DNA of 64,000 nt, taken from contig NC_009379.1 in assembly GCF_000016345.1 (NCBI RefSeq), positions 620,001 through 684,000 on the forward strand, read 5' to 3'. Source of the DNA: Polynucleobacter asymbioticus QLW-P1DMWA-1. GTDB taxonomy: Bacteria; Pseudomonadota; Gammaproteobacteria; Burkholderiales; Burkholderiaceae. Of this stretch, positions 1 to 64,000 are shown piece after piece. Each line of letters opens with the position of its first letter. Position 1 is the first letter of the stretch. A program made the position numbers and the translations under genes. A model generated the notes under the pieces. It did not search any database, was not told the origin of the DNA, and saw only the letters and a list, made by a program, of their open reading frames with translations.

Positions 1-635
1 TGATATTGTTAATTGGTGTGATGGTTGCCTTGTATGGTGGCTATGCTACTCCCGCAGAAACTGCGGGATTGGGAGCGGTATTCGCTTTCTTATTAATTGC
101 TGTGATATATAAGATGTGGCGCTTCAAGGATTTGTATCCATTGCTTGATGTCACGATAAGAGAGTCTGCGATGCTGATGTTCATTATCGGCATGTCCTTG
201 TTATTTGCTAACGTCATGAGCTACCTCCATCTTAGTCAATCTGCTGCGCAAGCTATTGTTGACTTAGGGGCTTCTCGATGGGTGTTGTTGGCTGCAATCT
301 TAGTAATGGTAATTGTGCTGGGCTTTTTCTTGCCGCCCGTCTCTATTATTTTGATGACCTCTCCAATCTTCTTGCCGCCTTTGCGTGCGGCTGGTTTTGA
401 CTTAATTTGGTTTGGTGTAGTAATGACGATCGTGATGGAGACTGGTTTGATACATCCACCAGTTGGACTTAATATTTTTGTCATTAAAAATATTGCTCCT
501 GATATTACCTTGACCGAAATTATTAATGGTGTACTGCCTTTTGTAGTGATCATGCTCCTCTCAGTAGTGTTACTTTGTGTATTCCCGGGAATAGCCACGG
601 GTTTATCCGACTGGGTAATGGGCGCACCTCTTTAG
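1..635 (+). CDS. dctM: TRAP transporter large permease (DctM), 3' part only
   Basis: This is the C-terminal half of a TRAP-type dicarboxylate transporter large membrane subunit. The reading frame is already open at the left edge, so the start lies outside the window; about 210 of the usual 430 residues are present. What is visible is a run of hydrophobic membrane segments, a PPVS-containing loop and the segment METGLIHPPVGLN, typical of the DctM family. It ends 24 bases before matB on the same strand, so the two are probably co-transcribed. That suggests malonate or a related dicarboxylate as substrate, which is inference. The small permease and binding protein would be expected upstream, outside the window. 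Confidence 0.9.
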   Translation, partial: ILLIGVMVALYGGYATPAETAGLGAVFAFLLIAVIYKMWRFKDLYPLLDVTIRESAMLMFIIGMSLLFANVMSYLHLSQSAAQAIVDLGASRWVLLAAILVMVIVLGFFLPPVSIILMTSPIFLPPLRAAGFDLIWFGVVMTIVMETGLIHPPVGLNIFVIKNIAPDITLTEIINGVLPFVVIMLLSVVLLCVFPGIATGLSDWVMGAPL

Positions 636-659
636 ATTAAGAAATTTAGGATAGTTTTC

Positions 660-2183
660 ATGAATTTATATTCAGTGCTGGAAAAAGGTTTTCCAAAAGA
701 TAAAAAAGCATGCGCCTTAGAAACGCATGATGGTCTTTATTACTCTTGGGATGATCTAGAGCGTGCCACTGCAAAGATGGCAAATTTATTAAAAGGTCTG
801 AAGTTACCAGCAGGTTCAAGAGTGGCTGTTCAGGTTGAAAAATCGCCTGAAGCACTCTTTCTGTACCTGGCTACGATTCGCGCCGGTTATGTGTATTTGC
901 CTTTAAATACTGCGTATCAGTCAGCTGAAATTCAGTACTTTATTGAGAATGCCGAGCCAGCAGTGATGGTTTGCAGCGGCAAGAATTTTTCTTGGGTATC
1001 TAAGGTTGCCTTTAAAGCGGGCACTAAACATGTCTTTACTTTAAATGATGACCGAACAGGTACTTTGCTCGAGCGTGCTGCAGGATTAAGCGATAGCTTT
1101 AAGACTGTGGTTACTAAAGACGATGACTTGGCTGCGATTTTGTATACCTCTGGTACTACAGGCCGTAGCAAAGGCGCCATGCTGTCTCATAAGAATTTAT
1201 ATAGCAATGCACAAGTATTACAAAAATTCTGGGGCTGGAAAAAGGGCGACGTGCTGTTGCATGCTTTGCCTATTTTCCACGTACACGGATTGTTTGTGGC
1301 AGCCCACGGTGCATTAATCAATGGCAGCAAGATGATTTGGTTGCCGCGCTTAGACGTATCTCAACTGATTCATCATATGCCGCAATCAACTGTGATGATG
1401 GGTGTGCCTACTTTCTATGTTCGCCTATTGGCGGACAAGAATTTCAATAAGAATGTAGCTCGTAATATGCGTTTATTCGTTTGTGGCTCAGCACCGCTGC
1501 TTACAGAAACATTTAATACTTTCAAAGAAGTGATTGGTCAACCAATACTGGAACGCTATGGCATGAGTGAAACTGTGATGTTAGTTTCTAACCCATACAA
1601 AGGTAAGCGTGTAGGCGGCTCAGTTGGGCGTCCTTTACCAGGAGTCAAGGTTCGCGTAGTAAACGAGAACAACAAGCCCTGTGGTGTTGACGAGATTGGC
1701 AGCATTCAGGTAAAAGGCCCCAATATATTTAAGGGTTACTGGCATATGCCAGAAAAGACCGCCGAAGAATTTACCAAGGATGGTTGGTTTAAGACTGGTG
1801 ACGTTGGTCGTTGGGGTGGTGATGCCAATGGCGGCAAAGCACCTAAAGACTACTTATGCATCGTTGGACGCAGTAAGGACTTGATTATTTCTGGTGGCTA
1901 CAACGTATATCCAAAAGAAATCGAAAGCTTTATTGATGACATGGATGGCGTAGACGAAAGCGCAGTGATCGGCATTCCGCATCCTGATTTTGGTGAAGCG
2001 GTGATGGCAGTGGTAGTGCCTAAAGCGGGTGCAAAGTTGAATGCCGAAGCCATGATTGCTACGCTCAAAACTCAAATTGCGAACTTCAAAATTCCTAAGC
2101 GTTTAGAGATCGTAGGTGATTTACCTCGGAATGCAATGGGTAAAGTGCAAAAGAATATTTTGCGTCAGCAATATACGAGTTAG
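660..2183 (+). CDS. matB: Malonyl-CoA synthase
   Basis: An acyl-adenylate-forming ligase of 507 residues, the usual MatB length, predicted to make malonyl-CoA from malonate, CoA and ATP in the cytoplasm. The adenylation P-loop YTSGTTGRSKGAM lies near residue 160, the YGMSET motif near 299, the TGDVG motif near 380, and the C-terminal catalytic lysine region GKVQKNILRQQY at the end. The segments VAVQVEKS, LPLNTAYQ, MGVPTFYVRLL and SNPYKGKR match what I recall of rhizobial MatB far better than generic fatty-acid CoA ligases. An AGGA Shine-Dalgarno lies about nine bases before the ATG. It follows a TRAP permease, supporting a malonate uptake and activation unit. No malonyl-CoA decarboxylase (matA) is seen in the window; it could lie to the left. 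Confidence 0.88.
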   Translation: MNLYSVLEKGFPKDKKACALETHDGLYYSWDDLERATAKMANLLKGLKLPAGSRVAVQVEKSPEALFLYLATIRAGYVYLPLNTAYQSAEIQYFIENAEPAVMVCSGKNFSWVSKVAFKAGTKHVFTLNDDRTGTLLERAAGLSDSFKTVVTKDDDLAAILYTSGTTGRSKGAMLSHKNLYSNAQVLQKFWGWKKGDVLLHALPIFHVHGLFVAAHGALINGSKMIWLPRLDVSQLIHHMPQSTVMMGVPTFYVRLLADKNFNKNVARNMRLFVCGSAPLLTETFNTFKEVIGQPILERYGMSETVMLVSNPYKGKRVGGSVGRPLPGVKVRVVNENNKPCGVDEIGSIQVKGPNIFKGYWHMPEKTAEEFTKDGWFKTGDVGRWGGDANGGKAPKDYLCIVGRSKDLIISGGYNVYPKEIESFIDDMDGVDESAVIGIPHPDFGEAVMAVVVPKAGAKLNAEAMIATLKTQIANFKIPKRLEIVGDLPRNAMGKVQKNILRQQYTS

Positions 2184-3002
2184 TTAAAACCCAAATGCCT
2201 TGCGGCTTTCATTAAGCATGAAGGCTGCAAGGAATAGCAACATCACGCCAAAGACTCTCTTGAGTTGTCCCACATTCAGCTTTCTGGCCATCTTGGCGCC
2301 AATCGGCGCGGTAAAGATGCTGACCGCTACGATGCATGCAACTGCTGGCAGGTAGACAAACCCAAGCGAACCTACTGGTAAGTTGGGATTTCCCCAGCTA
2401 CCATACATATAACCCAATGTAGCTGCCGCTGCAATTGGAAATCCCAAGCCAGATGAGCTGGCCATGGCATTGTGGGGCTTCACGTTACACCACAGCATGA
2501 ATGGTACGGTAATGAAGGCACCCCCAGCGCCAACCAAACTTGCGAGTGCGCCGGCAAACGTTCCAAAGCCAAACAGGCCTAAAGGCCCGGGCAATTCTCT
2601 GCCAGGCTTTGGTTTTTTGTTCAATAGCATTTGGATAGAGCTATACACAATGAAGATAGCAAAAAAAAGAGAAAGCCAGGAGGTCTTCAAGGCTTCAAAT
2701 AATTCACTACCACCTACTAGGCCACCAAAAATCATTCCAGGACTCAATGCAACAACTAGTTTCCAGTCAACGGATCCATGTTTGTGATGTGCCCAAATAG
2801 CCGAAGAGGTAGTGAACAAAATCGTTGCCATACCAGTAGCAATGGCCATATGCACAATGACTTCTGGATTGAAGCCGAGATGACCAAAAACCAAGATCAT
2901 GAATGGCACGAGAATCATGCCGCCACCAATCCCTAAGAGGCCGGCTAAAAATCCCGAGATGCCGCCGCACAACATCAGCATCAAGATATCGCTTAGTAAC
3001 AT
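2184..3002 (-). CDS. TauE/SafE family sulfite/organosulfonate exporter
   Basis: A 272-residue inner-membrane protein with about eight hydrophobic segments and the two glycine-rich repeats characteristic of TauE/SafE (formerly DUF81): GGISGFLAGLLGIGGGMIL near the N-terminus and FAGALASLVGAGGAFITVPF in the second half. The family exports sulfite, sulfoacetate or similar anions, but the substrate cannot be read from sequence. It is convergent with matB: the two stop codons abut with no intervening base. On its own strand it follows the 6S RNA gene, so read-through from zapA/ssrS is possible. Confidence 0.88.
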   Translation of the reverse strand: MLLSDILMLMLCGGISGFLAGLLGIGGGMILVPFMILVFGHLGFNPEVIVHMAIATGMATILFTTSSAIWAHHKHGSVDWKLVVALSPGMIFGGLVGGSELFEALKTSWLSLFFAIFIVYSSIQMLLNKKPKPGRELPGPLGLFGFGTFAGALASLVGAGGAFITVPFMLWCNVKPHNAMASSSGLGFPIAAAATLGYMYGSWGNPNLPVGSLGFVYLPAVACIVAVSIFTAPIGAKMARKLNVGQLKRVFGVMLLFLAAFMLNESRKAFGF

Positions 3003-3004
3003 GA

Positions 3005-3182
3005 ATTCCCCGCCTTAGCCGCTAGGCCGTCATCCTGAACCCTAAGGTTCAAGGTGGAACGGCTACTCTGCTTCGGGTGCATTAAGAGGCTCAGGGAGTG
3101 ACCAGCTCGAGGCTGACACTGTGAACTTTCGAAACGCTCACGCCCACAAGGTAAAGATCGTTCCGGATGCTTGCGCATCGGT
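3005..3182 (-). ncRNA. ssrS: 6S RNA (ssrS)
   Basis: Read on the minus strand, directly after the zapA stop codon, this stretch carries the signature of 6S RNA, the regulator that mimics an open promoter and binds sigma70 RNA polymerase. The 3' half contains CACCTTGAACC, then a GGGTTCA partner, then GGCCT-GCGGC, matching the E. coli order CACCTTGAACC / GGGTTCA / GCCTGCGGC. A CTCCCTGAGCC element sits in the 5' half. The location immediately downstream of zapA is the conserved synteny in proteobacteria. Ends are estimated from the paired arms and the expected length of about 180 nt. Confidence 0.85.
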
Positions 3183-3542
3183 TCAAGGAACTATTGGCCT
3201 TGGCGAACCAGGCAGGGAAAGGGTTTGCATCAAAGTATCGACTTGCTCTTCAAGCGCACGAATTTCTGCTTTTAGTCGAACTACTTCATCAGGGCTTACA
3301 TTTGTGGAAGCGCTGGATTGCGGTTGTTTCTTTTGTAGAGTGATTAAGTCGCCAGCAATTTTGAGAGCAGCCATCATGCTCGCTCGCTCGATGCTGCGAT
3401 TACCGCCGCCAATAGCGAGTTGAATTTGCTCGTCAACCAACACGCATGCTGCACGAAGTAGGGGTTCGTGTTCTGCGCTAGTGGCAAGAGTGATCTTCTG
3501 CCCAGCAAGAGTTACTTCAATGCGTTGTTGGCTCACTGTCAT
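3183..3542 (-). CDS. zapA: Cell division protein ZapA
   Basis: ZapA binds FtsZ and bundles protofilaments at the division site. I place the start at the ATG at 3542 (protein beginning MTVSQQRIEVTLAGQKI), giving 119 residues, because the conserved ZapA fold starts there; the upstream in-frame start at 3575 would add 11 unlikely residues. The N-terminal globular part (IEVTLAGQKITL, then a conserved helix with ACVLVDEQIQ) is followed by a coiled-coil C-terminal half (VRLKAEIRALEEQVDTLMQ). The gene overlaps the 3' end of the upstream coiled-coil gene by 26 bases, so translational coupling is likely. 6S RNA follows. Confidence 0.9.
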   Translation of the reverse strand: MTVSQQRIEVTLAGQKITLATSAEHEPLLRAACVLVDEQIQLAIGGGNRSIERASMMAALKIAGDLITLQKKQPQSSASTNVSPDEVVRLKAEIRALEEQVDTLMQTLSLPGSPRPIVP

Positions 3543-3804
3543 CCTCTGGAGTAATTGGGGGAATTGTTTCGCCAAGCAAGTTTAATTGGCGGCCATCATT
3601 TTGATCTGGTAAGCGACTCAAAATACGTTGCACCCGTTTCTGAGCATCTTCAATTTTATTTTCCAATTGCGCACGATTTTGATGGAGGTTTGTGACCGCC
3701 TCGTTAATTAGCGCAATCTTTTCAGCTAGCCGAGCAATAGAAGATCGCAGCGCATCTATGTCGCTGGAGCTATCGCCTGGGGGAAGTGGGGTTAATTCGC
3801 TCAT
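3517..3804 (-). CDS. Small coiled-coil protein upstream of zapA (TIGR02449/ZapB-like)
   Basis: A 95-residue acidic protein whose centre (about residues 18-65) is a predicted coiled coil with heptad-like hydrophobic spacing (IARLAEKIALINEAV, then NRAQLENKIEDAQKRVQRI). Its tail is proline- and acid-rich. Small coiled-coil genes of the TIGR02449/ZapB-like kind commonly precede zapA in beta- and gammaproteobacteria, so a role at the division ring is a reasonable guess, but it rests on context and general architecture only. It overlaps the zapA start by 26 bases. Confidence 0.7.
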   Translation of the reverse strand: MSELTPLPPGDSSSDIDALRSSIARLAEKIALINEAVTNLHQNRAQLENKIEDAQKRVQRILSRLPDQNDGRQLNLLGETIPPITPEDDSEPTTH

Positions 3805-3891
3805 ATTGGCATTGTAGCCTTGAGAAAGGAAGCTTTGCGCTACACCCCTGTTTTCGCTTTACCTGCTCTGAAATAACCCTATTTTGATCTT

Positions 3892-3919
3892 AAAAGGAAG
3901 GGTTGGGCTGGCAACCCTT
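3892..3919 (-). terminator. Rho-independent terminator of the TonB receptor gene
   Basis: The 8-bp inverted repeat AAGGGTTG / CAACCCTT (3898-3905 and 3912-3919, six-base loop) lies just after the receptor stop codon. On the minus strand it is followed by CCTTTTA. It closes the riboswitch-controlled unit. Confidence 0.75.
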
Positions 3920-3927
3920 CAGATCGG

Positions 3928-6048
3928 TCAGAAGTTGTATTTTCCGGTGATATAAAACGCTCTGCCATCGCTTGGGTAATAGTAGTAATTATTGCTAAAC
4001 GTTCCATTCGCTGCCATGACATTGGTGTATCCCCCGTAACTCGCATACGAGGCATTCCCTACGTTTTTAATCGTGAACTTTGCATCAAAATTTCCAGTCT
4101 TGTAATTTATATACACATCACCAGCTGTATAGGATGGCATGAGCGCAAGTGAACTGTAATAAATTTGGCTTGCATCATAGTGTTGGCTACTAACGTAATT
4201 CACTACGCCGCCAACAGACCAATTTTCATCTATTGAATAACTTGCTCTGGCGTTTAGTAGTAAGTTGGGGGCTACGGGAATAGCATTTCCAGCGTAGGGA
4301 CCATCAGCATAGTAAGAATGCTGAAATTTACCGCCACCTGCAAGGCTCAGTCGATTAGTAATGTTGGATGATGTATCCATCGCTACACCGCGGCGATTAA
4401 CGTTGTACTGCGAGTTGTAATTTAAGCCTGAAGAAGGGTCATACATGATTTCATTTTGAGAGCTAGATGAAAAAATAGATCCATTCACTCTGACGCTGCT
4501 CCACATCCAGTTACCGCCGACCTCATACGTTTGTGCTATTTGCGGTCTAAGGATCCCGTTAAACACACGGTTATAAGTGTTGGGATCAAATCCCCAGAAT
4601 TCATCAATATTGGGAAAGCGATAAGACTGATTCCACTTCACATAGACTTTTTGCTTGCCTGCGTAATTAAAATTTAAGGCAACATCCCCTGCATTAGCTG
4701 AATAGGTTTGATCAGCAGTGACGGCACCATTCGGTGAGTAAATGTTTGAGTCATAAGTGCTGGCTTGTTGCATTTGATGGCGCGCTCCACCATCAAGACT
4801 GAGTTCTTTCGTAATCGGTAATTTAAGAATTGCATAAAACGATTGATTCAGAACGGATGCATGTTGAGAGTTATAAGGCAGTCCATTGGGATTGGAAATG
4901 TAATAGTCTTGCGTCAAAATGTTGGTGGCGGCAGAACCAAAAGCATTTGTTCCGCCTTGGCCAGCCTTGTTTAATTCATATCCCACAATCCCCGTGCCCA
5001 ATGGCCCTAAGTCTGCCTTTAAGCGAGGAGTTAAGTTCAATTGCCAGCCGGATAGGTTGCTATTACTTGCTCCCACAATAGGGTAGGGCGTTACATTGAG
5101 AGCGGCATCACTATCGTAAAAGGGGTTGTAATAAAAGACTGTTCTATTGGTATAGGAAGCATCTAACTCTCCGATGTAACCATCCCCTAGCCCTTTGGTT
5201 CCGCCAAATCGAACCCCCGCATTGTTGGTTGTGGTGTTTGAGCCAATATTATTGAACTTGGCAGATTGAGGATTTCCTTCCCCAACTTGCCCAACAACAC
5301 CGCCTGGGTTTTGCGCATTCGTGTAACCATAAAAGAAGTCGGTATAGATTTTGTCTATCCCGCCAAATTTTTGGGTGATCTTCGCATCAAAGGCATAAGC
5401 ATTTGCTGCGGAATTTTGCCTCCAACCTTGCGTATTGGAGGTATTGGCCGTTAATTGATATGTAGTGTCTTCAAAGCTATCGCGCAATATTGCATTGTTC
5501 ACTAGGGTTCCATAGCTGCCGTAACTAACGCTAGCTTGATTCAACTTCGAAGTATTTCCATTGGTAATAATGTTAATAACGCCACCAACGGCGCCGTTTC
5601 CGTATTGAACGCTCGCTCCGCCTTGTAATACCTCGATGCGATCAATGGAGTCGATGGGAATTGACTCCCAGCTAATACTTGTTGAATCAATGGAATTAAT
5701 TCTTTGGCCATCAACTAAAATTAATGTGGTGCTATTTGCACCCACACCATAACCACCCATGTCGACAGTTGCATCAAGATTGAGTTGTCCTGGATTAGTG
5801 CTTCGCACATTGAGGCCGCCGATTTGAGATAAAACATCTGGAATATTGCTCGATGTTGAATTGGCAATCTCATCTCGAGTAATTACCTGAACATTCGCCG
5901 GAACTTCATTGAGGTTTTCTTCAAATCGTGAGCCTGTCACGATGACAGTAGATTGAGAGCTTTGTGCAAATGCAGATGTGTATAAGCCAAATGCAAATAG
6001 GGCGCCGCAAAATAGGGCGATAGGCCTTCGCTTGAACTGCTGCTTCAT
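3928..6048 (-). CDS. TonB-dependent outer-membrane receptor, B12-riboswitch controlled (BtuB-like)
   Basis: A 706-residue TonB-dependent transporter. Residues 1-28 form a signal peptide ending AFA. A short VIVTGSR segment near residue 36 precedes the plug domain, which contains the VLVDGQRINS-type and IEVLQGGASVQYGNGAVGGVINI motifs; the remainder is a beta-barrel rich in aromatic and asparagine residues ending in a terminal phenylalanine (GKYNF). The cobalamin riboswitch in its leader indicates that it imports cobalamin or a related corrinoid, as BtuB does. It is the only gene in this unit: no btuCDF lies next to it. An AGGAAG Shine-Dalgarno precedes the ATG. Confidence 0.88.
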   Translation of the reverse strand: MKQQFKRRPIALFCGALFAFGLYTSAFAQSSQSTVIVTGSRFEENLNEVPANVQVITRDEIANSTSSNIPDVLSQIGGLNVRSTNPGQLNLDATVDMGGYGVGANSTTLILVDGQRINSIDSTSISWESIPIDSIDRIEVLQGGASVQYGNGAVGGVINIITNGNTSKLNQASVSYGSYGTLVNNAILRDSFEDTTYQLTANTSNTQGWRQNSAANAYAFDAKITQKFGGIDKIYTDFFYGYTNAQNPGGVVGQVGEGNPQSAKFNNIGSNTTTNNAGVRFGGTKGLGDGYIGELDASYTNRTVFYYNPFYDSDAALNVTPYPIVGASNSNLSGWQLNLTPRLKADLGPLGTGIVGYELNKAGQGGTNAFGSAATNILTQDYYISNPNGLPYNSQHASVLNQSFYAILKLPITKELSLDGGARHQMQQASTYDSNIYSPNGAVTADQTYSANAGDVALNFNYAGKQKVYVKWNQSYRFPNIDEFWGFDPNTYNRVFNGILRPQIAQTYEVGGNWMWSSVRVNGSIFSSSSQNEIMYDPSSGLNYNSQYNVNRRGVAMDTSSNITNRLSLAGGGKFQHSYYADGPYAGNAIPVAPNLLLNARASYSIDENWSVGGVVNYVSSQHYDASQIYYSSLALMPSYTAGDVYINYKTGNFDAKFTIKNVGNASYASYGGYTNVMAANGTFSNNYYYYPSDGRAFYITGKYNF

Positions 6049-6071
6049 TCATGACTTCCTGTTATCGATTG

Positions 6072-6096
6072 CCTAACTAACTTCCCCGTTAGTTGG
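6072..6096 (-). promoter_or_regulatory. Hairpin between riboswitch and receptor start (expression-platform candidate)
   Basis: Inverted repeat AACTAAC / GTTAGTT with a six-base loop, about 25-50 bases before the receptor ATG and downstream of the riboswitch aptamer on the minus strand. It has no U-run, so it is not an obvious terminator. It could be part of a translation-controlling expression platform. Confidence 0.4.
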
Positions 6097-6202
6097 GTCG
6101 AACAGAATTTCACGTGCAAGAGATCAGGCGTCAATTTGGCGTCGCATCAAGAGATAGGGCGCTGTCATCGGCGCGCGAAGGTCCCCGTCCGCAAAATTCC
6201 AC

Positions 6203-6395
6203 CTGTCTTGGCCGGTATCCGGGCTAGTAAATCTCAGAATCTGGCCTTCCCATGCAATTGACGCGCACAGTGGCTATTTCAGACTCCTGACCCTTTTCAT
6301 GTCTGAAAGAGGGCATTTACTTACCGTTGCGGGGGCAGCACACGTTTTGTGTTTCCCGTTTAACTCTGTTGCATTGCAACAAAGCACCACGACCC
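6203..6395 (-). promoter_or_regulatory. Cobalamin (AdoCbl) riboswitch
   Basis: The minus strand shows the conserved cobalamin aptamer elements in order: AAACGGGAAAC, GCTGCCCCCGCAACGGTAAG (B12 box core), GTCAGGAGTC, GCCACTG, GGGAAGGC, and GCCCGGATACCGGCCA. These sit between the likely promoter near 6400-6460 and the TonB receptor gene. In the family, adenosylcobalamin binding represses expression, so the receptor should be made when B12 is scarce. Confidence 0.95.
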
Positions 6396-6488
6396 CTGGA
6401 TTTTAGCTCATAACAGAGGCTGTTTAGGGTTTTAGCCCCTCTTTTGGGGCGAAAAAGCCTACAATAGAGGGTCTAGGATGAAGGATTC

Positions 6489-7106
6489 ATGACAGCATTA
6501 GACAAGCACCTCGAAAAAAACCTGATTCGTCTTCAACTGAGCCAAAACTCAGTGCTTAAAAGCTTAGATTCGGCAGCAATGGCCGATTTAGAGCGCCATT
6601 TAGAAATTTCGGACCTCAAAAAATCAGAAATACTGCTTCATCAAGGTGATCACCAGATGGAGCAGTATTTTGTCCTTGATGGAATTCTCAAGCGTATCGT
6701 TTCCAGTGCCGATGCTAAGGAAATGATCCTGCGTTTTGCCATCGAAAAAGATATTGAAACCAGTTATGCCGCATGGCGCCTGAAGACGGCGGCCCCATAC
6801 AGCATAGCCTGTGTGACTAAGGCTCGTGTCGCCCGTATGCCCATGAAGAAGTGGGCTGAATTCCTGGAGGAGCACAAGCCTCTCAAGGAAAGCTTTGAGT
6901 TTGAAGTCATGCGTTTGATGAGCGAAATCATGGCGCACACCATCACATTGCATATGTTGGATGCCCCGGGCCGGGTAGAGCGTTTCTTGCGTAAATATGA
7001 GGATCTATTTGAGCTGCTTCCTAAAAAAGAGCTGGCCGCGTATCTCAATCTTTCCCCTGAGACCCTGAGCCGCCTCAAAACTAAGCATAAAGAGCTCTTT
7101 ATTTAG
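6489..7106 (+). CDS. CRP/FNR-family transcriptional regulator, candidate regulator of oxalate genes
   Basis: A 205-residue regulator of the CRP/FNR superfamily. The N-terminal half is a cyclic-nucleotide-binding-type beta-roll (LKKSEILLHQGD near residue 45, YFVLDGILKRI near 60-70), followed by a dimer helix and a winged helix-turn-helix at about 178-198. The recognition helix reads PETLSRL, so E191, S194 and R195 match the E-x-x-S-R of FNR that reads TTGA half-sites. Unlike FNR there is no N-terminal cysteine cluster; the only cysteine is C108, so an Fe-S oxygen sensor is unlikely and the effector is unknown. It is divergent from the B12 receptor and ends about 200 bases before oxc. A TACAAT -10-like box lies at 6460-6465. 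Confidence 0.88.
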   Translation: MTALDKHLEKNLIRLQLSQNSVLKSLDSAAMADLERHLEISDLKKSEILLHQGDHQMEQYFVLDGILKRIVSSADAKEMILRFAIEKDIETSYAAWRLKTAAPYSIACVTKARVARMPMKKWAEFLEEHKPLKESFEFEVMRLMSEIMAHTITLHMLDAPGRVERFLRKYEDLFELLPKKELAAYLNLSPETLSRLKTKHKELFI

Positions 7107-7143
7107 GCTTGAACCGCTTTAGATTGCTGGATTTAGGGGGAAA

Positions 7144-7157
7144 TTGACCGAAGTCAA
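7144..7157 (+). promoter_or_regulatory. FNR/CRP-type operator upstream of oxc
   Basis: A perfect 14-bp palindrome, TTGAC-CGAA-GTCAA, the general shape of FNR-family sites (TTGAY-N4-RTCAA). Its centre (7150.5) is 29.5 bases from the first base of the TAATAT box at 7180, which equals a class II position of -41.5 relative to a start near 7192. Confidence 0.75.
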
Positions 7158-7179
7158 TGATGAACCCCACCCTCAAGCC

Positions 7180-7185
7180 TAATAT
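7180..7185 (+). promoter_or_regulatory. Predicted -10 box of the oxc promoter
   Basis: TAATAT matches five of six bases of the sigma70 -10 consensus. It lacks a good -35 and instead has the palindrome at 7144-7157 in the activator position. It predicts a transcript with a leader of about 119 bases before the oxc ATG. Confidence 0.6.
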
Positions 7186-7310
7186 TCATTTCAGCCTAAG
7201 CGGGAACTAAAACCCGTAGTGCAATTCATAACTTAATTGGAGACAGTAGCGCAAGCTAAATTGCTTTTGCCCTCATCGAGTGCCCTTTCGCAATTCATAT
7301 AAAAACTACT

Positions 7311-9020
7311 ATGACAACAGATAACCAAAACACACAACTAACAGACGGCTTTCACCTTGTTATTGACGCCCTCAAAGCAAATGATCTCGATACCATTTTC
7401 GGTCTCGTTGGTATTCCTATTACTGACTTATGCCGTTTAGCGCAAGCTGAAGGTTTACGTTTTATTGGTTTCCGTCACGAACAGCACGCAGGTAATGCTG
7501 CAGCGATTGCTGGCTACATGACACAAAAGCCTGGCATTTGCATGACTGTTTCTGCACCAGGCTTCTTGAATGGTTTAACAGCGCTGGCTAACGCCACTGT
7601 CAATTGCTTCCCAATGATTTTGATTTCAGGTTCAAGCGAGCGTGAAATCGTTGACTTGCAGCAAGGTGACTACGAAGAGATGGATCAGCTCAATGCAGCT
7701 AAGCCATATTGCAAAGCGGCTTATCGTATCAATCACATTGAAGATATTGGTATTGGTTTTGCTCGTGCGATTCGCGCTGCAGTTTCTGGTCGTCCAGGCG
7801 GTGTTTATTTAGACTTGCCAGCTCAGTTACTCGCTCAAACAATGCCTGTTGAAGAAGCTAAGAAGTCTATTTTCAAAGTAATTGATCCAGTTCCACGTCA
7901 AATTCCAGCGGCTGATGCAGTTGCTCGTGCGTTGGATGTACTGAAGGGCGCTAAGCGTCCATTAATTCTCTTGGGCAAAGGCGCTGCTTATGCTCAGGCT
8001 GATAAAGAGATTCGTGACTTGATCGAAAAATCAGGTATCCCTTATTTGCCAATGTCGATGGCAAAAGGATTGTTGCCAGATAATCATCCGCAGTCTGCTT
8101 CTGCAGCGCGTTCATTCGTATTGGCTGAAGCTGATTCAGTGTTGTTGATTGGCGCACGTTTGAATTGGTTGCTTTCACACGGTAAAGGCAAGACTTGGGG
8201 TAAAGATCCGAAGAAATTTATTCAAATTGATATTCAAGCAAATGAAGTGGATAGCAACGTACAAATCGCTGCCCCATTGATTGGTGATATCGGTTCATGC
8301 GTCGGTGAACTCTTGAAAGGTATCTCTGCGGTGCCTAAGCCGAGTGCTGAGTGGATTGCTGCAATCACTGAGAAGAAAGACAAGAACACTGCGAAGATGG
8401 CAGAGACATTGGCTAAAGAAGCAAACCCAATGAACTTCCATGGCGCCTTACGTGTAATTCGTGATGTGATCAAGAAGAACCCAGACGTGAACTTAGTCAA
8501 TGAAGGGGCAAATACTCTGGACTATTGCCGTGCAATTGTTGACATGTACAAGCCACGCAAACGCTTTGACTCCGGCACATGGGGCATTATGGGTATTGGT
8601 ATGGGCTACGCCATTGGCGCCGCAGTTACCAGTGGTCTGCCTACAGTTGCAGTAGAGGGCGATAGCGCATTTGGCTTTAGCGGTATGGAATTAGAAACAG
8701 TTTGCCGTTACAACCTGCCAATTACTACCGTTGTATTTAATAACAACGGTGTGTACCGTGGTACTGACGTAAATCCAACGGGTGGTGCAGATGTTGCGCC
8801 GACTGTATTCGTTAAAGATGCCCGTTACGACAAGATGATTGAGGCATTTGGTGGCGTGGGTTACTACGTTACTACTCCAGCAGAATTAGAAGCAGCGTTA
8901 ACAGAAGCGATTGCTGCCGGTAAACCAGCCCTCATCAATGCTGTTATTGATGAAACTGCAGGTACTGAGAGTGGACGTTTAACGAACTTAAACCCATCCA
9001 CAGCAGCTGCTAAGAAATAA
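7311..9020 (+). CDS. oxc: Oxalyl-CoA decarboxylase
   Basis: A 569-residue thiamine-diphosphate enzyme that converts oxalyl-CoA to formyl-CoA and CO2, the energy-yielding step of oxalate breakdown. The N-terminal pyrimidine-binding domain carries the catalytic-type glutamate in FRHEQHAGN (E57, equivalent to the known Glu56 of Oxalobacter Oxc). The central domain follows, and the C-terminal ThDP/Mg motif begins [14 protein letters not shown] at residue 450 with the NN end ([11 protein letters not shown]). Length and the [11 protein letters not shown] segment agree with Oxc rather than acetolactate synthase. It is followed 72 bases later by frc, probably in one operon, under the FNR-type operator described above. 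Confidence 0.97.
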
Positions 9021-9092
9021 AAAGTAACAAAAGGTTAATATTTTTTAGGCTAAATTTAGAAGTAAACAAGAAAGACTTAAGGAGAAACACAC

Positions 9093-10343
9093 ATGACTAA
9101 ACCATTAGACGGTATTCGCATTATTGACTTCACACACGTACAAGCAGGTCCTGCATGTACTCAGTTGTTAGCATGGTATGGCGCTGACGTAATTAAAGTA
9201 GAGCGTCCAGGTTCTGGTGACGTAACACGTAGCCAATTGCGCGATATCCCAGGCGCAGATGCTTTGTACTTCACCATGCTCAATGGTAATAAGCGTTCAT
9301 TAACTCTCGATACTAAGACTCAAGAAGGTAAAGAAGTTTTAGAAAAGATGATCAAGACTTCTGACGTGATGGTTGAGAACTTTGGTCCAGGCGCTTTGGA
9401 TCGCATGGGATTCTCTTGGAAACGTATCCAAGAATTGAACCCAAAAATGATTATGGCTTCTGTTAAAGGCTTTAGCGATGGCCACTCATACGAAGACTTA
9501 AAAGTGTATGAGAACGTTGCTCAGTGTGCTGGTGGTGCTGCTTCTACTACTGGTTTCTGGGATGGTCCTCCTACAGTTTCTGCTGCAGCATTAGGTGACT
9601 CTAATACTGGTATGCACTTGGCAATTGGTATTTTGACTGCATTGATGCAGCGTCAAAAAACTGGTAAAGGTCAAAAAGTATCTTGCTCAATGCAAGATGC
9701 GGTATTGAACTTGTGCCGCGTGAAGTTGCGCGATCAACAACGTTTGGACAAGATTGGTTACTTGGAAGAGTACCCACAATACCCACACGGTTCATTCACT
9801 GACGTAGTTCCACGCGGCGGTAACGCCGGTGGTGGCGGTCAGCCAGGATGGGTATTGAAGTGTAAGGGCTGGGAAACAGATCCAAACGCATATATCTACT
9901 TCACTATTCAAGGTCACGCTTGGGAGCCAATCACCCGTGCGATTGGTAAGCCAGAGTGGGCAACTGATCCAGCGTATATGACTGCTGAAGCACGTCAAGA
10001 CAAGATTTTTGACATCTTCGCAACAATCGAAGACTGGCTCAAAGACAAGACTAAGTACGAAGCTGTAGACATTCTCCGCAAGTTCGATATTCCATGTGCT
10101 CCAGTTCTCTCTATGAAAGAATTGGCTGCTTCACCTGACTTGCGTAAGAGCGGTTCAATCGTTGAAGTGGATCACAAAGTACGTGGCAAGTATTTGACTA
10201 TCGGCAGCCCAATCAAGTTCTCTGATTTGGAAATCGAAGTTGGTCCATCACCAGTTTTGGGTGAGCACACAGATGAAGTGTTGACTGACCTTGGCTACAG
10301 CTCTGACGATATTGCTAAGTTGCACGCTGCTAAAGCAGTTTAA
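9093..10343 (+). CDS. frc: Formyl-CoA:oxalate CoA-transferase
   Basis: A 416-residue class III (CaiB/BaiF) CoA-transferase that moves CoA from formyl-CoA to oxalate, closing the cycle with Oxc. The catalytic aspartate is D169 (LGDSNTGMH), the same number as in Oxalobacter Frc. The flexible glycine loop that closes over the active site is intact as GGGGQ at residues 246-250. The nearby [15 protein letters not shown] segment matches what I recall of E. coli YfdW. A good Shine-Dalgarno (AAGGAG) precedes the ATG. The gene ends before a strong terminator, so oxc-frc is a two-gene unit. Confidence 0.96.
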
Positions 10344-10369
10344 TAACAATAATCAAATGTACTAACTTG

Positions 10370-10396
10370 AAGGCGCTCCTTGTGAGCGCCTTTTTT
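10370..10396 (+). terminator. Rho-independent terminator after frc
   Basis: Perfect 9-bp stem AAGGCGCTC / GAGCGCCTT with a five-base loop, followed by a T-run. It ends the oxc-frc operon. Confidence 0.93.
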
Positions 10397-10444
10397 CATC
10401 TTGAAAATGAAGCGCTACTCATAAAAACTCTATAGACTGATTAC

Positions 10445-10873
10445 ATGAATACCAATATCGATTTACATCAACTAGTAGAGTGTGTTGGCGACGCCATTAT
10501 TGTTGCTGATGCTGATGAAAAGATTGTGTTGTGGAATCCTGCAGCAACGCGCATTTTTGGATATTCCCAAGAGGAGGCGCTTGGGCAACGTCTGGATTTA
10601 ATTGTTCCAGAGCGCCAGCGACAGAGACATTCTGAGGGGTATGAGAAGTCCATGGAGACTGGTACAACGCGTTATGGCAGCTCTTTATTAAAGGTGCCTG
10701 CGCTCCATAAGGATGGCCAGACTTTATCCATAGCGTTTTCAGTAGGGATGCTTTTTGACGAAAATCACCGAGCAAGTGGGGTGGTGGCGATTATTCGTGA
10801 CGAGACTGAGCGTTTTGCAGAAGAGAGAGCCCTTAAAAAGCGCATTTCTGATCTTGAAAACCTGTCTAAATAG
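10445..10873 (+). CDS. Stand-alone PAS domain protein
   Basis: A 142-residue cytoplasmic protein consisting of one PAS domain (about residues 8-125, with VDADEK-like and FGYSQEEALGQ segments and the IIRDETERFAEE end) plus a short coiled-coil tail. There is no kinase, GGDEF or DNA-binding domain. Histidine H62 sits in RQRHSEGY, the place where FixL has its haem-ligating His200, but the same motif occurs in many non-haem PAS domains, and the distal arginine of FixL is replaced by a hydrophobic residue. It lies between the two frc genes, so it may sense something relevant to oxalate use; its partner is unknown. Confidence 0.82.
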   Translation: MNTNIDLHQLVECVGDAIIVADADEKIVLWNPAATRIFGYSQEEALGQRLDLIVPERQRQRHSEGYEKSMETGTTRYGSSLLKVPALHKDGQTLSIAFSVGMLFDENHRASGVVAIIRDETERFAEERALKKRISDLENLSK

Positions 10874-10907
10874 CCTCACATAGCCTGCATAGGCCTTGAA
10901 CCCATTT

Positions 10908-10937
10908 TGTGCCCAAAAATTGGGCACATTCGATTTT
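10908..10937 (+). terminator. Probable terminator after the PAS gene
   Basis: Perfect 8-bp inverted repeat TGTGCCCA / TGGGCACA with a five-base loop, followed by TTCGATTTT. The T-run is interrupted, so this is a moderate-strength call. Confidence 0.6.
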
Positions 10938-11000
10938 GCGTATTTTCTCACTGGTAAAATCGATCTAATTCAAAATTTCATTCTTATTAGGACTTAAATC

Positions 11001-12248
11001 ATGGCAAAAGCACTAGAAGGGGTAAAAATCCTCGACTTTACGCACGTTCAATCAGGTCCAACCTGTACGCAATTATTGGCTTGGTTCGGTGCGGATGTAA
11101 TCAAGGTGGAAAAATCGGGTGAAGGCGATGCTACCCGTGGTCAGTTAAGGGATATGCCTGATGCCGATAGTTTGTATTTCACAATGCTCAATCACAACAA
11201 GCGTTCTATTACCGTGAATACCAAAACCCAAAAGGGTAAAGAAATTCTTGAGCGCCTCATTAAAGAGTGTGATGTATTGGTAGAAAATTTTGCGCCAGGT
11301 GCACTTGATCGCATGGGATTCTCATGGGAGCGTATTCAAGAACTCAACCCTATGATGATCTTGGCTTCTGTAAAAGGTTTTGGTCCTGGCCCATACGAAG
11401 ATTGCAAGGTGTATGAGAACGTGGCGCAATGTGCAGGTGGTTCTGCCTCAACGACTGGTTTTGATGATGGCCCTCCAATGGTTACTGGAGCGCAAATTGG
11501 TGACAGCGGCACAGGATTGCATTTAGCTTTAGGAATTGTTACTGCACTGTATCAACGCACCCATTCTGGTCGCGGTCAAAAAGTATTGGCAGCAATGCAA
11601 GATGCCGTATTGAACTTATGCCGTGTGAAATTGCGCGATCAACAGCGTCTTGAGCGTGTTGGTCTCATGCAGGAGTATCCACAATTCCCGAACGGTGAGT
11701 TCGGTGACTCTGTACCCCGCGCCGGCAATGCTTCTGGCGGTGGTCAGCCTGGCTGGATTGTCAAATGCAAAGGTTGGGAAACCGATCCAAATGCATATAT
11801 GTATGTGATTGTTCAGGCTCCAGTATGGGAAGCCATTTGTAAAGTGATCGGTCGTGAAGACTGGATTACTGATGTGCGCTTCGCATCACCAATGGCTCGC
11901 TTGCCACACTTAATGGAGATCTTTGGTGAGATCGAAAAGTGGACAATGACAATGACCAAATTTGAAGTAATGGATGTATTAAATCAATACGACATTCCAT
12001 GCGGCCCGATCTTGTCTATGAAAGAAATTGCCGAAGAGCCTGCATTGCGTGCTACTGGTACTGTGGTTGAAGTAGATCACCCAATCCGTGGTAAATATCT
12101 CACTGTCGGTAACCCGATCAAGTTATCGGATAGCCCTACTGATGTAGAGCGCTCTCCATTATTGGGTGAGCATACGGACGAGATTCTCTCTGAGTTAGGT
12201 TACTCAACAGATGAGTTAATTACTCTTCGTCACGATAAGGTGATCTAA
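11001..12248 (+). CDS. Second CaiB/BaiF CoA-transferase, Frc paralogue
   Basis: A 415-residue class III CoA-transferase clearly paralogous to the frc gene 0.7 kb upstream along its whole length. The catalytic aspartate is kept (D168, in [11 protein letters not shown]). The active-site glycine loop differs: it reads SGGGQ (245-249), with serine in place of the first glycine. Frc-like function with formyl-CoA and oxalate is likely, but a different acyl donor or acceptor is possible. The stop codon is one base from the start of the formyl-transferase-like gene, so the two are co-translated. That pairing distinguishes it from the oxc-linked copy. Confidence 0.9.
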
Positions 12249-12249
12249 G

Positions 12250-13182
12250 ATGCGGGTTGCTTTGATTGGGAGTGCGGATTTTGGTAAGGCTGCTTTAGAG
12301 GCTTTTTTAGATCGCGGGGATGAGGTCGTAGCTGTTTTTTGCCCGCCAGACAATCCCAAGTCAAGCAAACCCGAGGTTCTGAAAGAAGCTGCGCTCGCAA
12401 GGGGTCTAACACCCTTGCAGTTTGCTTCCTTAAAGGGCCCAGAGGCTGCTCAAGCCATGATTGATAGCAATGCCGATATTTGTGTGATGGCCTATGTTCT
12501 GCAATTTGTACCGCAAGAGCTGGTAAAGATTCCGAAGCATGGCACTATTCAATACCATCCCTCCTTACTGCCCAAGTACCGTGGTCCCAGCGCAATTAAT
12601 TGGGCGATTGCCTTAGGCGAAGAAAAAACAGGTTTAACCATATTCCGTCCATCCGATGGCTTGGATGAAGGCGAAGTGATTTTGCAAAAAGAAGTACCCA
12701 TTGGGCCTAATGACACCTTAGGCAAGATTTACTTTGACCATCTCTTTCCGGTGGGCATTAAAGCGTTGATGGAAGCCGCTGATTTAGTTGTAGCGGGTCA
12801 GCATCAAGAAGTGGTGCAGGATGAATCAAAAGCAAACTATGAAGGTTGGTTTGATGCCAATGCTGCACAAATTCATTGGGCAACCCACATTAGTCAAATT
12901 TATAACTTGATCCGCGCTTGCAATCCAGCTCCTGGAGCGTGGACTAAATTTGGCGAGCAAAAGATTCAAATCTACGATTGCCATAAACATGTCGCTGCTA
13001 CATTTGCTTCTGTAAAAGGCAAACCTGGCGAAGTAACCCAGATCACCTTAGATTCATTCTTTGTGACTTGTCATGGTGGTCAAATAGAGGTTCTAAAGGC
13101 TAAGGGTGCAGCAGGCAAAGTTACTGGTGCTGAGCTGGCTAAAGAGTTGAATATAGAAGTAGGGCAGTCCTTCGCTCTATAG
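12250..13182 (+). CDS. Formyltransferase-fold protein similar to the hydrolase domain of 10-formyl-THF dehydrogenase
   Basis: A 310-residue protein with the formyltransferase fold (start MRVALIGSADFG) and a C-terminal Fmt-like domain. The active-site region reads QYHPSLLPKYRGPSAINWAI and DGLDEGEV. H103 and D139 are spaced as in the N-terminal hydrolase domain of ALDH1L1/FDH (H106 and D142), and YHPSLLP plus SAINW fit that domain better than Met-tRNA formyltransferase, which has NxH. Predicted chemistry is transfer or hydrolysis of a formyl group, with tetrahydrofolate as a likely carrier. The gene starts one base after the second frc, which suggests that it handles formyl units released in oxalate metabolism; that link is inferred. 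Confidence 0.82.
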   Translation: MRVALIGSADFGKAALEAFLDRGDEVVAVFCPPDNPKSSKPEVLKEAALARGLTPLQFASLKGPEAAQAMIDSNADICVMAYVLQFVPQELVKIPKHGTIQYHPSLLPKYRGPSAINWAIALGEEKTGLTIFRPSDGLDEGEVILQKEVPIGPNDTLGKIYFDHLFPVGIKALMEAADLVVAGQHQEVVQDESKANYEGWFDANAAQIHWATHISQIYNLIRACNPAPGAWTKFGEQKIQIYDCHKHVAATFASVKGKPGEVTQITLDSFFVTCHGGQIEVLKAKGAAGKVTGAELAKELNIEVGQSFAL

Positions 13183-13342
13183 TGCCTTCAATTTGAATGA
13201 TTATTTTTAGCCAATTTCATCAAGAAAATAAAACGTATTGCTGTTCAAGAGGCTTTTGTCACCGAGGTTAAGCGACCTAAGATCTACTCTGAGAATGCGG
13301 CCCGAATATTTAAGTTAAATTAAATGAAATGAATTTGGGATT

Positions 13343-13367
13343 AAAAAAGCGTCTCTTAAGGCGCTTT
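13343..13367 (-). terminator. Terminator of the glycine-zipper lipoprotein gene
   Basis: On the minus strand the arms AAAGCG / CGCTTT enclose a ten-base loop, and the 3' arm runs into six Ts just after the stop codon. Confidence 0.7.
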
Positions 13368-13369
13368 AA

Positions 13370-13645
13370 TTATTGTGTAGCTTTACCAGCCTGGTAACCC
13401 GAGTTGTACTCTTGTTGTTTTGACTTTTCATATTTGTCATAAGCGTATCCGCCTACTGCACCGACAGCGGCGCCACCAACAGCACCCCAAATGGCAGTTC
13501 CACCGGCAATGGCAACAATGCCGGCGCCAGCGGCTGCACCAATCGCAGCGCCCGATAATTCTCTTTGCTGGGAATTACTCATACCTGAACAAGCTGTAAG
13601 TAGGATAACTGGTGTTAGTGCTATAGCTAGAGTTTTCTTCATCAT
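13370..13645 (-). CDS. Glycine-zipper (YMGG-like) lipoprotein
   Basis: A 91-residue exported lipoprotein. The signal peptide ends in the lipobox LLTAC, so the cysteine at residue 19 is the predicted lipidation site. Residues 32-70 form a glycine-zipper membrane segment (GAAIGAAAGAGIVAIAGG, then GAVGGAAVGAVGGYAYD). A charged tail follows. Such proteins sit in the outer membrane and have no defined enzymatic role. It is a single-gene unit with its own terminator. Confidence 0.85.
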   Translation of the reverse strand: MMKKTLAIALTPVILLTACSGMSNSQQRELSGAAIGAAAGAGIVAIAGGTAIWGAVGGAAVGAVGGYAYDKYEKSKQQEYNSGYQAGKATQ

Positions 13646-13859
13646 GATTCTCCTGAATAGATGTGTCGATTTTATCTGAATAATGGTTAGTTATTGAGGG
13701 CCTTTAATAAGTGGGGGCCGGAGTTTCAAGGCCACATTGTCATGGCTATATTCGCGCTAGGGGTAACCCTAGGTGAGAATACTTATTTGCATCTTAATCG
13801 ACTGGTAGTATTTGAATTCACTCGCCTTGCTCACACAAAACGTAACCACAACCATCAAT
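13646..13859. other. Intergenic region between divergent genes
   Basis: This 214-base gap lies between the lipoprotein gene (minus) and the exported amidase (plus). The only structure I see is a CTAGGG / CCCTAG inverted repeat at 13757-13772 with a four-base centre. No RNA or small gene is evident. Confidence 0.4.
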
Positions 13860-15002
13860 ATGAAAAAGAAAAATTTTAAGACTATCACTAGCTTAATGCT
13901 TGCAGGAGCACTTGTTTTCTCCTCAATCGGTAATGCTATCGCGTGTACAGCTCTCATCGTCACAGACGTTAACGGTAATGCCTATCATGGCCGTACCCTG
14001 GAATTTAGTTTTCCCGTCCCAACCTTGATGACTTATTTTCCAGCTGGGACCAAAATCGAATCTGTAACTCCGGCTGGGGTTCAGGGCGTCACATTTAATA
14101 CGAAGTACGCCATTTTAGGAATGACTGCAGCAGTAACAACTGGAGCCAAACAACCCCTCATTGATGAAGGGGCTAATGATCAAGGTTTGAGTTTTTCTGG
14201 TAACGAGTTAAATGATTTAACAGCACCACCTTTAGGTGATGACGCATCAAAAATATTGTCCTTGAATGATTTTGGCGCTTGGGTATTGGGTAATTTTAAG
14301 ACAGTAGCCGAAGTCAAGACTGCCTTACTCACAGACAACACTGAGTTTTGGTTGCCGCCGATACCGATGATGGGCGGCGCACCTTTGCCACTGCATTACG
14401 CTATTTTTGACAAGGCAGGCAATGGTTTAGTTGTTGAGTTTATTAATGGCAAGAAGAATGTCTACGACAATCCTGTTGGCGTCATGACAAATGCTCCTGA
14501 GTTCCCTTGGCATTTAACTAATCTGAATAACTATACATTTACAAACGTGAATAAAAACACCGGCCAACTAGGAAAGCAAAAGCTACAAACTGCAGATGCG
14601 GGTATTGCTCTGACTGCCTTACCATCCGCACAAACTGCTACAGGACGATTTGTAAAAGCTGCTTTTTACACTAACTATGTTCGCAAGGGCAAAAATCCTG
14701 AGGACGCCATTAATTTATTGGCACACATCATGAATAACTTCGACCGACCCCAAGATCTGACGATTGATCCCCCTGGCGGAGTTGGGGATGGGCCACGAGG
14801 AAGCAAATTTTCTAGTGAGGTCACTGAGTGGACCACGATGAATGATTTGGCGAGAAATCTTACTTTTGTAAAAAGTATTAATGCGCTGAACTGGACAGTA
14901 ATCGATATGAATAAATTAAAGGATGTGCAACAGGTGAAATCGGTATCAACCTATGCCGTAGACCAGGCTGGGGCTGATGCATTTAATTTGTTTTATAAAT
15001 AA
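13860..15002 (+). CDS. Exported linear amide C-N hydrolase (choloylglycine hydrolase / penicillin V acylase family)
   Basis: I start the gene at the ATG at 13860 because it gives a classic signal peptide (MKKKNFKTITSLMLAGALVF) ending AIA, cleaved directly before C29. In this Ntn-hydrolase family the catalytic nucleophile is an N-terminal cysteine, so export and cleavage would expose the active site. GRTLEF near residue 46 provides the conserved arginine. The mature protein is about 352 residues, as expected. The substrate is not predictable; candidates are N-acyl amides such as acyl-homoserine lactones or penicillin V. It is a single-gene unit followed by a strong terminator. Confidence 0.88.
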   Translation: MKKKNFKTITSLMLAGALVFSSIGNAIACTALIVTDVNGNAYHGRTLEFSFPVPTLMTYFPAGTKIESVTPAGVQGVTFNTKYAILGMTAAVTTGAKQPLIDEGANDQGLSFSGNELNDLTAPPLGDDASKILSLNDFGAWVLGNFKTVAEVKTALLTDNTEFWLPPIPMMGGAPLPLHYAIFDKAGNGLVVEFINGKKNVYDNPVGVMTNAPEFPWHLTNLNNYTFTNVNKNTGQLGKQKLQTADAGIALTALPSAQTATGRFVKAAFYTNYVRKGKNPEDAINLLAHIMNNFDRPQDLTIDPPGGVGDGPRGSKFSSEVTEWTTMNDLARNLTFVKSINALNWTVIDMNKLKDVQQVKSVSTYAVDQAGADAFNLFYK

Positions 15003-15023
15003 AAATTAGCAGCAGCTTAAAAA

Positions 15024-15050
15024 GAAAAACCACCTTCGGGTGGTTTTTTG
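15024..15050 (+). terminator. Terminator after the amidase gene
   Basis: AAAAACCACC-TTCG-GGTGGTTTTTT: perfect stem with a stable TTCG tetraloop and a T-run. Confidence 0.93.
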
Positions 15051-15107
15051 TTATTTACTTTAGGTCTTTACTGATTTGAGTTGCCCGTATGAAATCTGGC
15101 ACTCAAT

Positions 15108-16811
<1,704 letters not shown>

Positions 16812-16819
<8 letters not shown>

Positions 16820-17000
16820 TCGAATAAACGTAGGCGCATTGTTTTAATTTGGCAGCTTTGGCGCGACGTTGATCTTCAACGCTCAATGGCTCTTTATCCC
16901 ATAGGAGGGCGCGACCAGCCTGTTGCTCAGCCTCGAGATTGGGCTTCTCGGATTTGAGTTCGGTTAAGAACTGGGTGATTTCAGATTGATATCTTGCCAT
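16812..17000 (-). CDS. DUF3460 family protein
   Basis: A 62-residue protein starting MARYQSEITQFLTELK; an in-frame start 30 bases upstream is less likely because family members begin MARY. It belongs to the small DUF3460 family, which I know from Burkholderiales only and which has no known function. It ends inside the start of scpA. There is no signal peptide or membrane segment, and the composition is charged and soluble. Confidence 0.83.
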
Positions 17001-17104
17001 GGCATTTCCTAAAATACTCAATAAATTCAATGACTTATGAAATTTAATATCAAAAGTTATGTGGGGATTACGACCACCATTATAGGTGCTTTTTTAGGGG
17101 TTTT

Positions 17105-18775
17105 TTACAAGTTTGCAGCCAGCAAAGCCTCAATTTGCGGGGCCTCAACGCGGGTCATTAAGTGCTTATAGGCCTTAATTGGGTTTTTGCTCGATAAAGG
17201 CGTATTGATGTCGGCCCAGTTTTGAGGTTCTAGTGAGAAAAACTCTTCTACGCCTGCTGCCACTTGCGGAATGACGGGCTTGAGGTAAAGAGTGAGCATG
17301 CGGAAAGCTTCTAAAGTCACGCTACACACTGTTTGTAAGTCTGCTTCGCGTTCAGGATTTTTTGCAATTTCCCAAGGCTTGTTTTCATCAACAAAGGCAT
17401 TTACTTTATCGGCTAAATCCATAATGGTCCGCAATGCTTTTGCATATTCTCGCGCTTCATAGAGGCCAGCAATTTTTTCACTAGCCGCAGCAATTTCTTG
17501 AAGCAGAGGGTTACTCATTGCCGCATCTGAAACAACACCATCAAAGCGCTTTACCAAGAAGCCCGCACTTCGACTTGCAATATTGATGTACTTGCCGAGT
17601 AAGTCGCTGTTTACGCGTGCCACAAAGTCTTGGAGATTCAGATCCAAATCTTCCATACTGTCGTTGAGCTTGGTTGCAAAGTAATAGCGGAACCATTCAG
17701 GATTAAAACCGCACTCAATCACACTGTTAGCAGAAATCAAAGTGCCGCGTGATTTGCTCATCTTTTCACCATCAACGGTTAAGAAGCCATGAGCGAACAC
17801 GTTCGTTGGTGTGCGATAACCGGCAAACTGTAAAGTTGCCGGCCAAAATAGCGTGTGGAAATATAGAATATCTTTGCCAATAAAGTGATATTGCTCGGTA
17901 GTGGTGTCGGGCTTTACCCACTCCTCAAAATTGAGGCCTTTAGCTTGGCAGTAATTGAGGAAGCTGGCGTAATAGCCAATTGGGGCATCTAGCCATACGT
18001 AGAAGTATTTACCAGGGGCATCGGGGATTTCAAAGCCAAAGTACGGGGCATCTCGCGAGATATCCCAGTCACCTAACTTACTGTCACCTGGTTCGCCAAC
18101 CCACTCTTTCATTTTGTTTCGCGCTTCGGGTTGCAGTGGTGTTTTAACTTGCGTCCACTCACGTAAAAAAGTTTCACAACGCGGGTCTGATAACTTAAAG
18201 AAGTAATGATCGGAAACTTTTTTAATCGGAGTTGCACCACTCACTACTGAAAAAGGATTCTTCAGATCGGTGGGGGAATACGTTGCCCCGCATTTTTCAC
18301 AGGAGTCACCATACTGATCTTTAGCGCCGCACTTAGGGCATTCACCTTTAATAAAGCGATCTGGTAAGAACATTTCTTTGACTGGATCATAGGCCTGTTC
18401 TATTGCGCGTTTTTCAATGAGACCCGCATCACGTAATTTGAGGTAAATACTTTGCGCTAGCTTTTCATTCTCCGGACTATCGGTGGTGTAGTAGTTGTCG
18501 AAGGAAATCAGGAAATTGTCAAAGTCACGCTTATGCTCTTTCCAAACATTCGCAATTAATTCTTTTGGGGTAATGCCTTCTTTTTCAGCGCGCAACATGA
18601 TGGGCGTGCCATGGGTATCGTCAGCTCCAACGTAGTGGACTTCATGACCACGCATTCTTTGATACCGAACCCAGATATCAGTCTGAACGTATTCCACCAA
18701 ATGGCCGATGTGAATCTGACCATTGGCATATGGCAAGGCGGAGGTAACAAGAAGGCGACGCTGGGAGCTACTCAT
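17105..18775 (-). CDS. metG: Methionyl-tRNA synthetase
   Basis: A 556-residue class I aminoacyl-tRNA synthetase. Visible signatures are HIGH at residues 22-25, a zinc knuckle with C146, C149, C159 and C162, and KMSKS at 338-342. The protein stops after the anticodon-binding domain. The C-terminal tRNA-binding/dimerisation domain of the E. coli enzyme (677 residues) is absent, so this is a short, probably monomeric form; truncated E. coli enzyme of similar length is active. It is divergent from fdhD. Confidence 0.96.
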
Positions 18776-18918
18776 GTAATGCGGACTTAAATAAGAAGGT
18801 TAAATTAGGGGTGAATCTCAAATTATGCTGAGTTCTGCAGTGATTTTAGTCTGCGGTTAAAGTAAAACCCCGATTAGTGCCGATAAAATTGGCGATAAAA
18901 CCAACTTAGAGACTATCC

Positions 18919-19749
18919 ATGGCTGTAAAACCCAATATTCAGATGTCACGCGCCTCAGTGCCCTTGGTGCACGAGGTAGAGATATTGGATGAGGCTGGCC
19001 GTAAAAAACTAACGCATATTCCAGGAGAGCGTCCTTTAACGATCTATTTGGATAAGCGTGAGGTAGTCACACTAATGACCTTGGGAAGCGCTCCAGAAGC
19101 CTTAGTTTTAGGCTACCTTCGCAATCAGCGCCTAGTAGAGTCGCCCGACGATATTGAAAGCATCCAAGTGGACTGGGAGACTGATTCTGCCGCAGTCAAA
19201 ACCCGTCGAAGTACAGTCGATATAGACGCCTTGACCAGCAAACGAGTGGTGACCACGGGATGCGGCCAAGGAACGATGTTTGGCGGGTTAATGGAGGAGA
19301 TGTCAGAGATCCGTCTGCCAGATGGTCCAACATTACCTCAAGAGGCTATATTTGCCTTGGTAGAGGCTATCCGTACTCATGACACGATTTATAAGAAGTC
19401 TGGGTCAGTACATGCTTGTGCAGTTTTTGAGCGGACTGAGTCAGGGGGCGTCCATCTTTTGCACTTCATTGAGGATGTCGGGCGTCACAACGCTGTTGAC
19501 TCCATATCGGGGCTAATGTGGCTGGCTGATAGACCAGGTAAGGACCTCATCTTCTTTACTACTGGGCGACTAACGTCAGAAATGGTTATTAAAGGGGCTC
19601 AAATGGGTATTCCCTTCTTGTTAACTCGATCGGGGGTCACCTTAATGGGTCTTGAACTGGCCCGCAAAACCCATCTAACGATTCTCTCCCGTTGCTCAGG
19701 AAAGCACTTCGAGATCTATAACGCCCCTGAGAGGGTCATTTTCAGCTAA
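18919..19749 (+). CDS. fdhD: Formate dehydrogenase accessory sulfurtransferase FdhD
   Basis: FdhD passes sulfur from a cysteine desulfurase to the molybdenum cofactor of formate dehydrogenase. The 276-residue protein has the active-site cysteine in TTGCGQG (C115), with only one cysteine where E. coli has a CxxC pair, and the family segments SGSVHACAVF, EDVGRHNAVD and TTGRLTSEMV. No formate dehydrogenase is encoded in the window, but formate is the product of the oxalate genes 6 kb upstream, so the enzyme is presumably elsewhere. Confidence 0.95.
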   Translation: MAVKPNIQMSRASVPLVHEVEILDEAGRKKLTHIPGERPLTIYLDKREVVTLMTLGSAPEALVLGYLRNQRLVESPDDIESIQVDWETDSAAVKTRRSTVDIDALTSKRVVTTGCGQGTMFGGLMEEMSEIRLPDGPTLPQEAIFALVEAIRTHDTIYKKSGSVHACAVFERTESGGVHLLHFIEDVGRHNAVDSISGLMWLADRPGKDLIFFTTGRLTSEMVIKGAQMGIPFLLTRSGVTLMGLELARKTHLTILSRCSGKHFEIYNAPERVIFS

Positions 19750-19801
19750 AACCGACGATAAATTCATGGGCAGTACCTATTGAAGGTTTTACAATTCGGC
19801 C

Positions 19802-20368
19802 ATGACTATTAAATCTGACCACTGGATCCGCCGCATGGGCGAGCAAGGCATGATCAGCCCATTTGAACCTGGGCAAGTTCGCCAAGACGCCGCAGGTAAC
19901 AAAATCGTAAGCTATGGCACCTCAAGCTATGGCTATGACATTCGCTGTGCAAATGAATTCAAGATCTTTACGAATATCAATAGCACCATTGTTGACCCCA
20001 AGAATTTCGATGAGCAATCATTTGTTGATTTCAAAGGCGATGTTTGCATCATTCCACCAAATTCTTTTGCTTTGGCTAGAACAGTCGAGTACTTCAAGAT
20101 CCCACGTAGCGTATTAACAGTCTGTGTTGGTAAAAGTACATATGCACGTTGTGGAATTATTGTGAACGTCACTCCATTTGAGCCTGAGTGGGAAGGTTAT
20201 GTGACGCTGGAGTTTTCTAATACCACGCCACTACCTGCCAAAATTTATGCAGGCGAAGGTTGTGCGCAAGTACTCTTCTTTGAAAGTGATGAAGTGTGCG
20301 GCACATCTTATAAAGATCGCGGTGGTAAATATCAAGGTCAGCGGGGCGTGACCCTGCCCAAGACCTGA
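19802..20368 (+). CDS. dcd: dCTP deaminase
   Basis: A 188-residue homotrimeric enzyme converting dCTP to dUTP for thymidylate synthesis. Conserved segments are [24 protein letters not shown], and the catalytic stretch [20 protein letters not shown]. Length equals that of E. coli Dcd. It lies between fdhD (52 bases upstream) and the Kir channel gene (13 bases downstream) on the same strand. Confidence 0.96.
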
Positions 20369-20381
20369 TCATTCATTCCCG

Positions 20382-21296
20382 GTGAGCAATTTCCCGTTTG
20401 GCTCCCGTCCTACACGGATTAATGTAGAGGATTATCGGGCGACCCTCACTCGCTCTTCTTTGGCCAGGCCGGAGAATGATTTTTATCACTGGTTGCTGGG
20501 TACCTCTTGGAGTAAGTTTTTGCTCCTGGTCATCGTTGTGTATTTGGGGACCAATTTACTTTTTGCTATAGCTTATTTGGCTTGCGGCCCTGGCGCCATT
20601 ACCAATACTCAGCCAGGCGCTCTCATTGATGTTTTTTACTTTAGTGTCCAGACCATGGCAACCATCGGTTATGGTCAGATGACGCCAGTAGGTCATTGGC
20701 CCAATTCTATTGTGACGTTTGAAGCCTTTTTTGGCATTGTCTATTCCGCATTAACTACCGGTTTGGCATTTGCGCGTTTTACACGACCAACGGCAGGGGT
20801 ACACTTTTCTAAAGTGGCGGTAGTTGGGAATCACAATGGCATGAAGACATTTAAGTTTCGGGTGGCTAATGGCCGTAGTTCTCATATCGTTGAAGCGCAA
20901 TTGCGTTTGTGGATGATTGCTGAAAGCATTACCAGTGAAGGGGAGCGCTATCGTCGCTCAGTGGAGCTGCCATTGCATCGCTCTGAAAGCCCTGTCTTTT
21001 CGTTAACATGGACAGCGATGCATACCTTAGATGAGAGTAGCCTGTTGACGGAGTGTTTATCAGAGGGGGCTAAAAATCCCCATTGGCATCTTTTGGTTAC
21101 TTTTACCGGCTACCATGAGAGTCTTGCAAACCAGGTGTATGCACGACATGTTTACTTGCCTAAAGATATTGAGCAAAATGCGACATTTGTCGATATAGTC
21201 ACGGTTTCGCCAGACGGCGGTCGGGTCATAGATCTGGCCAATTTTGAGAAGTGGGTTCCGAGTTCCTCGGACAAGTCAGTAGGGGAGTATTTATGA
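20382..21296 (+). CDS. Inward-rectifier (KirBac-type) potassium channel
   Basis: A 304-residue Kir-type channel starting at a GTG. The N-terminal slide helix is followed by membrane helix 1 (about 45-67), the pore loop with the selectivity filter TIGYGQ at 94-99, membrane helix 2 (109-133), and a cytoplasmic immunoglobulin-like regulatory domain to the end. This is the architecture of prokaryotic Kir channels, some of which come from Burkholderia. Its stop codon overlaps the start of the amino-acid decarboxylase (ATGA), an unusual coupling of a K+ channel and a proton-consuming decarboxylase. Confidence 0.92.
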   Translation: MSNFPFGSRPTRINVEDYRATLTRSSLARPENDFYHWLLGTSWSKFLLLVIVVYLGTNLLFAIAYLACGPGAITNTQPGALIDVFYFSVQTMATIGYGQMTPVGHWPNSIVTFEAFFGIVYSALTTGLAFARFTRPTAGVHFSKVAVVGNHNGMKTFKFRVANGRSSHIVEAQLRLWMIAESITSEGERYRRSVELPLHRSESPVFSLTWTAMHTLDESSLLTECLSEGAKNPHWHLLVTFTGYHESLANQVYARHVYLPKDIEQNATFVDIVTVSPDGGRVIDLANFEKWVPSSSDKSVGEYL

Positions 21297-23560
21297 AATT
21301 TCGTTTCCCAATCATCATCATCGATGAGGATTTTCGCTCTGAGAATATATCGGGTTCCGGTATTCGTGATCTCGCCGAGGCCATTGAAAACGAGGGTATG
21401 GAAGTGATCGGCCTAACTAGTTACGGCGACCTAACTTCATTTGCGCAGCAGGCCTCCCGTGCATCTTCCTTTATCGTCTCAATTGATGACGAAGAGTTTG
21501 TTTCTGATTCAGAAGACCATGATCTGCCAGCATTAAATAATTTACGCGCATTTATTACTGAAGTGCGCAAACGCAATGAAGATATCCCTATCTTCCTGTA
21601 TGGCGAAACACGTACTTCCCGTCATATGCCTAATGACATCTTGCGTGAATTGCATGGCTTCATTCATATGAATGAGGACACGCCAGAATTCGTGGCGCGC
21701 CATATTATTCGTGAAGCGAAGGTGTATCTCGATTCTTTAGCTCCCCCATTTTTTAGGGCGCTCACTAATTACGCTTCTGAAGGTTCCTATTCTTGGCATT
21801 GCCCTGGCCACTCTGGCGGCGTGGCTTTCTTGAAGAGCCCAGTAGGACGTATGTTCCATCAATTCTTTGGTGAGAACATGTTGCGCGCAGACGTTTGTAA
21901 TGCCGTTGAAGAATTAGGTCAATTGCTTGACCATACTGGGCCAGTGTTGCAGAGCGAACGCAATGCTGCGCGCATCTTCAATGCAGATCATTTGTTCTTT
22001 GTTACCAATGGTACATCTACTTCCAATAAAATCGTTTGGCACTCGACAGTTGCTCCCGGAGATGTAGTATTAGTAGACCGTAATTGCCATAAGTCCGTAA
22101 TTCATTCGATCACGATGATGGGCGCGATTCCGATTTTCTTAATGCCTACCCGTAATCACCTGGGCATCATTGGGCCGATTCCTAAAGAAGAGTTTGAATG
22201 GAAAAACATCAAGAAAAAGATTGATGCTAATCCATTTATCAAAAATAAAGATGTCGTCCCTCGCGTGATGACCTTGACCCAAAGCACCTACGATGGAATT
22301 GTCTATAACGTTGAGATGATTAAAGAAATGCTGGATGGCAAGGTAGATTCTTTACATTTTGACGAAGCATGGTTGCCGCACGCTGCTTTCCATCCTTTTT
22401 ATAAGGATATGCACGCGATTGGGTCTGATCGCAAGCGCACCAAGAAGAGTTTGATGTTTGCTACTCAATCGACGCATAAGTTGTTGGCTGGTCTCTCTCA
22501 AGCGTCCCAAGTATTGGTTCAAGATGCGGAAGATACCAAGCTAGACCGTGATTGCTTCAACGAGGCTTATCTCATGCACACCTCTACGAGTCCGCAGTAC
22601 GCGATTATTGCGTCATGCGACGTTTCGGCAGCCATGATGGAATCACCTGGCGGAACCACTTTGGTGGAAGAGTCTATTGCGGAGGCAATGGACTTCCGTC
22701 GTGCCATGCGTGAGGTTGATGACAAGTTTGGAGCCGACTGGTGGTTTAAGGTTTGGGGACCAGATCATTTGGCCGAAGAAGGTATTGGCGAGCGTTCTGA
22801 TTGGATTTTGGAGCCATCAGCTTCTTGGCATGATTTTGGCAAGCTTGCCAAAGACTTCAATATGCTTGACCCAATCAAAGCTACGGTAGTGACGCCTGGC
22901 TTAGACATTGAAGGCAACTTTGGTTCAATGGGTATTCCGGCCAGCATTGTTACTAAATATTTAGCTGAGCACGGTGTGATCGTAGAGAAGTGTGGTCTGT
23001 ACTCCTTCTTCATCATGTTCACTATCGGCATCACCAAGGGTCGTTGGAATACCTTGGTGACTGAGTTGCAGCAATTTAAAGATCATTTTGATAAAAATGC
23101 GCCTTTGTGGAAAGTGCTTCCAGAGTTCGTAGCTAAGCACCCTCGTTATGAGCGCGTTGGTCTGAAAGATGTTTGCCAGCAAATTCATGAGTTTTATAAG
23201 AGCCGTGATGTAGCACGCATGACCACTGAGATGTACACCTCAGATATGGAGCCTGCAATGATGCCTTCTGAGGCTTGGGCAAAAATGGCTCATAAGGAAG
23301 TGGATCGAGTGCCTTTGGATAGGCTGGATGGACGTGTAACGGCCATGTTGGTAACGCCATACCCACCAGGCATTCCATTGCTAATTCCAGGTGAGCGCTT
23401 TAATAAACGAATTGTGGATTACCTCTACTTTGCTAGAGACTTCAATGAGAAGTTTCCTGGTTTTGAAACAGATATCCATGGTTTGGTAAAAGCAGACGTT
23501 GATGGACGTAGTGAGTACTATGTGGACTGCGTTCGACAAGAACGTGATATCACTTTGTAA
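21293..23560 (+). CDS. Orn/Lys/Arg decarboxylase, PLP-dependent (arginine decarboxylase-like length)
   Basis: The ATG at 21293 with Shine-Dalgarno AGGGGAG gives 755 residues; an upstream frame start inside the channel gene is not needed. Domains are an N-terminal response-regulator-like wing (FPIIIIDEDFRSENISG), the PLP fold with SWHCPGHSGGVAFLKSPVGR, the Schiff-base lysine in STHKLLAGLSQ (K396), and the C-terminal domain. The length is that of acid-inducible arginine decarboxylase AdiA (about 755) rather than CadA/LdcC (about 715), but substrate cannot be fixed from sequence. The product would be agmatine, cadaverine or putrescine. It is coupled to the K+ channel gene upstream and panD follows 16 bases later. 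Confidence 0.92.
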   Translation: MKFRFPIIIIDEDFRSENISGSGIRDLAEAIENEGMEVIGLTSYGDLTSFAQQASRASSFIVSIDDEEFVSDSEDHDLPALNNLRAFITEVRKRNEDIPIFLYGETRTSRHMPNDILRELHGFIHMNEDTPEFVARHIIREAKVYLDSLAPPFFRALTNYASEGSYSWHCPGHSGGVAFLKSPVGRMFHQFFGENMLRADVCNAVEELGQLLDHTGPVLQSERNAARIFNADHLFFVTNGTSTSNKIVWHSTVAPGDVVLVDRNCHKSVIHSITMMGAIPIFLMPTRNHLGIIGPIPKEEFEWKNIKKKIDANPFIKNKDVVPRVMTLTQSTYDGIVYNVEMIKEMLDGKVDSLHFDEAWLPHAAFHPFYKDMHAIGSDRKRTKKSLMFATQSTHKLLAGLSQASQVLVQDAEDTKLDRDCFNEAYLMHTSTSPQYAIIASCDVSAAMMESPGGTTLVEESIAEAMDFRRAMREVDDKFGADWWFKVWGPDHLAEEGIGERSDWILEPSASWHDFGKLAKDFNMLDPIKATVVTPGLDIEGNFGSMGIPASIVTKYLAEHGVIVEKCGLYSFFIMFTIGITKGRWNTLVTELQQFKDHFDKNAPLWKVLPEFVAKHPRYERVGLKDVCQQIHEFYKSRDVARMTTEMYTSDMEPAMMPSEAWAKMAHKEVDRVPLDRLDGRVTAMLVTPYPPGIPLLIPGERFNKRIVDYLYFARDFNEKFPGFETDIHGLVKADVDGRSEYYVDCVRQERDITL

Positions 23561-23576
23561 GAAATAGGAAATTCAA

Positions 23577-23939
23577 ATGAATCGAATTATGTTGTTAGCC
23601 AAAATTCATCGTGCAACCGTCACAGAGGCGGATCTTCATTATGAAGGCTCTTGTGGTATTGATGAGGATCTATTGGACGCTGCCAATATGCGTGAGTTTG
23701 AGAAAATTGAACTCTACAACATCAATAATGGCAATCGTTTTTCAACTTACATTATTAAAGCAGTCCGTGGCTCTGGAATTATTTCCTTAAATGGCGCTGC
23801 AGCTAGAAAAGCCCACGTTGGGGATCATCTCATTATCTGTACTTATGGATCAGTTCCTGACGCCGAAGTAAATAATCATGTACCCAAAATTGTTCTCGTA
23901 GGTGACAACAACAGCATTAAAGAAATCAAAAAAATCTAA
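23577..23939 (+). CDS. panD: Aspartate 1-decarboxylase
   Basis: A 120-residue pyruvoyl enzyme that makes beta-alanine for pantothenate. The self-cleavage site is Gly24-Ser25 in YEGSCGID, where serine becomes the pyruvoyl group. The NGAAARKAHVGD and IICTYG segments are standard. Enteric PanD needs the maturation factor PanZ, but none is visible here. It is the last gene of the dcd-Kir-decarboxylase string and ends 13 bases from the convergent TRAP permease gene. panC lies 8 kb away. Confidence 0.95.
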   Translation: MNRIMLLAKIHRATVTEADLHYEGSCGIDEDLLDAANMREFEKIELYNINNGNRFSTYIIKAVRGSGIISLNGAAARKAHVGDHLIICTYGSVPDAEVNNHVPKIVLVGDNNSIKEIKKI

Positions 23940-23952
23940 ATAGAAAACGCGA

Positions 23953-25485
23953 TTACTTAGTCGGTTTATCTAATTGAAAATTTACCGGAGCATCTTCATC
24001 AATCTTGCTTGATGGGGCCTCCAGTTTATTTTCGTCTGTGTTTGTGAAATTAAAATCCTGACTCTGAATGACTGCAGCAGGTTTATCGAGCAAAGTAGTG
24101 ACTAGTGCAGGGAAGGCAATCACTACGAGCACCATGATGAGCTGAAGGCCAACCCAAGGAAGGGCGCCCCAATAAATGTCGCTACTCTTGACTTCTTTGG
24201 GTGCAACACCTCTGAGGTAGAAGAGGGCAAATCCAAATGGAGGGTGCATGAAAGAAGTCTGCATATTGACGCAAAGCATGACGCCAAACCAAACTAATGC
24301 AGCACTGGCAGCAGCCTGCGGATTGCCATTCATGGAATCTAGCAAGACGGGTGAAAGTAGTTTTACTGCTACCGGAGCCAGCATCGGCACCACGATAAAA
24401 GCGATCTCAAAAAAGTCTAAGAAGAAGGCCAAAAAGAAGACAAATATATTGACGACAATTAAAAATCCGATCCAGCCGCCAGGCAGACTTGAGAATAAAT
24501 TCTCAACCCAGTGCCCACCATCTACCCCTTGAAAGACTACCGAGAAGCAAGTGGAGCCAATCAAGATAAACACTACCATGGCGGTAATGCGCATTGTGTT
24601 TTGATAGGCTTGCTGTATTAATCCTTTGAGGTTGGGAATGTTTGCTCGACGTATCCACGCAAGCAATAGGGCTCCCATGGCTCCCATTGCCCCTGACTCT
24701 GTTGGAGTGGCAATACCCGTCATGATGGTACCTAGCACCAAGAATATGAGAACAGCCGAAGGAATAATGCCCATGAGACATTTTTTCCATAAAGCCCAAC
24801 CCTTGAGAGTGAGTTCGCTTTCTGGCACGGGCGGTAAATACTCTGGGCGAATACGGGATAGAAAGAAAGTGTAAAGCGCAAAAAGACCAATCTGCAGTAG
24901 AGAAGGGCCCCAAGCACCCAAATACATGCTGCCCACATCAGCGCTACCGCTTTGGGTCTTGAGTTGATCTGCCAAGACAATGAGAACAAGGGAGGGTGGA
25001 ACAAGTTGAGTAATGGTGCCAGAAGCCGCTAAAACGCCTGTGGCGTAGCGCATGTTGTAGCCGTAACGCATCATCACAGGCAAAGAGATCATGGCCATAG
25101 CAATCACCTGAGCAGCCACCGTGCCTGTAATGGCACCCAAGATAAACCCAACGATGATGACTGAGTAACCGAGGCCCCCGCGCACACGACCAAACAATTG
25201 ACCCATGGAGTCCAGCATTTCCTCGGCGAGACCGCAGCGCTCCAAAATGGCGCCCATAAAGGTAAAAAAGGGAATGGCTAAGAGAAGGTCATTGGCTAAA
25301 ACGCTACCAAAGATTCGTTGGGGAATCGCCTGTAAAAAAGGCATTCCAAAAAATCCCTCGCTAATGGCGATAACAGAGAAAAACAGGGCAGCAGCCATCA
25401 GAGAGAAGGCCACCGGAAAGCCTACCAACATAAAGATCACTAAGCCACCAAACATCAGTGGTGGCATATATTCCAATGGGATCAT
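23953..25485 (-). CDS. dctM: TRAP transporter large permease (DctM)
   Basis: A 510-residue membrane protein with about 12 hydrophobic segments and DctM signatures (FFTFMGAILERCGLAEEMLDSMGQLFGRVRG in part, ASGTITQLVPPS, MQTSFMHPPFGFALFYLRG). It carries an acidic cytoplasmic extension of about 60 residues at the C-terminus (after LLDKPAAV) that ordinary DctM proteins lack. It overlaps the small permease gene by four bases. No DctP binding-protein gene is nearby, so the substrate is unknown; this subfamily is often linked to alpha-keto acids or C4-dicarboxylates. Confidence 0.9.
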   Translation of the reverse strand: MIPLEYMPPLMFGGLVIFMLVGFPVAFSLMAAALFFSVIAISEGFFGMPFLQAIPQRIFGSVLANDLLLAIPFFTFMGAILERCGLAEEMLDSMGQLFGRVRGGLGYSVIIVGFILGAITGTVAAQVIAMAMISLPVMMRYGYNMRYATGVLAASGTITQLVPPSLVLIVLADQLKTQSGSADVGSMYLGAWGPSLLQIGLFALYTFFLSRIRPEYLPPVPESELTLKGWALWKKCLMGIIPSAVLIFLVLGTIMTGIATPTESGAMGAMGALLLAWIRRANIPNLKGLIQQAYQNTMRITAMVVFILIGSTCFSVVFQGVDGGHWVENLFSSLPGGWIGFLIVVNIFVFFLAFFLDFFEIAFIVVPMLAPVAVKLLSPVLLDSMNGNPQAAASAALVWFGVMLCVNMQTSFMHPPFGFALFYLRGVAPKEVKSSDIYWGALPWVGLQLIMVLVVIAFPALVTTLLDKPAAVIQSQDFNFTNTDENKLEAPSSKIDEDAPVNFQLDKPTK

Positions 25486-26033
25486 TGCATTGGCTTTTCG
25501 TAATGAAGGTCTTCAGCAGGAAGCACGATTTCGCCTTTGAGTGCGCCAATTCGCTTAATGATTTCTGAGAGACCTTGCAGGCTCAACATAAAAAACCCAA
25601 AGGGCACAACAAATTTAATGGGATAACGAGCTAGTCCGCCAGAATTTAAAGAGTGTTCCTGAATTAACCAAGACGGATAAAACAAGGTTGTCCAGGAAAG
25701 CCATGTAAACAATAAACATGCAGGCATTAGAAAGACGATCAAGCCAAATAGATCAACCCGGAGGCGACCGCGATCAGAAAGGTGGGAATAAATGAGGTCG
25801 ACGCGGACATGCTCATTGCGTTTGAGGGTATAGGCGGCGCCCAACATCACAGCTGCGCTAAATAGGTACCACTGGAGTTCTAGCGGCCAGTTATTACTGA
25901 TATCAAACCCATAACGCATCAGGGCATTTGCCGCTGATACTACGCAGGACAATAAAATCATGATGCTGGCTGCGTTGCCCAGCATCTGGTTGATGCGATC
26001 AATGCCGTTAGAGAGCTTGGACCAAAACTCCAT
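25482..26033 (-). CDS. dctQ: TRAP transporter small permease (DctQ)
   Basis: A 183-residue protein with four membrane helices and the DctQ markers LELQWYLFSAAVMLGAAYT and RNEHVRVDLIY. It pairs with the large permease just downstream (four-base overlap). It begins five bases after the argH stop codon, so argH-dctQ-dctM are probably one transcript. Confidence 0.92.
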   Translation of the reverse strand: MEFWSKLSNGIDRINQMLGNAASIMILLSCVVSAANALMRYGFDISNNWPLELQWYLFSAAVMLGAAYTLKRNEHVRVDLIYSHLSDRGRLRVDLFGLIVFLMPACLLFTWLSWTTLFYPSWLIQEHSLNSGGLARYPIKFVVPFGFFMLSLQGLSEIIKRIGALKGEIVLPAEDLHYEKPMQ

Positions 26034-26038
26034 AAGAA

Positions 26039-27457
26039 TTAAAGGTCGGTTCGAGCTCGTTTGATGGCGGCAAGGACTTGAGCTGGCGCTGTTCCACCAG
26101 CATGCTGTCGAGATTGCACTGAACCATCGACCGTTAGCAAGGCGAACACATCATCACTCATCAGTTCAGGGCGATTATCTAATCCACATGCAAAACGCAA
26201 CTCGGCAAGACTGAGATCAGTCAACATGCAGTTTCTACCAACGCATGCTTTTACAGCATGGGCAACAGCTTCATGCGCATCACGGAAAGCTAAACCTTTT
26301 TTAACCAAGTAGTCAGCCAAATCAGTCGCCGTTGCAAATCCTTCTTCGGCAGCAGCCTTCATGACCTCTGCTTTGACTTCAATATGAGGAACCATATCAG
26401 CGAAGATGCGTAATGTATCTTGTACAGTATCTACTGCATCAAACAAAGGCTCTTTGTCTTCTTGATTATCTTTGTTATAGGCGAGCGGTTGACTCTTCAT
26501 GAGCGTCAATAAAGAAATCAAATCACCATACACGCGACCCGTTTTTCCACGTGCCAACTCTGGCACATCGGGATTCTTTTTCTGCGGCATGATGGAGCTG
26601 CCAGTACAGAAGCGGTCTGGAAGGTCAATAAAGCCGAAGCGTGGGCTGAGCCACAGCACTAGCTCCTCCGAGAGGCGAGAGACATGCATCATCAAAATGG
26701 ATGAAAACGCACAGAACTCAATAGCAAAGTCTCTGTCTGATACTGCGTCTAAGGAGTTGTTGCAAATACCATCAAAACCTAAGATGCGCGCCACTTGTTC
26801 GCGATCGATTGGGTAAGTGGTTCCAGCCAATGCCGCTGCACCTAAAGGCAAACGATTAAAGCGAGCACGCAAATCTACTAAGCGGCTGGCATCACGACTA
26901 AACATTTCGTAATAAGCCATCAAATGATGGCCGAAAGTAATGGGTTGGGCTACCTGAAGGTGGGTATGACCTGGCATGATTGTGGAGGCATGCTTCTCAG
27001 CAAGATCCAGTAAAGCGATGCGTAGGGATTTCAGTGTGACAGAAATATCATCCACACTAGCACGCAGCCACAAACGCAAGTCGGTTGCAACTTGATCATT
27101 ACGTGAGCGACCAGTGTGCAAACGTTTACCAGCATCACCAACTAATTGAGTAAGGCGCGCTTCAATATTCAGATGCACATCCTCTAATGCCAATTGCCAT
27201 TCAAACTGACCAGCTTCAATCTCACTCTTAATTTGCGCCATTCCTTTTTGGATGTCAGCTAAATCTTGAGCGCTAATGATTTTTTGGGTGGCCAGCATTT
27301 CAGCATGAGCTAGTGAGCCAGCGATATCGACCATGGCAAAGCGTTGATCAAAGCCAATAGAGGCTGTATAACGCTGTACTAGTTCGTCGACGGGTTCGGT
27401 AAAACGGGCCGACCAAGCTTGGGCTTTGTTGGCTAGGGAATTTTTGGATGAGCTCAT
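26039..27457 (-). CDS. argH: Argininosuccinate lyase
   Basis: The last step of arginine synthesis, splitting argininosuccinate to arginine and fumarate. I choose the ATG at 27457, giving 472 residues ([19 protein letters not shown]), because longer in-frame extensions run into the hemC promoter region and have no homology. The fumarase-superfamily signature [12 protein letters not shown] is at about residue 290, with [14 protein letters not shown] and [16 protein letters not shown] earlier. It is divergent from hemC with only 43 bases between starts. It supplies arginine, which is also a cyanophycin building block (see 43065-47828). Confidence 0.96.
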
Positions 27458-27500
27458 AAACACAGTATATTGGTGTAGGTCTTTGATTATTTTAAATGTT

Positions 27501-28478
27501 ATGTCCCAAACCCTGAATTCTTCCTCATCTAACGCCACCCCAGCCGCCCCAGAGCGCTTAGTTATAGCCTCACGGGAGAGCCGACTAGCCATGTGGCAGG
27601 CTGAGCATGTCCGAGATTGCCTTAAATCACTCTATCCACAGTGCGATGTGCAGATTCTGGGTATGACCACCCGTGGCGACCAAATATTGGATAGAGCCCT
27701 GTCTAAGGTCGGAGGGAAGGGCTTATTTGTAAAAGAATTGGAAACAGCTCTAGAAGACGGGCGCGCACATTTAGCGGTGCATTCCCTGAAAGATGTGCCG
27801 ATGGTCATGCCAGAGGGATTTGATTTGGCATGTGTCATGGCTAGAGAGGATGCGCGAGATGCCTTTGTCTCCAATGACTATGCAAGCCTTGAGGAATTGC
27901 CTAAAGGGGCTGTGGTGGGAACCTCAAGTTTGCGTCGCGAAGCCGTTCTCAGAGCAAAGTTTCCTCATTTAGAAGTGCATCCATTGCGGGGTAATTTGGA
28001 TACTCGTATGGGTAAGTTAGATCGCGGCGAATATCAAGCCATCATTTTGGCAGCAGCCGGATTAAAACGTTTGGGTTTAGAAAGTCGTATTCGTGCTTAT
28101 CTTCCTTATGACCCATATACCCCTGCAGCTGGACAAGGTGCGTTAGGTATTGAAACGCTTAGCAAGCATCCCAGCATTAAACATTGGCTTGCGCCATTAA
28201 ATGATTTACCAACCTTACTAGCAGTATCTGCTGAGCGTATGGTCTCGCGCCAATTGGGTGGTTCTTGCGAAGTGCCATTGGCAGCCCACGCAGTGTGGGA
28301 TAACAATCAAATGAACATTCGTTCTTTTGTTGCCAGCGTTGATGGTAAAGCGATTTGTCTTGCCGATGGAGTAGGGCAAGTTCATACAATTGAAGAAGCT
28401 GAAGCATTAGGTCTTGCCGTTGCACAGGATTTATTGGCGCAAGGCGCAGCAGACTTAATTCCGCATATTCCGAAGTAA
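27501..28478 (+). CDS. hemC: Hydroxymethylbilane synthase (porphobilinogen deaminase)
   Basis: Polymerises four porphobilinogens into hydroxymethylbilane for haem and corrinoid synthesis. The start is placed at 27501 ([21 protein letters not shown]), giving 325 residues; the upstream extension would run into argH control sequences. Markers are [13 protein letters not shown], the [21 protein letters not shown] region, RLGLESRI, and the dipyrromethane-anchoring cysteine in [12 protein letters not shown] (C256). hemD follows 23 bases later. Confidence 0.96.
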
Positions 28479-28501
28479 GACAGCTCGGTAGGCATGACAT
28501 C

Positions 28502-29326
28502 ATGAGCACAAAGACTATTGTCATTACTCGACCAACCGGGCAAGCTCGACAATTAATTGAAGTGCTCACAAAAGTAATTGAGGCTAGTGCGATAGCCAAG
28601 CGTAGCCTACCCGAACTAGTGTCTTTACCTTTATTGACCATCGTTCCCAAGAGTGACGAGCATCTCGCAGACTCTATTGCCAGCACGCTTCAAGATGCCG
28701 ACCTAGCTATTTTTGTTAGCCCTAATGCCGTTGAAAGCGTGATGCGTTTACTGGAGCGGGATTGGCAGGATTTTTCCAAGCGAATCATTCCTATTGGCGT
28801 GATGGGCGGAAGCAGTCGTTTGGCTTTAAAAAATCATGGCATCGGTCAAGAGGACTATCCAACTTCTATATATATGCCCAGCATTAATGAGCGCTGGGAT
28901 TCAGAAGGTTTATGGCAAGAGTTACAAACTCTGGATTGGGATTGGACTCATAAAAAAGTAGTGATTTTTAAGGGCGATGGTGGCAGAGAGTGGTTAGCGG
29001 ATACTCTGCAGAAAGCGGGCGCAACAGTCGAAGCCATATCCACCTACACCCGGGTTCCCTTAGATATTGATAATCCTGCGTGGCAAGTGATTCACGAAAT
29101 GGATTTTTCAAAATCGCTTTGGTTGCTTACTTCTTCAGAAGCGGTGCGCTATTTAGGGGAAGTCATTCGCGATCAATTCCCTTACGGTTTAGAAAGCGCG
29201 AGCGCCTTATGCCCACATCACAATATTGCTGATGCGGCAGAGGCGATTGGTTTTGGGGAGGTATTTACTTCAGAGCCAGGTGATGAGGCACTCATTAAAA
29301 CCACTTTAGCGTGGCTCACTATTTAG
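28502..29326 (+). CDS. hemD: Uroporphyrinogen-III synthase
   Basis: A 274-residue cytoplasmic enzyme that closes and inverts ring D of hydroxymethylbilane. HemD sequences diverge strongly, so the call rests on the segments TIVITRPTGQARQL, AIFVSPNAVESVM, the GGREWLADTLQKAGATVEAISTYTR stretch in part, and LTSSEAVRYL, together with position directly after hemC. It overlaps the convergent ubiC gene by eight bases at its 3' end. Confidence 0.93.
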   Translation: MSTKTIVITRPTGQARQLIEVLTKVIEASAIAKRSLPELVSLPLLTIVPKSDEHLADSIASTLQDADLAIFVSPNAVESVMRLLERDWQDFSKRIIPIGVMGGSSRLALKNHGIGQEDYPTSIYMPSINERWDSEGLWQELQTLDWDWTHKKVVIFKGDGGREWLADTLQKAGATVEAISTYTRVPLDIDNPAWQVIHEMDFSKSLWLLTSSEAVRYLGEVIRDQFPYGLESASALCPHHNIADAAEAIGFGEVFTSEPGDEALIKTTLAWLTI

Positions 29327-29894
29327 TTTTTAAATAGCTTAGTAAGGCGGGCAAGAAAATTTCATTCACCAAGATGGGGTGACCTTTAAGGCGATAGAGA
29401 GTGCGACGCGCCCATAAAGGAGAACCGAGAGCGACATTATTTTTTGCGTATCTCTTCCAGAGTTCACTGCCTTTATCTAGGCGAGCAATATCTCTTGGCG
29501 GCTTTGATTTAGTGTGTTTGCGGGTTTGATTAAATAACACCGCACCCAGGGGTTTCTTCCCTAGTCGCAAGATTTGATGATTACTGCCGCTAGAGCTTGC
29601 TGTAGGTATGACGCTATGAGCCATAACTAAAGGAATATCGTTGGCGCAGAGCAATACTTCACGTACTCGGCAACGTCTAATCCTGAAATGAAAATAGCGA
29701 CTTTCGTCGCTATTTAATGTTTGAGGGCAATCGCGCAAAACCTGAACTTGCAGTTTTTGTCCGATGGCTTGCTCAATTTTTTGGGTCAGAGACCCGGTAT
29801 CTGCTAACCAAGGTTGCCACTTGCGTGGCGCCCGATGAACTTCACCGGAACCGACTCGATTCCATGCAGAACGGAGACGATTACGGTGAGCCAC
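29319..29894 (-). CDS. ubiC: Chorismate pyruvate-lyase
   Basis: Removes pyruvate from chorismate to give 4-hydroxybenzoate, the first committed step of ubiquinone synthesis. The 191-residue protein has the UbiC pattern: WLADTGSLTQKIE early, VREVLLC with the conserved arginine and glutamate, the PLVMAHSVIP segment, and LGKKPLGAVLF. The C-terminal FLPALL end is typical. Its start is three bases from the end of the RNA helicase gene on the same strand, so it may be read from the helicase promoter. Confidence 0.88.
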   Translation of the reverse strand: MAHRNRLRSAWNRVGSGEVHRAPRKWQPWLADTGSLTQKIEQAIGQKLQVQVLRDCPQTLNSDESRYFHFRIRRCRVREVLLCANDIPLVMAHSVIPTASSSGSNHQILRLGKKPLGAVLFNQTRKHTKSKPPRDIARLDKGSELWKRYAKNNVALGSPLWARRTLYRLKGHPILVNEIFLPALLSYLKTK

Positions 29895-29896
29895 TG

Positions 29897-31399
29897 TTAG
29901 CTTCCGCTAAAGTTACGACGTTGACCGCCCCCAGTCTTTGGTTTAGCAAAGCGTGGTCCACCTGCTGGGCGTGCCGGACGTGAGTCAGCAGAACGTGCTG
30001 GACGTGTATCACCTGAACGAGACTCGAAATGATTGCCTGTGCGGTTTCCACCACCAGTGCCACCACCACCGAAACGAGATTCAGAGCGAGCTCCAGAACC
30101 ATAGCCACCACCAGAACGACCACCACCAGAGCGGCCACCGCCACCACCAGAGCGGCCACCAGGACGACCACCGCCACCACCAAAGCTTGGTTTAGCTTGT
30201 GGCTCAAGGCCAGCGATCACTGATGCCACGATATCTTGCTGCGTAAAGCGCTCGATATTGCGAATCTTGGCGCGATCACGATGTTCGACCAAAGTGATAG
30301 CCACACCATTGCGACCAGCGCGACCAGTACGACCAATACGGTGCGTGTAGTCTTCTGGTTTCATTGGCAAGCCAAAGTTAATCACGTGACTGATACGTGG
30401 AACGTCGATACCACGAGCTGCTACGTCGGTTGCTACCAAAATCTTGGTATGACCCTTACGTAAGGACTCGAGACGGCGCATACGCACAGCCTGAGGCATT
30501 GCACCATGCAAGGCGCTTGCTTCGTAGCCATTAGCACGTAAGGTGTCGGCGATTTTCTCGCTCTCAACTTGAGTGCTTGCAAACACTACCGCTTGATCCA
30601 AAGTGGCATCAGCCAAAATGTGCTCAAGTAATTTGTGCTTGTGTGACATGCTGTCAGCCCAATGTAACTTCTGTTCGATGTTGGCGTGCTTTTCGCCTGC
30701 GTGAGCAAGTTCAATACGCTTTGCATCAGTGGTCAACTCATTTGCTAAAGACATAATCTTTGGCGCGAAAGTTGCTGAGAACATCAAAGTTTGGTTACGA
30801 CCAGCGCAACGCTTATCAATAGCCTCGAGATCATCAGCAAATCCCATGTCGAGCATGCGATCGGCTTCGTCGATAACGAGTTGTTTTACATCGTCCAAGC
30901 GAATTGCTTTACTGTCGCACAAGTCGAGTAAACGACCCGGAGTTGCAACAACTAACAATGCACCTTTCAATGCTTGGATCTGCTTGCCGTAAGGCATGCC
31001 ACCCATCACAGTTGCAATACGGATACCCTTCATGCCACGAACTAAGTTCACTGCATCGGCGGCAACCTGCTGAGCCAATTCACGAGTAGGGCAGAGCACT
31101 AACACTTTAGGTTGTGCGCGACCTGGTACAGGTGAGTTGTTCGGGTTGTCTTCGATGAGTTGATTAATCAAAGGCAATAAAAAGGCTGCGGTTTTACCGC
31201 TACCGGTTTGGCTGCTGACCAATAAATCACCACCAGCTAAGGCCGCAGGAATAACCTGAGCTTGCACGGAAGTGGCTTGGGTAAAACCCAGTTCAGCAAC
31301 GTTTTTAAGGAGTGATGCCGCTAGGGCGAAATTCTGGAATTCAGTTCCAGTGCTCTTTGAGTCTTTCGACTCGATTTTAGTTTCTTTAGAAAAAGTCAT
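29897..31399 (-). CDS. DEAD-box RNA helicase, RhlE-like, with Gly/Arg-rich tail
   Basis: A 500-residue ATP-dependent RNA helicase starting at the ATG at 31399 (MTFSKETK), which has a GGGGA Shine-Dalgarno; an alternative ATG four codons upstream has none. Motifs in order are the Q motif, SQTGSGKT (I), PTRELAQQV (Ia), VIDEADRMLDMG (II, DEAD), FSATFA (III), and the C-terminal VATDVAARGIDVPRI and HRIGRTGRAGRNG (VI). From about residue 390 onward the tail is low-complexity GGGGRSGGG-type repeats with arginines, an RNA-binding RGG-like region. Such proteins act in ribosome assembly and cold growth. An inverted repeat covers its ribosome binding site. Confidence 0.94.
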   Translation of the reverse strand: MTFSKETKIESKDSKSTGTEFQNFALAASLLKNVAELGFTQATSVQAQVIPAALAGGDLLVSSQTGSGKTAAFLLPLINQLIEDNPNNSPVPGRAQPKVLVLCPTRELAQQVAADAVNLVRGMKGIRIATVMGGMPYGKQIQALKGALLVVATPGRLLDLCDSKAIRLDDVKQLVIDEADRMLDMGFADDLEAIDKRCAGRNQTLMFSATFAPKIMSLANELTTDAKRIELAHAGEKHANIEQKLHWADSMSHKHKLLEHILADATLDQAVVFASTQVESEKIADTLRANGYEASALHGAMPQAVRMRRLESLRKGHTKILVATDVAARGIDVPRISHVINFGLPMKPEDYTHRIGRTGRAGRNGVAITLVEHRDRAKIRNIERFTQQDIVASVIAGLEPQAKPSFGGGGGRPGGRSGGGGGRSGGGRSGGGYGSGARSESRFGGGGTGGGNRTGNHFESRSGDTRPARSADSRPARPAGGPRFAKPKTGGGQRRNFSGS

Positions 31400-31407
31400 G
31401 CTATTAC

Positions 31408-31427
31408 ACATCCCCTTTAAGGGATGT
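31408..31427 (-). promoter_or_regulatory. Inverted repeat over the helicase ribosome binding site
   Basis: ACATCCC-TTAAAG-GGGATGT on the minus strand: a perfect 7-bp inverted repeat whose 3' arm contains the GGGGA Shine-Dalgarno of the helicase. In RNA it could hide the ribosome site. Confidence 0.45.
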
Positions 31428-31641
31428 CTCCGTATGTTGCACCCATGGTTTTTTATAGGGTGCGATGGTCAAAGGCATCGACCATCAGACAAGCGGCAGC
31501 GTTATTGTGTTTATGACTTCTAAACTAATCGCTGAAATAGAGCTGGGGGGCGATGAATCAAATTGCTTAAAAAAGCCTCTCAGTATGGCAGATTACGACC
31601 GAGATTACAAGGGTTTTCCCGACTTTAATTATCATGTAGCA

Positions 31642-32322
31642 ATGGAATGGTTCACATTAAACCTCTTATCACCTACAAACGCTGGAATCATTGATTTCCC
31701 AACCTATTTGTTGGGCACACTCATCACGATTCTTTTTCCAGGGCCAAACTCGCTTTATGTTCTCACTATCACCACCTTAAAAGGGTGGCGCTATGGCGCG
31801 TGGGGTGCATTGGGAATATTCATTGGAGATTCGGTGTTGATGGGTGCAGTAGTGTTGGGCGCAGTATCTCTGCTGATTTCATCGCCAATCGCTTTTAATG
31901 TGGTGCGCCTTATGGGAGCAGCCTATTTAGGGTGGATAGGAATTGGCTTGGTGAGAAGCGGGTGGCAGCGCTGGAACTCTAAAGCTGATTCTGCAAACAT
32001 CAATGTATTGCAGGTGCGCATCATGCTTCTGCATCCACTAGCTGCTGCACTCGTTTTATCGCTGACTAATCCCAAGGCAATTTTCTTTTTTATTGCATTT
32101 TTCTCGCAATTTATCAGACCAGATTTTGAGTACCCCTTACATACTTTTTTCTATCTAGCGATCGTTTTGCAGCTAATGAGTATGGCTTATCTCGGCACTC
32201 TTATATGTGTTGGCCAATATTGCCTCACCTACTTTCAGAGACACCAGCGTTTGGCTGCGGGTCTGTGGATAGTCGCTGGATTACTCTTTATTGGGTTTGC
32301 CCTGCGACTAGCGCTCGCTTAG
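31642..32322 (+). CDS. LysE/RhtB family exporter, LeuE-like
   Basis: An inner-membrane amino-acid exporter with six predicted helices. TYLLGTLITILFPGPNSLYVL, GIFIGDSVLMGAVVLGAVSLL, FNVVRLMGAAYLGWIG and SLTNPKAIFFFIAFFSQFI align segment by segment with what I recall of E. coli LeuE. I start at the methionine at 31642, giving 226 residues, near the family length; an ATG at 31585 and longer starts are possible, none with a clear Shine-Dalgarno. It is divergent from the helicase gene. Likely substrates are leucine and similar neutral amino acids, but that is inference. Confidence 0.85.
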   Translation: MEWFTLNLLSPTNAGIIDFPTYLLGTLITILFPGPNSLYVLTITTLKGWRYGAWGALGIFIGDSVLMGAVVLGAVSLLISSPIAFNVVRLMGAAYLGWIGIGLVRSGWQRWNSKADSANINVLQVRIMLLHPLAAALVLSLTNPKAIFFFIAFFSQFIRPDFEYPLHTFFYLAIVLQLMSMAYLGTLICVGQYCLTYFQRHQRLAAGLWIVAGLLFIGFALRLALA

Positions 32323-32340
32323 TTCTTAGTTACTTCAGCC

Positions 32341-33738
32341 TTACTTCAGTCGCTTTAAAAGACGCTCAGTCCTTTTGGTGTAGGGAGGATGTGCTGGCTT
32401 AGTGCCTTTTAGTAGGTTTGTTCCCAAGAGGCCACGGACTTCCAGAATCGATTTTTGGTAGCTGAAGTTATCAAATCCTGCTTTGCCGTGATATCTGCCC
32501 ATGCCGCTAGAGCCAACCCCACCAAATGGCAAAGACTCTAGAGTTGCATGCAGGAATACGTCATTGATGGTTACTCCGCCAGAGCGTGTTTGCTCAAGCA
32601 CCTGTTTCAAATTCTTTTTATCTTTACCAAACCAATAAAGCGCCAATGGATGAGGTCTGTTATTGATGTATTCAATGGCAGCTGAAGAATTTGCCACAGT
32701 CACTATGGGCAATATTGGACCAAATAATTCCTCATGAAGTACGCGGGCTTCTTGAGGCACATCAATTAAGGCGACTGGCTCAAATCGTCTTGCGCCCGCC
32801 GAAGGATTATTCAGCAGTGGGATTACTTTTGCGCCACGGTCAATAGCGTCACTAACTAGATGTTGCCAGTACTGCAATTGCTCATCGTCGATTGGACCGG
32901 TAAGCTCCTTAGGGTCACTAAATTGCTTTTGGGCTGCAGCTTGAAGCTCTTGAATAAATGTATCTCGCTGTTCTTGCTCAATGAGGACGTAGTCTGGTGC
33001 AATACAAGTTTGACCGCTATTCAGAAGCTTGCCATAGGCTATTGAGCTAGCTACCTCTTTCAGCTTGGCAGATGAGTCAATGACAGCTGGTGATTTGCCA
33101 CCAAGCTCCAAAGTAATAGGAGTCAGGTTCTCAGCTGCTGCGCGCATGACTTTTTTACCAATGGCCTCTGAGCCTGTGAAAAATAGATGCGCAAAAGGTA
33201 GGGCGGCAAATTGTTCAGCTACCTCAGCCCCTCCAGTGGAGACGCAAAATTCGCTCGGGTGAAAATATTCTTGAATGAGGCTTGCTAAAAAACCTGATGT
33301 GCGTGAACTGCGCTCAGATGGTTTTAGCCAAACACGGTTACCCGCAGCAAAAGCAGCGATTGCAGGAAGTAGAGCCAATCTCACTGGGTAATTCCAGGGA
33401 CTTATGATGCCAACTACGCCAATTGATTGACTTTCAATCCAAGCTTCGGATGCGCCCAAATAAAAGGGGGTCTCTATTTGAGTTGGCTTCATCCATTCTT
33501 TGAGATGCTTGCGTGCGTACGCACAAGCTTGGTAAATCTTTTGAAATTCAACAAGACGAGTTTCAATGGAATCTCGGACACCAAAATCGGCAACCAGTGC
33601 TTTACAGATTTTCTCTTCATTGACCTCGATCATCTTGCTGATTCGTCCAATGCGCTCAAGCCTCACTTCTAAGGTGGGGTTTGGTTCGGCTGCGAAGGCC
33701 GCCTTGATTTCATCAAGCTGAATGGTGAAGCGATTCAT
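32341..33738 (-). CDS. Aldehyde dehydrogenase (class 3 / coniferyl-aldehyde dehydrogenase type)
   Basis: A 465-residue NAD(P)+-dependent aldehyde dehydrogenase. The active-site glutamate is E211 (ITLELGGKSP) and the catalytic cysteine C245 (NSGQTCIAPDYV). The N-terminal half lacks the usual long extension, and PWNYPVRLALLP, FTGSEAIGKKVM and the SGMGRYHGKAGFDNFSYQKS end are typical of class 3 and coniferyl-aldehyde dehydrogenases. The substrate is unknown; a fatty or aromatic aldehyde is most likely. It is followed closely by the convergent LysE gene. Confidence 0.9.
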   Translation of the reverse strand: MNRFTIQLDEIKAAFAAEPNPTLEVRLERIGRISKMIEVNEEKICKALVADFGVRDSIETRLVEFQKIYQACAYARKHLKEWMKPTQIETPFYLGASEAWIESQSIGVVGIISPWNYPVRLALLPAIAAFAAGNRVWLKPSERSSRTSGFLASLIQEYFHPSEFCVSTGGAEVAEQFAALPFAHLFFTGSEAIGKKVMRAAAENLTPITLELGGKSPAVIDSSAKLKEVASSIAYGKLLNSGQTCIAPDYVLIEQEQRDTFIQELQAAAQKQFSDPKELTGPIDDEQLQYWQHLVSDAIDRGAKVIPLLNNPSAGARRFEPVALIDVPQEARVLHEELFGPILPIVTVANSSAAIEYINNRPHPLALYWFGKDKKNLKQVLEQTRSGGVTINDVFLHATLESLPFGGVGSSGMGRYHGKAGFDNFSYQKSILEVRGLLGTNLLKGTKPAHPPYTKRTERLLKRLK

Positions 33739-33787
33739 GGTGTATTAATAGTTGGCAAGCATTGGAATAAGGCATTAGGATAAAGCC

Positions 33788-34360
33788 ATGAATGAAATTA
33801 CCGATAAAAACCTACCCACCTTAGAGCGTGCCACCCTTGGTGGCGGATGTTTTTGGTGTCTGGAAGCTGTTTACCAGCAAATTCAAGGCGTTAAAAGTGT
33901 CGTTTCTGGTTATGCCGGGGGCGCTAGACCCAATCCTTCTTATGAGTCTGTTTGCACCGGTGCTACGGGCCATGCGGAAATTGTGGATATCGAGTTTGAC
34001 CCGAAAGTGGTTTCCTTCAGAGATCTATTGGAAATTTTCTTTGTTATCCATAATCCAACAACATTGAACTACCAGGGCAATGATCATGGCACCCAATATC
34101 GCTCAGTGATTTATACGCATAGTGATGAGCAGGCCAAGATTGCTAATGAAGTCGTACAAGAGCTTGAGGATTCCAAAATTTACGCTGATCCTGTAGTTAC
34201 TCAAATCGAATCAGCGCCAACAATTTATCCGGCTGAGGACTATCACCAAAATTATTTTCAGCAGCACCCTCATCAGGGGTACTGCGCTGCTGTAGTAGCT
34301 CCGAAGTTGGCTAAATTTAGGGCCAAATTTAAATCGCTTATTGCCCCGCAATACGCTTAG
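33788..34360 (+). CDS. msrA: Peptide-methionine (S)-S-oxide reductase
   Basis: MsrA repairs oxidised methionine. The 190-residue protein has the catalytic motif GGGCFWC, with C21 as nucleophile and C24 next to it, YAGGARPNPSYESVC, and EDYHQNYF near the C-terminus. The GHAEIVDIEFDP segment is also standard. It is divergent from the aldehyde dehydrogenase and convergent with pdxH. Confidence 0.96.
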   Translation: MNEITDKNLPTLERATLGGGCFWCLEAVYQQIQGVKSVVSGYAGGARPNPSYESVCTGATGHAEIVDIEFDPKVVSFRDLLEIFFVIHNPTTLNYQGNDHGTQYRSVIYTHSDEQAKIANEVVQELEDSKIYADPVVTQIESAPTIYPAEDYHQNYFQQHPHQGYCAAVVAPKLAKFRAKFKSLIAPQYA

Positions 34361-34372
34361 TACTTCGTTTGA

Positions 34373-35008
34373 TTACGGTGCGAGGCGAGTCACTTTCCAA
34401 TTGCTGCCATCGAGCTTGTAATGGATGCGATCATGCAGACGGGAGGGGCGACCTTGCCAAAACTCCATCTCAGTTGGGCGTAGTCGATAACCACCCCAAT
34501 GCTCAGGGCGTGGAGGCGCTTCTCCAAATTCAGACTTGAAACGTTTCTCAGCCTCTTCTAAAAACTCGCGATTCGGGATAGCAGCACTTTGCGGCGAGGC
34601 CCAAGCACCAATTCTGGAAGCAGGTGGGCGTGAGTGAAAGTATTCGTCGCTTTCAGTAGCGCTTACGCGCTCCACAAGGCCCTTGATTCGAACTTGACGC
34701 TCTAGTTCATGCCAGTGAAAAAGAAGGGCAGCCTGAGGGCGAACAGCGAGATCTTGGCCTTTTTGACTCTCGTAATTGGTAAAAAAGGTGAAACCGTTTT
34801 GGTCTGCGCCTTTTAGTAAGACAATACGGGCTGATGGATTGCCTGCTTTATCAGCTGTTGCCAAAGTCATGGAATTGGGTTCAGGACACTCTGCTTTCAC
34901 TGCTTGATCAAACCACAGTTGAAACAAGGGCAACGGATGATGAGGAACCTCGGTTTCTGAAAGCTGACCAAAGGTGTAGTTTTTGCGAAGTTGAGCAATG
35001 GAGTCCAT
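34373..35008 (-). CDS. pdxH: Pyridoxamine 5'-phosphate oxidase
   Basis: An FMN enzyme that makes pyridoxal 5'-phosphate. The start at 35008 ([16 protein letters not shown]) gives 211 residues, the family size, and avoids an extension into the tcdA leader. Markers are [59 protein letters not shown] in part, and a C-terminal [12 protein letters not shown] region. PLP is the cofactor of the decarboxylase at 21293. The tcdA start lies only 22 bases away, in divergent orientation. Confidence 0.95.
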
Positions 35009-35030
35009 TTTTTCAGTATAAAGAGAAGCT

Positions 35031-35810
35031 ATGGCGGAAGACAAGATAGAAGGCAGTATTGAAGATCGGCGTTTTGGCGGGGTTTCAAGACTCTACGGCC
35101 CAGAATTGCGTGCGCGTTTTCAAAGCGCCACCGTAGTTGTTGCTGGTTTAGGGGGTGTTGGTTCCTGGGCAGCTGAAGCTTTAGCTCGAACTGGCATTGG
35201 CCATTTGGTATTGGTTGATTTTGATCACATCTCTGAGAGCAATACGAATCGCCAAATTCATGCAATCGATGGTCAATATGGCATGGCTAAAGTGCAGGCG
35301 ATGACCCAACGCATTTTGCAAATCAATCCTGAAATTCTACTCACTACACATGATGAGTTTCTTGATTCGGATAACTTAGATCGCATTATTCCTCAGGATG
35401 CATTTGTTTTGGATGCCACGGATTCTGCGCAAACCAAAATTGCTCTTGCAGTATGGGCCGCAAAACATCAACGTGCTTTAGTGATGTGTGGAGCAGCAGG
35501 TGGAAAATCTGATCCGACATCCGTGCGCTGCGATGATTTATCACGCACTGAGCAAGATGCGTTGCTGGCTAAGGTGCGCCAAGGACTAAGGCAGGATCAT
35601 GGGTTTTCTAGGAACCTCAAAAAGAAAATCGGCATTCGCGCTATTTATTCCCATGAGCCTAGAGCAGGTGCATCTACAGGAGGTCTTGCCTGTTCGGGTT
35701 ATGGCTCCACCGTGATGGTTACTGCGGCATGCGGATTGGCGGCAGCAGCTGAAATATTAAATCTGATTGGTTTGGGTCTCAATCCCGCATCTTTTGAGGC
35801 TACCCTCTAA
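35031..35810 (+). CDS. tcdA: tRNA threonylcarbamoyladenosine dehydratase (TcdA/CsdL)
   Basis: An E1-like ATP-dependent enzyme of the ThiF family that cyclises t6A37 of tRNA. The nucleotide-binding motif is GLGGVGSW at 39-46, then [16 protein letters not shown], and [13 protein letters not shown]. The C-terminal segment [12 protein letters not shown] is characteristic of CsdL/TcdA, distinguishing it from ThiF and MoeB. It is 259 residues long, close to the E. coli protein. Confidence 0.92.
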
Positions 35811-36045
35811 AAGAGCGCCTTATTTCTTAAGGGGAATCCCTGTAGGAAATTACTGATTCTTCTGCGGTCAAAAATTATTTCTTCACAATGCACGTCTTGA
35901 TTTAAAAGACTTTTCTTTTTAGAGCTACTTATTTTTATTTACTTAGTTACTTTAGGTATTTTTAAGCCCTAGTGCATTCCTGCAGTCCTCCCTAGACTTT
36001 GCTTCGTTGGTAAACCGCCAACGACAAATTGAAAGGAGGTCTCTT

Positions 36046-37425
36046 TTGCAGACTGAACAATCTGGCTTAAAACGTCATCTCAAAGTAAGGCACATTCGAT
36101 TAATGGCCTTAGGTTCAACAATCGGCGTGGGCCTATTTCTGGGTTCGGCATCAGCAATTCAAATTGCAGGTCCATCGATTCTTCTGGGTTATCTACTTGC
36201 TGGCATCGTCGCATTTATCGTGCTGCGCACTCTCGGTGAAATGGCTGTGCATGAGCCTGTAGCAGGTTCATTTGCTGCCTACGCTAATACTTATGTTGGC
36301 CCCTTGGCTGGATATATGGTGGGTTGGGGTTATTGGACATATTGGATCGTAGTGGGAATTGCTGAGGTCACTGCCGTTGGCATTTACATGGGCATTTGGT
36401 TTCCTGAAACACCGCAATGGATTTGGGCGCTTTCTTCCATCGCGATGATGGGTTTAATCAACTTGATTGCTGTAAAAGTATTTGGCGAGTTTGAGTTTTG
36501 GTTTGCCTTGATTAAGGTAGTAGCAATTGTCGCCATGATCGCCCTCGGAGGGTCAGTCATTCTTTTTGGTTTTACTAATGATTGGCAACCTATAGGCTTG
36601 AGTAATCTTTGGCAGTATGGCGGTTTCTTTCCAAATGGGATTACTGGAATGTTGCTCTCGTTACAAATGGTCTTGTTTGCATACGTCGGTATTGAAATGA
36701 TCGGGCTATCTGCTGGAGAGGCGGAGAATCCAGAAAAAACCATTCCGATGGCAATCGATTCTCTCGCATGGCGCATTTTGATTTTCTACATGGGCGCAAT
36801 TTTGGTTATCTTGGCTATCTTCCCCTGGAATGAAGTGGGTCAGCAAGGAAGTCCTTTTGTAGTGATGTTTGAGCGCATTGGTTTGCGTGAAGCTGCAGGC
36901 TTGATTAACTTTGTGGTGATTACTGCGGCTCTCTCATCCTGTAATGCAGGCATCTTTAGCGGCGGACGAATTCTCTATTCCTTATCGTCTAATGGTTATG
37001 CGCCGGCACCTTTTGGCAAATTATCTAAGTATGGCGTCCCACATCGCGCTGTGATGTTGACCGTGGCTGTTTGTATGTCTGGTGTTGTCCTTAATTACTT
37101 TGTGCCAGATAAGGCATTTCAGTACACCATGGCAGCAGTGACTTTTGTGGGCCTGATGGTCTGGATTGCCATCCTCTTTACGCAGATGAAATTTCGACGC
37201 TCATTAACCAAGGATCAAGTAGCTCAGTTGAGTTATCGCACTCCTTGGTGGCCTTATTCCTCGTGGTTTGCTTTGGCATTTATTGTTTTTGTAGTGGTGC
37301 TGATGGGCTTTCATGAGGATGCACGGGTAGCTTTAATTCTGGGCCCGTGTCTTTTAGGGGTGTATCTAGCGATGTTTTATATCGTTGGGTTACATCGCAA
37401 AAAAAACCGTCGTGAGTTTAAATAA
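36046..37425 (+). CDS. Amino-acid permease, APC family (alanine/serine/glycine type)
   Basis: A 459-residue inner-membrane transporter with 12 predicted helices. The start is the TTG at 36046, six bases after a perfect AGGAGG Shine-Dalgarno (36034-36039); upstream in-frame starts lack one. After a short hydrophilic N-terminus (RHLKVRHIRLMALGSTIGVGL) come the APC motifs GEMAVHEPVAGSFAAYA and YVGIEMIGLSAGEAENPEKTIP. It is similar to CycA and AnsP types. Alanine dehydrogenase starts 12 bases after its stop codon, so alanine is the most likely substrate, taken up for catabolism. Confidence 0.9.
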   Translation: MQTEQSGLKRHLKVRHIRLMALGSTIGVGLFLGSASAIQIAGPSILLGYLLAGIVAFIVLRTLGEMAVHEPVAGSFAAYANTYVGPLAGYMVGWGYWTYWIVVGIAEVTAVGIYMGIWFPETPQWIWALSSIAMMGLINLIAVKVFGEFEFWFALIKVVAIVAMIALGGSVILFGFTNDWQPIGLSNLWQYGGFFPNGITGMLLSLQMVLFAYVGIEMIGLSAGEAENPEKTIPMAIDSLAWRILIFYMGAILVILAIFPWNEVGQQGSPFVVMFERIGLREAAGLINFVVITAALSSCNAGIFSGGRILYSLSSNGYAPAPFGKLSKYGVPHRAVMLTVAVCMSGVVLNYFVPDKAFQYTMAAVTFVGLMVWIAILFTQMKFRRSLTKDQVAQLSYRTPWWPYSSWFALAFIVFVVVLMGFHEDARVALILGPCLLGVYLAMFYIVGLHRKKNRREFK

Positions 37426-37437
37426 TTGGAGAACAGT

Positions 37438-38556
37438 ATGATTATTGGAGTTCCACAAGAAGTAAAAAATAACGAGTTCCGGGTAGGTTTAACTCCTGGC
37501 AATGTCAGTGGTCTATGTAAACAAGGCCATACGGTCTTAGTGCAAAGAGGCGCAGGCGAGCAAATTGGCTTAAGTGATGAATCATATCGAATGGCTGGTG
37601 CTTCGCTAATCAATAGTTCTGCTGAGGTCTTTCAAAAAGCAGAGATGATTGTGAAGGTAAAGGAGCCACAGCCGCAGGAGTGTGCAATGTTGCGTGAAGA
37701 TCAAATTCTCTTTACGTATTTACATCTAGCACCTGATCCAAAACAAACCCAAGCCTTGATTCGTTCCGGGGCTACCTGCATTGCCTATGAGACTGTTACT
37801 GCAATGAATGGCGCATTACCCTTATTGGCACCAATGAGTGAAGTAGCAGGGCGTATGTCGATTCAGGCTGCCGCCTCTCATCTTGAAAAAACCAATGGTG
37901 GACTGGGTGTCTTAATGGCTGGAGTACCGGGGGTATCGCCTGCCAAGATTGTCATTCTGGGGGCAGGAGTGGTCGGTCGTAATGCTCTGCAGATGGCAGT
38001 CGGTATGGGAGCGGATGTGTGCATCTTTGATCGAGATATTGAACGATTGCGGCAAATTGATATGTTCTACGGCAATCGGGTGCGCACTTTTTATTCCGAT
38101 AATTTGTTGATTGAGCAGGAGGTATGTGAGGCTGATGTGGTGATCGGAGCTGTATTGTTACCCGGTGGAGCCGCTCCTAAATTGGTGACACGAGAGATGG
38201 TAAAGAAAATGAAATCTGGCGCTGTGATTGTCGATGTTGCGATTGATCAAGGCGGCTGTTTTGAAACTTCCAAACCTACCACGCATGCGGACCCCACATT
38301 TTTAGTAGACGGGGTTTTGCATTACTGTGTTGCCAATATGCCTGGCGCTGTTGCACGAACCTCAACCTTTGCTTTGACTAATGCCACATTCCCATTTGTT
38401 GAGGCTTTAGCGAATCGAGGGGTGATGAAAGCCTTGTCAATCGACCATCACCTGCGAAATGGCTTAAACGTGCATAAAGGCGTTTTGACTTCCAAGCCAG
38501 TAGCACAAGCTCAGGGCCTGGAGTTTTCGATAGCAGAGGAGCTATTGGTGGCATAG
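37438..38556 (+). CDS. ald: Alanine dehydrogenase
   Basis: NAD+-dependent oxidative deamination of L-alanine to pyruvate and ammonia. The ATG at 37438 (MIIGVPQEVKNNEFRVGLTP) follows a GGAGAA Shine-Dalgarno and gives 372 residues, the family length. Markers are VKVKEPQ, YLHLAPDP, and the Rossmann motif GAGVVGRNALQMAVGMGADV. It is coupled to the permease, forming an alanine uptake and breakdown pair. Confidence 0.96.
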   Translation: MIIGVPQEVKNNEFRVGLTPGNVSGLCKQGHTVLVQRGAGEQIGLSDESYRMAGASLINSSAEVFQKAEMIVKVKEPQPQECAMLREDQILFTYLHLAPDPKQTQALIRSGATCIAYETVTAMNGALPLLAPMSEVAGRMSIQAAASHLEKTNGGLGVLMAGVPGVSPAKIVILGAGVVGRNALQMAVGMGADVCIFDRDIERLRQIDMFYGNRVRTFYSDNLLIEQEVCEADVVIGAVLLPGGAAPKLVTREMVKKMKSGAVIVDVAIDQGGCFETSKPTTHADPTFLVDGVLHYCVANMPGAVARTSTFALTNATFPFVEALANRGVMKALSIDHHLRNGLNVHKGVLTSKPVAQAQGLEFSIAEELLVA

Positions 38557-38589
38557 TGCTTTGAATCCATTGGGTTAGTCGTTTTAATA

Positions 38590-38654
38590 GGTGAGGGGAA
38601 TTACACTACGGAGATACCGTATAAATTTGCCGTACTTACCAAAGACCTAGCTAC
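38590..38654 (+). promoter_or_regulatory. Structured leader of the TMEM165 gene, yybP-ykoY (Mn2+) riboswitch candidate
   Basis: The leader contains GGTGAGGGGAA and, just before the start codon, AAAGACCTAGCTACC, resembling the GGGGAGUA and AAGACCUUGCC ends of the yybP-ykoY aptamer. Outer arms GGTGAG (38590-38595) and CTTACC (38635-38640) can pair, and TACGG (38607-38611) can pair with either of two CCGTA copies (38617-38621, 38630-38634). The CAACA loop of the family was not found, so the match is partial. The gene type is one often controlled by this riboswitch. Confidence 0.4.
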
Positions 38655-38656
38655 CC

Positions 38657-39232
38657 ATGGATTTTTCTGCCTTAACCCTCTCCGCTGGAGTAGTTGCTTT
38701 AGCGGAGATGGGTGATAAAACCCAACTTCTGTCACTCATGTTGGCTGCGCGCTATCCAAAGCAGGCGTTGGCCATTATCTGCGGCATTTTTATTGCCACC
38801 ATTGCTAATCATGCATGTGCTGCGCTACTTGGACATTGGCTGACTACCTTGGTATCGCCTGATGCAATGCGTTGGATATTAGGCGGAAGCTTTCTGGGTA
38901 TTGGTCTATGGCTACTGGTACCAGACCACATTGATGATGCTGCCGATTCAAAGGTAGCTGATCAGGCGCTCCAGGTATTTTTTCTGACGGTAGTGTTGTT
39001 TTTCTTGGCGGAGATGGGAGATAAAACCCAAATCGCTACTATTGCCTTGGGTGCAAAATACTCGGATGTATTCTCCGTAACTGTTGGCACCACATTGGGG
39101 ATGATGTTAGCTAATGCCCCAGCAGTCTGGGTCGGTCAAAAATTTACCAAGCGGATGCCCATTAAATGGGTGCATGCAGTGGCTGCTGTTACCTTTATTG
39201 CGATTGGTATAGCTACCCTAACGTGGAGCTGA
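38657..39232 (+). CDS. TMEM165/GDT1 (UPF0016) family cation exporter, probably Mn2+
   Basis: A 191-residue membrane protein with six helices and the family's two metal-binding repeats, ALAEMGDKTQLLSLM in the first half and FLAEMGDKTQIATIALG in the second. Bacterial members (MneA type) export manganese. The leader carries a possible manganese riboswitch, which agrees with this function. The start is the ATG at 38657; no clear Shine-Dalgarno lies before it. Confidence 0.92.
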   Translation: MDFSALTLSAGVVALAEMGDKTQLLSLMLAARYPKQALAIICGIFIATIANHACAALLGHWLTTLVSPDAMRWILGGSFLGIGLWLLVPDHIDDAADSKVADQALQVFFLTVVLFFLAEMGDKTQIATIALGAKYSDVFSVTVGTTLGMMLANAPAVWVGQKFTKRMPIKWVHAVAAVTFIAIGIATLTWS

Positions 39233-39277
39233 TTTCAGCCTAAAGCAGGAGATGGGCCTAAGACTTAAAATAGACCC

Positions 39278-41887
39278 ATGAAAACTGATCTGCCACAGAG
39301 CTTTCGTCGGCTCGAATATCGTCCCCCTGTATATACCTTTGACCAAGTAGAACTGGATATTGCTCTAGATCCGGCGCGAACGATAGTTAAAAGTCGTATC
39401 GATGTATTGCCAGGCAAAGGCTTTGTCGCTGGTGCGCCATTGGTATTGGTAGGTCAAGATTTAGAGTTTGTGAGTTTGCGAATCAATGGTGATGCACATC
39501 GCCATTTTGAACTCACTCCTGAAACCCTCTCGATCCATTCCTTACCAAATGAAGGTAAAGACCCATTCATCTTGGAAATTATTTCTATTTGTGTTCCTGA
39601 GAAAAATACTACCTTAATGGGTTTGTATGTTTCTAATGGAAACTTTTTTACGCAATGTGAGGCAGAAGGATTCAGAAAGATTACCTACTTTTTAGATCGT
39701 CCAGATGTCATGGCGCGTTATCGCGTGACTCTTCAGGCGCGAGAAGCGCAGTGCCCAGTTCTTCTATCGAATGGTAATTTGTTGAAAACAGAAAAGCTGC
39801 CGAACGGTTGGCATAGCGCTACTTGGGAAGACCCATTTCCAAAGCCTTCTTACTTATTCGCATTAGTCGCCGGTAAATTAGAGTGTATAGAAGAAACCAT
39901 TACCACTAGTAGCGGCGCTAAGAAGCTACTGCAAATTTGGGTTGAGCCTCATGACTTGAAGAAAACTCGTCATGCGATGGATTCTTTAATTGCTTCGATT
40001 CACTGGGATGAGAAGCGCTTTGGTTTGGAGTTGGATTTAGAGCGTTTCATGATTGTGGCCGTGAGTGATTTCAATATGGGTGCAATGGAGAACAAGGGAT
40101 TAAATGTTTTTAATACCAAGTTTGTTCTTGCTCAACCTGAGACTGCAACTGATGCTGATTTTGCCAATATTGAAAGTGTCGTTGCCCATGAATACTTCCA
40201 TAACTGGACGGGTAATCGAGTCACTTGCCAAGACTGGTTTCAACTATCCCTCAAAGAAGGGTTAACCGTATTTAGGGACCAAGAGTTTTCTGCTGATCAA
40301 ATGGGCAGCGAGTCTGGACGGGCGGTTAAGCGCATCGAAGATGTTAGATTGCTGCGTCAAATGCAATTTCCTGAGGATGCGGGTCCAATGGCCCATCCGA
40401 TCCGCCCGGATGAATATCAAGAAATTAATAACTTTTATACCGTAACGGTTTATGAAAAGGGTTCCGAGGTTGTTCGTATGTATCAAACCCTCCTGGGGCG
40501 GGAAGGTTTCCGCAAGGGTATGGACCTATATTTCAAACGCCACGATGGTCAAGCGGTAACCTGCGATGACTTTCTTGCAGCAATGGCCGATGCCAATCAT
40601 CGAGACCTTACTCAATTTAAAAATTGGTATAGCCAAGCTGGCACCCCGCGTGTGAAGGTGCAAGAGCATTACGACGCTACTAAAAAACAATATCAACTCA
40701 CATTAAGCCAATCCTGTGCTCCAAGCCCAGGCCAGCCTGATAAAAAACCTTTTCATATTCCATTGAAGATACGTTTGATTACTTCTGGCAATGAGCAAGT
40801 TGAGAAATTGCTTGAATTAACAGAGCCTGAGCAGTCTTGGACCTTTGATAATATTTCTGAACGGCCAGTGCTTTCGATTAACCGTGATTTTTCTGCCCCC
40901 ATTCAGCTCGAATTTGACCAGAGTGAAGCAGATCTATTGACCTTGTTCTCGGGCGATGATGATCCTTTTAGCCGCTGGGAAGCGGGTCAAAAGTTGGCCA
41001 TGCAAATGATATTGGGTAACCGCTTGCCCGATGCAAAACTCATTGAGGCATATCGCACTCTCTTGATGGATCCCCAGTTAGATCCTGCCTTTAAAGAGTT
41101 GGCATTAACCTTGCCGGCAGAAACCTATTTGTATGAGCAATGTAAAAGCGTAGACCCACAACAAATCTTTACTGCTCGCCGCGCTTTTCGTAAGGAGATC
41201 GCTAAGCAATTGCAGTTGGAGTGGGCTGCCCTGTATCAGCAAAACCAAACACCAGGACCGTTTAAGCCAGATGCAGTCAGTGCCGGAAAGCGTGCACTGA
41301 AAAATCTCGCCTTGAGCATGCTTTTGGAGGCGGATCCTAAAACTTGGGCGCCAATGGCAGTGAACCAGTATCAAACTGCTGACAATATGACAGATCGCTA
41401 TGCAGCTTTGTCAGCACTCGTGATTCATGGTGCAAAAGAAGCAAACGAATGTCTTGCAGACTTCTTTAATCGCTTTGCGAATGATGCTTTGGTAATCGAT
41501 AAATGGTTTGCATTGCAATCTAGTCGGCCACCAGTAGAGGGCTTGGAATTGACTTTAAGTGATGTAAAGCATTTACGCGAACATCCAGCCTTTAAGTTAA
41601 ATAATCCAAATCGTGCCCGTAGTGTTATTCATGCTTTCTGCGCCAATAATCCAGCGAGCTTTCATCAGCCCGACGGCAGTGGTTATGCGTTTTGGGTGGA
41701 GAGCGTATTAGCCTTAGATGCGATCAACCCGCAGGTAGCCGCTCGTCTTGCCAGAGCTTTGGATCGCTGGCGTTTATTTGCTGAGCCCTACCAAAGCAAG
41801 ATGAAAGCCGCTCTAGAGCAGGTTGCAGCTTGTCAAACCTTGTCTCCCGACGTCAGAGAGGTGATTGGCAAGGCTTTGGGTAATTGA
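39278..41887 (+). CDS. pepN: Aminopeptidase N (M1 family)
   Basis: An 869-residue zinc aminopeptidase, the length of E. coli PepN (870). The exopeptidase motif GAMENKG precedes the zinc site HEYFHNWTGNRVT (H304, E305, H308) and the downstream ligand in LKEGLTVFRDQEF (E327). The segment YFLDRPDVMARYRV is typical of the proteobacterial PepN type. It works on N-terminal residues of peptides in the cytoplasm. Confidence 0.96.
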   Translation: MKTDLPQSFRRLEYRPPVYTFDQVELDIALDPARTIVKSRIDVLPGKGFVAGAPLVLVGQDLEFVSLRINGDAHRHFELTPETLSIHSLPNEGKDPFILEIISICVPEKNTTLMGLYVSNGNFFTQCEAEGFRKITYFLDRPDVMARYRVTLQAREAQCPVLLSNGNLLKTEKLPNGWHSATWEDPFPKPSYLFALVAGKLECIEETITTSSGAKKLLQIWVEPHDLKKTRHAMDSLIASIHWDEKRFGLELDLERFMIVAVSDFNMGAMENKGLNVFNTKFVLAQPETATDADFANIESVVAHEYFHNWTGNRVTCQDWFQLSLKEGLTVFRDQEFSADQMGSESGRAVKRIEDVRLLRQMQFPEDAGPMAHPIRPDEYQEINNFYTVTVYEKGSEVVRMYQTLLGREGFRKGMDLYFKRHDGQAVTCDDFLAAMADANHRDLTQFKNWYSQAGTPRVKVQEHYDATKKQYQLTLSQSCAPSPGQPDKKPFHIPLKIRLITSGNEQVEKLLELTEPEQSWTFDNISERPVLSINRDFSAPIQLEFDQSEADLLTLFSGDDDPFSRWEAGQKLAMQMILGNRLPDAKLIEAYRTLLMDPQLDPAFKELALTLPAETYLYEQCKSVDPQQIFTARRAFRKEIAKQLQLEWAALYQQNQTPGPFKPDAVSAGKRALKNLALSMLLEADPKTWAPMAVNQYQTADNMTDRYAALSALVIHGAKEANECLADFFNRFANDALVIDKWFALQSSRPPVEGLELTLSDVKHLREHPAFKLNNPNRARSVIHAFCANNPASFHQPDGSGYAFWVESVLALDAINPQVAARLARALDRWRLFAEPYQSKMKAALEQVAACQTLSPDVREVIGKALGN

Positions 41888-41968
41888 GATTCCAGGGTTT
41901 TGGGATAACAGGGCAAAATAGAGGCTTATTTTTAATCGATATTGAGTAAATTCAACGGAGTAATCGTT

Positions 41969-42976
41969 TTGTCTTCTAGTACCCATACCAATTTCAAGCA
42001 ATATTTGGCTGCAGTTAAACCTCAGGGTGAAGCTGCACCTGCAGGCCTTCAAGAGCTCCTGATTGCTGTGACGCAAACTTGCTCCACCTTGAGTCATGAA
42101 GTGGCGCAAGGCGCCTTAATCGGTTTATTAGGATCTGCTGGTACCGGTAATGTTCAAGGTGAAGTTCAGCAGAAGCTAGACATCATTGCTAATGATTTAT
42201 TAATCGAGGGTGTGCAGGGATGTAAATCGCTTGCTGGACTGGCCTCTGAAGAGATGGAGCTACCAGTTCCAGTGCAAGGTACCGGTGACTATCTCTTGTT
42301 ATTTGATCCATTGGATGGTTCATCTAATATTGATGTCAATGTTTCCATTGGCACGATTTTTTCTATCCTAAAAAAACAAGATCCTCAAGCACCATTGCAG
42401 ACAGCAGACTTTTTATTGTCAGGACGTCACCAAGTGGCTGCAGGCTATGTGGTCTACGGCCCACAAACCACGATGGCATTGACATTGGGTGATGGCGTTG
42501 TGATGTTCACTCTAAATAAAGTGACTGGTGAGTTCTTATTAATTAAAGATGCTGTCACTATTGCGCATTCCACTAAAGAGTTCGCGATCAATATGTCAAA
42601 CATGCGTCATTGGGCTGATCCAGTAAAACGGTATGTAGAGGAATGTTTAGCTGGAGTGGGTGGCGCACGTGAAAAAGATTTCAATATGCGTTGGATTGCT
42701 TCCATGGTGGCAGATGTGCATCGCGTGCTTTCTCGCGGCGGTGTCTTTATGTATCCATGGGATCAACGTGAGCCGCATAAACCCGGAAAGCTGCGCTTGA
42801 TGTATGAAGCCAATCCTATGAGCTTCTTAGTGGAGCAGGCTGGAGGCGCTTCAACTAATGGCACACAATTGATTATGGATTTACAGCCAACGGACTTGCA
42901 TGAGCGCGTTTCTGTCATGCTCGGCTCCAAAGAAGAGATTGATCGTCTACAGCACTATCACTCATCATTGGCATAG
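41969..42976 (+). CDS. fbp: Fructose-1,6-bisphosphatase, class I
   Basis: Gluconeogenic phosphatase. The best start is the TTG at 41969, with a CGGAG Shine-Dalgarno nine bases upstream, giving 335 residues; a TTG 27 bases earlier is also in frame but less well supported. The metal-binding signature is [42 protein letters not shown] lies in the C-terminal part. Growth on C2-C4 acids such as malonate, alanine or oxalate-derived carbon needs this step. Confidence 0.95.
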
Positions 42977-42986
42977 TCTTCAAAGC

Positions 42987-43015
42987 AAAAACCCCAATCA
43001 CTGATTGGGGTTTTT
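42987..43015. terminator. Bidirectional terminator between fbp and cphA
   Basis: Perfect 13-bp inverted repeat AAAAACCCCAATC / GATTGGGGTTTTT with a three-base loop. It has T-runs on both strands and lies between the convergent fbp and cphA genes. Confidence 0.93.
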
Positions 43016-43064
43016 CTTTAACGGGAAGTATTTTTGTCTAGGCTGGAAACGAAACGCTAAAAAC

Positions 43065-45635
43065 TTACGGCCTTACTTTTTCTTTGAGATAAGCTAAAGA
43101 CTCTTCCACCTGGTCAATCAAAATCAAGCAGATATCACCTGCAGAGATATCGTTCAAGGCTGTATCAATGGCTAGGAATTCACCATGAATTTCTTTGACT
43201 TGCTTGGCTTTCGTTGCGCCCACTAAACCTTCTTGTAAAAGTTTAAGCACTTCACCATCTTCGCGACCACGCTGGCAAGCATCTTGATACAAGATGATGT
43301 TGTCAAAAGAGTTGCCCAGAATGCGGGTGAGATCGCGGATATCTTCATCGCGACGATCGCCTGCGCCACTAATGACTACGTGGCTTTGTTTGGGTTTCAT
43401 TGCGGTGATCGCGCTAGCCAAGGCGCGCATTGCATCTGGGTTATGCCCATAGTCGGCGATGACCGTAGCACCATTGTGCTGAAATTGATTGAAGCGACCG
43501 GGAACCGAGTTCGCGGTACTTTCAAAGCTATTGAGGCCACGAGCAATTTTTTCTGCATCCAAGCCTAACGCCCAAGCCGCACCGATGGCAGCCATTGCAT
43601 TTTCTACTTGAAAGCCTAGAACACCATTTTGTGTCAAAGGGATTTCACTAACAGGGAAGCGATACATTACGCGCGAGCCCTTGGAAGCCACAATATAAGT
43701 ACCATCGTTATAGATTACTTTTTTATTCTTTGCGCGGTGTGCGGTAATGACGGGATGGTGCTGATTTTGAGCAAAGAAAATAACACGACCAGAACATTTG
43801 TCACCCATCTTGGCAACCATGGGATCAGCGGCATTAAGCACTGCTGCACCAGTTGGTGCTACGTTTTGCACAATCACGCGCTTTAAGATGGCTAAATCTT
43901 CAACGCTGGTAATGTAGTTCAAACCAAGATGATCGCCTTCGCCAATATTGGTGACCACTGCGACTTCGCAACGATCAAAGCCTAAGCCTTCGCGTAATAG
44001 TCCACCACGGGCAGTTTCTAAAACCGCTGCATCCACGTCTGGGTGCATCAGTACATTGCGAGCACTCTTGGGACCACTGCAATCACCGGTATCAATCGCG
44101 CGATGGTTGATATAGACCCCATCAGTACCAGTCATGCCTACACGTAGACCGGTTTCGGTTAATAGATGTGAGATTAGGCGGACGGTTGTCGTTTTGCCAT
44201 TTGTTCCAGTAACAGCCACTACCGGAATACGTCCATCTTCACCAGGCGGGAACATCATATTAATGATGTCTTCACCCACTGGGCGGCTTTTGCCGTAAGA
44301 AGGCTTTAAATGCATGCGCAAACCCGGTGCCGCATTCACTTCGACAATGCCACCACCTTGTTGCTCAAGCGGCTTATAGATTGCCTCACACAGAATGTCT
44401 ACCCCAGCAATATCAAGGCCAATCATTTGGGCTGCAGCAACAGCGCTAGCAGCAACATCTGGGTGCACATCATCAGTCACGTCTGTAGCAGTTCCACCGG
44501 TACTCAAGTTAGCATTGTTACGAAGTAGAACGCGCTCACCAGTCTTGGGCACATATTGAGGGGAAAGGTCATTGCTTGCCAGGTGGGCAAGAGCAATATC
44601 GTCAAAACGGATTTTAGTGAGGGCAGTTGCATGGCCATCGCCACGCAAAGGATTTTGATTTTCTTTTTCTACGAGCTCGGCAATAGTATGTTTGCCATTA
44701 CCAACGACTTGTGCTGGCTCTCGACGAGCTGCAGCGGATAAACGATTGCCAACAACCAGTAGGCGATAGTCTGCGCCTGGTAAATAACGCTCAACAATAG
44801 TTTCTCGGCCAAAGCCTTGAGTAACTTCAAAGCCGGCGCGTACTTCTTCTTCGGTTTGAATATTAGCAACGACACCTTTGCCTTGATTGCCATCTTTTGG
44901 CTTTAGAACAATAGGGCCACCAATTTTCTGGGCAGCGCGCCATGCATCATCAGCATTGGTCACCACTTCACCAATAGGTACAGAAACACCAGCTGCGGCT
45001 AATAAATTTTTGGTTAGTTCTTTATCTTGCGCAATTGCTTCAGCAATCGCACTCGTGTTACTCGTTTCTGCTGCTTGAATACGTTTTTGTTTGCTACCCC
45101 AACCAAATTGCACCATGCTGCCTTCAGTCATACGGCGATAGGGGATATTGCGTTGAAGCGCGGCATCCACAATAGAGCCAGTGCTAGGGCCAAGACGTAC
45201 ATCTTCGTAGAGCGCTTCAAGCTCTGATAGCGCAGCATCTAAATCGAACGGTGCATCATTTAAGGTGGCTTGAATTAAGGCAAAGCCAAAGTCAAAAGCC
45301 ATGCGACCAACGACTTCTTCGATGTATTCAACAACTACTTGATATACGCCTTCATCTACCGTTTGAACGGTACGACTAAAGGTAACAGGGCAGCCCGCTT
45401 GAGCTTGTAAGCCCAGCGCTGCATGTTCTAGCGCATGTGCCAGAGAGAGTGGCTCAGTAAGGCCACCGCGACGCATGCTACCTAATTGTGGAAAGCGTTC
45501 ACGGATTTTGATTTCAAACTCAGGAATGGAATCAATCGATCGCTCGGAGGCATCACAAGAAACAATTGCTTCCAAAGCGGTATGGCGACTCCATAAATTG
45601 GGGCCGCGCAACATACGAATACGGGTAATTTCCAA
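43065..45635 (-). CDS. cphA: Cyanophycin synthetase
   Basis: Makes the storage polymer cyanophycin (poly-aspartate with arginine side chains) by ATP-dependent addition of Asp and Arg. The 856-residue protein has an N-terminal domain, an ATP-grasp domain (about 200-470; VLKPKDGNQGKGV, VEVNAAPGLRMHLKPS), and a Mur-ligase-like half with an intact P-loop GTNGKTTT at 476-483. The conserved VLETARGG and NIGEGDHLG segments follow, and the C-terminal Mur domain contains SVPGRFNQF and DYGHNPDA. It directly follows the paralogue cphA' in one operon. Its nitrogen stores could draw on arginine from argH. Confidence 0.96.
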   Translation of the reverse strand: MEITRIRMLRGPNLWSRHTALEAIVSCDASERSIDSIPEFEIKIRERFPQLGSMRRGGLTEPLSLAHALEHAALGLQAQAGCPVTFSRTVQTVDEGVYQVVVEYIEEVVGRMAFDFGFALIQATLNDAPFDLDAALSELEALYEDVRLGPSTGSIVDAALQRNIPYRRMTEGSMVQFGWGSKQKRIQAAETSNTSAIAEAIAQDKELTKNLLAAAGVSVPIGEVVTNADDAWRAAQKIGGPIVLKPKDGNQGKGVVANIQTEEEVRAGFEVTQGFGRETIVERYLPGADYRLLVVGNRLSAAARREPAQVVGNGKHTIAELVEKENQNPLRGDGHATALTKIRFDDIALAHLASNDLSPQYVPKTGERVLLRNNANLSTGGTATDVTDDVHPDVAASAVAAAQMIGLDIAGVDILCEAIYKPLEQQGGGIVEVNAAPGLRMHLKPSYGKSRPVGEDIINMMFPPGEDGRIPVVAVTGTNGKTTTVRLISHLLTETGLRVGMTGTDGVYINHRAIDTGDCSGPKSARNVLMHPDVDAAVLETARGGLLREGLGFDRCEVAVVTNIGEGDHLGLNYITSVEDLAILKRVIVQNVAPTGAAVLNAADPMVAKMGDKCSGRVIFFAQNQHHPVITAHRAKNKKVIYNDGTYIVASKGSRVMYRFPVSEIPLTQNGVLGFQVENAMAAIGAAWALGLDAEKIARGLNSFESTANSVPGRFNQFQHNGATVIADYGHNPDAMRALASAITAMKPKQSHVVISGAGDRRDEDIRDLTRILGNSFDNIILYQDACQRGREDGEVLKLLQEGLVGATKAKQVKEIHGEFLAIDTALNDISAGDICLILIDQVEESLAYLKEKVRP

Positions 45636-47828
45636 TTAAGCCCCTGTAGCAGTGGTAGTGTCTGGCACGAATGTTTCCGCACCAGCTTCAATTACATTAA
45701 ATGGTATATCTAGAGCCCATGCCGCCGCAATCGCAGCACCTAAATTCATCGACTTCCACGGGGAAGCGTTATTGGACTCAGAGTGCTTTGGAACTGGAAT
45801 AGACTTCTGATCTAATTTGCCAGATTTAAGGGTAATTTGTTGTTTGCCAACCAATACCGCCCGGCCATTATTTTGCAAATGTTTCTGAATGACTTCAGAG
45901 TCAGCATTTTCACTGAAGTAAATCACTTCGCCATCGCACAATTCAGCCATCTGAATACACATTGGGTCATCTGCATTGAGAACGCCGATGCCAGTAGGTA
46001 AGACCACATCAATTTGAGTCCTCACTACGCTAAAGACCTGATCTTCATCATAGATGGCGTATTGAGGAAAGTTGGCCTTTGGATCGACATTGAGAACAAC
46101 GCCTACCTGGCAGCGATCGTATGCCAAGCCTTCAATCAGCATAGACAGATGATTGTTTTCAATTACAACGGCTTCAACTGCGCGATTCAGAAGGGTGCGG
46201 CGAGCATTTTCCCAATTGGATGCATTGGTATTGGGAATCGCGCGGTTGCCGAAAAATAAACCCTTGCTGCAAGAAAGACCAACATAGACGTTAGTAAGGC
46301 GCAAAAAGTGGGCAATCATCTCAGCTACGGGTGTTTTGCCGCTCTCACCGCACACACCCACTACAGGTACGCGGAAATCTACTCCTGGAGGGAAAAGATG
46401 ATTCGCAATTTCTTTGCCAACAGGCTGAGGTTTTCCGCTGGCAGGCTTCAAATGCATTAACAAGCCTGGGCCAGCATTCACTTCTACGATAGCTGCATTT
46501 TGTTCGGCGAGAGGCCGACTGATATCTTGAGCAACTAAGTCAACTCCTGCAATCTCTAATCCAACTACGCGAGCGGCTAATGCTACTTGACTCGCTACAT
46601 CAGGGTGGATGAGATCAGTTACATCAAATGCCACATTGCCATTGCTTTGAATAAGTACTTTTTGATCAAGAGTGGGGATGCTTTCGCCTGTCAATTGTTG
46701 GCGCGCCAACTCTAGTTCGACGGCAGAATCAATTCGGACTGGATTAAGAGGGTGTTCTTCAGCAGTGCCGCGACGGGGATCGGAATTAATTTGAAGTCGG
46801 ATCAGTTCTTGAACGCTATGTTTGCCATCGCCAGTAACCCAAACAGTTTCGCCTTTAGCGGCTGCTACCACTTTATTACCAACTACCAGTAGACGATGTT
46901 CATCTCCAACAATATGACGCTCGACAAGAACCTCACTACCCTCATCGATGGCAACAGCATAAGCTGCTTCAATTTCTTGCTGAGTGTAGAGATTAATAAA
47001 TACCCCACGACCATGATTACCATCAATTGGTTTAACCACTACAGGCAGTCCGATATCTTGAGCTGCTTCCCACGCATCATCGGGGCTAGTAACTGTTCTG
47101 CCTTCAGGAATAGGCACGCCAGCACTAGCCAGTAAGCTTTTGGTGAGATCTTTATCTCTAGAAATAGTTTCAGCAATGGCGCTAGTCTGATCGGTTTCAG
47201 CAGTCCAAATACGACGCTGCTTTGCGCCATAACCCAGCTGAACTAAATTGCCTTCAGATAAACGAATTGAGGGAATGCCACGCTCTTCGGCTGCATTGAC
47301 GATGCAAGCAGTGCTAGGCCCTAGTAGCAAGTCATCGCCGATCTCGCGAAGATTTTCAGTAATAGTTTGAACCAATGCTACGCAATCTTGATTGTCTTGT
47401 GCTAAAGCAAGATAAAGATCGCGTGCGTATTTCAGTGCGGTGAGAGTAACTTCTTCGTTGATGGCGCTTACCATCACCTTGTAAACACCTCTGCGATCCC
47501 CGTCACGAGCTTTGCCAAAACCACCGGGGATGCCAGCAAGATTTTGTAGCTCTAATGTGATGTGCTCCAAGATGTGAGCGGGCCAGGTGCCTTCTTCAAC
47601 GCGCTTGAGGAATCCGCCAGTTTCGCCATAGCTGCAACGATGTTCTATTAAGCTGGGAAGCGATTTGACTAAGCGGTCATAAAAACCGGGAATGAGATTT
47701 GAGGGGTAATCTTCAAGATCTCCAATATCGATCCAAACCTCAATAATGGGATGGTAAGTCCACATATTGGGACCACGGAGATGCTTGACGCTTAGGATCT
47801 CAATGGATTTGTCTAGTAATTGGGGCAT
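45636..47828 (-). CDS. Second cyanophycin synthetase-like protein (CphA'), eroded Mur-ligase half
   Basis: A 730-residue paralogue of CphA whose start ends the divergent region and whose stop abuts the cphA start. The N-terminal and ATP-grasp domains are well kept (VVVKPIDGNHGRGV, VEVNAGPGLLMHLKP). In the Mur-ligase half the P-loop reads CGESGKTP at 493-500 instead of GTNGKTTT, the ETARGG motif is replaced by ENNHLS, and GEGDHLG is lost. The protein stops where CphA continues into SVPGRFN, so the last Mur domain is absent. Probably only the ATP-grasp activity remains, as in cyanobacterial CphA2; that comparison is from family knowledge. Confidence 0.9.
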   Translation of the reverse strand: MPQLLDKSIEILSVKHLRGPNMWTYHPIIEVWIDIGDLEDYPSNLIPGFYDRLVKSLPSLIEHRCSYGETGGFLKRVEEGTWPAHILEHITLELQNLAGIPGGFGKARDGDRRGVYKVMVSAINEEVTLTALKYARDLYLALAQDNQDCVALVQTITENLREIGDDLLLGPSTACIVNAAEERGIPSIRLSEGNLVQLGYGAKQRRIWTAETDQTSAIAETISRDKDLTKSLLASAGVPIPEGRTVTSPDDAWEAAQDIGLPVVVKPIDGNHGRGVFINLYTQQEIEAAYAVAIDEGSEVLVERHIVGDEHRLLVVGNKVVAAAKGETVWVTGDGKHSVQELIRLQINSDPRRGTAEEHPLNPVRIDSAVELELARQQLTGESIPTLDQKVLIQSNGNVAFDVTDLIHPDVASQVALAARVVGLEIAGVDLVAQDISRPLAEQNAAIVEVNAGPGLLMHLKPASGKPQPVGKEIANHLFPPGVDFRVPVVGVCGESGKTPVAEMIAHFLRLTNVYVGLSCSKGLFFGNRAIPNTNASNWENARRTLLNRAVEAVVIENNHLSMLIEGLAYDRCQVGVVLNVDPKANFPQYAIYDEDQVFSVVRTQIDVVLPTGIGVLNADDPMCIQMAELCDGEVIYFSENADSEVIQKHLQNNGRAVLVGKQQITLKSGKLDQKSIPVPKHSESNNASPWKSMNLGAAIAAAWALDIPFNVIEAGAETFVPDTTTATGA

Positions 47829-48029
47829 GTATGGTGTTGCGATGGTCAGCGCCAGTTTTTGGGGTTGGCGTATCAGACGGTCTCTCTAGTTCTAGTTTTA
47901 GTCAAAATCCACAAAAATTGCAAAAATACATAAAAAGGCTTCGTTAGCTAATTTAACGGTTTTCTTGCCCCTTAAGTTGACATGATTAATAAATCTAAAA
48001 AATCTGGCTCAACTATACTTTTAAGCTAA
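47829..48029. promoter_or_regulatory. Divergent promoter region of the cyanophycin genes
   Basis: This 201-base AT-rich gap separates cphA' (minus) from the ABC transporter (plus). TATACT at 48014-48019 would place a transcript start near 48026, just before the ATG at 48030, so the ABC transcript could be nearly leaderless. No convincing -35 partner was found for it. Confidence 0.4.
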
Positions 48030-50363
48030 ATGAAGCCAGAAATCCTACCTTTTGCCCCTGCGATGCCAAGTCATTGGCTGATGATTCTTGAGGCCCCACC
48101 ATCCCCCATGCGGAGCCAAGAGGCAGTACTGGCATGGGTTGAACTCGATTTAGATGCAGAGTTGCGCTTTGAAAAAAGCCTACTTTGGCTAACAGAGCAG
48201 GGTCTATTTTGGACTGACGGCACTCGTTTTGAGTCATGGCCATTAGGGTCTGGCGAGCATTTGGTTCACGGGGACCATGCCGGAGTAGGTCGATTGAGTC
48301 TCGAAACTGAGCAAAATCTACAAAGAATTTGGTATTTCACTTTGGCGGTAAACCCCCAAGTCTTGCGTTTGCAATCAAGCTTTAGACAGCTGACACGCGG
48401 TGATCAAGAGGCACATGGCGAGGCAAGTGAGTATGACAAGCAAGTGTGCCCTGTTTGCTTAAGTCCTAAGCCAGCCAATTCGGATATCTGCCCAACTTGT
48501 GATCCAGAAGATGACAAGCCAGCATCCACCTGGACCTTGTTTAAGCTTTGGCGTTTTGCTAAGCCTTATCAACACCAGCTCTTACTTGGTTTTATTTTGA
48601 CCTTGCTGTCCACAGGCGCGACATTAATTCCGCCTTATTTAACAATGCCTTTAATGGATCATGTTTTGATTCCTTATGAGCGTGGCAACCCGATAGATTT
48701 TCATTTAGCCACTAAATATCTGTTAGCTTTATTTGGCGCCTCTATCGTCGCCTGGGGATTAGGTTGGTGGAAAACGTATTTGCTTGCATTAGTGAGCGAA
48801 CGGATCGGCGCTGATTTACGTAATACGACTTTTGAACACTTACTCAAACTCTCACTCGAGTATTTTGGTGGTAAGCGAACTGGTGACTTAATTGCCCGTA
48901 TTGGTGCCGAGACCGATCGCATCTGTGTCTTTCTATCCCTTTACGCATTGGACTTCATAACCGATGTGCTGATGATCACGATGACGGCTGCGATCTTAGT
49001 ATCGATTGATCCATTGCTTGCATTAGTGACCTTAGCACCGTTGCCTTTCATTGTGTGGATGATTCATGCAGTGCGTGATCGATTGCGTTTTGGATTTGAG
49101 AAGATTGATCGCATCTGGTCTGAAGTAACGAATATTTTGGCCGATACCATTCCTGGCATTCGTGTTGTTAAGGCCTTTGCTCAAGAAGACCGTGAGCTCA
49201 AACGTTTTGTAGATTCCAATAAGCACAATCTACTCATTAATGATCGCGTGAATCGAGTTTGGGGATTATTTTCTCCAACAGTCACGCTCTTAACCGAGAC
49301 AGGCTTATTGGTTGTTTGGGGATTTGGTATTTGGCAAGTAGCCCATCGAAGAATCTCCGTTGGTGTTTTGATAGCCTTCCTGGCTTACATCGGCCGCTTT
49401 TATGTGCGCCTAGATTCGATGAGTCGTATTGTTTCGCACACTCAAAAAGCCGCTGCTGGTGCTAAGCGTATTTTCGATATCTTGGATCACGTATCGAGCG
49501 TTCCTGAGCCAATGAATCCTGCACCTCTAGGACCAGTAAAAGGTGGTATCTCCTTGCGTGGCGTCGGTTTCCGCTATGGCAATCGTGCAGTTTCCAAGGG
49601 GATTGATTTGGATATTGCCCCAGGTGAAATGATCGGGTTAGTAGGGCATAGCGGTTCAGGTAAGAGCACCTTGGTGAATTTAATCTGCCGTTTTTATGAT
49701 GTGAGCTCAGGATCCATTGCTTTAGATGGGCGCGATATTCGTAGCATTGGTATTGCTGATTACCGCAAATGTATTGGTCTGGTATTGCAAGAGCCCTTCT
49801 TATTCTTTGGCACCATTGCAGAAAATATTGCCTACGGCAAACCGGATGCGACACGAGAAGAAATTATTGAAGCAGCGCGCGCAGCACATGCGCATGATTT
49901 TATTTTGCGACTTCCTTTGGGTTATGACTCTTTGGTTGGTGAGCGTGGCCAATCCTTATCTGGCGGTGAGCGTCAACGTATCTCTATTGCACGCGCGCTC
50001 TTAATTAATCCAGCCATTCTCATTCTGGATGAGGCAACCTCATCGGTTGACACCACTACTGAGAAAGAAATTCAGCGTGCTTTGGATAACTTGGTTAAAG
50101 GCCGCACAACCATTGCGATTGCGCACCGTCTCTCCACACTCAGAAAGGCTGACCGCCTCGTGGTGTTGGACAAAGGGGAGATTGTCGAAATTGGCTCTCA
50201 TGACCAGTTAATGGAGGCCCAAGGTGCTTATTACGTCTTGTACCAAGCCCAGTTGCGTCATGCAGCTGAATTAGTTGAGGGTGGTGCGATTGGCGAGAGT
50301 TTGGAGGAGCGCCAAGAAGAGCGTTTAGAAGAAGCGGCCAAGGATATTGGAGGAGGCGTATGA
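48030..50363 (+). CDS. ABC exporter-type protein with N-terminal zinc ribbon, cyanophycin-associated
   Basis: A 777-residue half-transporter. Residues 1-125 form an extra N-terminal beta-rich domain of unknown family. A CxxC-x10-CxxC zinc-ribbon follows (C140, C143, C154, C157), then six membrane helices (about 170-470), and an ATPase domain with Walker A GHSGSGKST, LSGGERQR and Walker B ILILDEATSSVD. The N-terminal domain and ribbon are not part of ordinary exporters. DUF1854 overlaps its stop by four bases. I recall this pair being described as cyanophycin-metabolism associated; the substrate is unknown. Confidence 0.9.
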   Translation: MKPEILPFAPAMPSHWLMILEAPPSPMRSQEAVLAWVELDLDAELRFEKSLLWLTEQGLFWTDGTRFESWPLGSGEHLVHGDHAGVGRLSLETEQNLQRIWYFTLAVNPQVLRLQSSFRQLTRGDQEAHGEASEYDKQVCPVCLSPKPANSDICPTCDPEDDKPASTWTLFKLWRFAKPYQHQLLLGFILTLLSTGATLIPPYLTMPLMDHVLIPYERGNPIDFHLATKYLLALFGASIVAWGLGWWKTYLLALVSERIGADLRNTTFEHLLKLSLEYFGGKRTGDLIARIGAETDRICVFLSLYALDFITDVLMITMTAAILVSIDPLLALVTLAPLPFIVWMIHAVRDRLRFGFEKIDRIWSEVTNILADTIPGIRVVKAFAQEDRELKRFVDSNKHNLLINDRVNRVWGLFSPTVTLLTETGLLVVWGFGIWQVAHRRISVGVLIAFLAYIGRFYVRLDSMSRIVSHTQKAAAGAKRIFDILDHVSSVPEPMNPAPLGPVKGGISLRGVGFRYGNRAVSKGIDLDIAPGEMIGLVGHSGSGKSTLVNLICRFYDVSSGSIALDGRDIRSIGIADYRKCIGLVLQEPFLFFGTIAENIAYGKPDATREEIIEAARAAHAHDFILRLPLGYDSLVGERGQSLSGGERQRISIARALLINPAILILDEATSSVDTTTEKEIQRALDNLVKGRTTIAIAHRLSTLRKADRLVVLDKGEIVEIGSHDQLMEAQGAYYVLYQAQLRHAAELVEGGAIGESLEERQEERLEEAAKDIGGGV

Positions 50364-50833
50364 GTTCGAATCACACTCAATTACTTGAGCGCGATGCTTT
50401 AGGTCGTCTCGTATATATAGATGCCAACGGACATCACCATGTAGGCGTTCATCCGGTGAGAGCGTTTCCTATTACAGCGCATGATGCTGGTATTGGCATC
50501 ATGGATCAATCTGGTAAAGAGCTTCATTGGTATCCTGACCTTGCTAGCATTCCTGTAGCAGAGTTGGCTATGATTGAAGAAGACTTGGCTGCTCGAGAAT
50601 TTATGCCGGTAATTGAAAAAATTACCAAGGTGTCTACATTTGCTACGCCAAGTATTTGGGATATCGAAACAGATCGTGGGTCAACTCGTATTCGCTTAAA
50701 AGGCGAAGAAGACATTCGACGCATCGCAGGCAATACTTTGTTGATTGCTGATTCCAATGGTTTGCAGTTTTTAATCAAAGACTCTACGCAGCTCGATAAA
50801 GTCAGCAAAAAAATCCTCGATCGCTTTCGCTAA
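50360..50833 (+). CDS. DUF1854 family protein, cyanophycin-associated
   Basis: A 157-residue soluble protein of the DUF1854 family, with no signal peptide or membrane helix. Conserved-looking segments are GVHPVRAFPITAHDAGIGIMD, LHWYPDLASIP and IWDIETDRGSTR. It overlaps the ABC transporter gene by four bases, so the two are made together. The tight link to cphA genes suggests that it serves cyanophycin metabolism or the transporter, but its biochemical role is unknown. Confidence 0.87.
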   Translation: MSSNHTQLLERDALGRLVYIDANGHHHVGVHPVRAFPITAHDAGIGIMDQSGKELHWYPDLASIPVAELAMIEEDLAAREFMPVIEKITKVSTFATPSIWDIETDRGSTRIRLKGEEDIRRIAGNTLLIADSNGLQFLIKDSTQLDKVSKKILDRFR

Positions 50834-50848
50834 TCTTTCTTTAGCCTA

Positions 50849-50924
50849 GCCGCTTTAGCTCAGTTGGTAGAGCAGTTCATTCGTAATGAAAAGGTCGCCA
50901 GTTCGATTCCGGCAAGCGGCACCA
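50849..50924 (+). tRNA. tRNA-Thr(CGU)
   Basis: A 76-base cloverleaf: acceptor arms GCCGCTT / AAGCGGC, D-loop AGCTCAGTTGGTAGAGC, anticodon loop TTCGTAA with anticodon CGT, and T-loop GTTCGATTC. The discriminator is A and the CCA end is encoded. It decodes ACG threonine codons. Confidence 0.95.
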
Positions 50925-51039
50925 CCTTTACGAGCAAATACTTGACTAAATTGCTTGACTTTTGGGAAATAAAGGAATACAGTGTTACTTCTGGTTGGAA
51001 CTCGTTCTAACCAAGGGGTTGGCACTAGAACCAATAGGC

Positions 51040-51160
51040 GCAAAGTCACGGATGTGGCAGCCCCTCAAAGAAATAAGTTGTTAACCGCCCGGTGCTTCGG
51101 GTGAGATCGGGAGACAGTCCCTCCAGCGGAATACTGGAAAAACAGGCAGAGCTGCAAGAG
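51040..51160. ncRNA. Possible structured RNA, strand uncertain
   Basis: Three hairpins follow each other: CCCG / CGGG (51088-51101), GGGA / TCCC (51109-51121) and CCAG / CTGG (51123-51137). The stretch GCCCGGTGCTTCGGGTGAGA reminds me of phage C4-type antisense RNA, but that is a memory, not a search result. No promoter or terminator fixes the strand. Confidence 0.3.
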
Positions 51161-51280
51161 ATTAGCGCAGGCAGTACAAGCCCCAAACGCCCAAACTCAT
51201 TTTTTAATCGTTCAAAACCAATGGTTTTTTGTTGATTCTTTTTCATAATACGAAATTGATTATTGCTATGCAATAACATT

Positions 51281-51306
51281 AGGGTTAAACTCTAGGTACT
51301 AACCCT
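51281..51306 (+). promoter_or_regulatory. Inverted repeat in the leader of the 35-residue ORF
   Basis: AGGGTTA (51281-51287) and TAACCCT (51300-51306) are perfect inverted arms 12 bases apart. The second arm touches the Shine-Dalgarno AAGGAG of the ORF at 51320, so it may be an operator or a translation-controlling hairpin. Confidence 0.45.
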
Positions 51307-51319
51307 TAAGGAGATTCAA

Positions 51320-51427
51320 ATGACTGTTCTATTGAATATGTTCAACCAGCTTTTTTCTGAAAGCAAACCAGCTGCTCAGCAGCAATCCCGTCACTATGAT
51401 TTTGATGGCGCATATCGCGGTATGTAA
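51320..51427 (+). CDS. 35-residue small protein of unknown function
   Basis: ATG at 51320, eight bases after a strong AAGGAG Shine-Dalgarno, encodes 35 residues beginning MTVLLNMFNQLFSESKP and ending RHYDFDGAYRGM. A perfect terminator follows 21 bases after the stop, so it forms a complete transcription unit. The N-terminal third is amphipathic and hydrophobic, the middle rich in glutamine, and the end Asp/Tyr/Gly-rich. I do not recognise a family. It is too short for ordinary gene finders, and an alternative is a leader or regulatory peptide. Confidence 0.7.
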   Translation: MTVLLNMFNQLFSESKPAAQQQSRHYDFDGAYRGM

Positions 51428-51448
51428 TTCAAAAAAGTAGTTATCTAG

Positions 51449-51479
51449 AAAAGCCACCTTCTTTTTAGGTGGCTTTTTT
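51449..51479 (+). terminator. Terminator after the small ORF
   Basis: AAAAGCCACC / GGTGGCTTTT arms with a nine-base loop, followed by a T-run. Confidence 0.92.
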
Positions 51480-51562
51480 ATTCATCATGACTGATAAAAA
51501 GGAGTGTGAATAACTTGCAATTCAATCTCTTGGCTTAGGGGTAATCACTAGTGCGCAAATGA

Positions 51563-51590
51563 AATTATCTTGATGATCATCAAGATAATT
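51563..51590 (+). promoter_or_regulatory. 28-bp perfect palindrome with an FNR-consensus core upstream of the OxlT-like gene
   Basis: The 28 bases from 51563 to 51590 are a perfect palindrome, starting AATTATC and ending GATAATT. The core at 51570-51583 is TTGAT-GATC-ATCAA, an exact FNR consensus site. Its centre (51576.5) is 29.5 bases before a GAGAAT -10-like box at 51606-51611, the class II activator spacing, predicting a start near 51618. Confidence 0.75.
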
Positions 51591-51672
51591 AAAGGGTTGA
51601 TGTCTGAGAATTACTGAGCCCCTAAAGAAGGTGCGTAATCTAAAAAAAGAAATAATCAGGAGAGCATAAATC

Positions 51673-52926
51673 GTGAGTAAGCCATGGCATAACCGTTGGG
51701 CGCAGTTAGTATTCGGAATTATTTGCATGGGATTGGTTGCCAATCTTCAATATGCATGGACTTTGTTTGTTAACCCCATTCAGATTAAAACTGGCTGGGC
51801 TTTATCTGCAATCCAACTCTCTTTCTCAATCTTTATCGTAGTAGAAACTTGGCTGGTTCCAGTTGAAGGTTGGATGGTTGATAAATTTGGACCTCGCATT
51901 GTTATTCTGATCGGCTCTGTATTTGCTGCAGCTGGTTGGGTGATGGATAGTTATGCAACTTCACTCGAAATGCTTTATGCAGCAGCTGTTGTTGCTGGTA
52001 TTGGTGCTGGTTGCGTTTACGGCACTTGCGTTGGTAATGCGCTGAAATGGTTTCCGGATAAGCGTGGTCTCGCTGCTGGTTTAACTGCAGCAGGCTTTGG
52101 AGCTGGTGCAGCGATTACGGTAATTCCAATTGGCAATATGATTCTGGCAGATGGCTATGAGCATGCCTTTCTATTCTTTGGTCTTGCACAAGGCGCACTG
52201 ATTTTCTTGTTGGCTTTATTGATGACAAAACCAACGCCTCCTAAGGGCGTGCAGGCAGCTCCTCGTATCGTTACCACTAAGGTGGACTATACCTCTGGTC
52301 AAATGATTAAAAAACCTTTATTTTGGCTAATCTATGTCATTTTTGTTGTTGTAGCCGCTGGGGGTTTGATGGTGACGGCGCAAATTGGACCGATTGCTAA
52401 GGATTGGGGTCTTGCGAAATTGCCGATGATCTTATTTGGCACTACCTTGCCGCTGCTCACAATGACTTTATCAATTGATAACCTATGCAATGGTTTCACT
52501 CGCCCACTATGTGGATTTATTTCAGATCGCTTTGGTCGTGAAAACACTATGTTCTTCGTCTTCTTTGGCGAGGGCTTATCGATGCTAGGGTTGATGCATT
52601 TTGGACATGATCCATATGCATTTATGACTTTTGCTGCATTGATCTTCTTGTTTTGGGGTGAAATTTTCTCGATCTTCCCAGCGATCTGTGCGGATACATT
52701 TGGTGTAAAAAATGCAGCTGGTAATGCCGGTACTTTATACACAGCAAAAGGAACCGCTTCTCTATTGGTGCCTTTGGCATCTGTTCTTTCATCAACTGGT
52801 GATTGGAATACGGTTTTTGTAGCGGGTGCAATTGTTACAATTACCGCGGCGTTTGCAGCTAAGTTCATTTTGGCGCCAGCTCGCAAGCGCTTTATTGAAG
52901 AAGCCAACAAGAATGCCGGTCATTAA
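51673..52926 (+). CDS. Oxalate/formate antiporter-family MFS transporter (OxlT-like)
   Basis: A 417-residue, 12-helix major facilitator of the OFA family. The N-terminal half closely follows Oxalobacter OxlT as I recall it: NRWAQLVFGIICMGLV, YAWTLFVNPI, VDKFGPRI, and WFPDKRGLAAGLTAAGFGAGAA. OxlT swaps oxalate in for formate out. The start is a GTG at 51673 with an AGGAGA Shine-Dalgarno nine bases upstream. Although 42 kb from oxc-frc, its promoter has an FNR-type site like theirs, so it probably supplies oxalate to that pathway; other OFA members carry other anions, so this is inferred. Confidence 0.88.
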   Translation: MSKPWHNRWAQLVFGIICMGLVANLQYAWTLFVNPIQIKTGWALSAIQLSFSIFIVVETWLVPVEGWMVDKFGPRIVILIGSVFAAAGWVMDSYATSLEMLYAAAVVAGIGAGCVYGTCVGNALKWFPDKRGLAAGLTAAGFGAGAAITVIPIGNMILADGYEHAFLFFGLAQGALIFLLALLMTKPTPPKGVQAAPRIVTTKVDYTSGQMIKKPLFWLIYVIFVVVAAGGLMVTAQIGPIAKDWGLAKLPMILFGTTLPLLTMTLSIDNLCNGFTRPLCGFISDRFGRENTMFFVFFGEGLSMLGLMHFGHDPYAFMTFAALIFLFWGEIFSIFPAICADTFGVKNAAGNAGTLYTAKGTASLLVPLASVLSSTGDWNTVFVAGAIVTITAAFAAKFILAPARKRFIEEANKNAGH

Positions 52927-52946
52927 AACAGCAACGTCATTCTGAC

Positions 52947-52972
52947 AAAAGGGGTCTTCGGACTCCTTTTTT
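52947..52972 (+). terminator. Terminator after the OxlT-like gene
   Basis: AAAAGGGGTC-TTCG-GACTCCTTTTTT: a ten-pair stem with one G-U pair, a TTCG loop and a T-run. Confidence 0.9.
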
Positions 52973-53041
52973 ATTGCCTGCACCAATTAAGCAGACTGAC
53001 TCATGATCGAGGAAGGAAAAGTCATATAAAATCTCCCCATC

Positions 53042-53413
53042 ATGAATTTCCATAAAAACCGCCTCATTCACTGGATCGCAGCTCTAGCTATAGCGATGAG
53101 TGCTTTGGCTCCTGCGGTTTCTCAAGCAGTTTCGTTTGCTAAGCATGGCCAAGGGTTTGCGATGGAAATTTGCTCTGTTGATGGCAGCAAGATGCAGATT
53201 GATGTTCAGGGCGACGATCAAGACGTTGCCCATCAAATGCAACCTTGTCCATATTGCGTTACTCATAGCTTGATCACGCCAGCATTTAATACCAATCTCA
53301 CATTTGAAGCGCCAACATCTTTTGCGTTGCTTCCAAAGCTTTTCTATCAATCACCCAGGCCTCTCACTGTTTGGTTTACACCTCCTTCAGCTGCACCTCC
53401 CGCACAAGCCTAA
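53042..53413 (+). CDS. DUF2946 family exported protein
   Basis: A 123-residue protein with a signal-like N-terminus (LIHWIAALAIAMSALAPAVSQA), one cysteine in MEICSVDG and a CPYC motif near residue 79. DUF2946 genes commonly precede TonB receptors and copper genes in proteobacteria, and this one does the same, 74 bases upstream of the receptor. A metal-linked periplasmic role is inferred. TATAAA at 53025-53030 may be its -10 box. Confidence 0.8.
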   Translation: MNFHKNRLIHWIAALAIAMSALAPAVSQAVSFAKHGQGFAMEICSVDGSKMQIDVQGDDQDVAHQMQPCPYCVTHSLITPAFNTNLTFEAPTSFALLPKLFYQSPRPLTVWFTPPSAAPPAQA

Positions 53414-53487
53414 TTATTTTTTAGGGCATAGCCTAGCTATGTAGTTGGCAACAAACAGTGTTGCTGCAATAGAGTGGGGAAATTAAA

Positions 53488-55686
53488 ATGTTGTTCAAGC
53501 AAAAGAGAATCAGCCTTTGCATCGGCATACTTTTTGGGTCGGCCTTCATCAGCGCTGGAGTGCGTGCGCAAATAGCACCACCACCTGATTATGGGCAGAG
53601 AATTGGTGATGTTGTTGTGAGCGCGAGTCGTTCTGGAACTGAATTAAAGGATATGACACAGAATACCTCGATTATTACTAATGAGGATATTCAAAATTCT
53701 CCGAGCATGACGATTGATCAGGTATTAAAAAATCAATCGAGCGTTTTTTTGAATGATCAACCCTATTATGAAAAAGATCCAACGGGCCAAAGTTTAAATG
53801 TACGTGGATTGGGTAACGCGCGTACTTTGGCTTTAATCGATGGGTTGCCGGCGAATGACGCCATGTACGGGACTATACAGTGGAACTTGGTACCCCTTTC
53901 TGCCATTGAAGATGTTGAGCTTATTCGTGGAGGTGTCTCCAATTTATACGGTAACTATGGAATGGGTGGCTTGGTAAATATCACTACTAAGCCAATTACA
54001 GATAACAAGGGTGAAATTTCCGCAAGTTATGGTTCCTATAACACTAGTACTGTTGCAGCCTCAAAAGAAGTTGCTATTAATGAAGTGCTGAAATTGCGCG
54101 TATCTGCCGATTACTTTAATACAGATGGTTACGTCAATCAGCCAACCATCTCTCCTGCAACGACCTATCCCAAGAAGAATGCTTACGGCCAGTCAGCTCC
54201 TCTTTTGCCAGGTATGGGACCAGAAAGCGCCAATAGTGCTAACTATCGTTTGCAGGGTGCGTTGAAGTTGAGCTCAGATACTGACGTTTTTTTTAACGTC
54301 GGTTCTCACAATATGCAGAACCTGCCAACTGGCGGTTATAACTTCGCGACCAAAACGACCAATGAGACAACCTTTTCAGCTGGGGCAACAACACGTTTAA
54401 GCGCAGTGCAAAAGGTTCAAGTAAATGCATTCTATGAAAACACAACATTGTGGCAACAAAATGTAAGTAATAGCGGCACAAGCGCTCCTTACATTAGCGC
54501 GAACTATAACGACCCTTATTCAACAACTGGTGCGTCTGCTCAATACACCCATGACTTAAAAGACCAGGCAATACAACAGTTTGTTGTGAGCGTTGATGGC
54601 AGGCAGGTAGCTGCGCAAAACTTAACTAATTCCTTTAGTTCTGCCGCTGGTTATACCAATGGAGTAGTGACTTCATCTGACTATGCAAAGGGCCAGCAAG
54701 AGTTTTATGGAGTAATGGCGCAAATGAAAGCAAAAACAGATGTGATCCCATTGCAAGCAACGCTTTCACTTAGGGAAGATCAGTGGCAAAGCCAAACCCC
54801 AACCTATTGGATCGCTGGTGCAAATGGAAAGCCAAGCTATACCAATGTACCAAACCAAACTGTGAATAAGTTCAGCCCAAATTTAGGATTACTTTTGCAG
54901 GCCACTAAAGAATTGGATTTTAGAGGCGCCGCGTATCAAGGATTTCATGCCCCTGGCTTGAATAACACTCTTCGTACTTATGGCAACTCTACAAGTGTGA
55001 GCCTTGCAAATCCTTTGCTTACTCCAGAGAATATGACAGGCTATGAACTCGGTACTGACTACCGTTGGAACGCAGGTTTTGTGCAGATAACAGGTTTTAG
55101 TGCTCAGGTTAAAAACGCAGTCTATGCCCCTAATGTTTCACAAGCACAAGCTTATTCTGCCGGTTGTCCTTTATCAGTCTGTACTGGAGCGAATGGTCAA
55201 ACCTATACTTTGTACGGTAATAATCAAAATCTTCAGAGCCAAGGCTTGGAAGTTCAAGCACACCATGACATAAATGCTCAATGGCTTGTAGATGGAACTT
55301 ATACCCATACCAATACAGTACTTACATGGATAGGATCGGGTGTTAGTTCAACGCTAAATCCGATTGGCTCCCAGGTGGGTGGAGTCCCGCAAAATATGGG
55401 CTATGCAGGTCTCACATATATGCCGGTTCCTTATGCTAATTTGACTGCCAACATTCGTTATATTGGAAATTCTTGGTTAGATGGGGCACATACTTTACCG
55501 GTTCCTTCCTATGCGGTAGTTGGTTTAAAGGCAAATCTTCAACTCACTCCTCAAGCTTCTTTATTTGCCTCTATTGTGAATATGTTTAATCGCACCTATA
55601 TTACTTACGGGACAGGCACTAGCCAAGGCAGTTATATTGCTGGGCAGCCTCAATCGATTACCGTTGGCGCGCGTATCATCTTCTAA
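53488..55686 (+). CDS. TonB-dependent receptor, probably copper uptake
   Basis: A 732-residue outer-membrane receptor. Signal peptide residues 1-27 end VRA; a VVVSASR segment precedes the plug with SLNVRGLGNARTLALIDG and IEDVELIRGGVSNLYGNYG; the barrel ends GARIIF with a terminal phenylalanine. It shares a TAATG junction with the next gene, so translation is coupled. The co-encoded copper chaperone indicates copper or a copper-binding compound as the ligand, as for OprC; that is inferred from context. The riboswitch-controlled receptor at 3928 is a different subfamily. Confidence 0.88.
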   Translation: MLFKQKRISLCIGILFGSAFISAGVRAQIAPPPDYGQRIGDVVVSASRSGTELKDMTQNTSIITNEDIQNSPSMTIDQVLKNQSSVFLNDQPYYEKDPTGQSLNVRGLGNARTLALIDGLPANDAMYGTIQWNLVPLSAIEDVELIRGGVSNLYGNYGMGGLVNITTKPITDNKGEISASYGSYNTSTVAASKEVAINEVLKLRVSADYFNTDGYVNQPTISPATTYPKKNAYGQSAPLLPGMGPESANSANYRLQGALKLSSDTDVFFNVGSHNMQNLPTGGYNFATKTTNETTFSAGATTRLSAVQKVQVNAFYENTTLWQQNVSNSGTSAPYISANYNDPYSTTGASAQYTHDLKDQAIQQFVVSVDGRQVAAQNLTNSFSSAAGYTNGVVTSSDYAKGQQEFYGVMAQMKAKTDVIPLQATLSLREDQWQSQTPTYWIAGANGKPSYTNVPNQTVNKFSPNLGLLLQATKELDFRGAAYQGFHAPGLNNTLRTYGNSTSVSLANPLLTPENMTGYELGTDYRWNAGFVQITGFSAQVKNAVYAPNVSQAQAYSAGCPLSVCTGANGQTYTLYGNNQNLQSQGLEVQAHHDINAQWLVDGTYTHTNTVLTWIGSGVSSTLNPIGSQVGGVPQNMGYAGLTYMPVPYANLTANIRYIGNSWLDGAHTLPVPSYAVVGLKANLQLTPQASLFASIVNMFNRTYITYGTGTSQGSYIAGQPQSITVGARIIF

Positions 55687-56939
55687 TGTCTAAAAACTTG
55701 TTCCCTAAATTGCCATCTAAAGCCCTTTTACTAGGGGCTTTAGGGTGCGTTGTCTCTGCGCTTTCATGGGCGCAGATGGACCATTCCTCGCATGCTGGCA
55801 TGATGATGCCCGCCAAACCAACGGCATGCACTAGCACCAGTCTGGATTGTGCTAATGGTGCTACACCTTTTTTAACTACTGATGGCAGGTTGTTGTTAGC
55901 TTGGACTGCAGGAGGCTCTGTATCAGTGGCGCAGTCAGATGATATGGGCAAGAGCTTTGGCCCAGCAGTCATCATTGGTGAGCATGGTAAATCTTTGGAT
56001 ACAGGCGCGGATTCGCGACCACAAATTGTGGCCGACGATCGTGGAAACGTTTTTCTCGCTTATGCCTTTTTCAAAGACTCTAACTGGAATGCGCAAATCA
56101 ATGTCGCTCAATCATCGGATTGGGGCCATACATTTTCAACTCCTAGATCATTGGTTAATGATGGGTCTAGTCAGCGATTTCCGTCGGTTATTAAGCGTCC
56201 TGACGGCTCTATTTTTATTGCCTGGATCGATAAACGCTTGGTTGCTCAGGCTAAGAAAAGTGGCCACTCTGTTCTAGGTGGATCTATTGCTTATGCATTT
56301 TCAAATGATGGTGGTGACACCTTTTCGCCAGAGAGGATTGCCAATGAGAGCAGCTGCGAATGTTGCCGTATCGGCGCCGCTAATGATCCGCAGGGTGGTG
56401 TGGCAATTATTTATAGGGCAATCTTCCCAGGCGGTGTACGGGATCATGCCTCTCAAATTATTTCTCAGACAGCCATGGGCAAGGTACAACGGGTATCCCA
56501 CGATGAGTGGAAGACTGATGCCTGCCCACACCATGGACCTACGATTGCAGTTTCAGGGTCTGGAAAAATGCACGTAGCTTGGTTTACCCAAGGCAAAGCC
56601 CGCTCTGGCGTGTTTTATGCTAACTCCAATAATCAAGGCGCTACATACTCTAAGCCGATCCGGATTGGCAAGGAGGGTAGCAATGTTTCCCGCCCTTACT
56701 TGTTAGCCTTGGGATCATCAATCTGGCTGGTCTGGAAAGAGTTTGACGGCATCAACACCACCATCTATTTACAGCAATCTTCTAATGATGGAAAAACTTG
56801 GTCTACACCAAAGCAGTTAAGCCAGACAAATGGCTATTCAGATCATCCTTTATTAATTAATAAAGGTGATTTGGTATTTTTATCTTGGCTGACTCGGGCA
56901 GACGGATATCAACTCATTCCCTTAAACTCCAACCCATGA
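55686..56939 (+). CDS. Exported BNR/sialidase-like repeat protein with Met/His-rich start
   Basis: A 417-residue exported beta-propeller-type protein. The signal peptide ends near SWAQ; the mature N-terminus is rich in methionine and histidine (MDHSSHAGMMMP), a likely copper-binding stretch. Asp-box repeats of the S-x-D-x-G-x-T-F kind recur (SDDMGKSF, SSDWGHTF, SNDGGDTF, SSNDGKTW). A CECC motif lies near residue 220. It lacks clear sialidase catalytic residues, so a binding role in copper handling is more likely than glycan cleavage. Both gene junctions overlap (TAATG and ATGA). Confidence 0.82.
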   Translation: MSKNLFPKLPSKALLLGALGCVVSALSWAQMDHSSHAGMMMPAKPTACTSTSLDCANGATPFLTTDGRLLLAWTAGGSVSVAQSDDMGKSFGPAVIIGEHGKSLDTGADSRPQIVADDRGNVFLAYAFFKDSNWNAQINVAQSSDWGHTFSTPRSLVNDGSSQRFPSVIKRPDGSIFIAWIDKRLVAQAKKSGHSVLGGSIAYAFSNDGGDTFSPERIANESSCECCRIGAANDPQGGVAIIYRAIFPGGVRDHASQIISQTAMGKVQRVSHDEWKTDACPHHGPTIAVSGSGKMHVAWFTQGKARSGVFYANSNNQGATYSKPIRIGKEGSNVSRPYLLALGSSIWLVWKEFDGINTTIYLQQSSNDGKTWSTPKQLSQTNGYSDHPLLINKGDLVFLSWLTRADGYQLIPLNSNP

Positions 56940-57412
56940 AAAAATTTCTTATCGTTTTCACATGCTTATTTGTAATGATGCAATCGGTCATGGCAGGCGG
57001 CGAAACAGTAAAGCCCTATCAGAAGGGTGACTGGAAGACTTTAATGAAGCCTTATGCTGGACAGACTGTCATCATTCATTTTTGGGGCGTTACCTGTGCA
57101 CCGTGTGCCAAAGAAATGCCTTTATGGGGTAAGTTTCTTGCACAAAATAAAAATGCGAATATCGTTTTTATTCAGGTTGATGATGTTTCATCTGAGAGTG
57201 TAATAAAGATGCTCAATATAGCGAACATCAGTTCTTCAGCCTCTTATACTTTAGCAACACCTTTTGATGACTCTCTTCGTTATGAGATTGATCCTAAATG
57301 GCGTGGAGAAACCCCATTTACCTTATTGATTGATAGAAACGGTAAAGTAATACGTAAAACAGGCAGCCTCGATTTTGATAAGTTGAAGCAGTGGTATTCG
57401 CAGGCTGGATAA
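56936..57412 (+). CDS. TlpA-like periplasmic thioredoxin
   Basis: The ATG at 56936 overlaps the previous stop (ATGA) and gives 158 residues, with a signal peptide (MKKFLIVFTCLFVMMQSVMA). The thioredoxin fold carries the redox motif C54-A-P-C57 in FWGVTCAPCAKEMPLW. The family reduces periplasmic disulfides, including those of copper chaperones such as Sco and PCu(A)C; the neighbours support that partner. It lies between the BNR protein and the copper chaperone. Confidence 0.9.
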   Translation: MKKFLIVFTCLFVMMQSVMAGGETVKPYQKGDWKTLMKPYAGQTVIIHFWGVTCAPCAKEMPLWGKFLAQNKNANIVFIQVDDVSSESVIKMLNIANISSSASYTLATPFDDSLRYEIDPKWRGETPFTLLIDRNGKVIRKTGSLDFDKLKQWYSQAG

Positions 57413-57443
57413 TTTTTTTGATAATGAAACTATAAGGATCAAT

Positions 57444-57896
57444 ATGAAATCAACAGTATTAGTAGCAATGAGTGCCGTAATTGGTATCGCCTTTGGCGGC
57501 TCAGCATTAGCGCAGAATCCTGCATTTACCAACATCAAAATTGAAAATGCGTATACGCGCGCAACTGCCCCTGGTCAGCAAGTGGCAGGCGGTTTTTTAA
57601 AGATTGACAACAAGGGGAATGCAGATCAACTCATCGGCGCTAGCTCTCCCGCCGCAGGCGAAGTGCAATTACATGAAATGGCCATGGACGGTAATGTCAT
57701 GAAGATGCGTCAAGTGAAAGATATAGCTGTACCAGCAGATGGTAGTGTTGAATTAAAGCCGGGCGGCTATCACCTGATGTTCATGAATTTAAAAGGTCCT
57801 TTTGTAGCCGGCCAAACCGTACCAGTAAAACTCAAGTTTGCTAAAGCAGGCGAGATGGAATTGAAGCTTCCAGTAAATGCAGTCGGAGCGAAGTAA
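57444..57896 (+). CDS. PCu(A)C-type periplasmic copper chaperone
   Basis: A 150-residue copper(I) chaperone with a signal peptide ending ALA. The family motif H-M-x10-M-x21-H-x-M fits exactly: H77 with M79 nearby, M88, H110, M112. It delivers copper to the CuA site of cytochrome oxidase or accepts it from outer-membrane uptake. It ends the five-gene copper operon (53042-57896), with a terminator just after. Confidence 0.95.
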   Translation: MKSTVLVAMSAVIGIAFGGSALAQNPAFTNIKIENAYTRATAPGQQVAGGFLKIDNKGNADQLIGASSPAAGEVQLHEMAMDGNVMKMRQVKDIAVPADGSVELKPGGYHLMFMNLKGPFVAGQTVPVKLKFAKAGEMELKLPVNAVGAK

Positions 57897-57904
57897 AGGG
57901 TAAT

Positions 57905-57938
57905 AAAAAAGCCCCTAGTATTACCTAGGGGCTTTTGT
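57905..57938. terminator. Bidirectional terminator between the copper operon and ilvD
   Basis: AAAAGCCCCTAG / CTAGGGGCTTTT arms with a six-base loop. T-runs lie on both strands, between convergent genes. Confidence 0.92.
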
Positions 57939-57954
57939 TTTGTTAATGCGCCAA

Positions 57955-59649
57955 TTAGGTCAAATCTAAATTCAAATCGGTTACAGCACCTTTGCTCGCA
58001 CTACTAGCAAGGCTTGCATACTTCGCAAGTAAGCCGCGGGTATAGCGTGGCTTAGGTTGTTTCCAAGCTGCGCGTCGCTTAGCAATTTCTTCTTCGCTGA
58101 CGTTGAGCTGAATAAGAAGTTGGTGAGCATCTATCGTGACTGAGTCACCTTCGTTGATGAGGGCAATTGTGCCCCCTACAAAGGCCTCAGGAGCAACGTG
58201 ACCAACTACCATGCCCCAAGTACCACCAGAGAAGCGACCATCGGTGATGAGGCCAACTGACTCGCCTAAACCTTGACCAACTAGGGCAGAGGTAGGGGCA
58301 AGCATTTCACGCATACCAGGACCGCCTTTAGGGCCTTCGTAACGAATCACCACGATGTCGCCATCTTTGATCTTCTGAGCCATGATGGCAGCCATCGCAT
58401 CATCTTCAGAATCAAAGACTCGAGCTGGGCCAGTAATCGATGGATTCTTGAGGCCAGTAATTTTGGCAACGCACCCTTCTGGAGAAATATTGCCCTTCAG
58501 AATCGCTAAGTGACCTTGCTTGTAGAGTGGGTTGTCTAGCGTGCGAATGACTTTTTGATCAGCGCGCGGCACTGATGGAACATCTTTTAATACTTCAGCA
58601 ATAGTTTTTCCGGTAATGGTGATGCAATCGCCATGAAGCAGGCCACCGTCAAGCAAAATCTTCATGACTTGTGGAATACCGCCAGCTTGGTGTAAGTCAG
58701 TTGCTAAATAAGTGCCAGAGGGTTTCATATCAACGATGACTGGGACTTGCTTACGAATCCGTTCAAAGTCATCAATTGTCCAATCAATTTCAGCGGCACT
58801 AGTAATCGCCAAGAAATGCAACACTGCATTGGTTGAACCGCCAACTGCCATGATGACGCTAACCGCATTCTCAACGGATTTCTTGGTAATGATGTCGCGT
58901 GGGCGCAGGTTGTTTTTAACGGCTTCAACGAGGACGCGCGCTGATTCGGCAGCGCTCGCTACTTTTTCAGCGTCAACGTTTGCCATCGTAGAAGAGTAGG
59001 GCAAGCTCATACCCAAAGCCTCAAATGAAGAGCTCATGGTATTGGCCGTGTACATTCCACCGCAAGAGCCGCTACCTGGGCAGGCGTGTTGCTCAACACC
59101 TTTTAAATCTTCTTCACTCAATCGACCGGAGGTAAATTCACCAACTGCTTCAAATGCAGAAACAATATTCAATTCCTTGCCTTTAAAGTGGCCTGGCTTA
59201 ATCGTGCCACCATATACATAGATGCCAGGTACATTCGTGCGAGCTAAAGCCATCATGCCACCAGGCATATTTTTATCGCAGCCACCAATGACTACTACGC
59301 CATCTTGCCAAAGACCGTTTACACAAACTTCAATACTGTCAGCAATCACTTCTCGTGAGACGAGGGAATACTTCATACCCTCAGTACCCATACCAATACC
59401 ATCAGAAACGGTTGGCGTACCAAATACTTGTGCTTTTGCGCCAGCTGCTTCTAGAGCTTCAACTGCGGCATCAGCTAATTTTTGTAAGCCACTATTGCAA
59501 GGGGTAATAGTGGAGTGGCCGTTTGCAACGCCAACCATTGGTTTTACGAAATCCTTTTCTTCGTAACCCATCGCGTAGTACATCGAACGATTGGGTGCGC
59601 GAGCGACCCCCTCGGTAACCATGCGAGAGCGTTCATTGAGGCGTTTCAT
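57955..59649 (-). CDS. ilvD: Dihydroxy-acid dehydratase
   Basis: Branched-chain amino-acid synthesis, removing water from dihydroxy acids. The 564-residue protein has the Fe-S cysteines C51 (ITPCNSG), C124 (GGCDKNMPG) and C196 ([12 protein letters not shown]). The C-terminal GRFSGGTWG segment is standard. This is the 2Fe-2S type by length. It is a stand-alone gene with its promoter near 59650-59700, divergent from the response regulator. Confidence 0.95.
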
Positions 59650-59800
59650 GCTTATTTATCTCCAGAAAAGATTTGTTTTAAAAGACACTATTGTGCCGTG
59701 AGATGCAATTCAAGGCGCAGTAACTTCAATAGCAGTGATAACGGTCATTAATGGTGCACCGCAATAAATAACGATAGCACACAGAATGAATGTCCTATTT

Positions 59801-59820
59801 TATTAGCTTATAAGCTAATA
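59801..59820 (+). promoter_or_regulatory. 20-bp perfect palindrome upstream of the response regulator
   Basis: TATTAGCTTATAAGCTAATA is a perfect palindrome 60 bases before the response-regulator start. It is probably an operator, perhaps for that regulator itself. A related imperfect copy lies after the same gene at 60509-60528. Confidence 0.5.
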
Positions 59821-59879
59821 GCCAGGATATGCAGGCTGCTATACATTAAATACATCTTCATTTTTTGCCTTTGAGTTCA

Positions 59880-60509
59880 ATGACTAAAGTCGGCCATATC
59901 TACTTAATTGATGATGACGAATCGATGCGCATTTCCCTTTCGAGGATGTTGCGTGAGTTGGGTTATCTCGTTGATGACTATGCTTCAGCCCAGGCTTTTT
60001 TAGAAAAGTCAGTGCCCGTGGCGCCAGCAGTCATTTTGTTAGATATGCAGATGCCCGATACCGATGGCCTTGATCTGCAAGAAAAGCTCCTTAAATTGGG
60101 CAGAAAAACCCCTATTATTTTTGTGAGCGGGCAAAGCCATCCCCATCAAATCGTTCGAGGGCTTAAAAAAGGAGCCTTAGACTTTTTATTTAAGCCCTTC
60201 AATCTTGAAGAATTATTGCAATCAGTGGCAGACGCGATTGATTTTGATGGTCGTCAACTCAAGCGAGTCTCTTTGGATGTCGAGACTAAAAGAGACTATG
60301 AGAACCTGACCCCGAGGGAGCGTGAAGTATGTGCTTGGCTAGTTAAAGGCTTGCTAAACAAAGATATTGCGGTCAAATTGGGTACAACCGACGCCACTAT
60401 TAAGGTCCATAAGGCCAGGGTGATGGATAAGATGCATGCGGATTCTGTTCAAACGCTAGTGAAGAAATATCTCGAGTCTGATCTCGAGAGCCATCCTTTA
60501 TCTAAATAA
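59880..60509 (+). CDS. FixJ/NarL-type response regulator
   Basis: A 209-residue two-component regulator. The receiver domain has the acidic pocket DDD at 11-13, the phosphorylation site D55 (LLDMQMP), S83 and K105 (FLFKPF). The C-terminal LuxR-type helix-turn-helix (about 145-195; LTPREREVCAWLVKG) binds DNA. ATG 59880 is chosen over an upstream TTG because the receiver fold starts there. No histidine kinase is adjacent, so it is an orphan here. Palindromes flank the gene on both sides. Confidence 0.93.
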   Translation: MTKVGHIYLIDDDESMRISLSRMLRELGYLVDDYASAQAFLEKSVPVAPAVILLDMQMPDTDGLDLQEKLLKLGRKTPIIFVSGQSHPHQIVRGLKKGALDFLFKPFNLEELLQSVADAIDFDGRQLKRVSLDVETKRDYENLTPREREVCAWLVKGLLNKDIAVKLGTTDATIKVHKARVMDKMHADSVQTLVKKYLESDLESHPLSK

Positions 60510-60528
60510 TTGGCTATATGGCTAATTA
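60509..60528 (+). promoter_or_regulatory. Imperfect palindrome between response regulator and RodZ-like gene
   Basis: AATTGGCTATATGGCTAATT has two mismatched pairs in ten. It shares the TTRGCT arm pattern with the perfect palindrome at 59801 and lies 62-81 bases before the next start, so it may bind the same regulator. Confidence 0.35.
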
Positions 60529-60589
60529 CTCCTGCTCCATTTTGGTATTACTATGAGCGTGTACCTACATATGAGATGGTTAATCAGTC

Positions 60590-61594
60590 GTGAGTAAATC
60601 CACCAAGCTTCCTGAGATTCGTAAAGAGGCCTTTACCAAGGCTAGAGAAGCGCTTGGCCTTAACACCAAAGACTTGTCTGGAATGACTTGTCTATCAGTG
60701 CGTCAAATAGAACAAATTGAAAATGGTGAGACCAGCTCTTTTTACGGCACTCAAGTAAAAGTTACTGCGGCTAAAAAAGTAGCGGGCATCTTAAAGATTT
60801 CAGAAAGTGAAGCTTTCGATTTGGGTGACATTGCTTCAGAAATTAAAAGTAATGACAAAAATGCAGTGGAAGAGATTGAGGTGAAAGAAGCGCAGACTGC
60901 ATTATTTGAAAAGGTATCTCAGCCCGAGGCTCCCAAGATCTTAGAAAAAAAATCATCGAAGCCATCCCTGTATTCACCAGAGCTATCATCGTCTGGAATG
61001 GGATTTAGTAAAAAATCCTCAGGATTAGGCGCGAAGAAAAAAATATTTTTCTTAATCATTATTGCAGCTGCTGTAGCCTTCTCCGTAATCAATTTACGAC
61101 CATTATTTTTCCCTGAGCCTCCCAAAGAAGAAGATATCGTTATTATTGAAGAGGCGCCGCAAGCCCCAGTAACCGAGCAGAAGTCAGAAGCTCTGGCGCC
61201 TGCAGCAGTAGCGCCAGAACCAGTTGCATCTGCGCCTGCTGTGGCTGCAGCTAGCGAGTGTCCACCGCTAGACTCTAGTCCACTGAACTACAGGCCCGAT
61301 GTGCCTAAGAAGCCGGGGAATATGGTTTATCTTCAGTCCAAGACAGCTCAGACAGTCTGCGTAATCGATGCTGGTGGAAAAACACAAAATAAGAGCTTGG
61401 AGCCAGGGGTTGGAATCAGCGTCTTTGGAAAACCCCCATTTAAAGTCCTTACAGCTGGATTAAATAAAGTGGACATGTATTACCAAGGCGCCAAGGTGCG
61501 CATTGGTAATACTAGTGATAAGACAATTATTTTGGAGCCAGCTGAAATCATTATTCAGCCTGACGCTCCAGTAGAGACTCAGATACGTCAGTAA
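60590..61594 (+). CDS. RodZ-like membrane protein with helix-turn-helix
   Basis: A 334-residue protein starting at GTG 60590. It has an N-terminal Xre-type helix-turn-helix (about 12-60; LTCLSVRQIEQIENGE-like), a linker, a single membrane helix at about 151-169, a long Pro/Ala/Glu-rich periplasmic linker (170-235), and a C-terminal beta-rich domain (from about 245; VYLQSKTAQTVCVIDAGGKT). This is the RodZ plan, which links MreB to the envelope, but the ordinary rodZ is usually beside ispG and hisS, so this may be a paralogue. Confidence 0.75.
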   Translation: MSKSTKLPEIRKEAFTKAREALGLNTKDLSGMTCLSVRQIEQIENGETSSFYGTQVKVTAAKKVAGILKISESEAFDLGDIASEIKSNDKNAVEEIEVKEAQTALFEKVSQPEAPKILEKKSSKPSLYSPELSSSGMGFSKKSSGLGAKKKIFFLIIIAAAVAFSVINLRPLFFPEPPKEEDIVIIEEAPQAPVTEQKSEALAPAAVAPEPVASAPAVAAASECPPLDSSPLNYRPDVPKKPGNMVYLQSKTAQTVCVIDAGGKTQNKSLEPGVGISVFGKPPFKVLTAGLNKVDMYYQGAKVRIGNTSDKTIILEPAEIIIQPDAPVETQIRQ

Positions 61595-61624
61595 CTCAGT
61601 CTAGGTGTGTAAAGCGGCTATTAA

Positions 61625-61963
<339 letters not shown>

Positions 61964-62033
61964 TTATTCCCCCTATTGCGGTAATCATACCTAGAACTGG
62001 AGCAAACCACCAAATTCAAGTCTTTTTGCTGTC

Positions 62034-63653
62034 CTAAGCTCTAAATTGAGAGGTGATGGGGTAGCGCCAGTCTCGGCCAAAGGCGCGAGTCGTCACGCGT
62101 ACTCCTGGAGGCGCTTGGCGACGCTTGTACTCATTAAGTTTGATCAGGCGAGTCACCTTCTCAACACTCTCGGCATCAAATCCAGCGGCAATCATTTCCT
62201 CGATAGATTGATTTTGTTCCATATAGCGTTCAACAATGCCATCTAATACCTCATAGGACGGCAAGCTATCTTGATCGGTTTGATCGGGGCGCAATTCAGC
62301 GGAAGGGGCACGCGTCAAAATACGTTCAGGAATTACTGGTTTAATACTATTGCGATAGGCGCAAAGACGATACACCAGTGTTTTAGCAATATCTTTAATG
62401 ACCGCAAATCCGCCAGCCATATCGCCATATAAAGTGCAGTAACCCACGGCCATTTCACTCTTGTTTCCGGTGGTTAAAACCAATCGACCAGTTTTATTGG
62501 ATAGCGCCATGAGCATCGTTCCACGCACGCGTGCTTGTATATTTTCTTCTGTGGCATCAACCTTCATGCCTTTAAATTGTTCTGCCAATGATTGTTCTAA
62601 TGCGTCTACTGGACCGCTAATGGGAATCTCATCATATCGAACGCCAAGGTTGTCAGCTAATTCGCGTGCATCGATCCAAGAGATGTCAGCCGTATAGCGT
62701 GATGCCATCATCACGGCGCGAACCTTGTCGGCGCCTAGGGCATCTACTGCAACGGCAAGCACCAATGCTGAATCCACCCCGCCAGAGAGGCCAATAATGA
62801 CCCCTGGAAAGCGATTTTTGGTGACGTAATCCCTTACACCTAGCACTAGAGCTTGATAAGCCTGTGCCTCAACGCTTTGGGGTAGAGCAATTACCCCTTT
62901 TTTTAGCTGTCCAGCACTGCTGACTTCTACATACCCTAGAGCGGTTTCAAATTGGGGTAGAGCCATGACAACTTCGCCTGTGGCATTGAGTGCAAATGAG
63001 CCACCATCAAAGACCAATTCATCTTGACCACCCACTGAATTGACATATACCAAAGGCATGTGAGTTTTATGAATATGGCTTCGCAATACGTCAATACGCA
63101 GCGCTTCTTTTTTCAGGTGGTAGGGTGAGGCATTTGGTACTAAGAGTATTTGCGCACCAGCGGCGTGTGATTGTTTTGCTGGCCCTGGGTGCCACGCATC
63201 TTCACATAAGATTAATCCGTAGTGAATGCCCGCGCATTCAAATACACACGCTCGATTTCCTGGGACAAAGTAACGCACCTCATCAAATACTTCGTGATTA
63301 GGTAATTCTTGTTTGGCGTAACCGGCAATGACTTTGCCGTTACGTAAAACCGATGCATAGTTTTGCAGTCCTGCATCTGTTTGTTTTGGGTGACCCACGA
63401 TGACGGTGAGATCTGGATAAGCAGTGAGTTCCTGCATGAGCAAATCAAGCTCACGCTCAGACGCCTGAATGAAAGCAGGGCGCAAGAGTAAGTCTTCTGG
63501 AGGGTAGCCAGTGAGCGATAGCTCTGGCGTTACTACGAGTTTGGCGCCTTGTTTAAAGGCATCCTGAGAGGCTTTCAGAATGAGCTGCGCGTTCCCACCC
63601 AAATCACCTAATAAGGGATTTATTTGGGCTAGGGCAATTTTTTGCGCGCTCAC
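62034..63653 (-). CDS. nadE: NAD+ synthase, glutamine-hydrolysing
   Basis: A 539-residue enzyme with an N-terminal nitrilase-type glutaminase domain and a C-terminal synthetase domain. The glutaminase triad is E44 (TPELSLTGYPPEDLL), K114 and C150 (LILCEDAWHPG). The synthetase P-loop is SGGVDS at about 290-295. It performs the last step of NAD synthesis with glutamine as ammonia source, and glnB lies just downstream on the same strand. Confidence 0.95.
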   Translation of the reverse strand: MSAQKIALAQINPLLGDLGGNAQLILKASQDAFKQGAKLVVTPELSLTGYPPEDLLLRPAFIQASERELDLLMQELTAYPDLTVIVGHPKQTDAGLQNYASVLRNGKVIAGYAKQELPNHEVFDEVRYFVPGNRACVFECAGIHYGLILCEDAWHPGPAKQSHAAGAQILLVPNASPYHLKKEALRIDVLRSHIHKTHMPLVYVNSVGGQDELVFDGGSFALNATGEVVMALPQFETALGYVEVSSAGQLKKGVIALPQSVEAQAYQALVLGVRDYVTKNRFPGVIIGLSGGVDSALVLAVAVDALGADKVRAVMMASRYTADISWIDARELADNLGVRYDEIPISGPVDALEQSLAEQFKGMKVDATEENIQARVRGTMLMALSNKTGRLVLTTGNKSEMAVGYCTLYGDMAGGFAVIKDIAKTLVYRLCAYRNSIKPVIPERILTRAPSAELRPDQTDQDSLPSYEVLDGIVERYMEQNQSIEEMIAAGFDAESVEKVTRLIKLNEYKRRQAPPGVRVTTRAFGRDWRYPITSQFRA

Positions 63654-63690
63654 TCCGATTTATAGGCCGTTAGTTATTGCTGAATAAGAA

Positions 63691-64000
63691 TTAAGCGTTT
63701 TCTTTGTTGTAGCGCTCAATGCCTTCCAAAATTTCTTTATGGGCATCAGCAACACCACCCCAACCTTTAACTTTTACCCACTTACCTTTTTCGAGGTCTT
63801 TGTAGTGCTCGAAGAAGTGTTGGATTTGGTTTAAGCGTAATGGATTGATGTCTTCTGGTTTTTGCCAGTGAGTGTAGATTGGCAAAATCTTATCTTCTGG
63901 TACAGCTAACAACTTAGCGTCTTGACCAGCTTCATCTTCCATTTGCAAGATACCGATTGCACGGCAACTAACAACAACGCCAGGAATGAGTGGGAATGGA
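63691..64000 (-). CDS. ppa: Inorganic pyrophosphatase, 3' part only
   Basis: C-terminal part of soluble family I pyrophosphatase. The frame stays open to the right edge of the window, so the start is outside; about 103 residues are visible. Markers are CRAIGILQMEDEAGQDAKLLAVP, followed by HFFEHYKDLEKGKWVKVKGW, matching E. coli Ppa closely. It ends 37 bases from the nadE start on the same strand. Confidence 0.95.
   Translation of the reverse strand, partial: PFPLIPGVVVSCRAIGILQMEDEAGQDAKLLAVPEDKILPIYTHWQKPEDINPLRLNQIQHFFEHYKDLEKGKWVKVKGWGGVADAHKEILEGIERYNKENA

Follow-up and report, generated by a model that had tools for sequence, protein, structure and literature searches.

Class II promoters of Escherichia coli FNR carry TTGAT-N4-ATCAA at -41.5. 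The site described here, upstream of a predicted oxalate/formate antiporter gene of Polynucleobacter asymbioticus QLW-P1DMWA-1, shares with these promoters the core motif, the symmetry, and the 29.5 bases from centre to -10, but it persists in two genomes without an FNR match, and the regulator linked to oxc (oxalyl-CoA decarboxylase) has one cysteine. This regulator resembles members of the Crp/Fnr superfamily (CRP, GlxR, DNR, FNR) in its cNMP-binding domain and in E-x-x-S-R within a C-terminal helix, while differing from them in having no match to the Pfam Crp-type helix-turn-helix and in having oxalate genes as neighbours. The closest solved relative of the antiporter is OxlT of Oxalobacter formigenes (8hpj, 8hpk; best PDB match 8hpj, 240.7 bits), and the arginine of the RP-x-x-GF stretch and the lysine of the AK-x-TAS stretch of OxlT, which have a role in oxalate binding, align with the antiporter. 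In contrast to OxlT, the antiporter gene here is unlinked to oxc, and its transport activity is a prediction. An antiporter, oxalyl-CoA decarboxylase, and formyl-CoA transferases are reported to rise together in Burkholderia terrae BS001 (PMC5209427), and Collimonas pratensis is likewise described as upregulating antiporter, oxc, and frc (formyl-CoA transferase) jointly. B. terrae BS001 has one oxalate gene cluster, whereas here two loci lie about 44 kb apart. The sections of these two accounts that were examined name no Crp/Fnr regulator, and the excerpts of the wider literature examined describe no Crp/Fnr regulator of oxc or frc.

The window, by which we mean the whole 64-kb stretch analysed, corresponds to positions 620001-684000 of a single-contig genome of 2,159,490 bases. 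Features at the antiporter promoter, in window coordinates, are as follows:

51539-51552, forward strand: GGGTAATCACTAGT, a second conserved element separated from the downstream operator by 17 bp
51563-51590, no strand: perfect 28-bp palindrome AATTATCTTGATGATCATCAAGATAATT, in which 14 + 14 bases pair without mismatch
51570-51583, no strand: TTGATGATCATCAA, core of a predicted class II operator with its centre at -41.5 (motif search and conservation)
51606-51611, forward strand: GAGAAT, a -10-like hexamer whose first base is 29.5 from the centre of the operator (51576.5)
51618, forward strand: predicted transcription start, placed from spacing only
51673-52926, forward strand: oxalate/formate antiporter (OFA-type MFS), GTG start, TIGR04259 604.6 bits (cut-off 335)

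The palindrome is the longest in the window (the runner-up has 20 bp), and palindromes with 14-base arms are expected by chance 0.00026 times per window and 0.009 times per genome. Its core is the sole 0-mismatch occurrence of TTGATNNNNATCAA (TTGAT-N4-ATCAA) within the window. An earlier note on this DNA had described a perfect 28-bp palindrome, an exact FNR consensus, a -10-like hexamer 29.5 bases from the palindrome centre, and an oxalate/formate antiporter gene downstream, and all four descriptions proved accurate for the source strain. GAGAAT agrees with TATAAT at four of six positions and, taken alone, is a weak -10. Oxalate-for-formate exchange by the encoded protein is predicted from its TIGR04259 score. 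That the palindrome could be a chance or structural feature without regulatory role, such as a cruciform or terminator stem, is suggested by the variation of its outer arms between relatives; this is hardly credible in view of the chance expectation per window, the presence of the core at 25/25 same-genus antiporter genes, and the lack of any Rfam match at 51200-51800. A structured RNA at the promoter was dropped as a candidate on the same Rfam result. We conclude that the palindrome is a real, conserved control site before an oxalate/formate transporter gene. Between the upstream DUF1854 gene and this promoter we also noted, by eye, a 35-codon ORF (MTVLLNMFNQLF...; 51320-51427, forward strand) followed by a terminator-like hairpin.

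The second locus, near the start of the window, comprises:

6489-7106, forward strand: Crp/Fnr-type regulator, proposed operator binder (PF00027, E-T-L-S-R motif, one cysteine, structural model)
7144-7157, no strand: oxc operator TTGACCGAAGTCAA, a site found in 48/50 oxc loci
7180-7185, forward strand: TAATAT, -10-like hexamer of the oxc promoter, at 29.5 from the centre of its operator
7311-9020, forward strand: oxc, oxalyl-CoA decarboxylase, TIGR03254 986.7 bits (cut-off 739.4)
9093-10343, forward strand: frc, formyl-CoA transferase, first copy, TIGR03253 726.6 bits (cut-off 504.2)
11001-12248, forward strand: frc, formyl-CoA transferase, second copy, TIGR03253 732.1 bits (cut-off 504.2)

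The regulator has 205 aa and an N-terminal cNMP-binding domain matching PF00027 at 31.8 bits (cut-off 27.5); it has no Pfam helix-turn-helix match and is not among the PF13545 matches of the genome. In an AlphaFold2 model built from 40 sequences (mean pLDDT 87, pTM 0.73), helices are predicted at 179-185 and 190-199, the latter containing ETLSR, and the motif E-T-L-S-R stands where FNR carries E-T-V-S-R. GlxR, CRP, FNR, and DNR were the best Foldseek matches of this model. Among the 50 matches listed, the rmsd was 5.7-12.8 for near-full-length matches and 2.2-3.5 for those covering only about 130-150 columns, which makes the fold of the sensor half firm but not the domain arrangement. The single cysteine is at position 108, and no cysteine is invariant among 40 relatives; with one cysteine, the regulator lacks FNR-type cluster ligands. 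The cAMP contacts known from CRP are not kept in the alignment either. Collimonas proteins annotated as Crp/Fnr family regulators are among the relatives at 66-72%. Adjoining the regulator gene is a cobalamin riboswitch (RF00174, 83.4 bits, 6193-6406, reverse strand), which precedes a TonB-receptor-like ORF (3928-6048, reverse strand).

Conservation of the antiporter site was assessed among 101 same-genus genomes, 27 of which matched the antiporter at E 1e-60. In G008, G021, and G059 the match is solely to a 39% paralogue, and the remaining 24 genomes hold 25 antiporter genes, eight at 89-100% identity and 17 at 50-57%. TTGAY-N4-RTCAA stands within 300 bases upstream of all 25, a count that leaves out seven further same-genus antiporter genomes, G197, G205, G213, G229, G347, G357, and G376; the site is also present in G236 (L308), an additional same-genus antiporter genome. 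None of the four paralogue loci having upstream sequence carries the site (the fifth is cut off), and neither the site nor the second element was found within 400 bases in 26 loci of antiporters from other genera (about 72% identical), the best-scoring subset drawn from 154 matching genomes. A -10-like hexamer (at least four TATAAT matches) at 29.5 occurs in 23/25 antiporter loci and 46/48 oxc loci, and the TATAAT match peaks at 29.5 in both sets, although the oxc peak is not sharp (mean 3.94 at 29.5, 3.67 at 27.5, 3.54 at 30.5). The core and its spacing are conserved, and the full 28-base pairing recurs at only two of the 25 antiporter sites of relatives; the palindrome emphasised in the earlier note is thus real in the source strain but not a conserved unit, and we reject its full length as the functional unit. 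Antiporter and oxc lie 39-60 kb apart in 16 genomes with both genes on one contig; in G072 the distance exceeds 1 Mb.

Across the source genome, TTGAYNNNNRTCAA occurs at 38 places, 17 of which are intergenic (outside ORFs of at least 100 aa) against 8.4% of window bases (binomial P 2.7e-9, the window share being applied genome-wide). Fifteen of the 17 intergenic sites stand before other genes or none, including ccoN, an OmpW-family gene, and a cytochrome c gene. The earlier note had regarded many such sites before unrelated genes as counting against an oxalate regulon, and to this extent the objection has some force. Combining the 29.5 spacing with at least four TATAAT matches (34 oriented tests of the 17 intergenic sites) retained five sites, before ccoN, the OmpW-family gene, oxc, the antiporter, and a stretch without an ORF of at least 45 aa for 390 bases. 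The motif by itself proves little: the genome-wide scan proposed in the earlier note does recover the oxalate genes, which make up two of the five class II-spaced sites, but alongside ccoN and the OmpW-family gene, which look like ordinary FNR targets. A formate dehydrogenase branch of the regulon is at most a candidate: the site at genome position 1469941 (L123) has no class II spacing; it lies 30 bases before a 73-codon ORF and 319 bases before an Fdh-alpha-like ORF.

Alternatively, the core FNR regulon could include the antiporter, FNR switching it in response to oxygen limitation, with the likeness to the oxc site amounting to family resemblance only. The source strain has an exact TTGAT-N4-ATCAA, encodes a genuine Fnr-type protein (genome 451159-451926; cysteines 13, 16, 22, and others; narrowly above the NCBIfam Fnr model at 229.6 vs 228), and carries equally spaced sites before ccoN and the OmpW-family gene; the spread of arm types among antiporter sites also resembles that of other intergenic sites. 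We nonetheless consider this reading unlikely, given that two FNR-less genomes keep the site, that antiporter and FNR show no association, and that such sites stand beside the oxc-linked regulator outside the genus.

At E 1e-30, 19 of the 101 genomes lack an FNR match; five of the 19 are no more than 84% complete, and FNR may be missing in more than 19, as some matches are only 33%-57% identical. Seventeen of the 19 have oxc, and all 17 have the regulator. Two of them, G016 and G018, are single contigs rated 100% complete that contain the antiporter and keep both the oxc and the antiporter sites, so that an FNR protein does not accompany the site in every genome; FNR as sole reader is set back by these two genomes. 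A search of G016 at E 0.01, which could miss a very divergent domain, detected no PF00027 protein other than the regulator, and G018 has one further PF00027 protein, weak (below cut-off) and with E-T-I-S-R. Among 50 oxc loci inspected (49 genomes out of 80), the oxc site was present in 48, including all 13 FNR-less genomes of the set, and the two loci without it (G015, G025) belong to genomes without a regulator match.

Co-occurrence within the genus also favours the regulator. The regulator was found in 79 and oxc in 80 of the 101 genomes, both together in 76, and of the four oxc genomes without regulator two (G003, G055) have oxc within 400 bases of the contig start. All 24 antiporter genomes have the regulator (vs 55/77 others, P 0.0014) and 23 have oxc (P 0.022), whereas FNR is found in 22/24 vs 60/77 others (P 0.23), kinship being ignored in all three comparisons. 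Included in the 24 is G023, where one stop interrupts the regulator and two interrupt the antiporter, leaving both genes broken, and where no oxc match was found at E 1e-150. G017 retains regulator remnants and has no oxc match. Judged from these gene remains, the oxalate system has decayed jointly in G023 and G017.

Outside the genus, 44 of the 48 genomes matching the regulator at E 1e-40 in an order-level sample of 250 provide a further comparison. Among 26 regulator loci inspected there, 24 carry TTGAY-N4-RTCAA beside the regulator, and 17 of these adjoin oxc; the two loci without a site (L357, L358) have the regulator facing a gene read as fdhD. At six loci the regulator faces another thiamine-diphosphate enzyme (three were tested, none being above the NCBIfam cut-off among the best 25 rows), and at L361 a gene read as frc. 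Judged by arm type, the predicted consensus of the regulator is TTGAC-N4-GTCAA. Sites with no, one, and two C arms number 0, 1, and 47 for oxc; 0, 10, and 20 for the sites of the regulator outside the genus; 7, 17, and 1 for the antiporter; and 8, 7, and 0 for the other 15 intergenic sites of the genome (the last counted by eye). C/A and T/G arms are one hybrid read from either strand, and the seven hybrids among those 15 sites include ccoN. On these counts, the antiporter sites look more like the other intergenic sites of the genome than like oxc sites. The antiporter site of the source strain has no C arm, and the exact FNR consensus on which the earlier note relied, correct for that strain, is a minority state, with two TTGAT arms in 7/25 antiporter sites. 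Arm types do not discriminate between readers, and after this recount we abandoned arm type as proof for the regulator.

The regulator and FNR might instead both act, competing for or sharing the operator, such that oxalate and oxygen together gate uptake and selection for FNR binding explains the TTGAT arms. Antiporter arms fall between those of the oxc and FNR types, and 22 of the 24 antiporter genomes have an FNR match, but loss of FNR has not moved the arms to TTGAC/GTCAA (TTGAT/ATCAA in G018, TTGAT/GTCAA in G016), and we regard the combined scheme as distinctly unlikely. In the source strain itself, FNR may bind at the antiporter operator too.

A second conserved element, GGGTAATCACTAGT, is new and was missed in the earlier note. 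With 0-1 mismatch it is found in 23/25 antiporter loci, 17 bp before the operator in 21 and 18 bp in two, which places it about 31 bp from the operator centre to centre, or three helical turns. It is unique in the genome at 0 mismatches; at two mismatches there are 14 further places, 15 in all vs 25 for the reversed control. No similar element was seen in the oxc promoters inspected, and a literature search on the element gave one record, an unrelated virus paper. The simple reading is that a second factor probably binds GGGTAATCACTAGT at about -72.5. The element is missing at L025 (second copy of G032) and L027 (G072), which also lack the usual neighbours; at L027 the operator is retained, AATAAT standing 28.5 from its centre. 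The main regulator of the antiporter might instead be the protein that binds GGGTAATCACTAGT, or another Crp/Fnr member, for example that at genome 791630-792343 with its E-T-I-S-R, and the nearly fixed spacing of the element in 23/25 loci would fit a role of this kind. The retention of the operator without the element at L027, and the lack of another PF00027 protein at E 0.01 in G016, make this very improbable.

As proposed in the earlier note, we consider it probable that the regulator encoded at 6489 reads both the antiporter and the oxc operators, forming an oxalate regulon of two loci in which uptake and breakdown would be switched together. The two promoters share operator type and spacing, and both are kept in G016 with the regulator as the only detected PF00027 protein, although the antiporter arms resemble those of other intergenic sites and such sites also persist without FNR; the arm-type recount sets our confidence no higher. 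Through TTGAY half-sites the regulator would bind the antiporter promoter at a class II operator near -41.5 and activate transcription of the antiporter as at oxc, activation appearing the more fitting mode than repression, while GGGTAATCACTAGT, some three helical turns further upstream, is probably occupied by a second factor. With one dedicated regulator for both sites, oxalate uptake (antiporter) and breakdown (oxc, frc) are probably switched together from loci about 44 kb apart. The signal might be oxalate, oxalyl-CoA, or formyl-CoA, all of them guesses. Sequence comparison demonstrates the operator and its spacing, the conservation of both, their persistence in a genome lacking FNR, and the proximity of regulator and operator across the order.

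The promoter has apparently been retained while the gene behind it was exchanged. Antiporter genes usually have a DUF1854 gene upstream (17/25 loci) and a DUF2946 gene downstream (21/25), in both identity groups; neither neighbour is found at L025, L027, or the contig-end locus L029. In a tree of 30 proteins, a split with support 100/100 separates the 89-100% group (7 rows) plus the antiporters of other genera (8) from the 50-57% group (12) plus the paralogue (3). We therefore claim that the two groups are non-orthologous genes occupying the same chromosomal slot behind the same promoter (loci L019-L046); because only the best-scoring loci of other genera were compared, we claim non-orthology and no donor. 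More broadly, a Crp/Fnr regulator without FNR cysteines or a recognisable cAMP signature may govern oxalate and formyl-CoA genes of Burkholderiales via TTGAC-N4-GTCAA and, in Polynucleobacter, may have taken over an unlinked transporter at a two-input promoter (operator and GGGTAATCACTAGT) that outlived gene replacement, with one antiporter group joining those of other genera. Following the arm-type recount, we hold this wider proposal to be evenly balanced between right and wrong.

Where these bacteria live, oxalate is named as one of the compounds formed when humic substances in the water are photooxidised (PMC3308952), and the strain tested in that study is reported not to assimilate oxalate; the type strain of P. 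asymbioticus is likewise recorded as not assimilating it (PMC5018217). The system may therefore be there for energy or detoxification and not for growth. A concrete operator and regulator, with FNR-less relatives as natural controls, make oxalate sensing testable, and the second fixed element and the promoter common to non-orthologous genes add to the interest of this locus. The results also caution that an FNR box before a transporter need not belong to FNR alone.

The FNR-less genomes contain other sites as well, named here by eye or likeness. Six of the 25 sites in G016 are intergenic (oxc, antiporter, MotA/ExbB-like, KdgT family, phosphomannomutase-like, OsmC family), as are six of the 29 in G018 (oxc, antiporter, a toxin-antitoxin-like pair, a cytochrome c gene, the formate dehydrogenase region, OsmC family). 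Non-oxalate sites that persist without FNR are either further targets of the regulator or leftovers after FNR loss. Sites before KdgT-family and OsmC-family genes are present in the source genome (L011, genome 579160; L125, genome 1961777), the former recurring in G016 and the latter in G016 and G018 (L189 and L198 in G016; L225 in G018), and these genes are possible further targets of the regulator. In G018 (L219, 1288824), as in the source genome (L123), a TTGAY-N4-RTCAA site without class II spacing precedes a formate-dehydrogenase-alpha-like ORF by some 315-319 bases, and at 1994700-1997000 of G018 (L227) a second short Crp-like ORF (203 aa, E-T-I-S-R) adjoins an OFA-like MFS transporter ORF.
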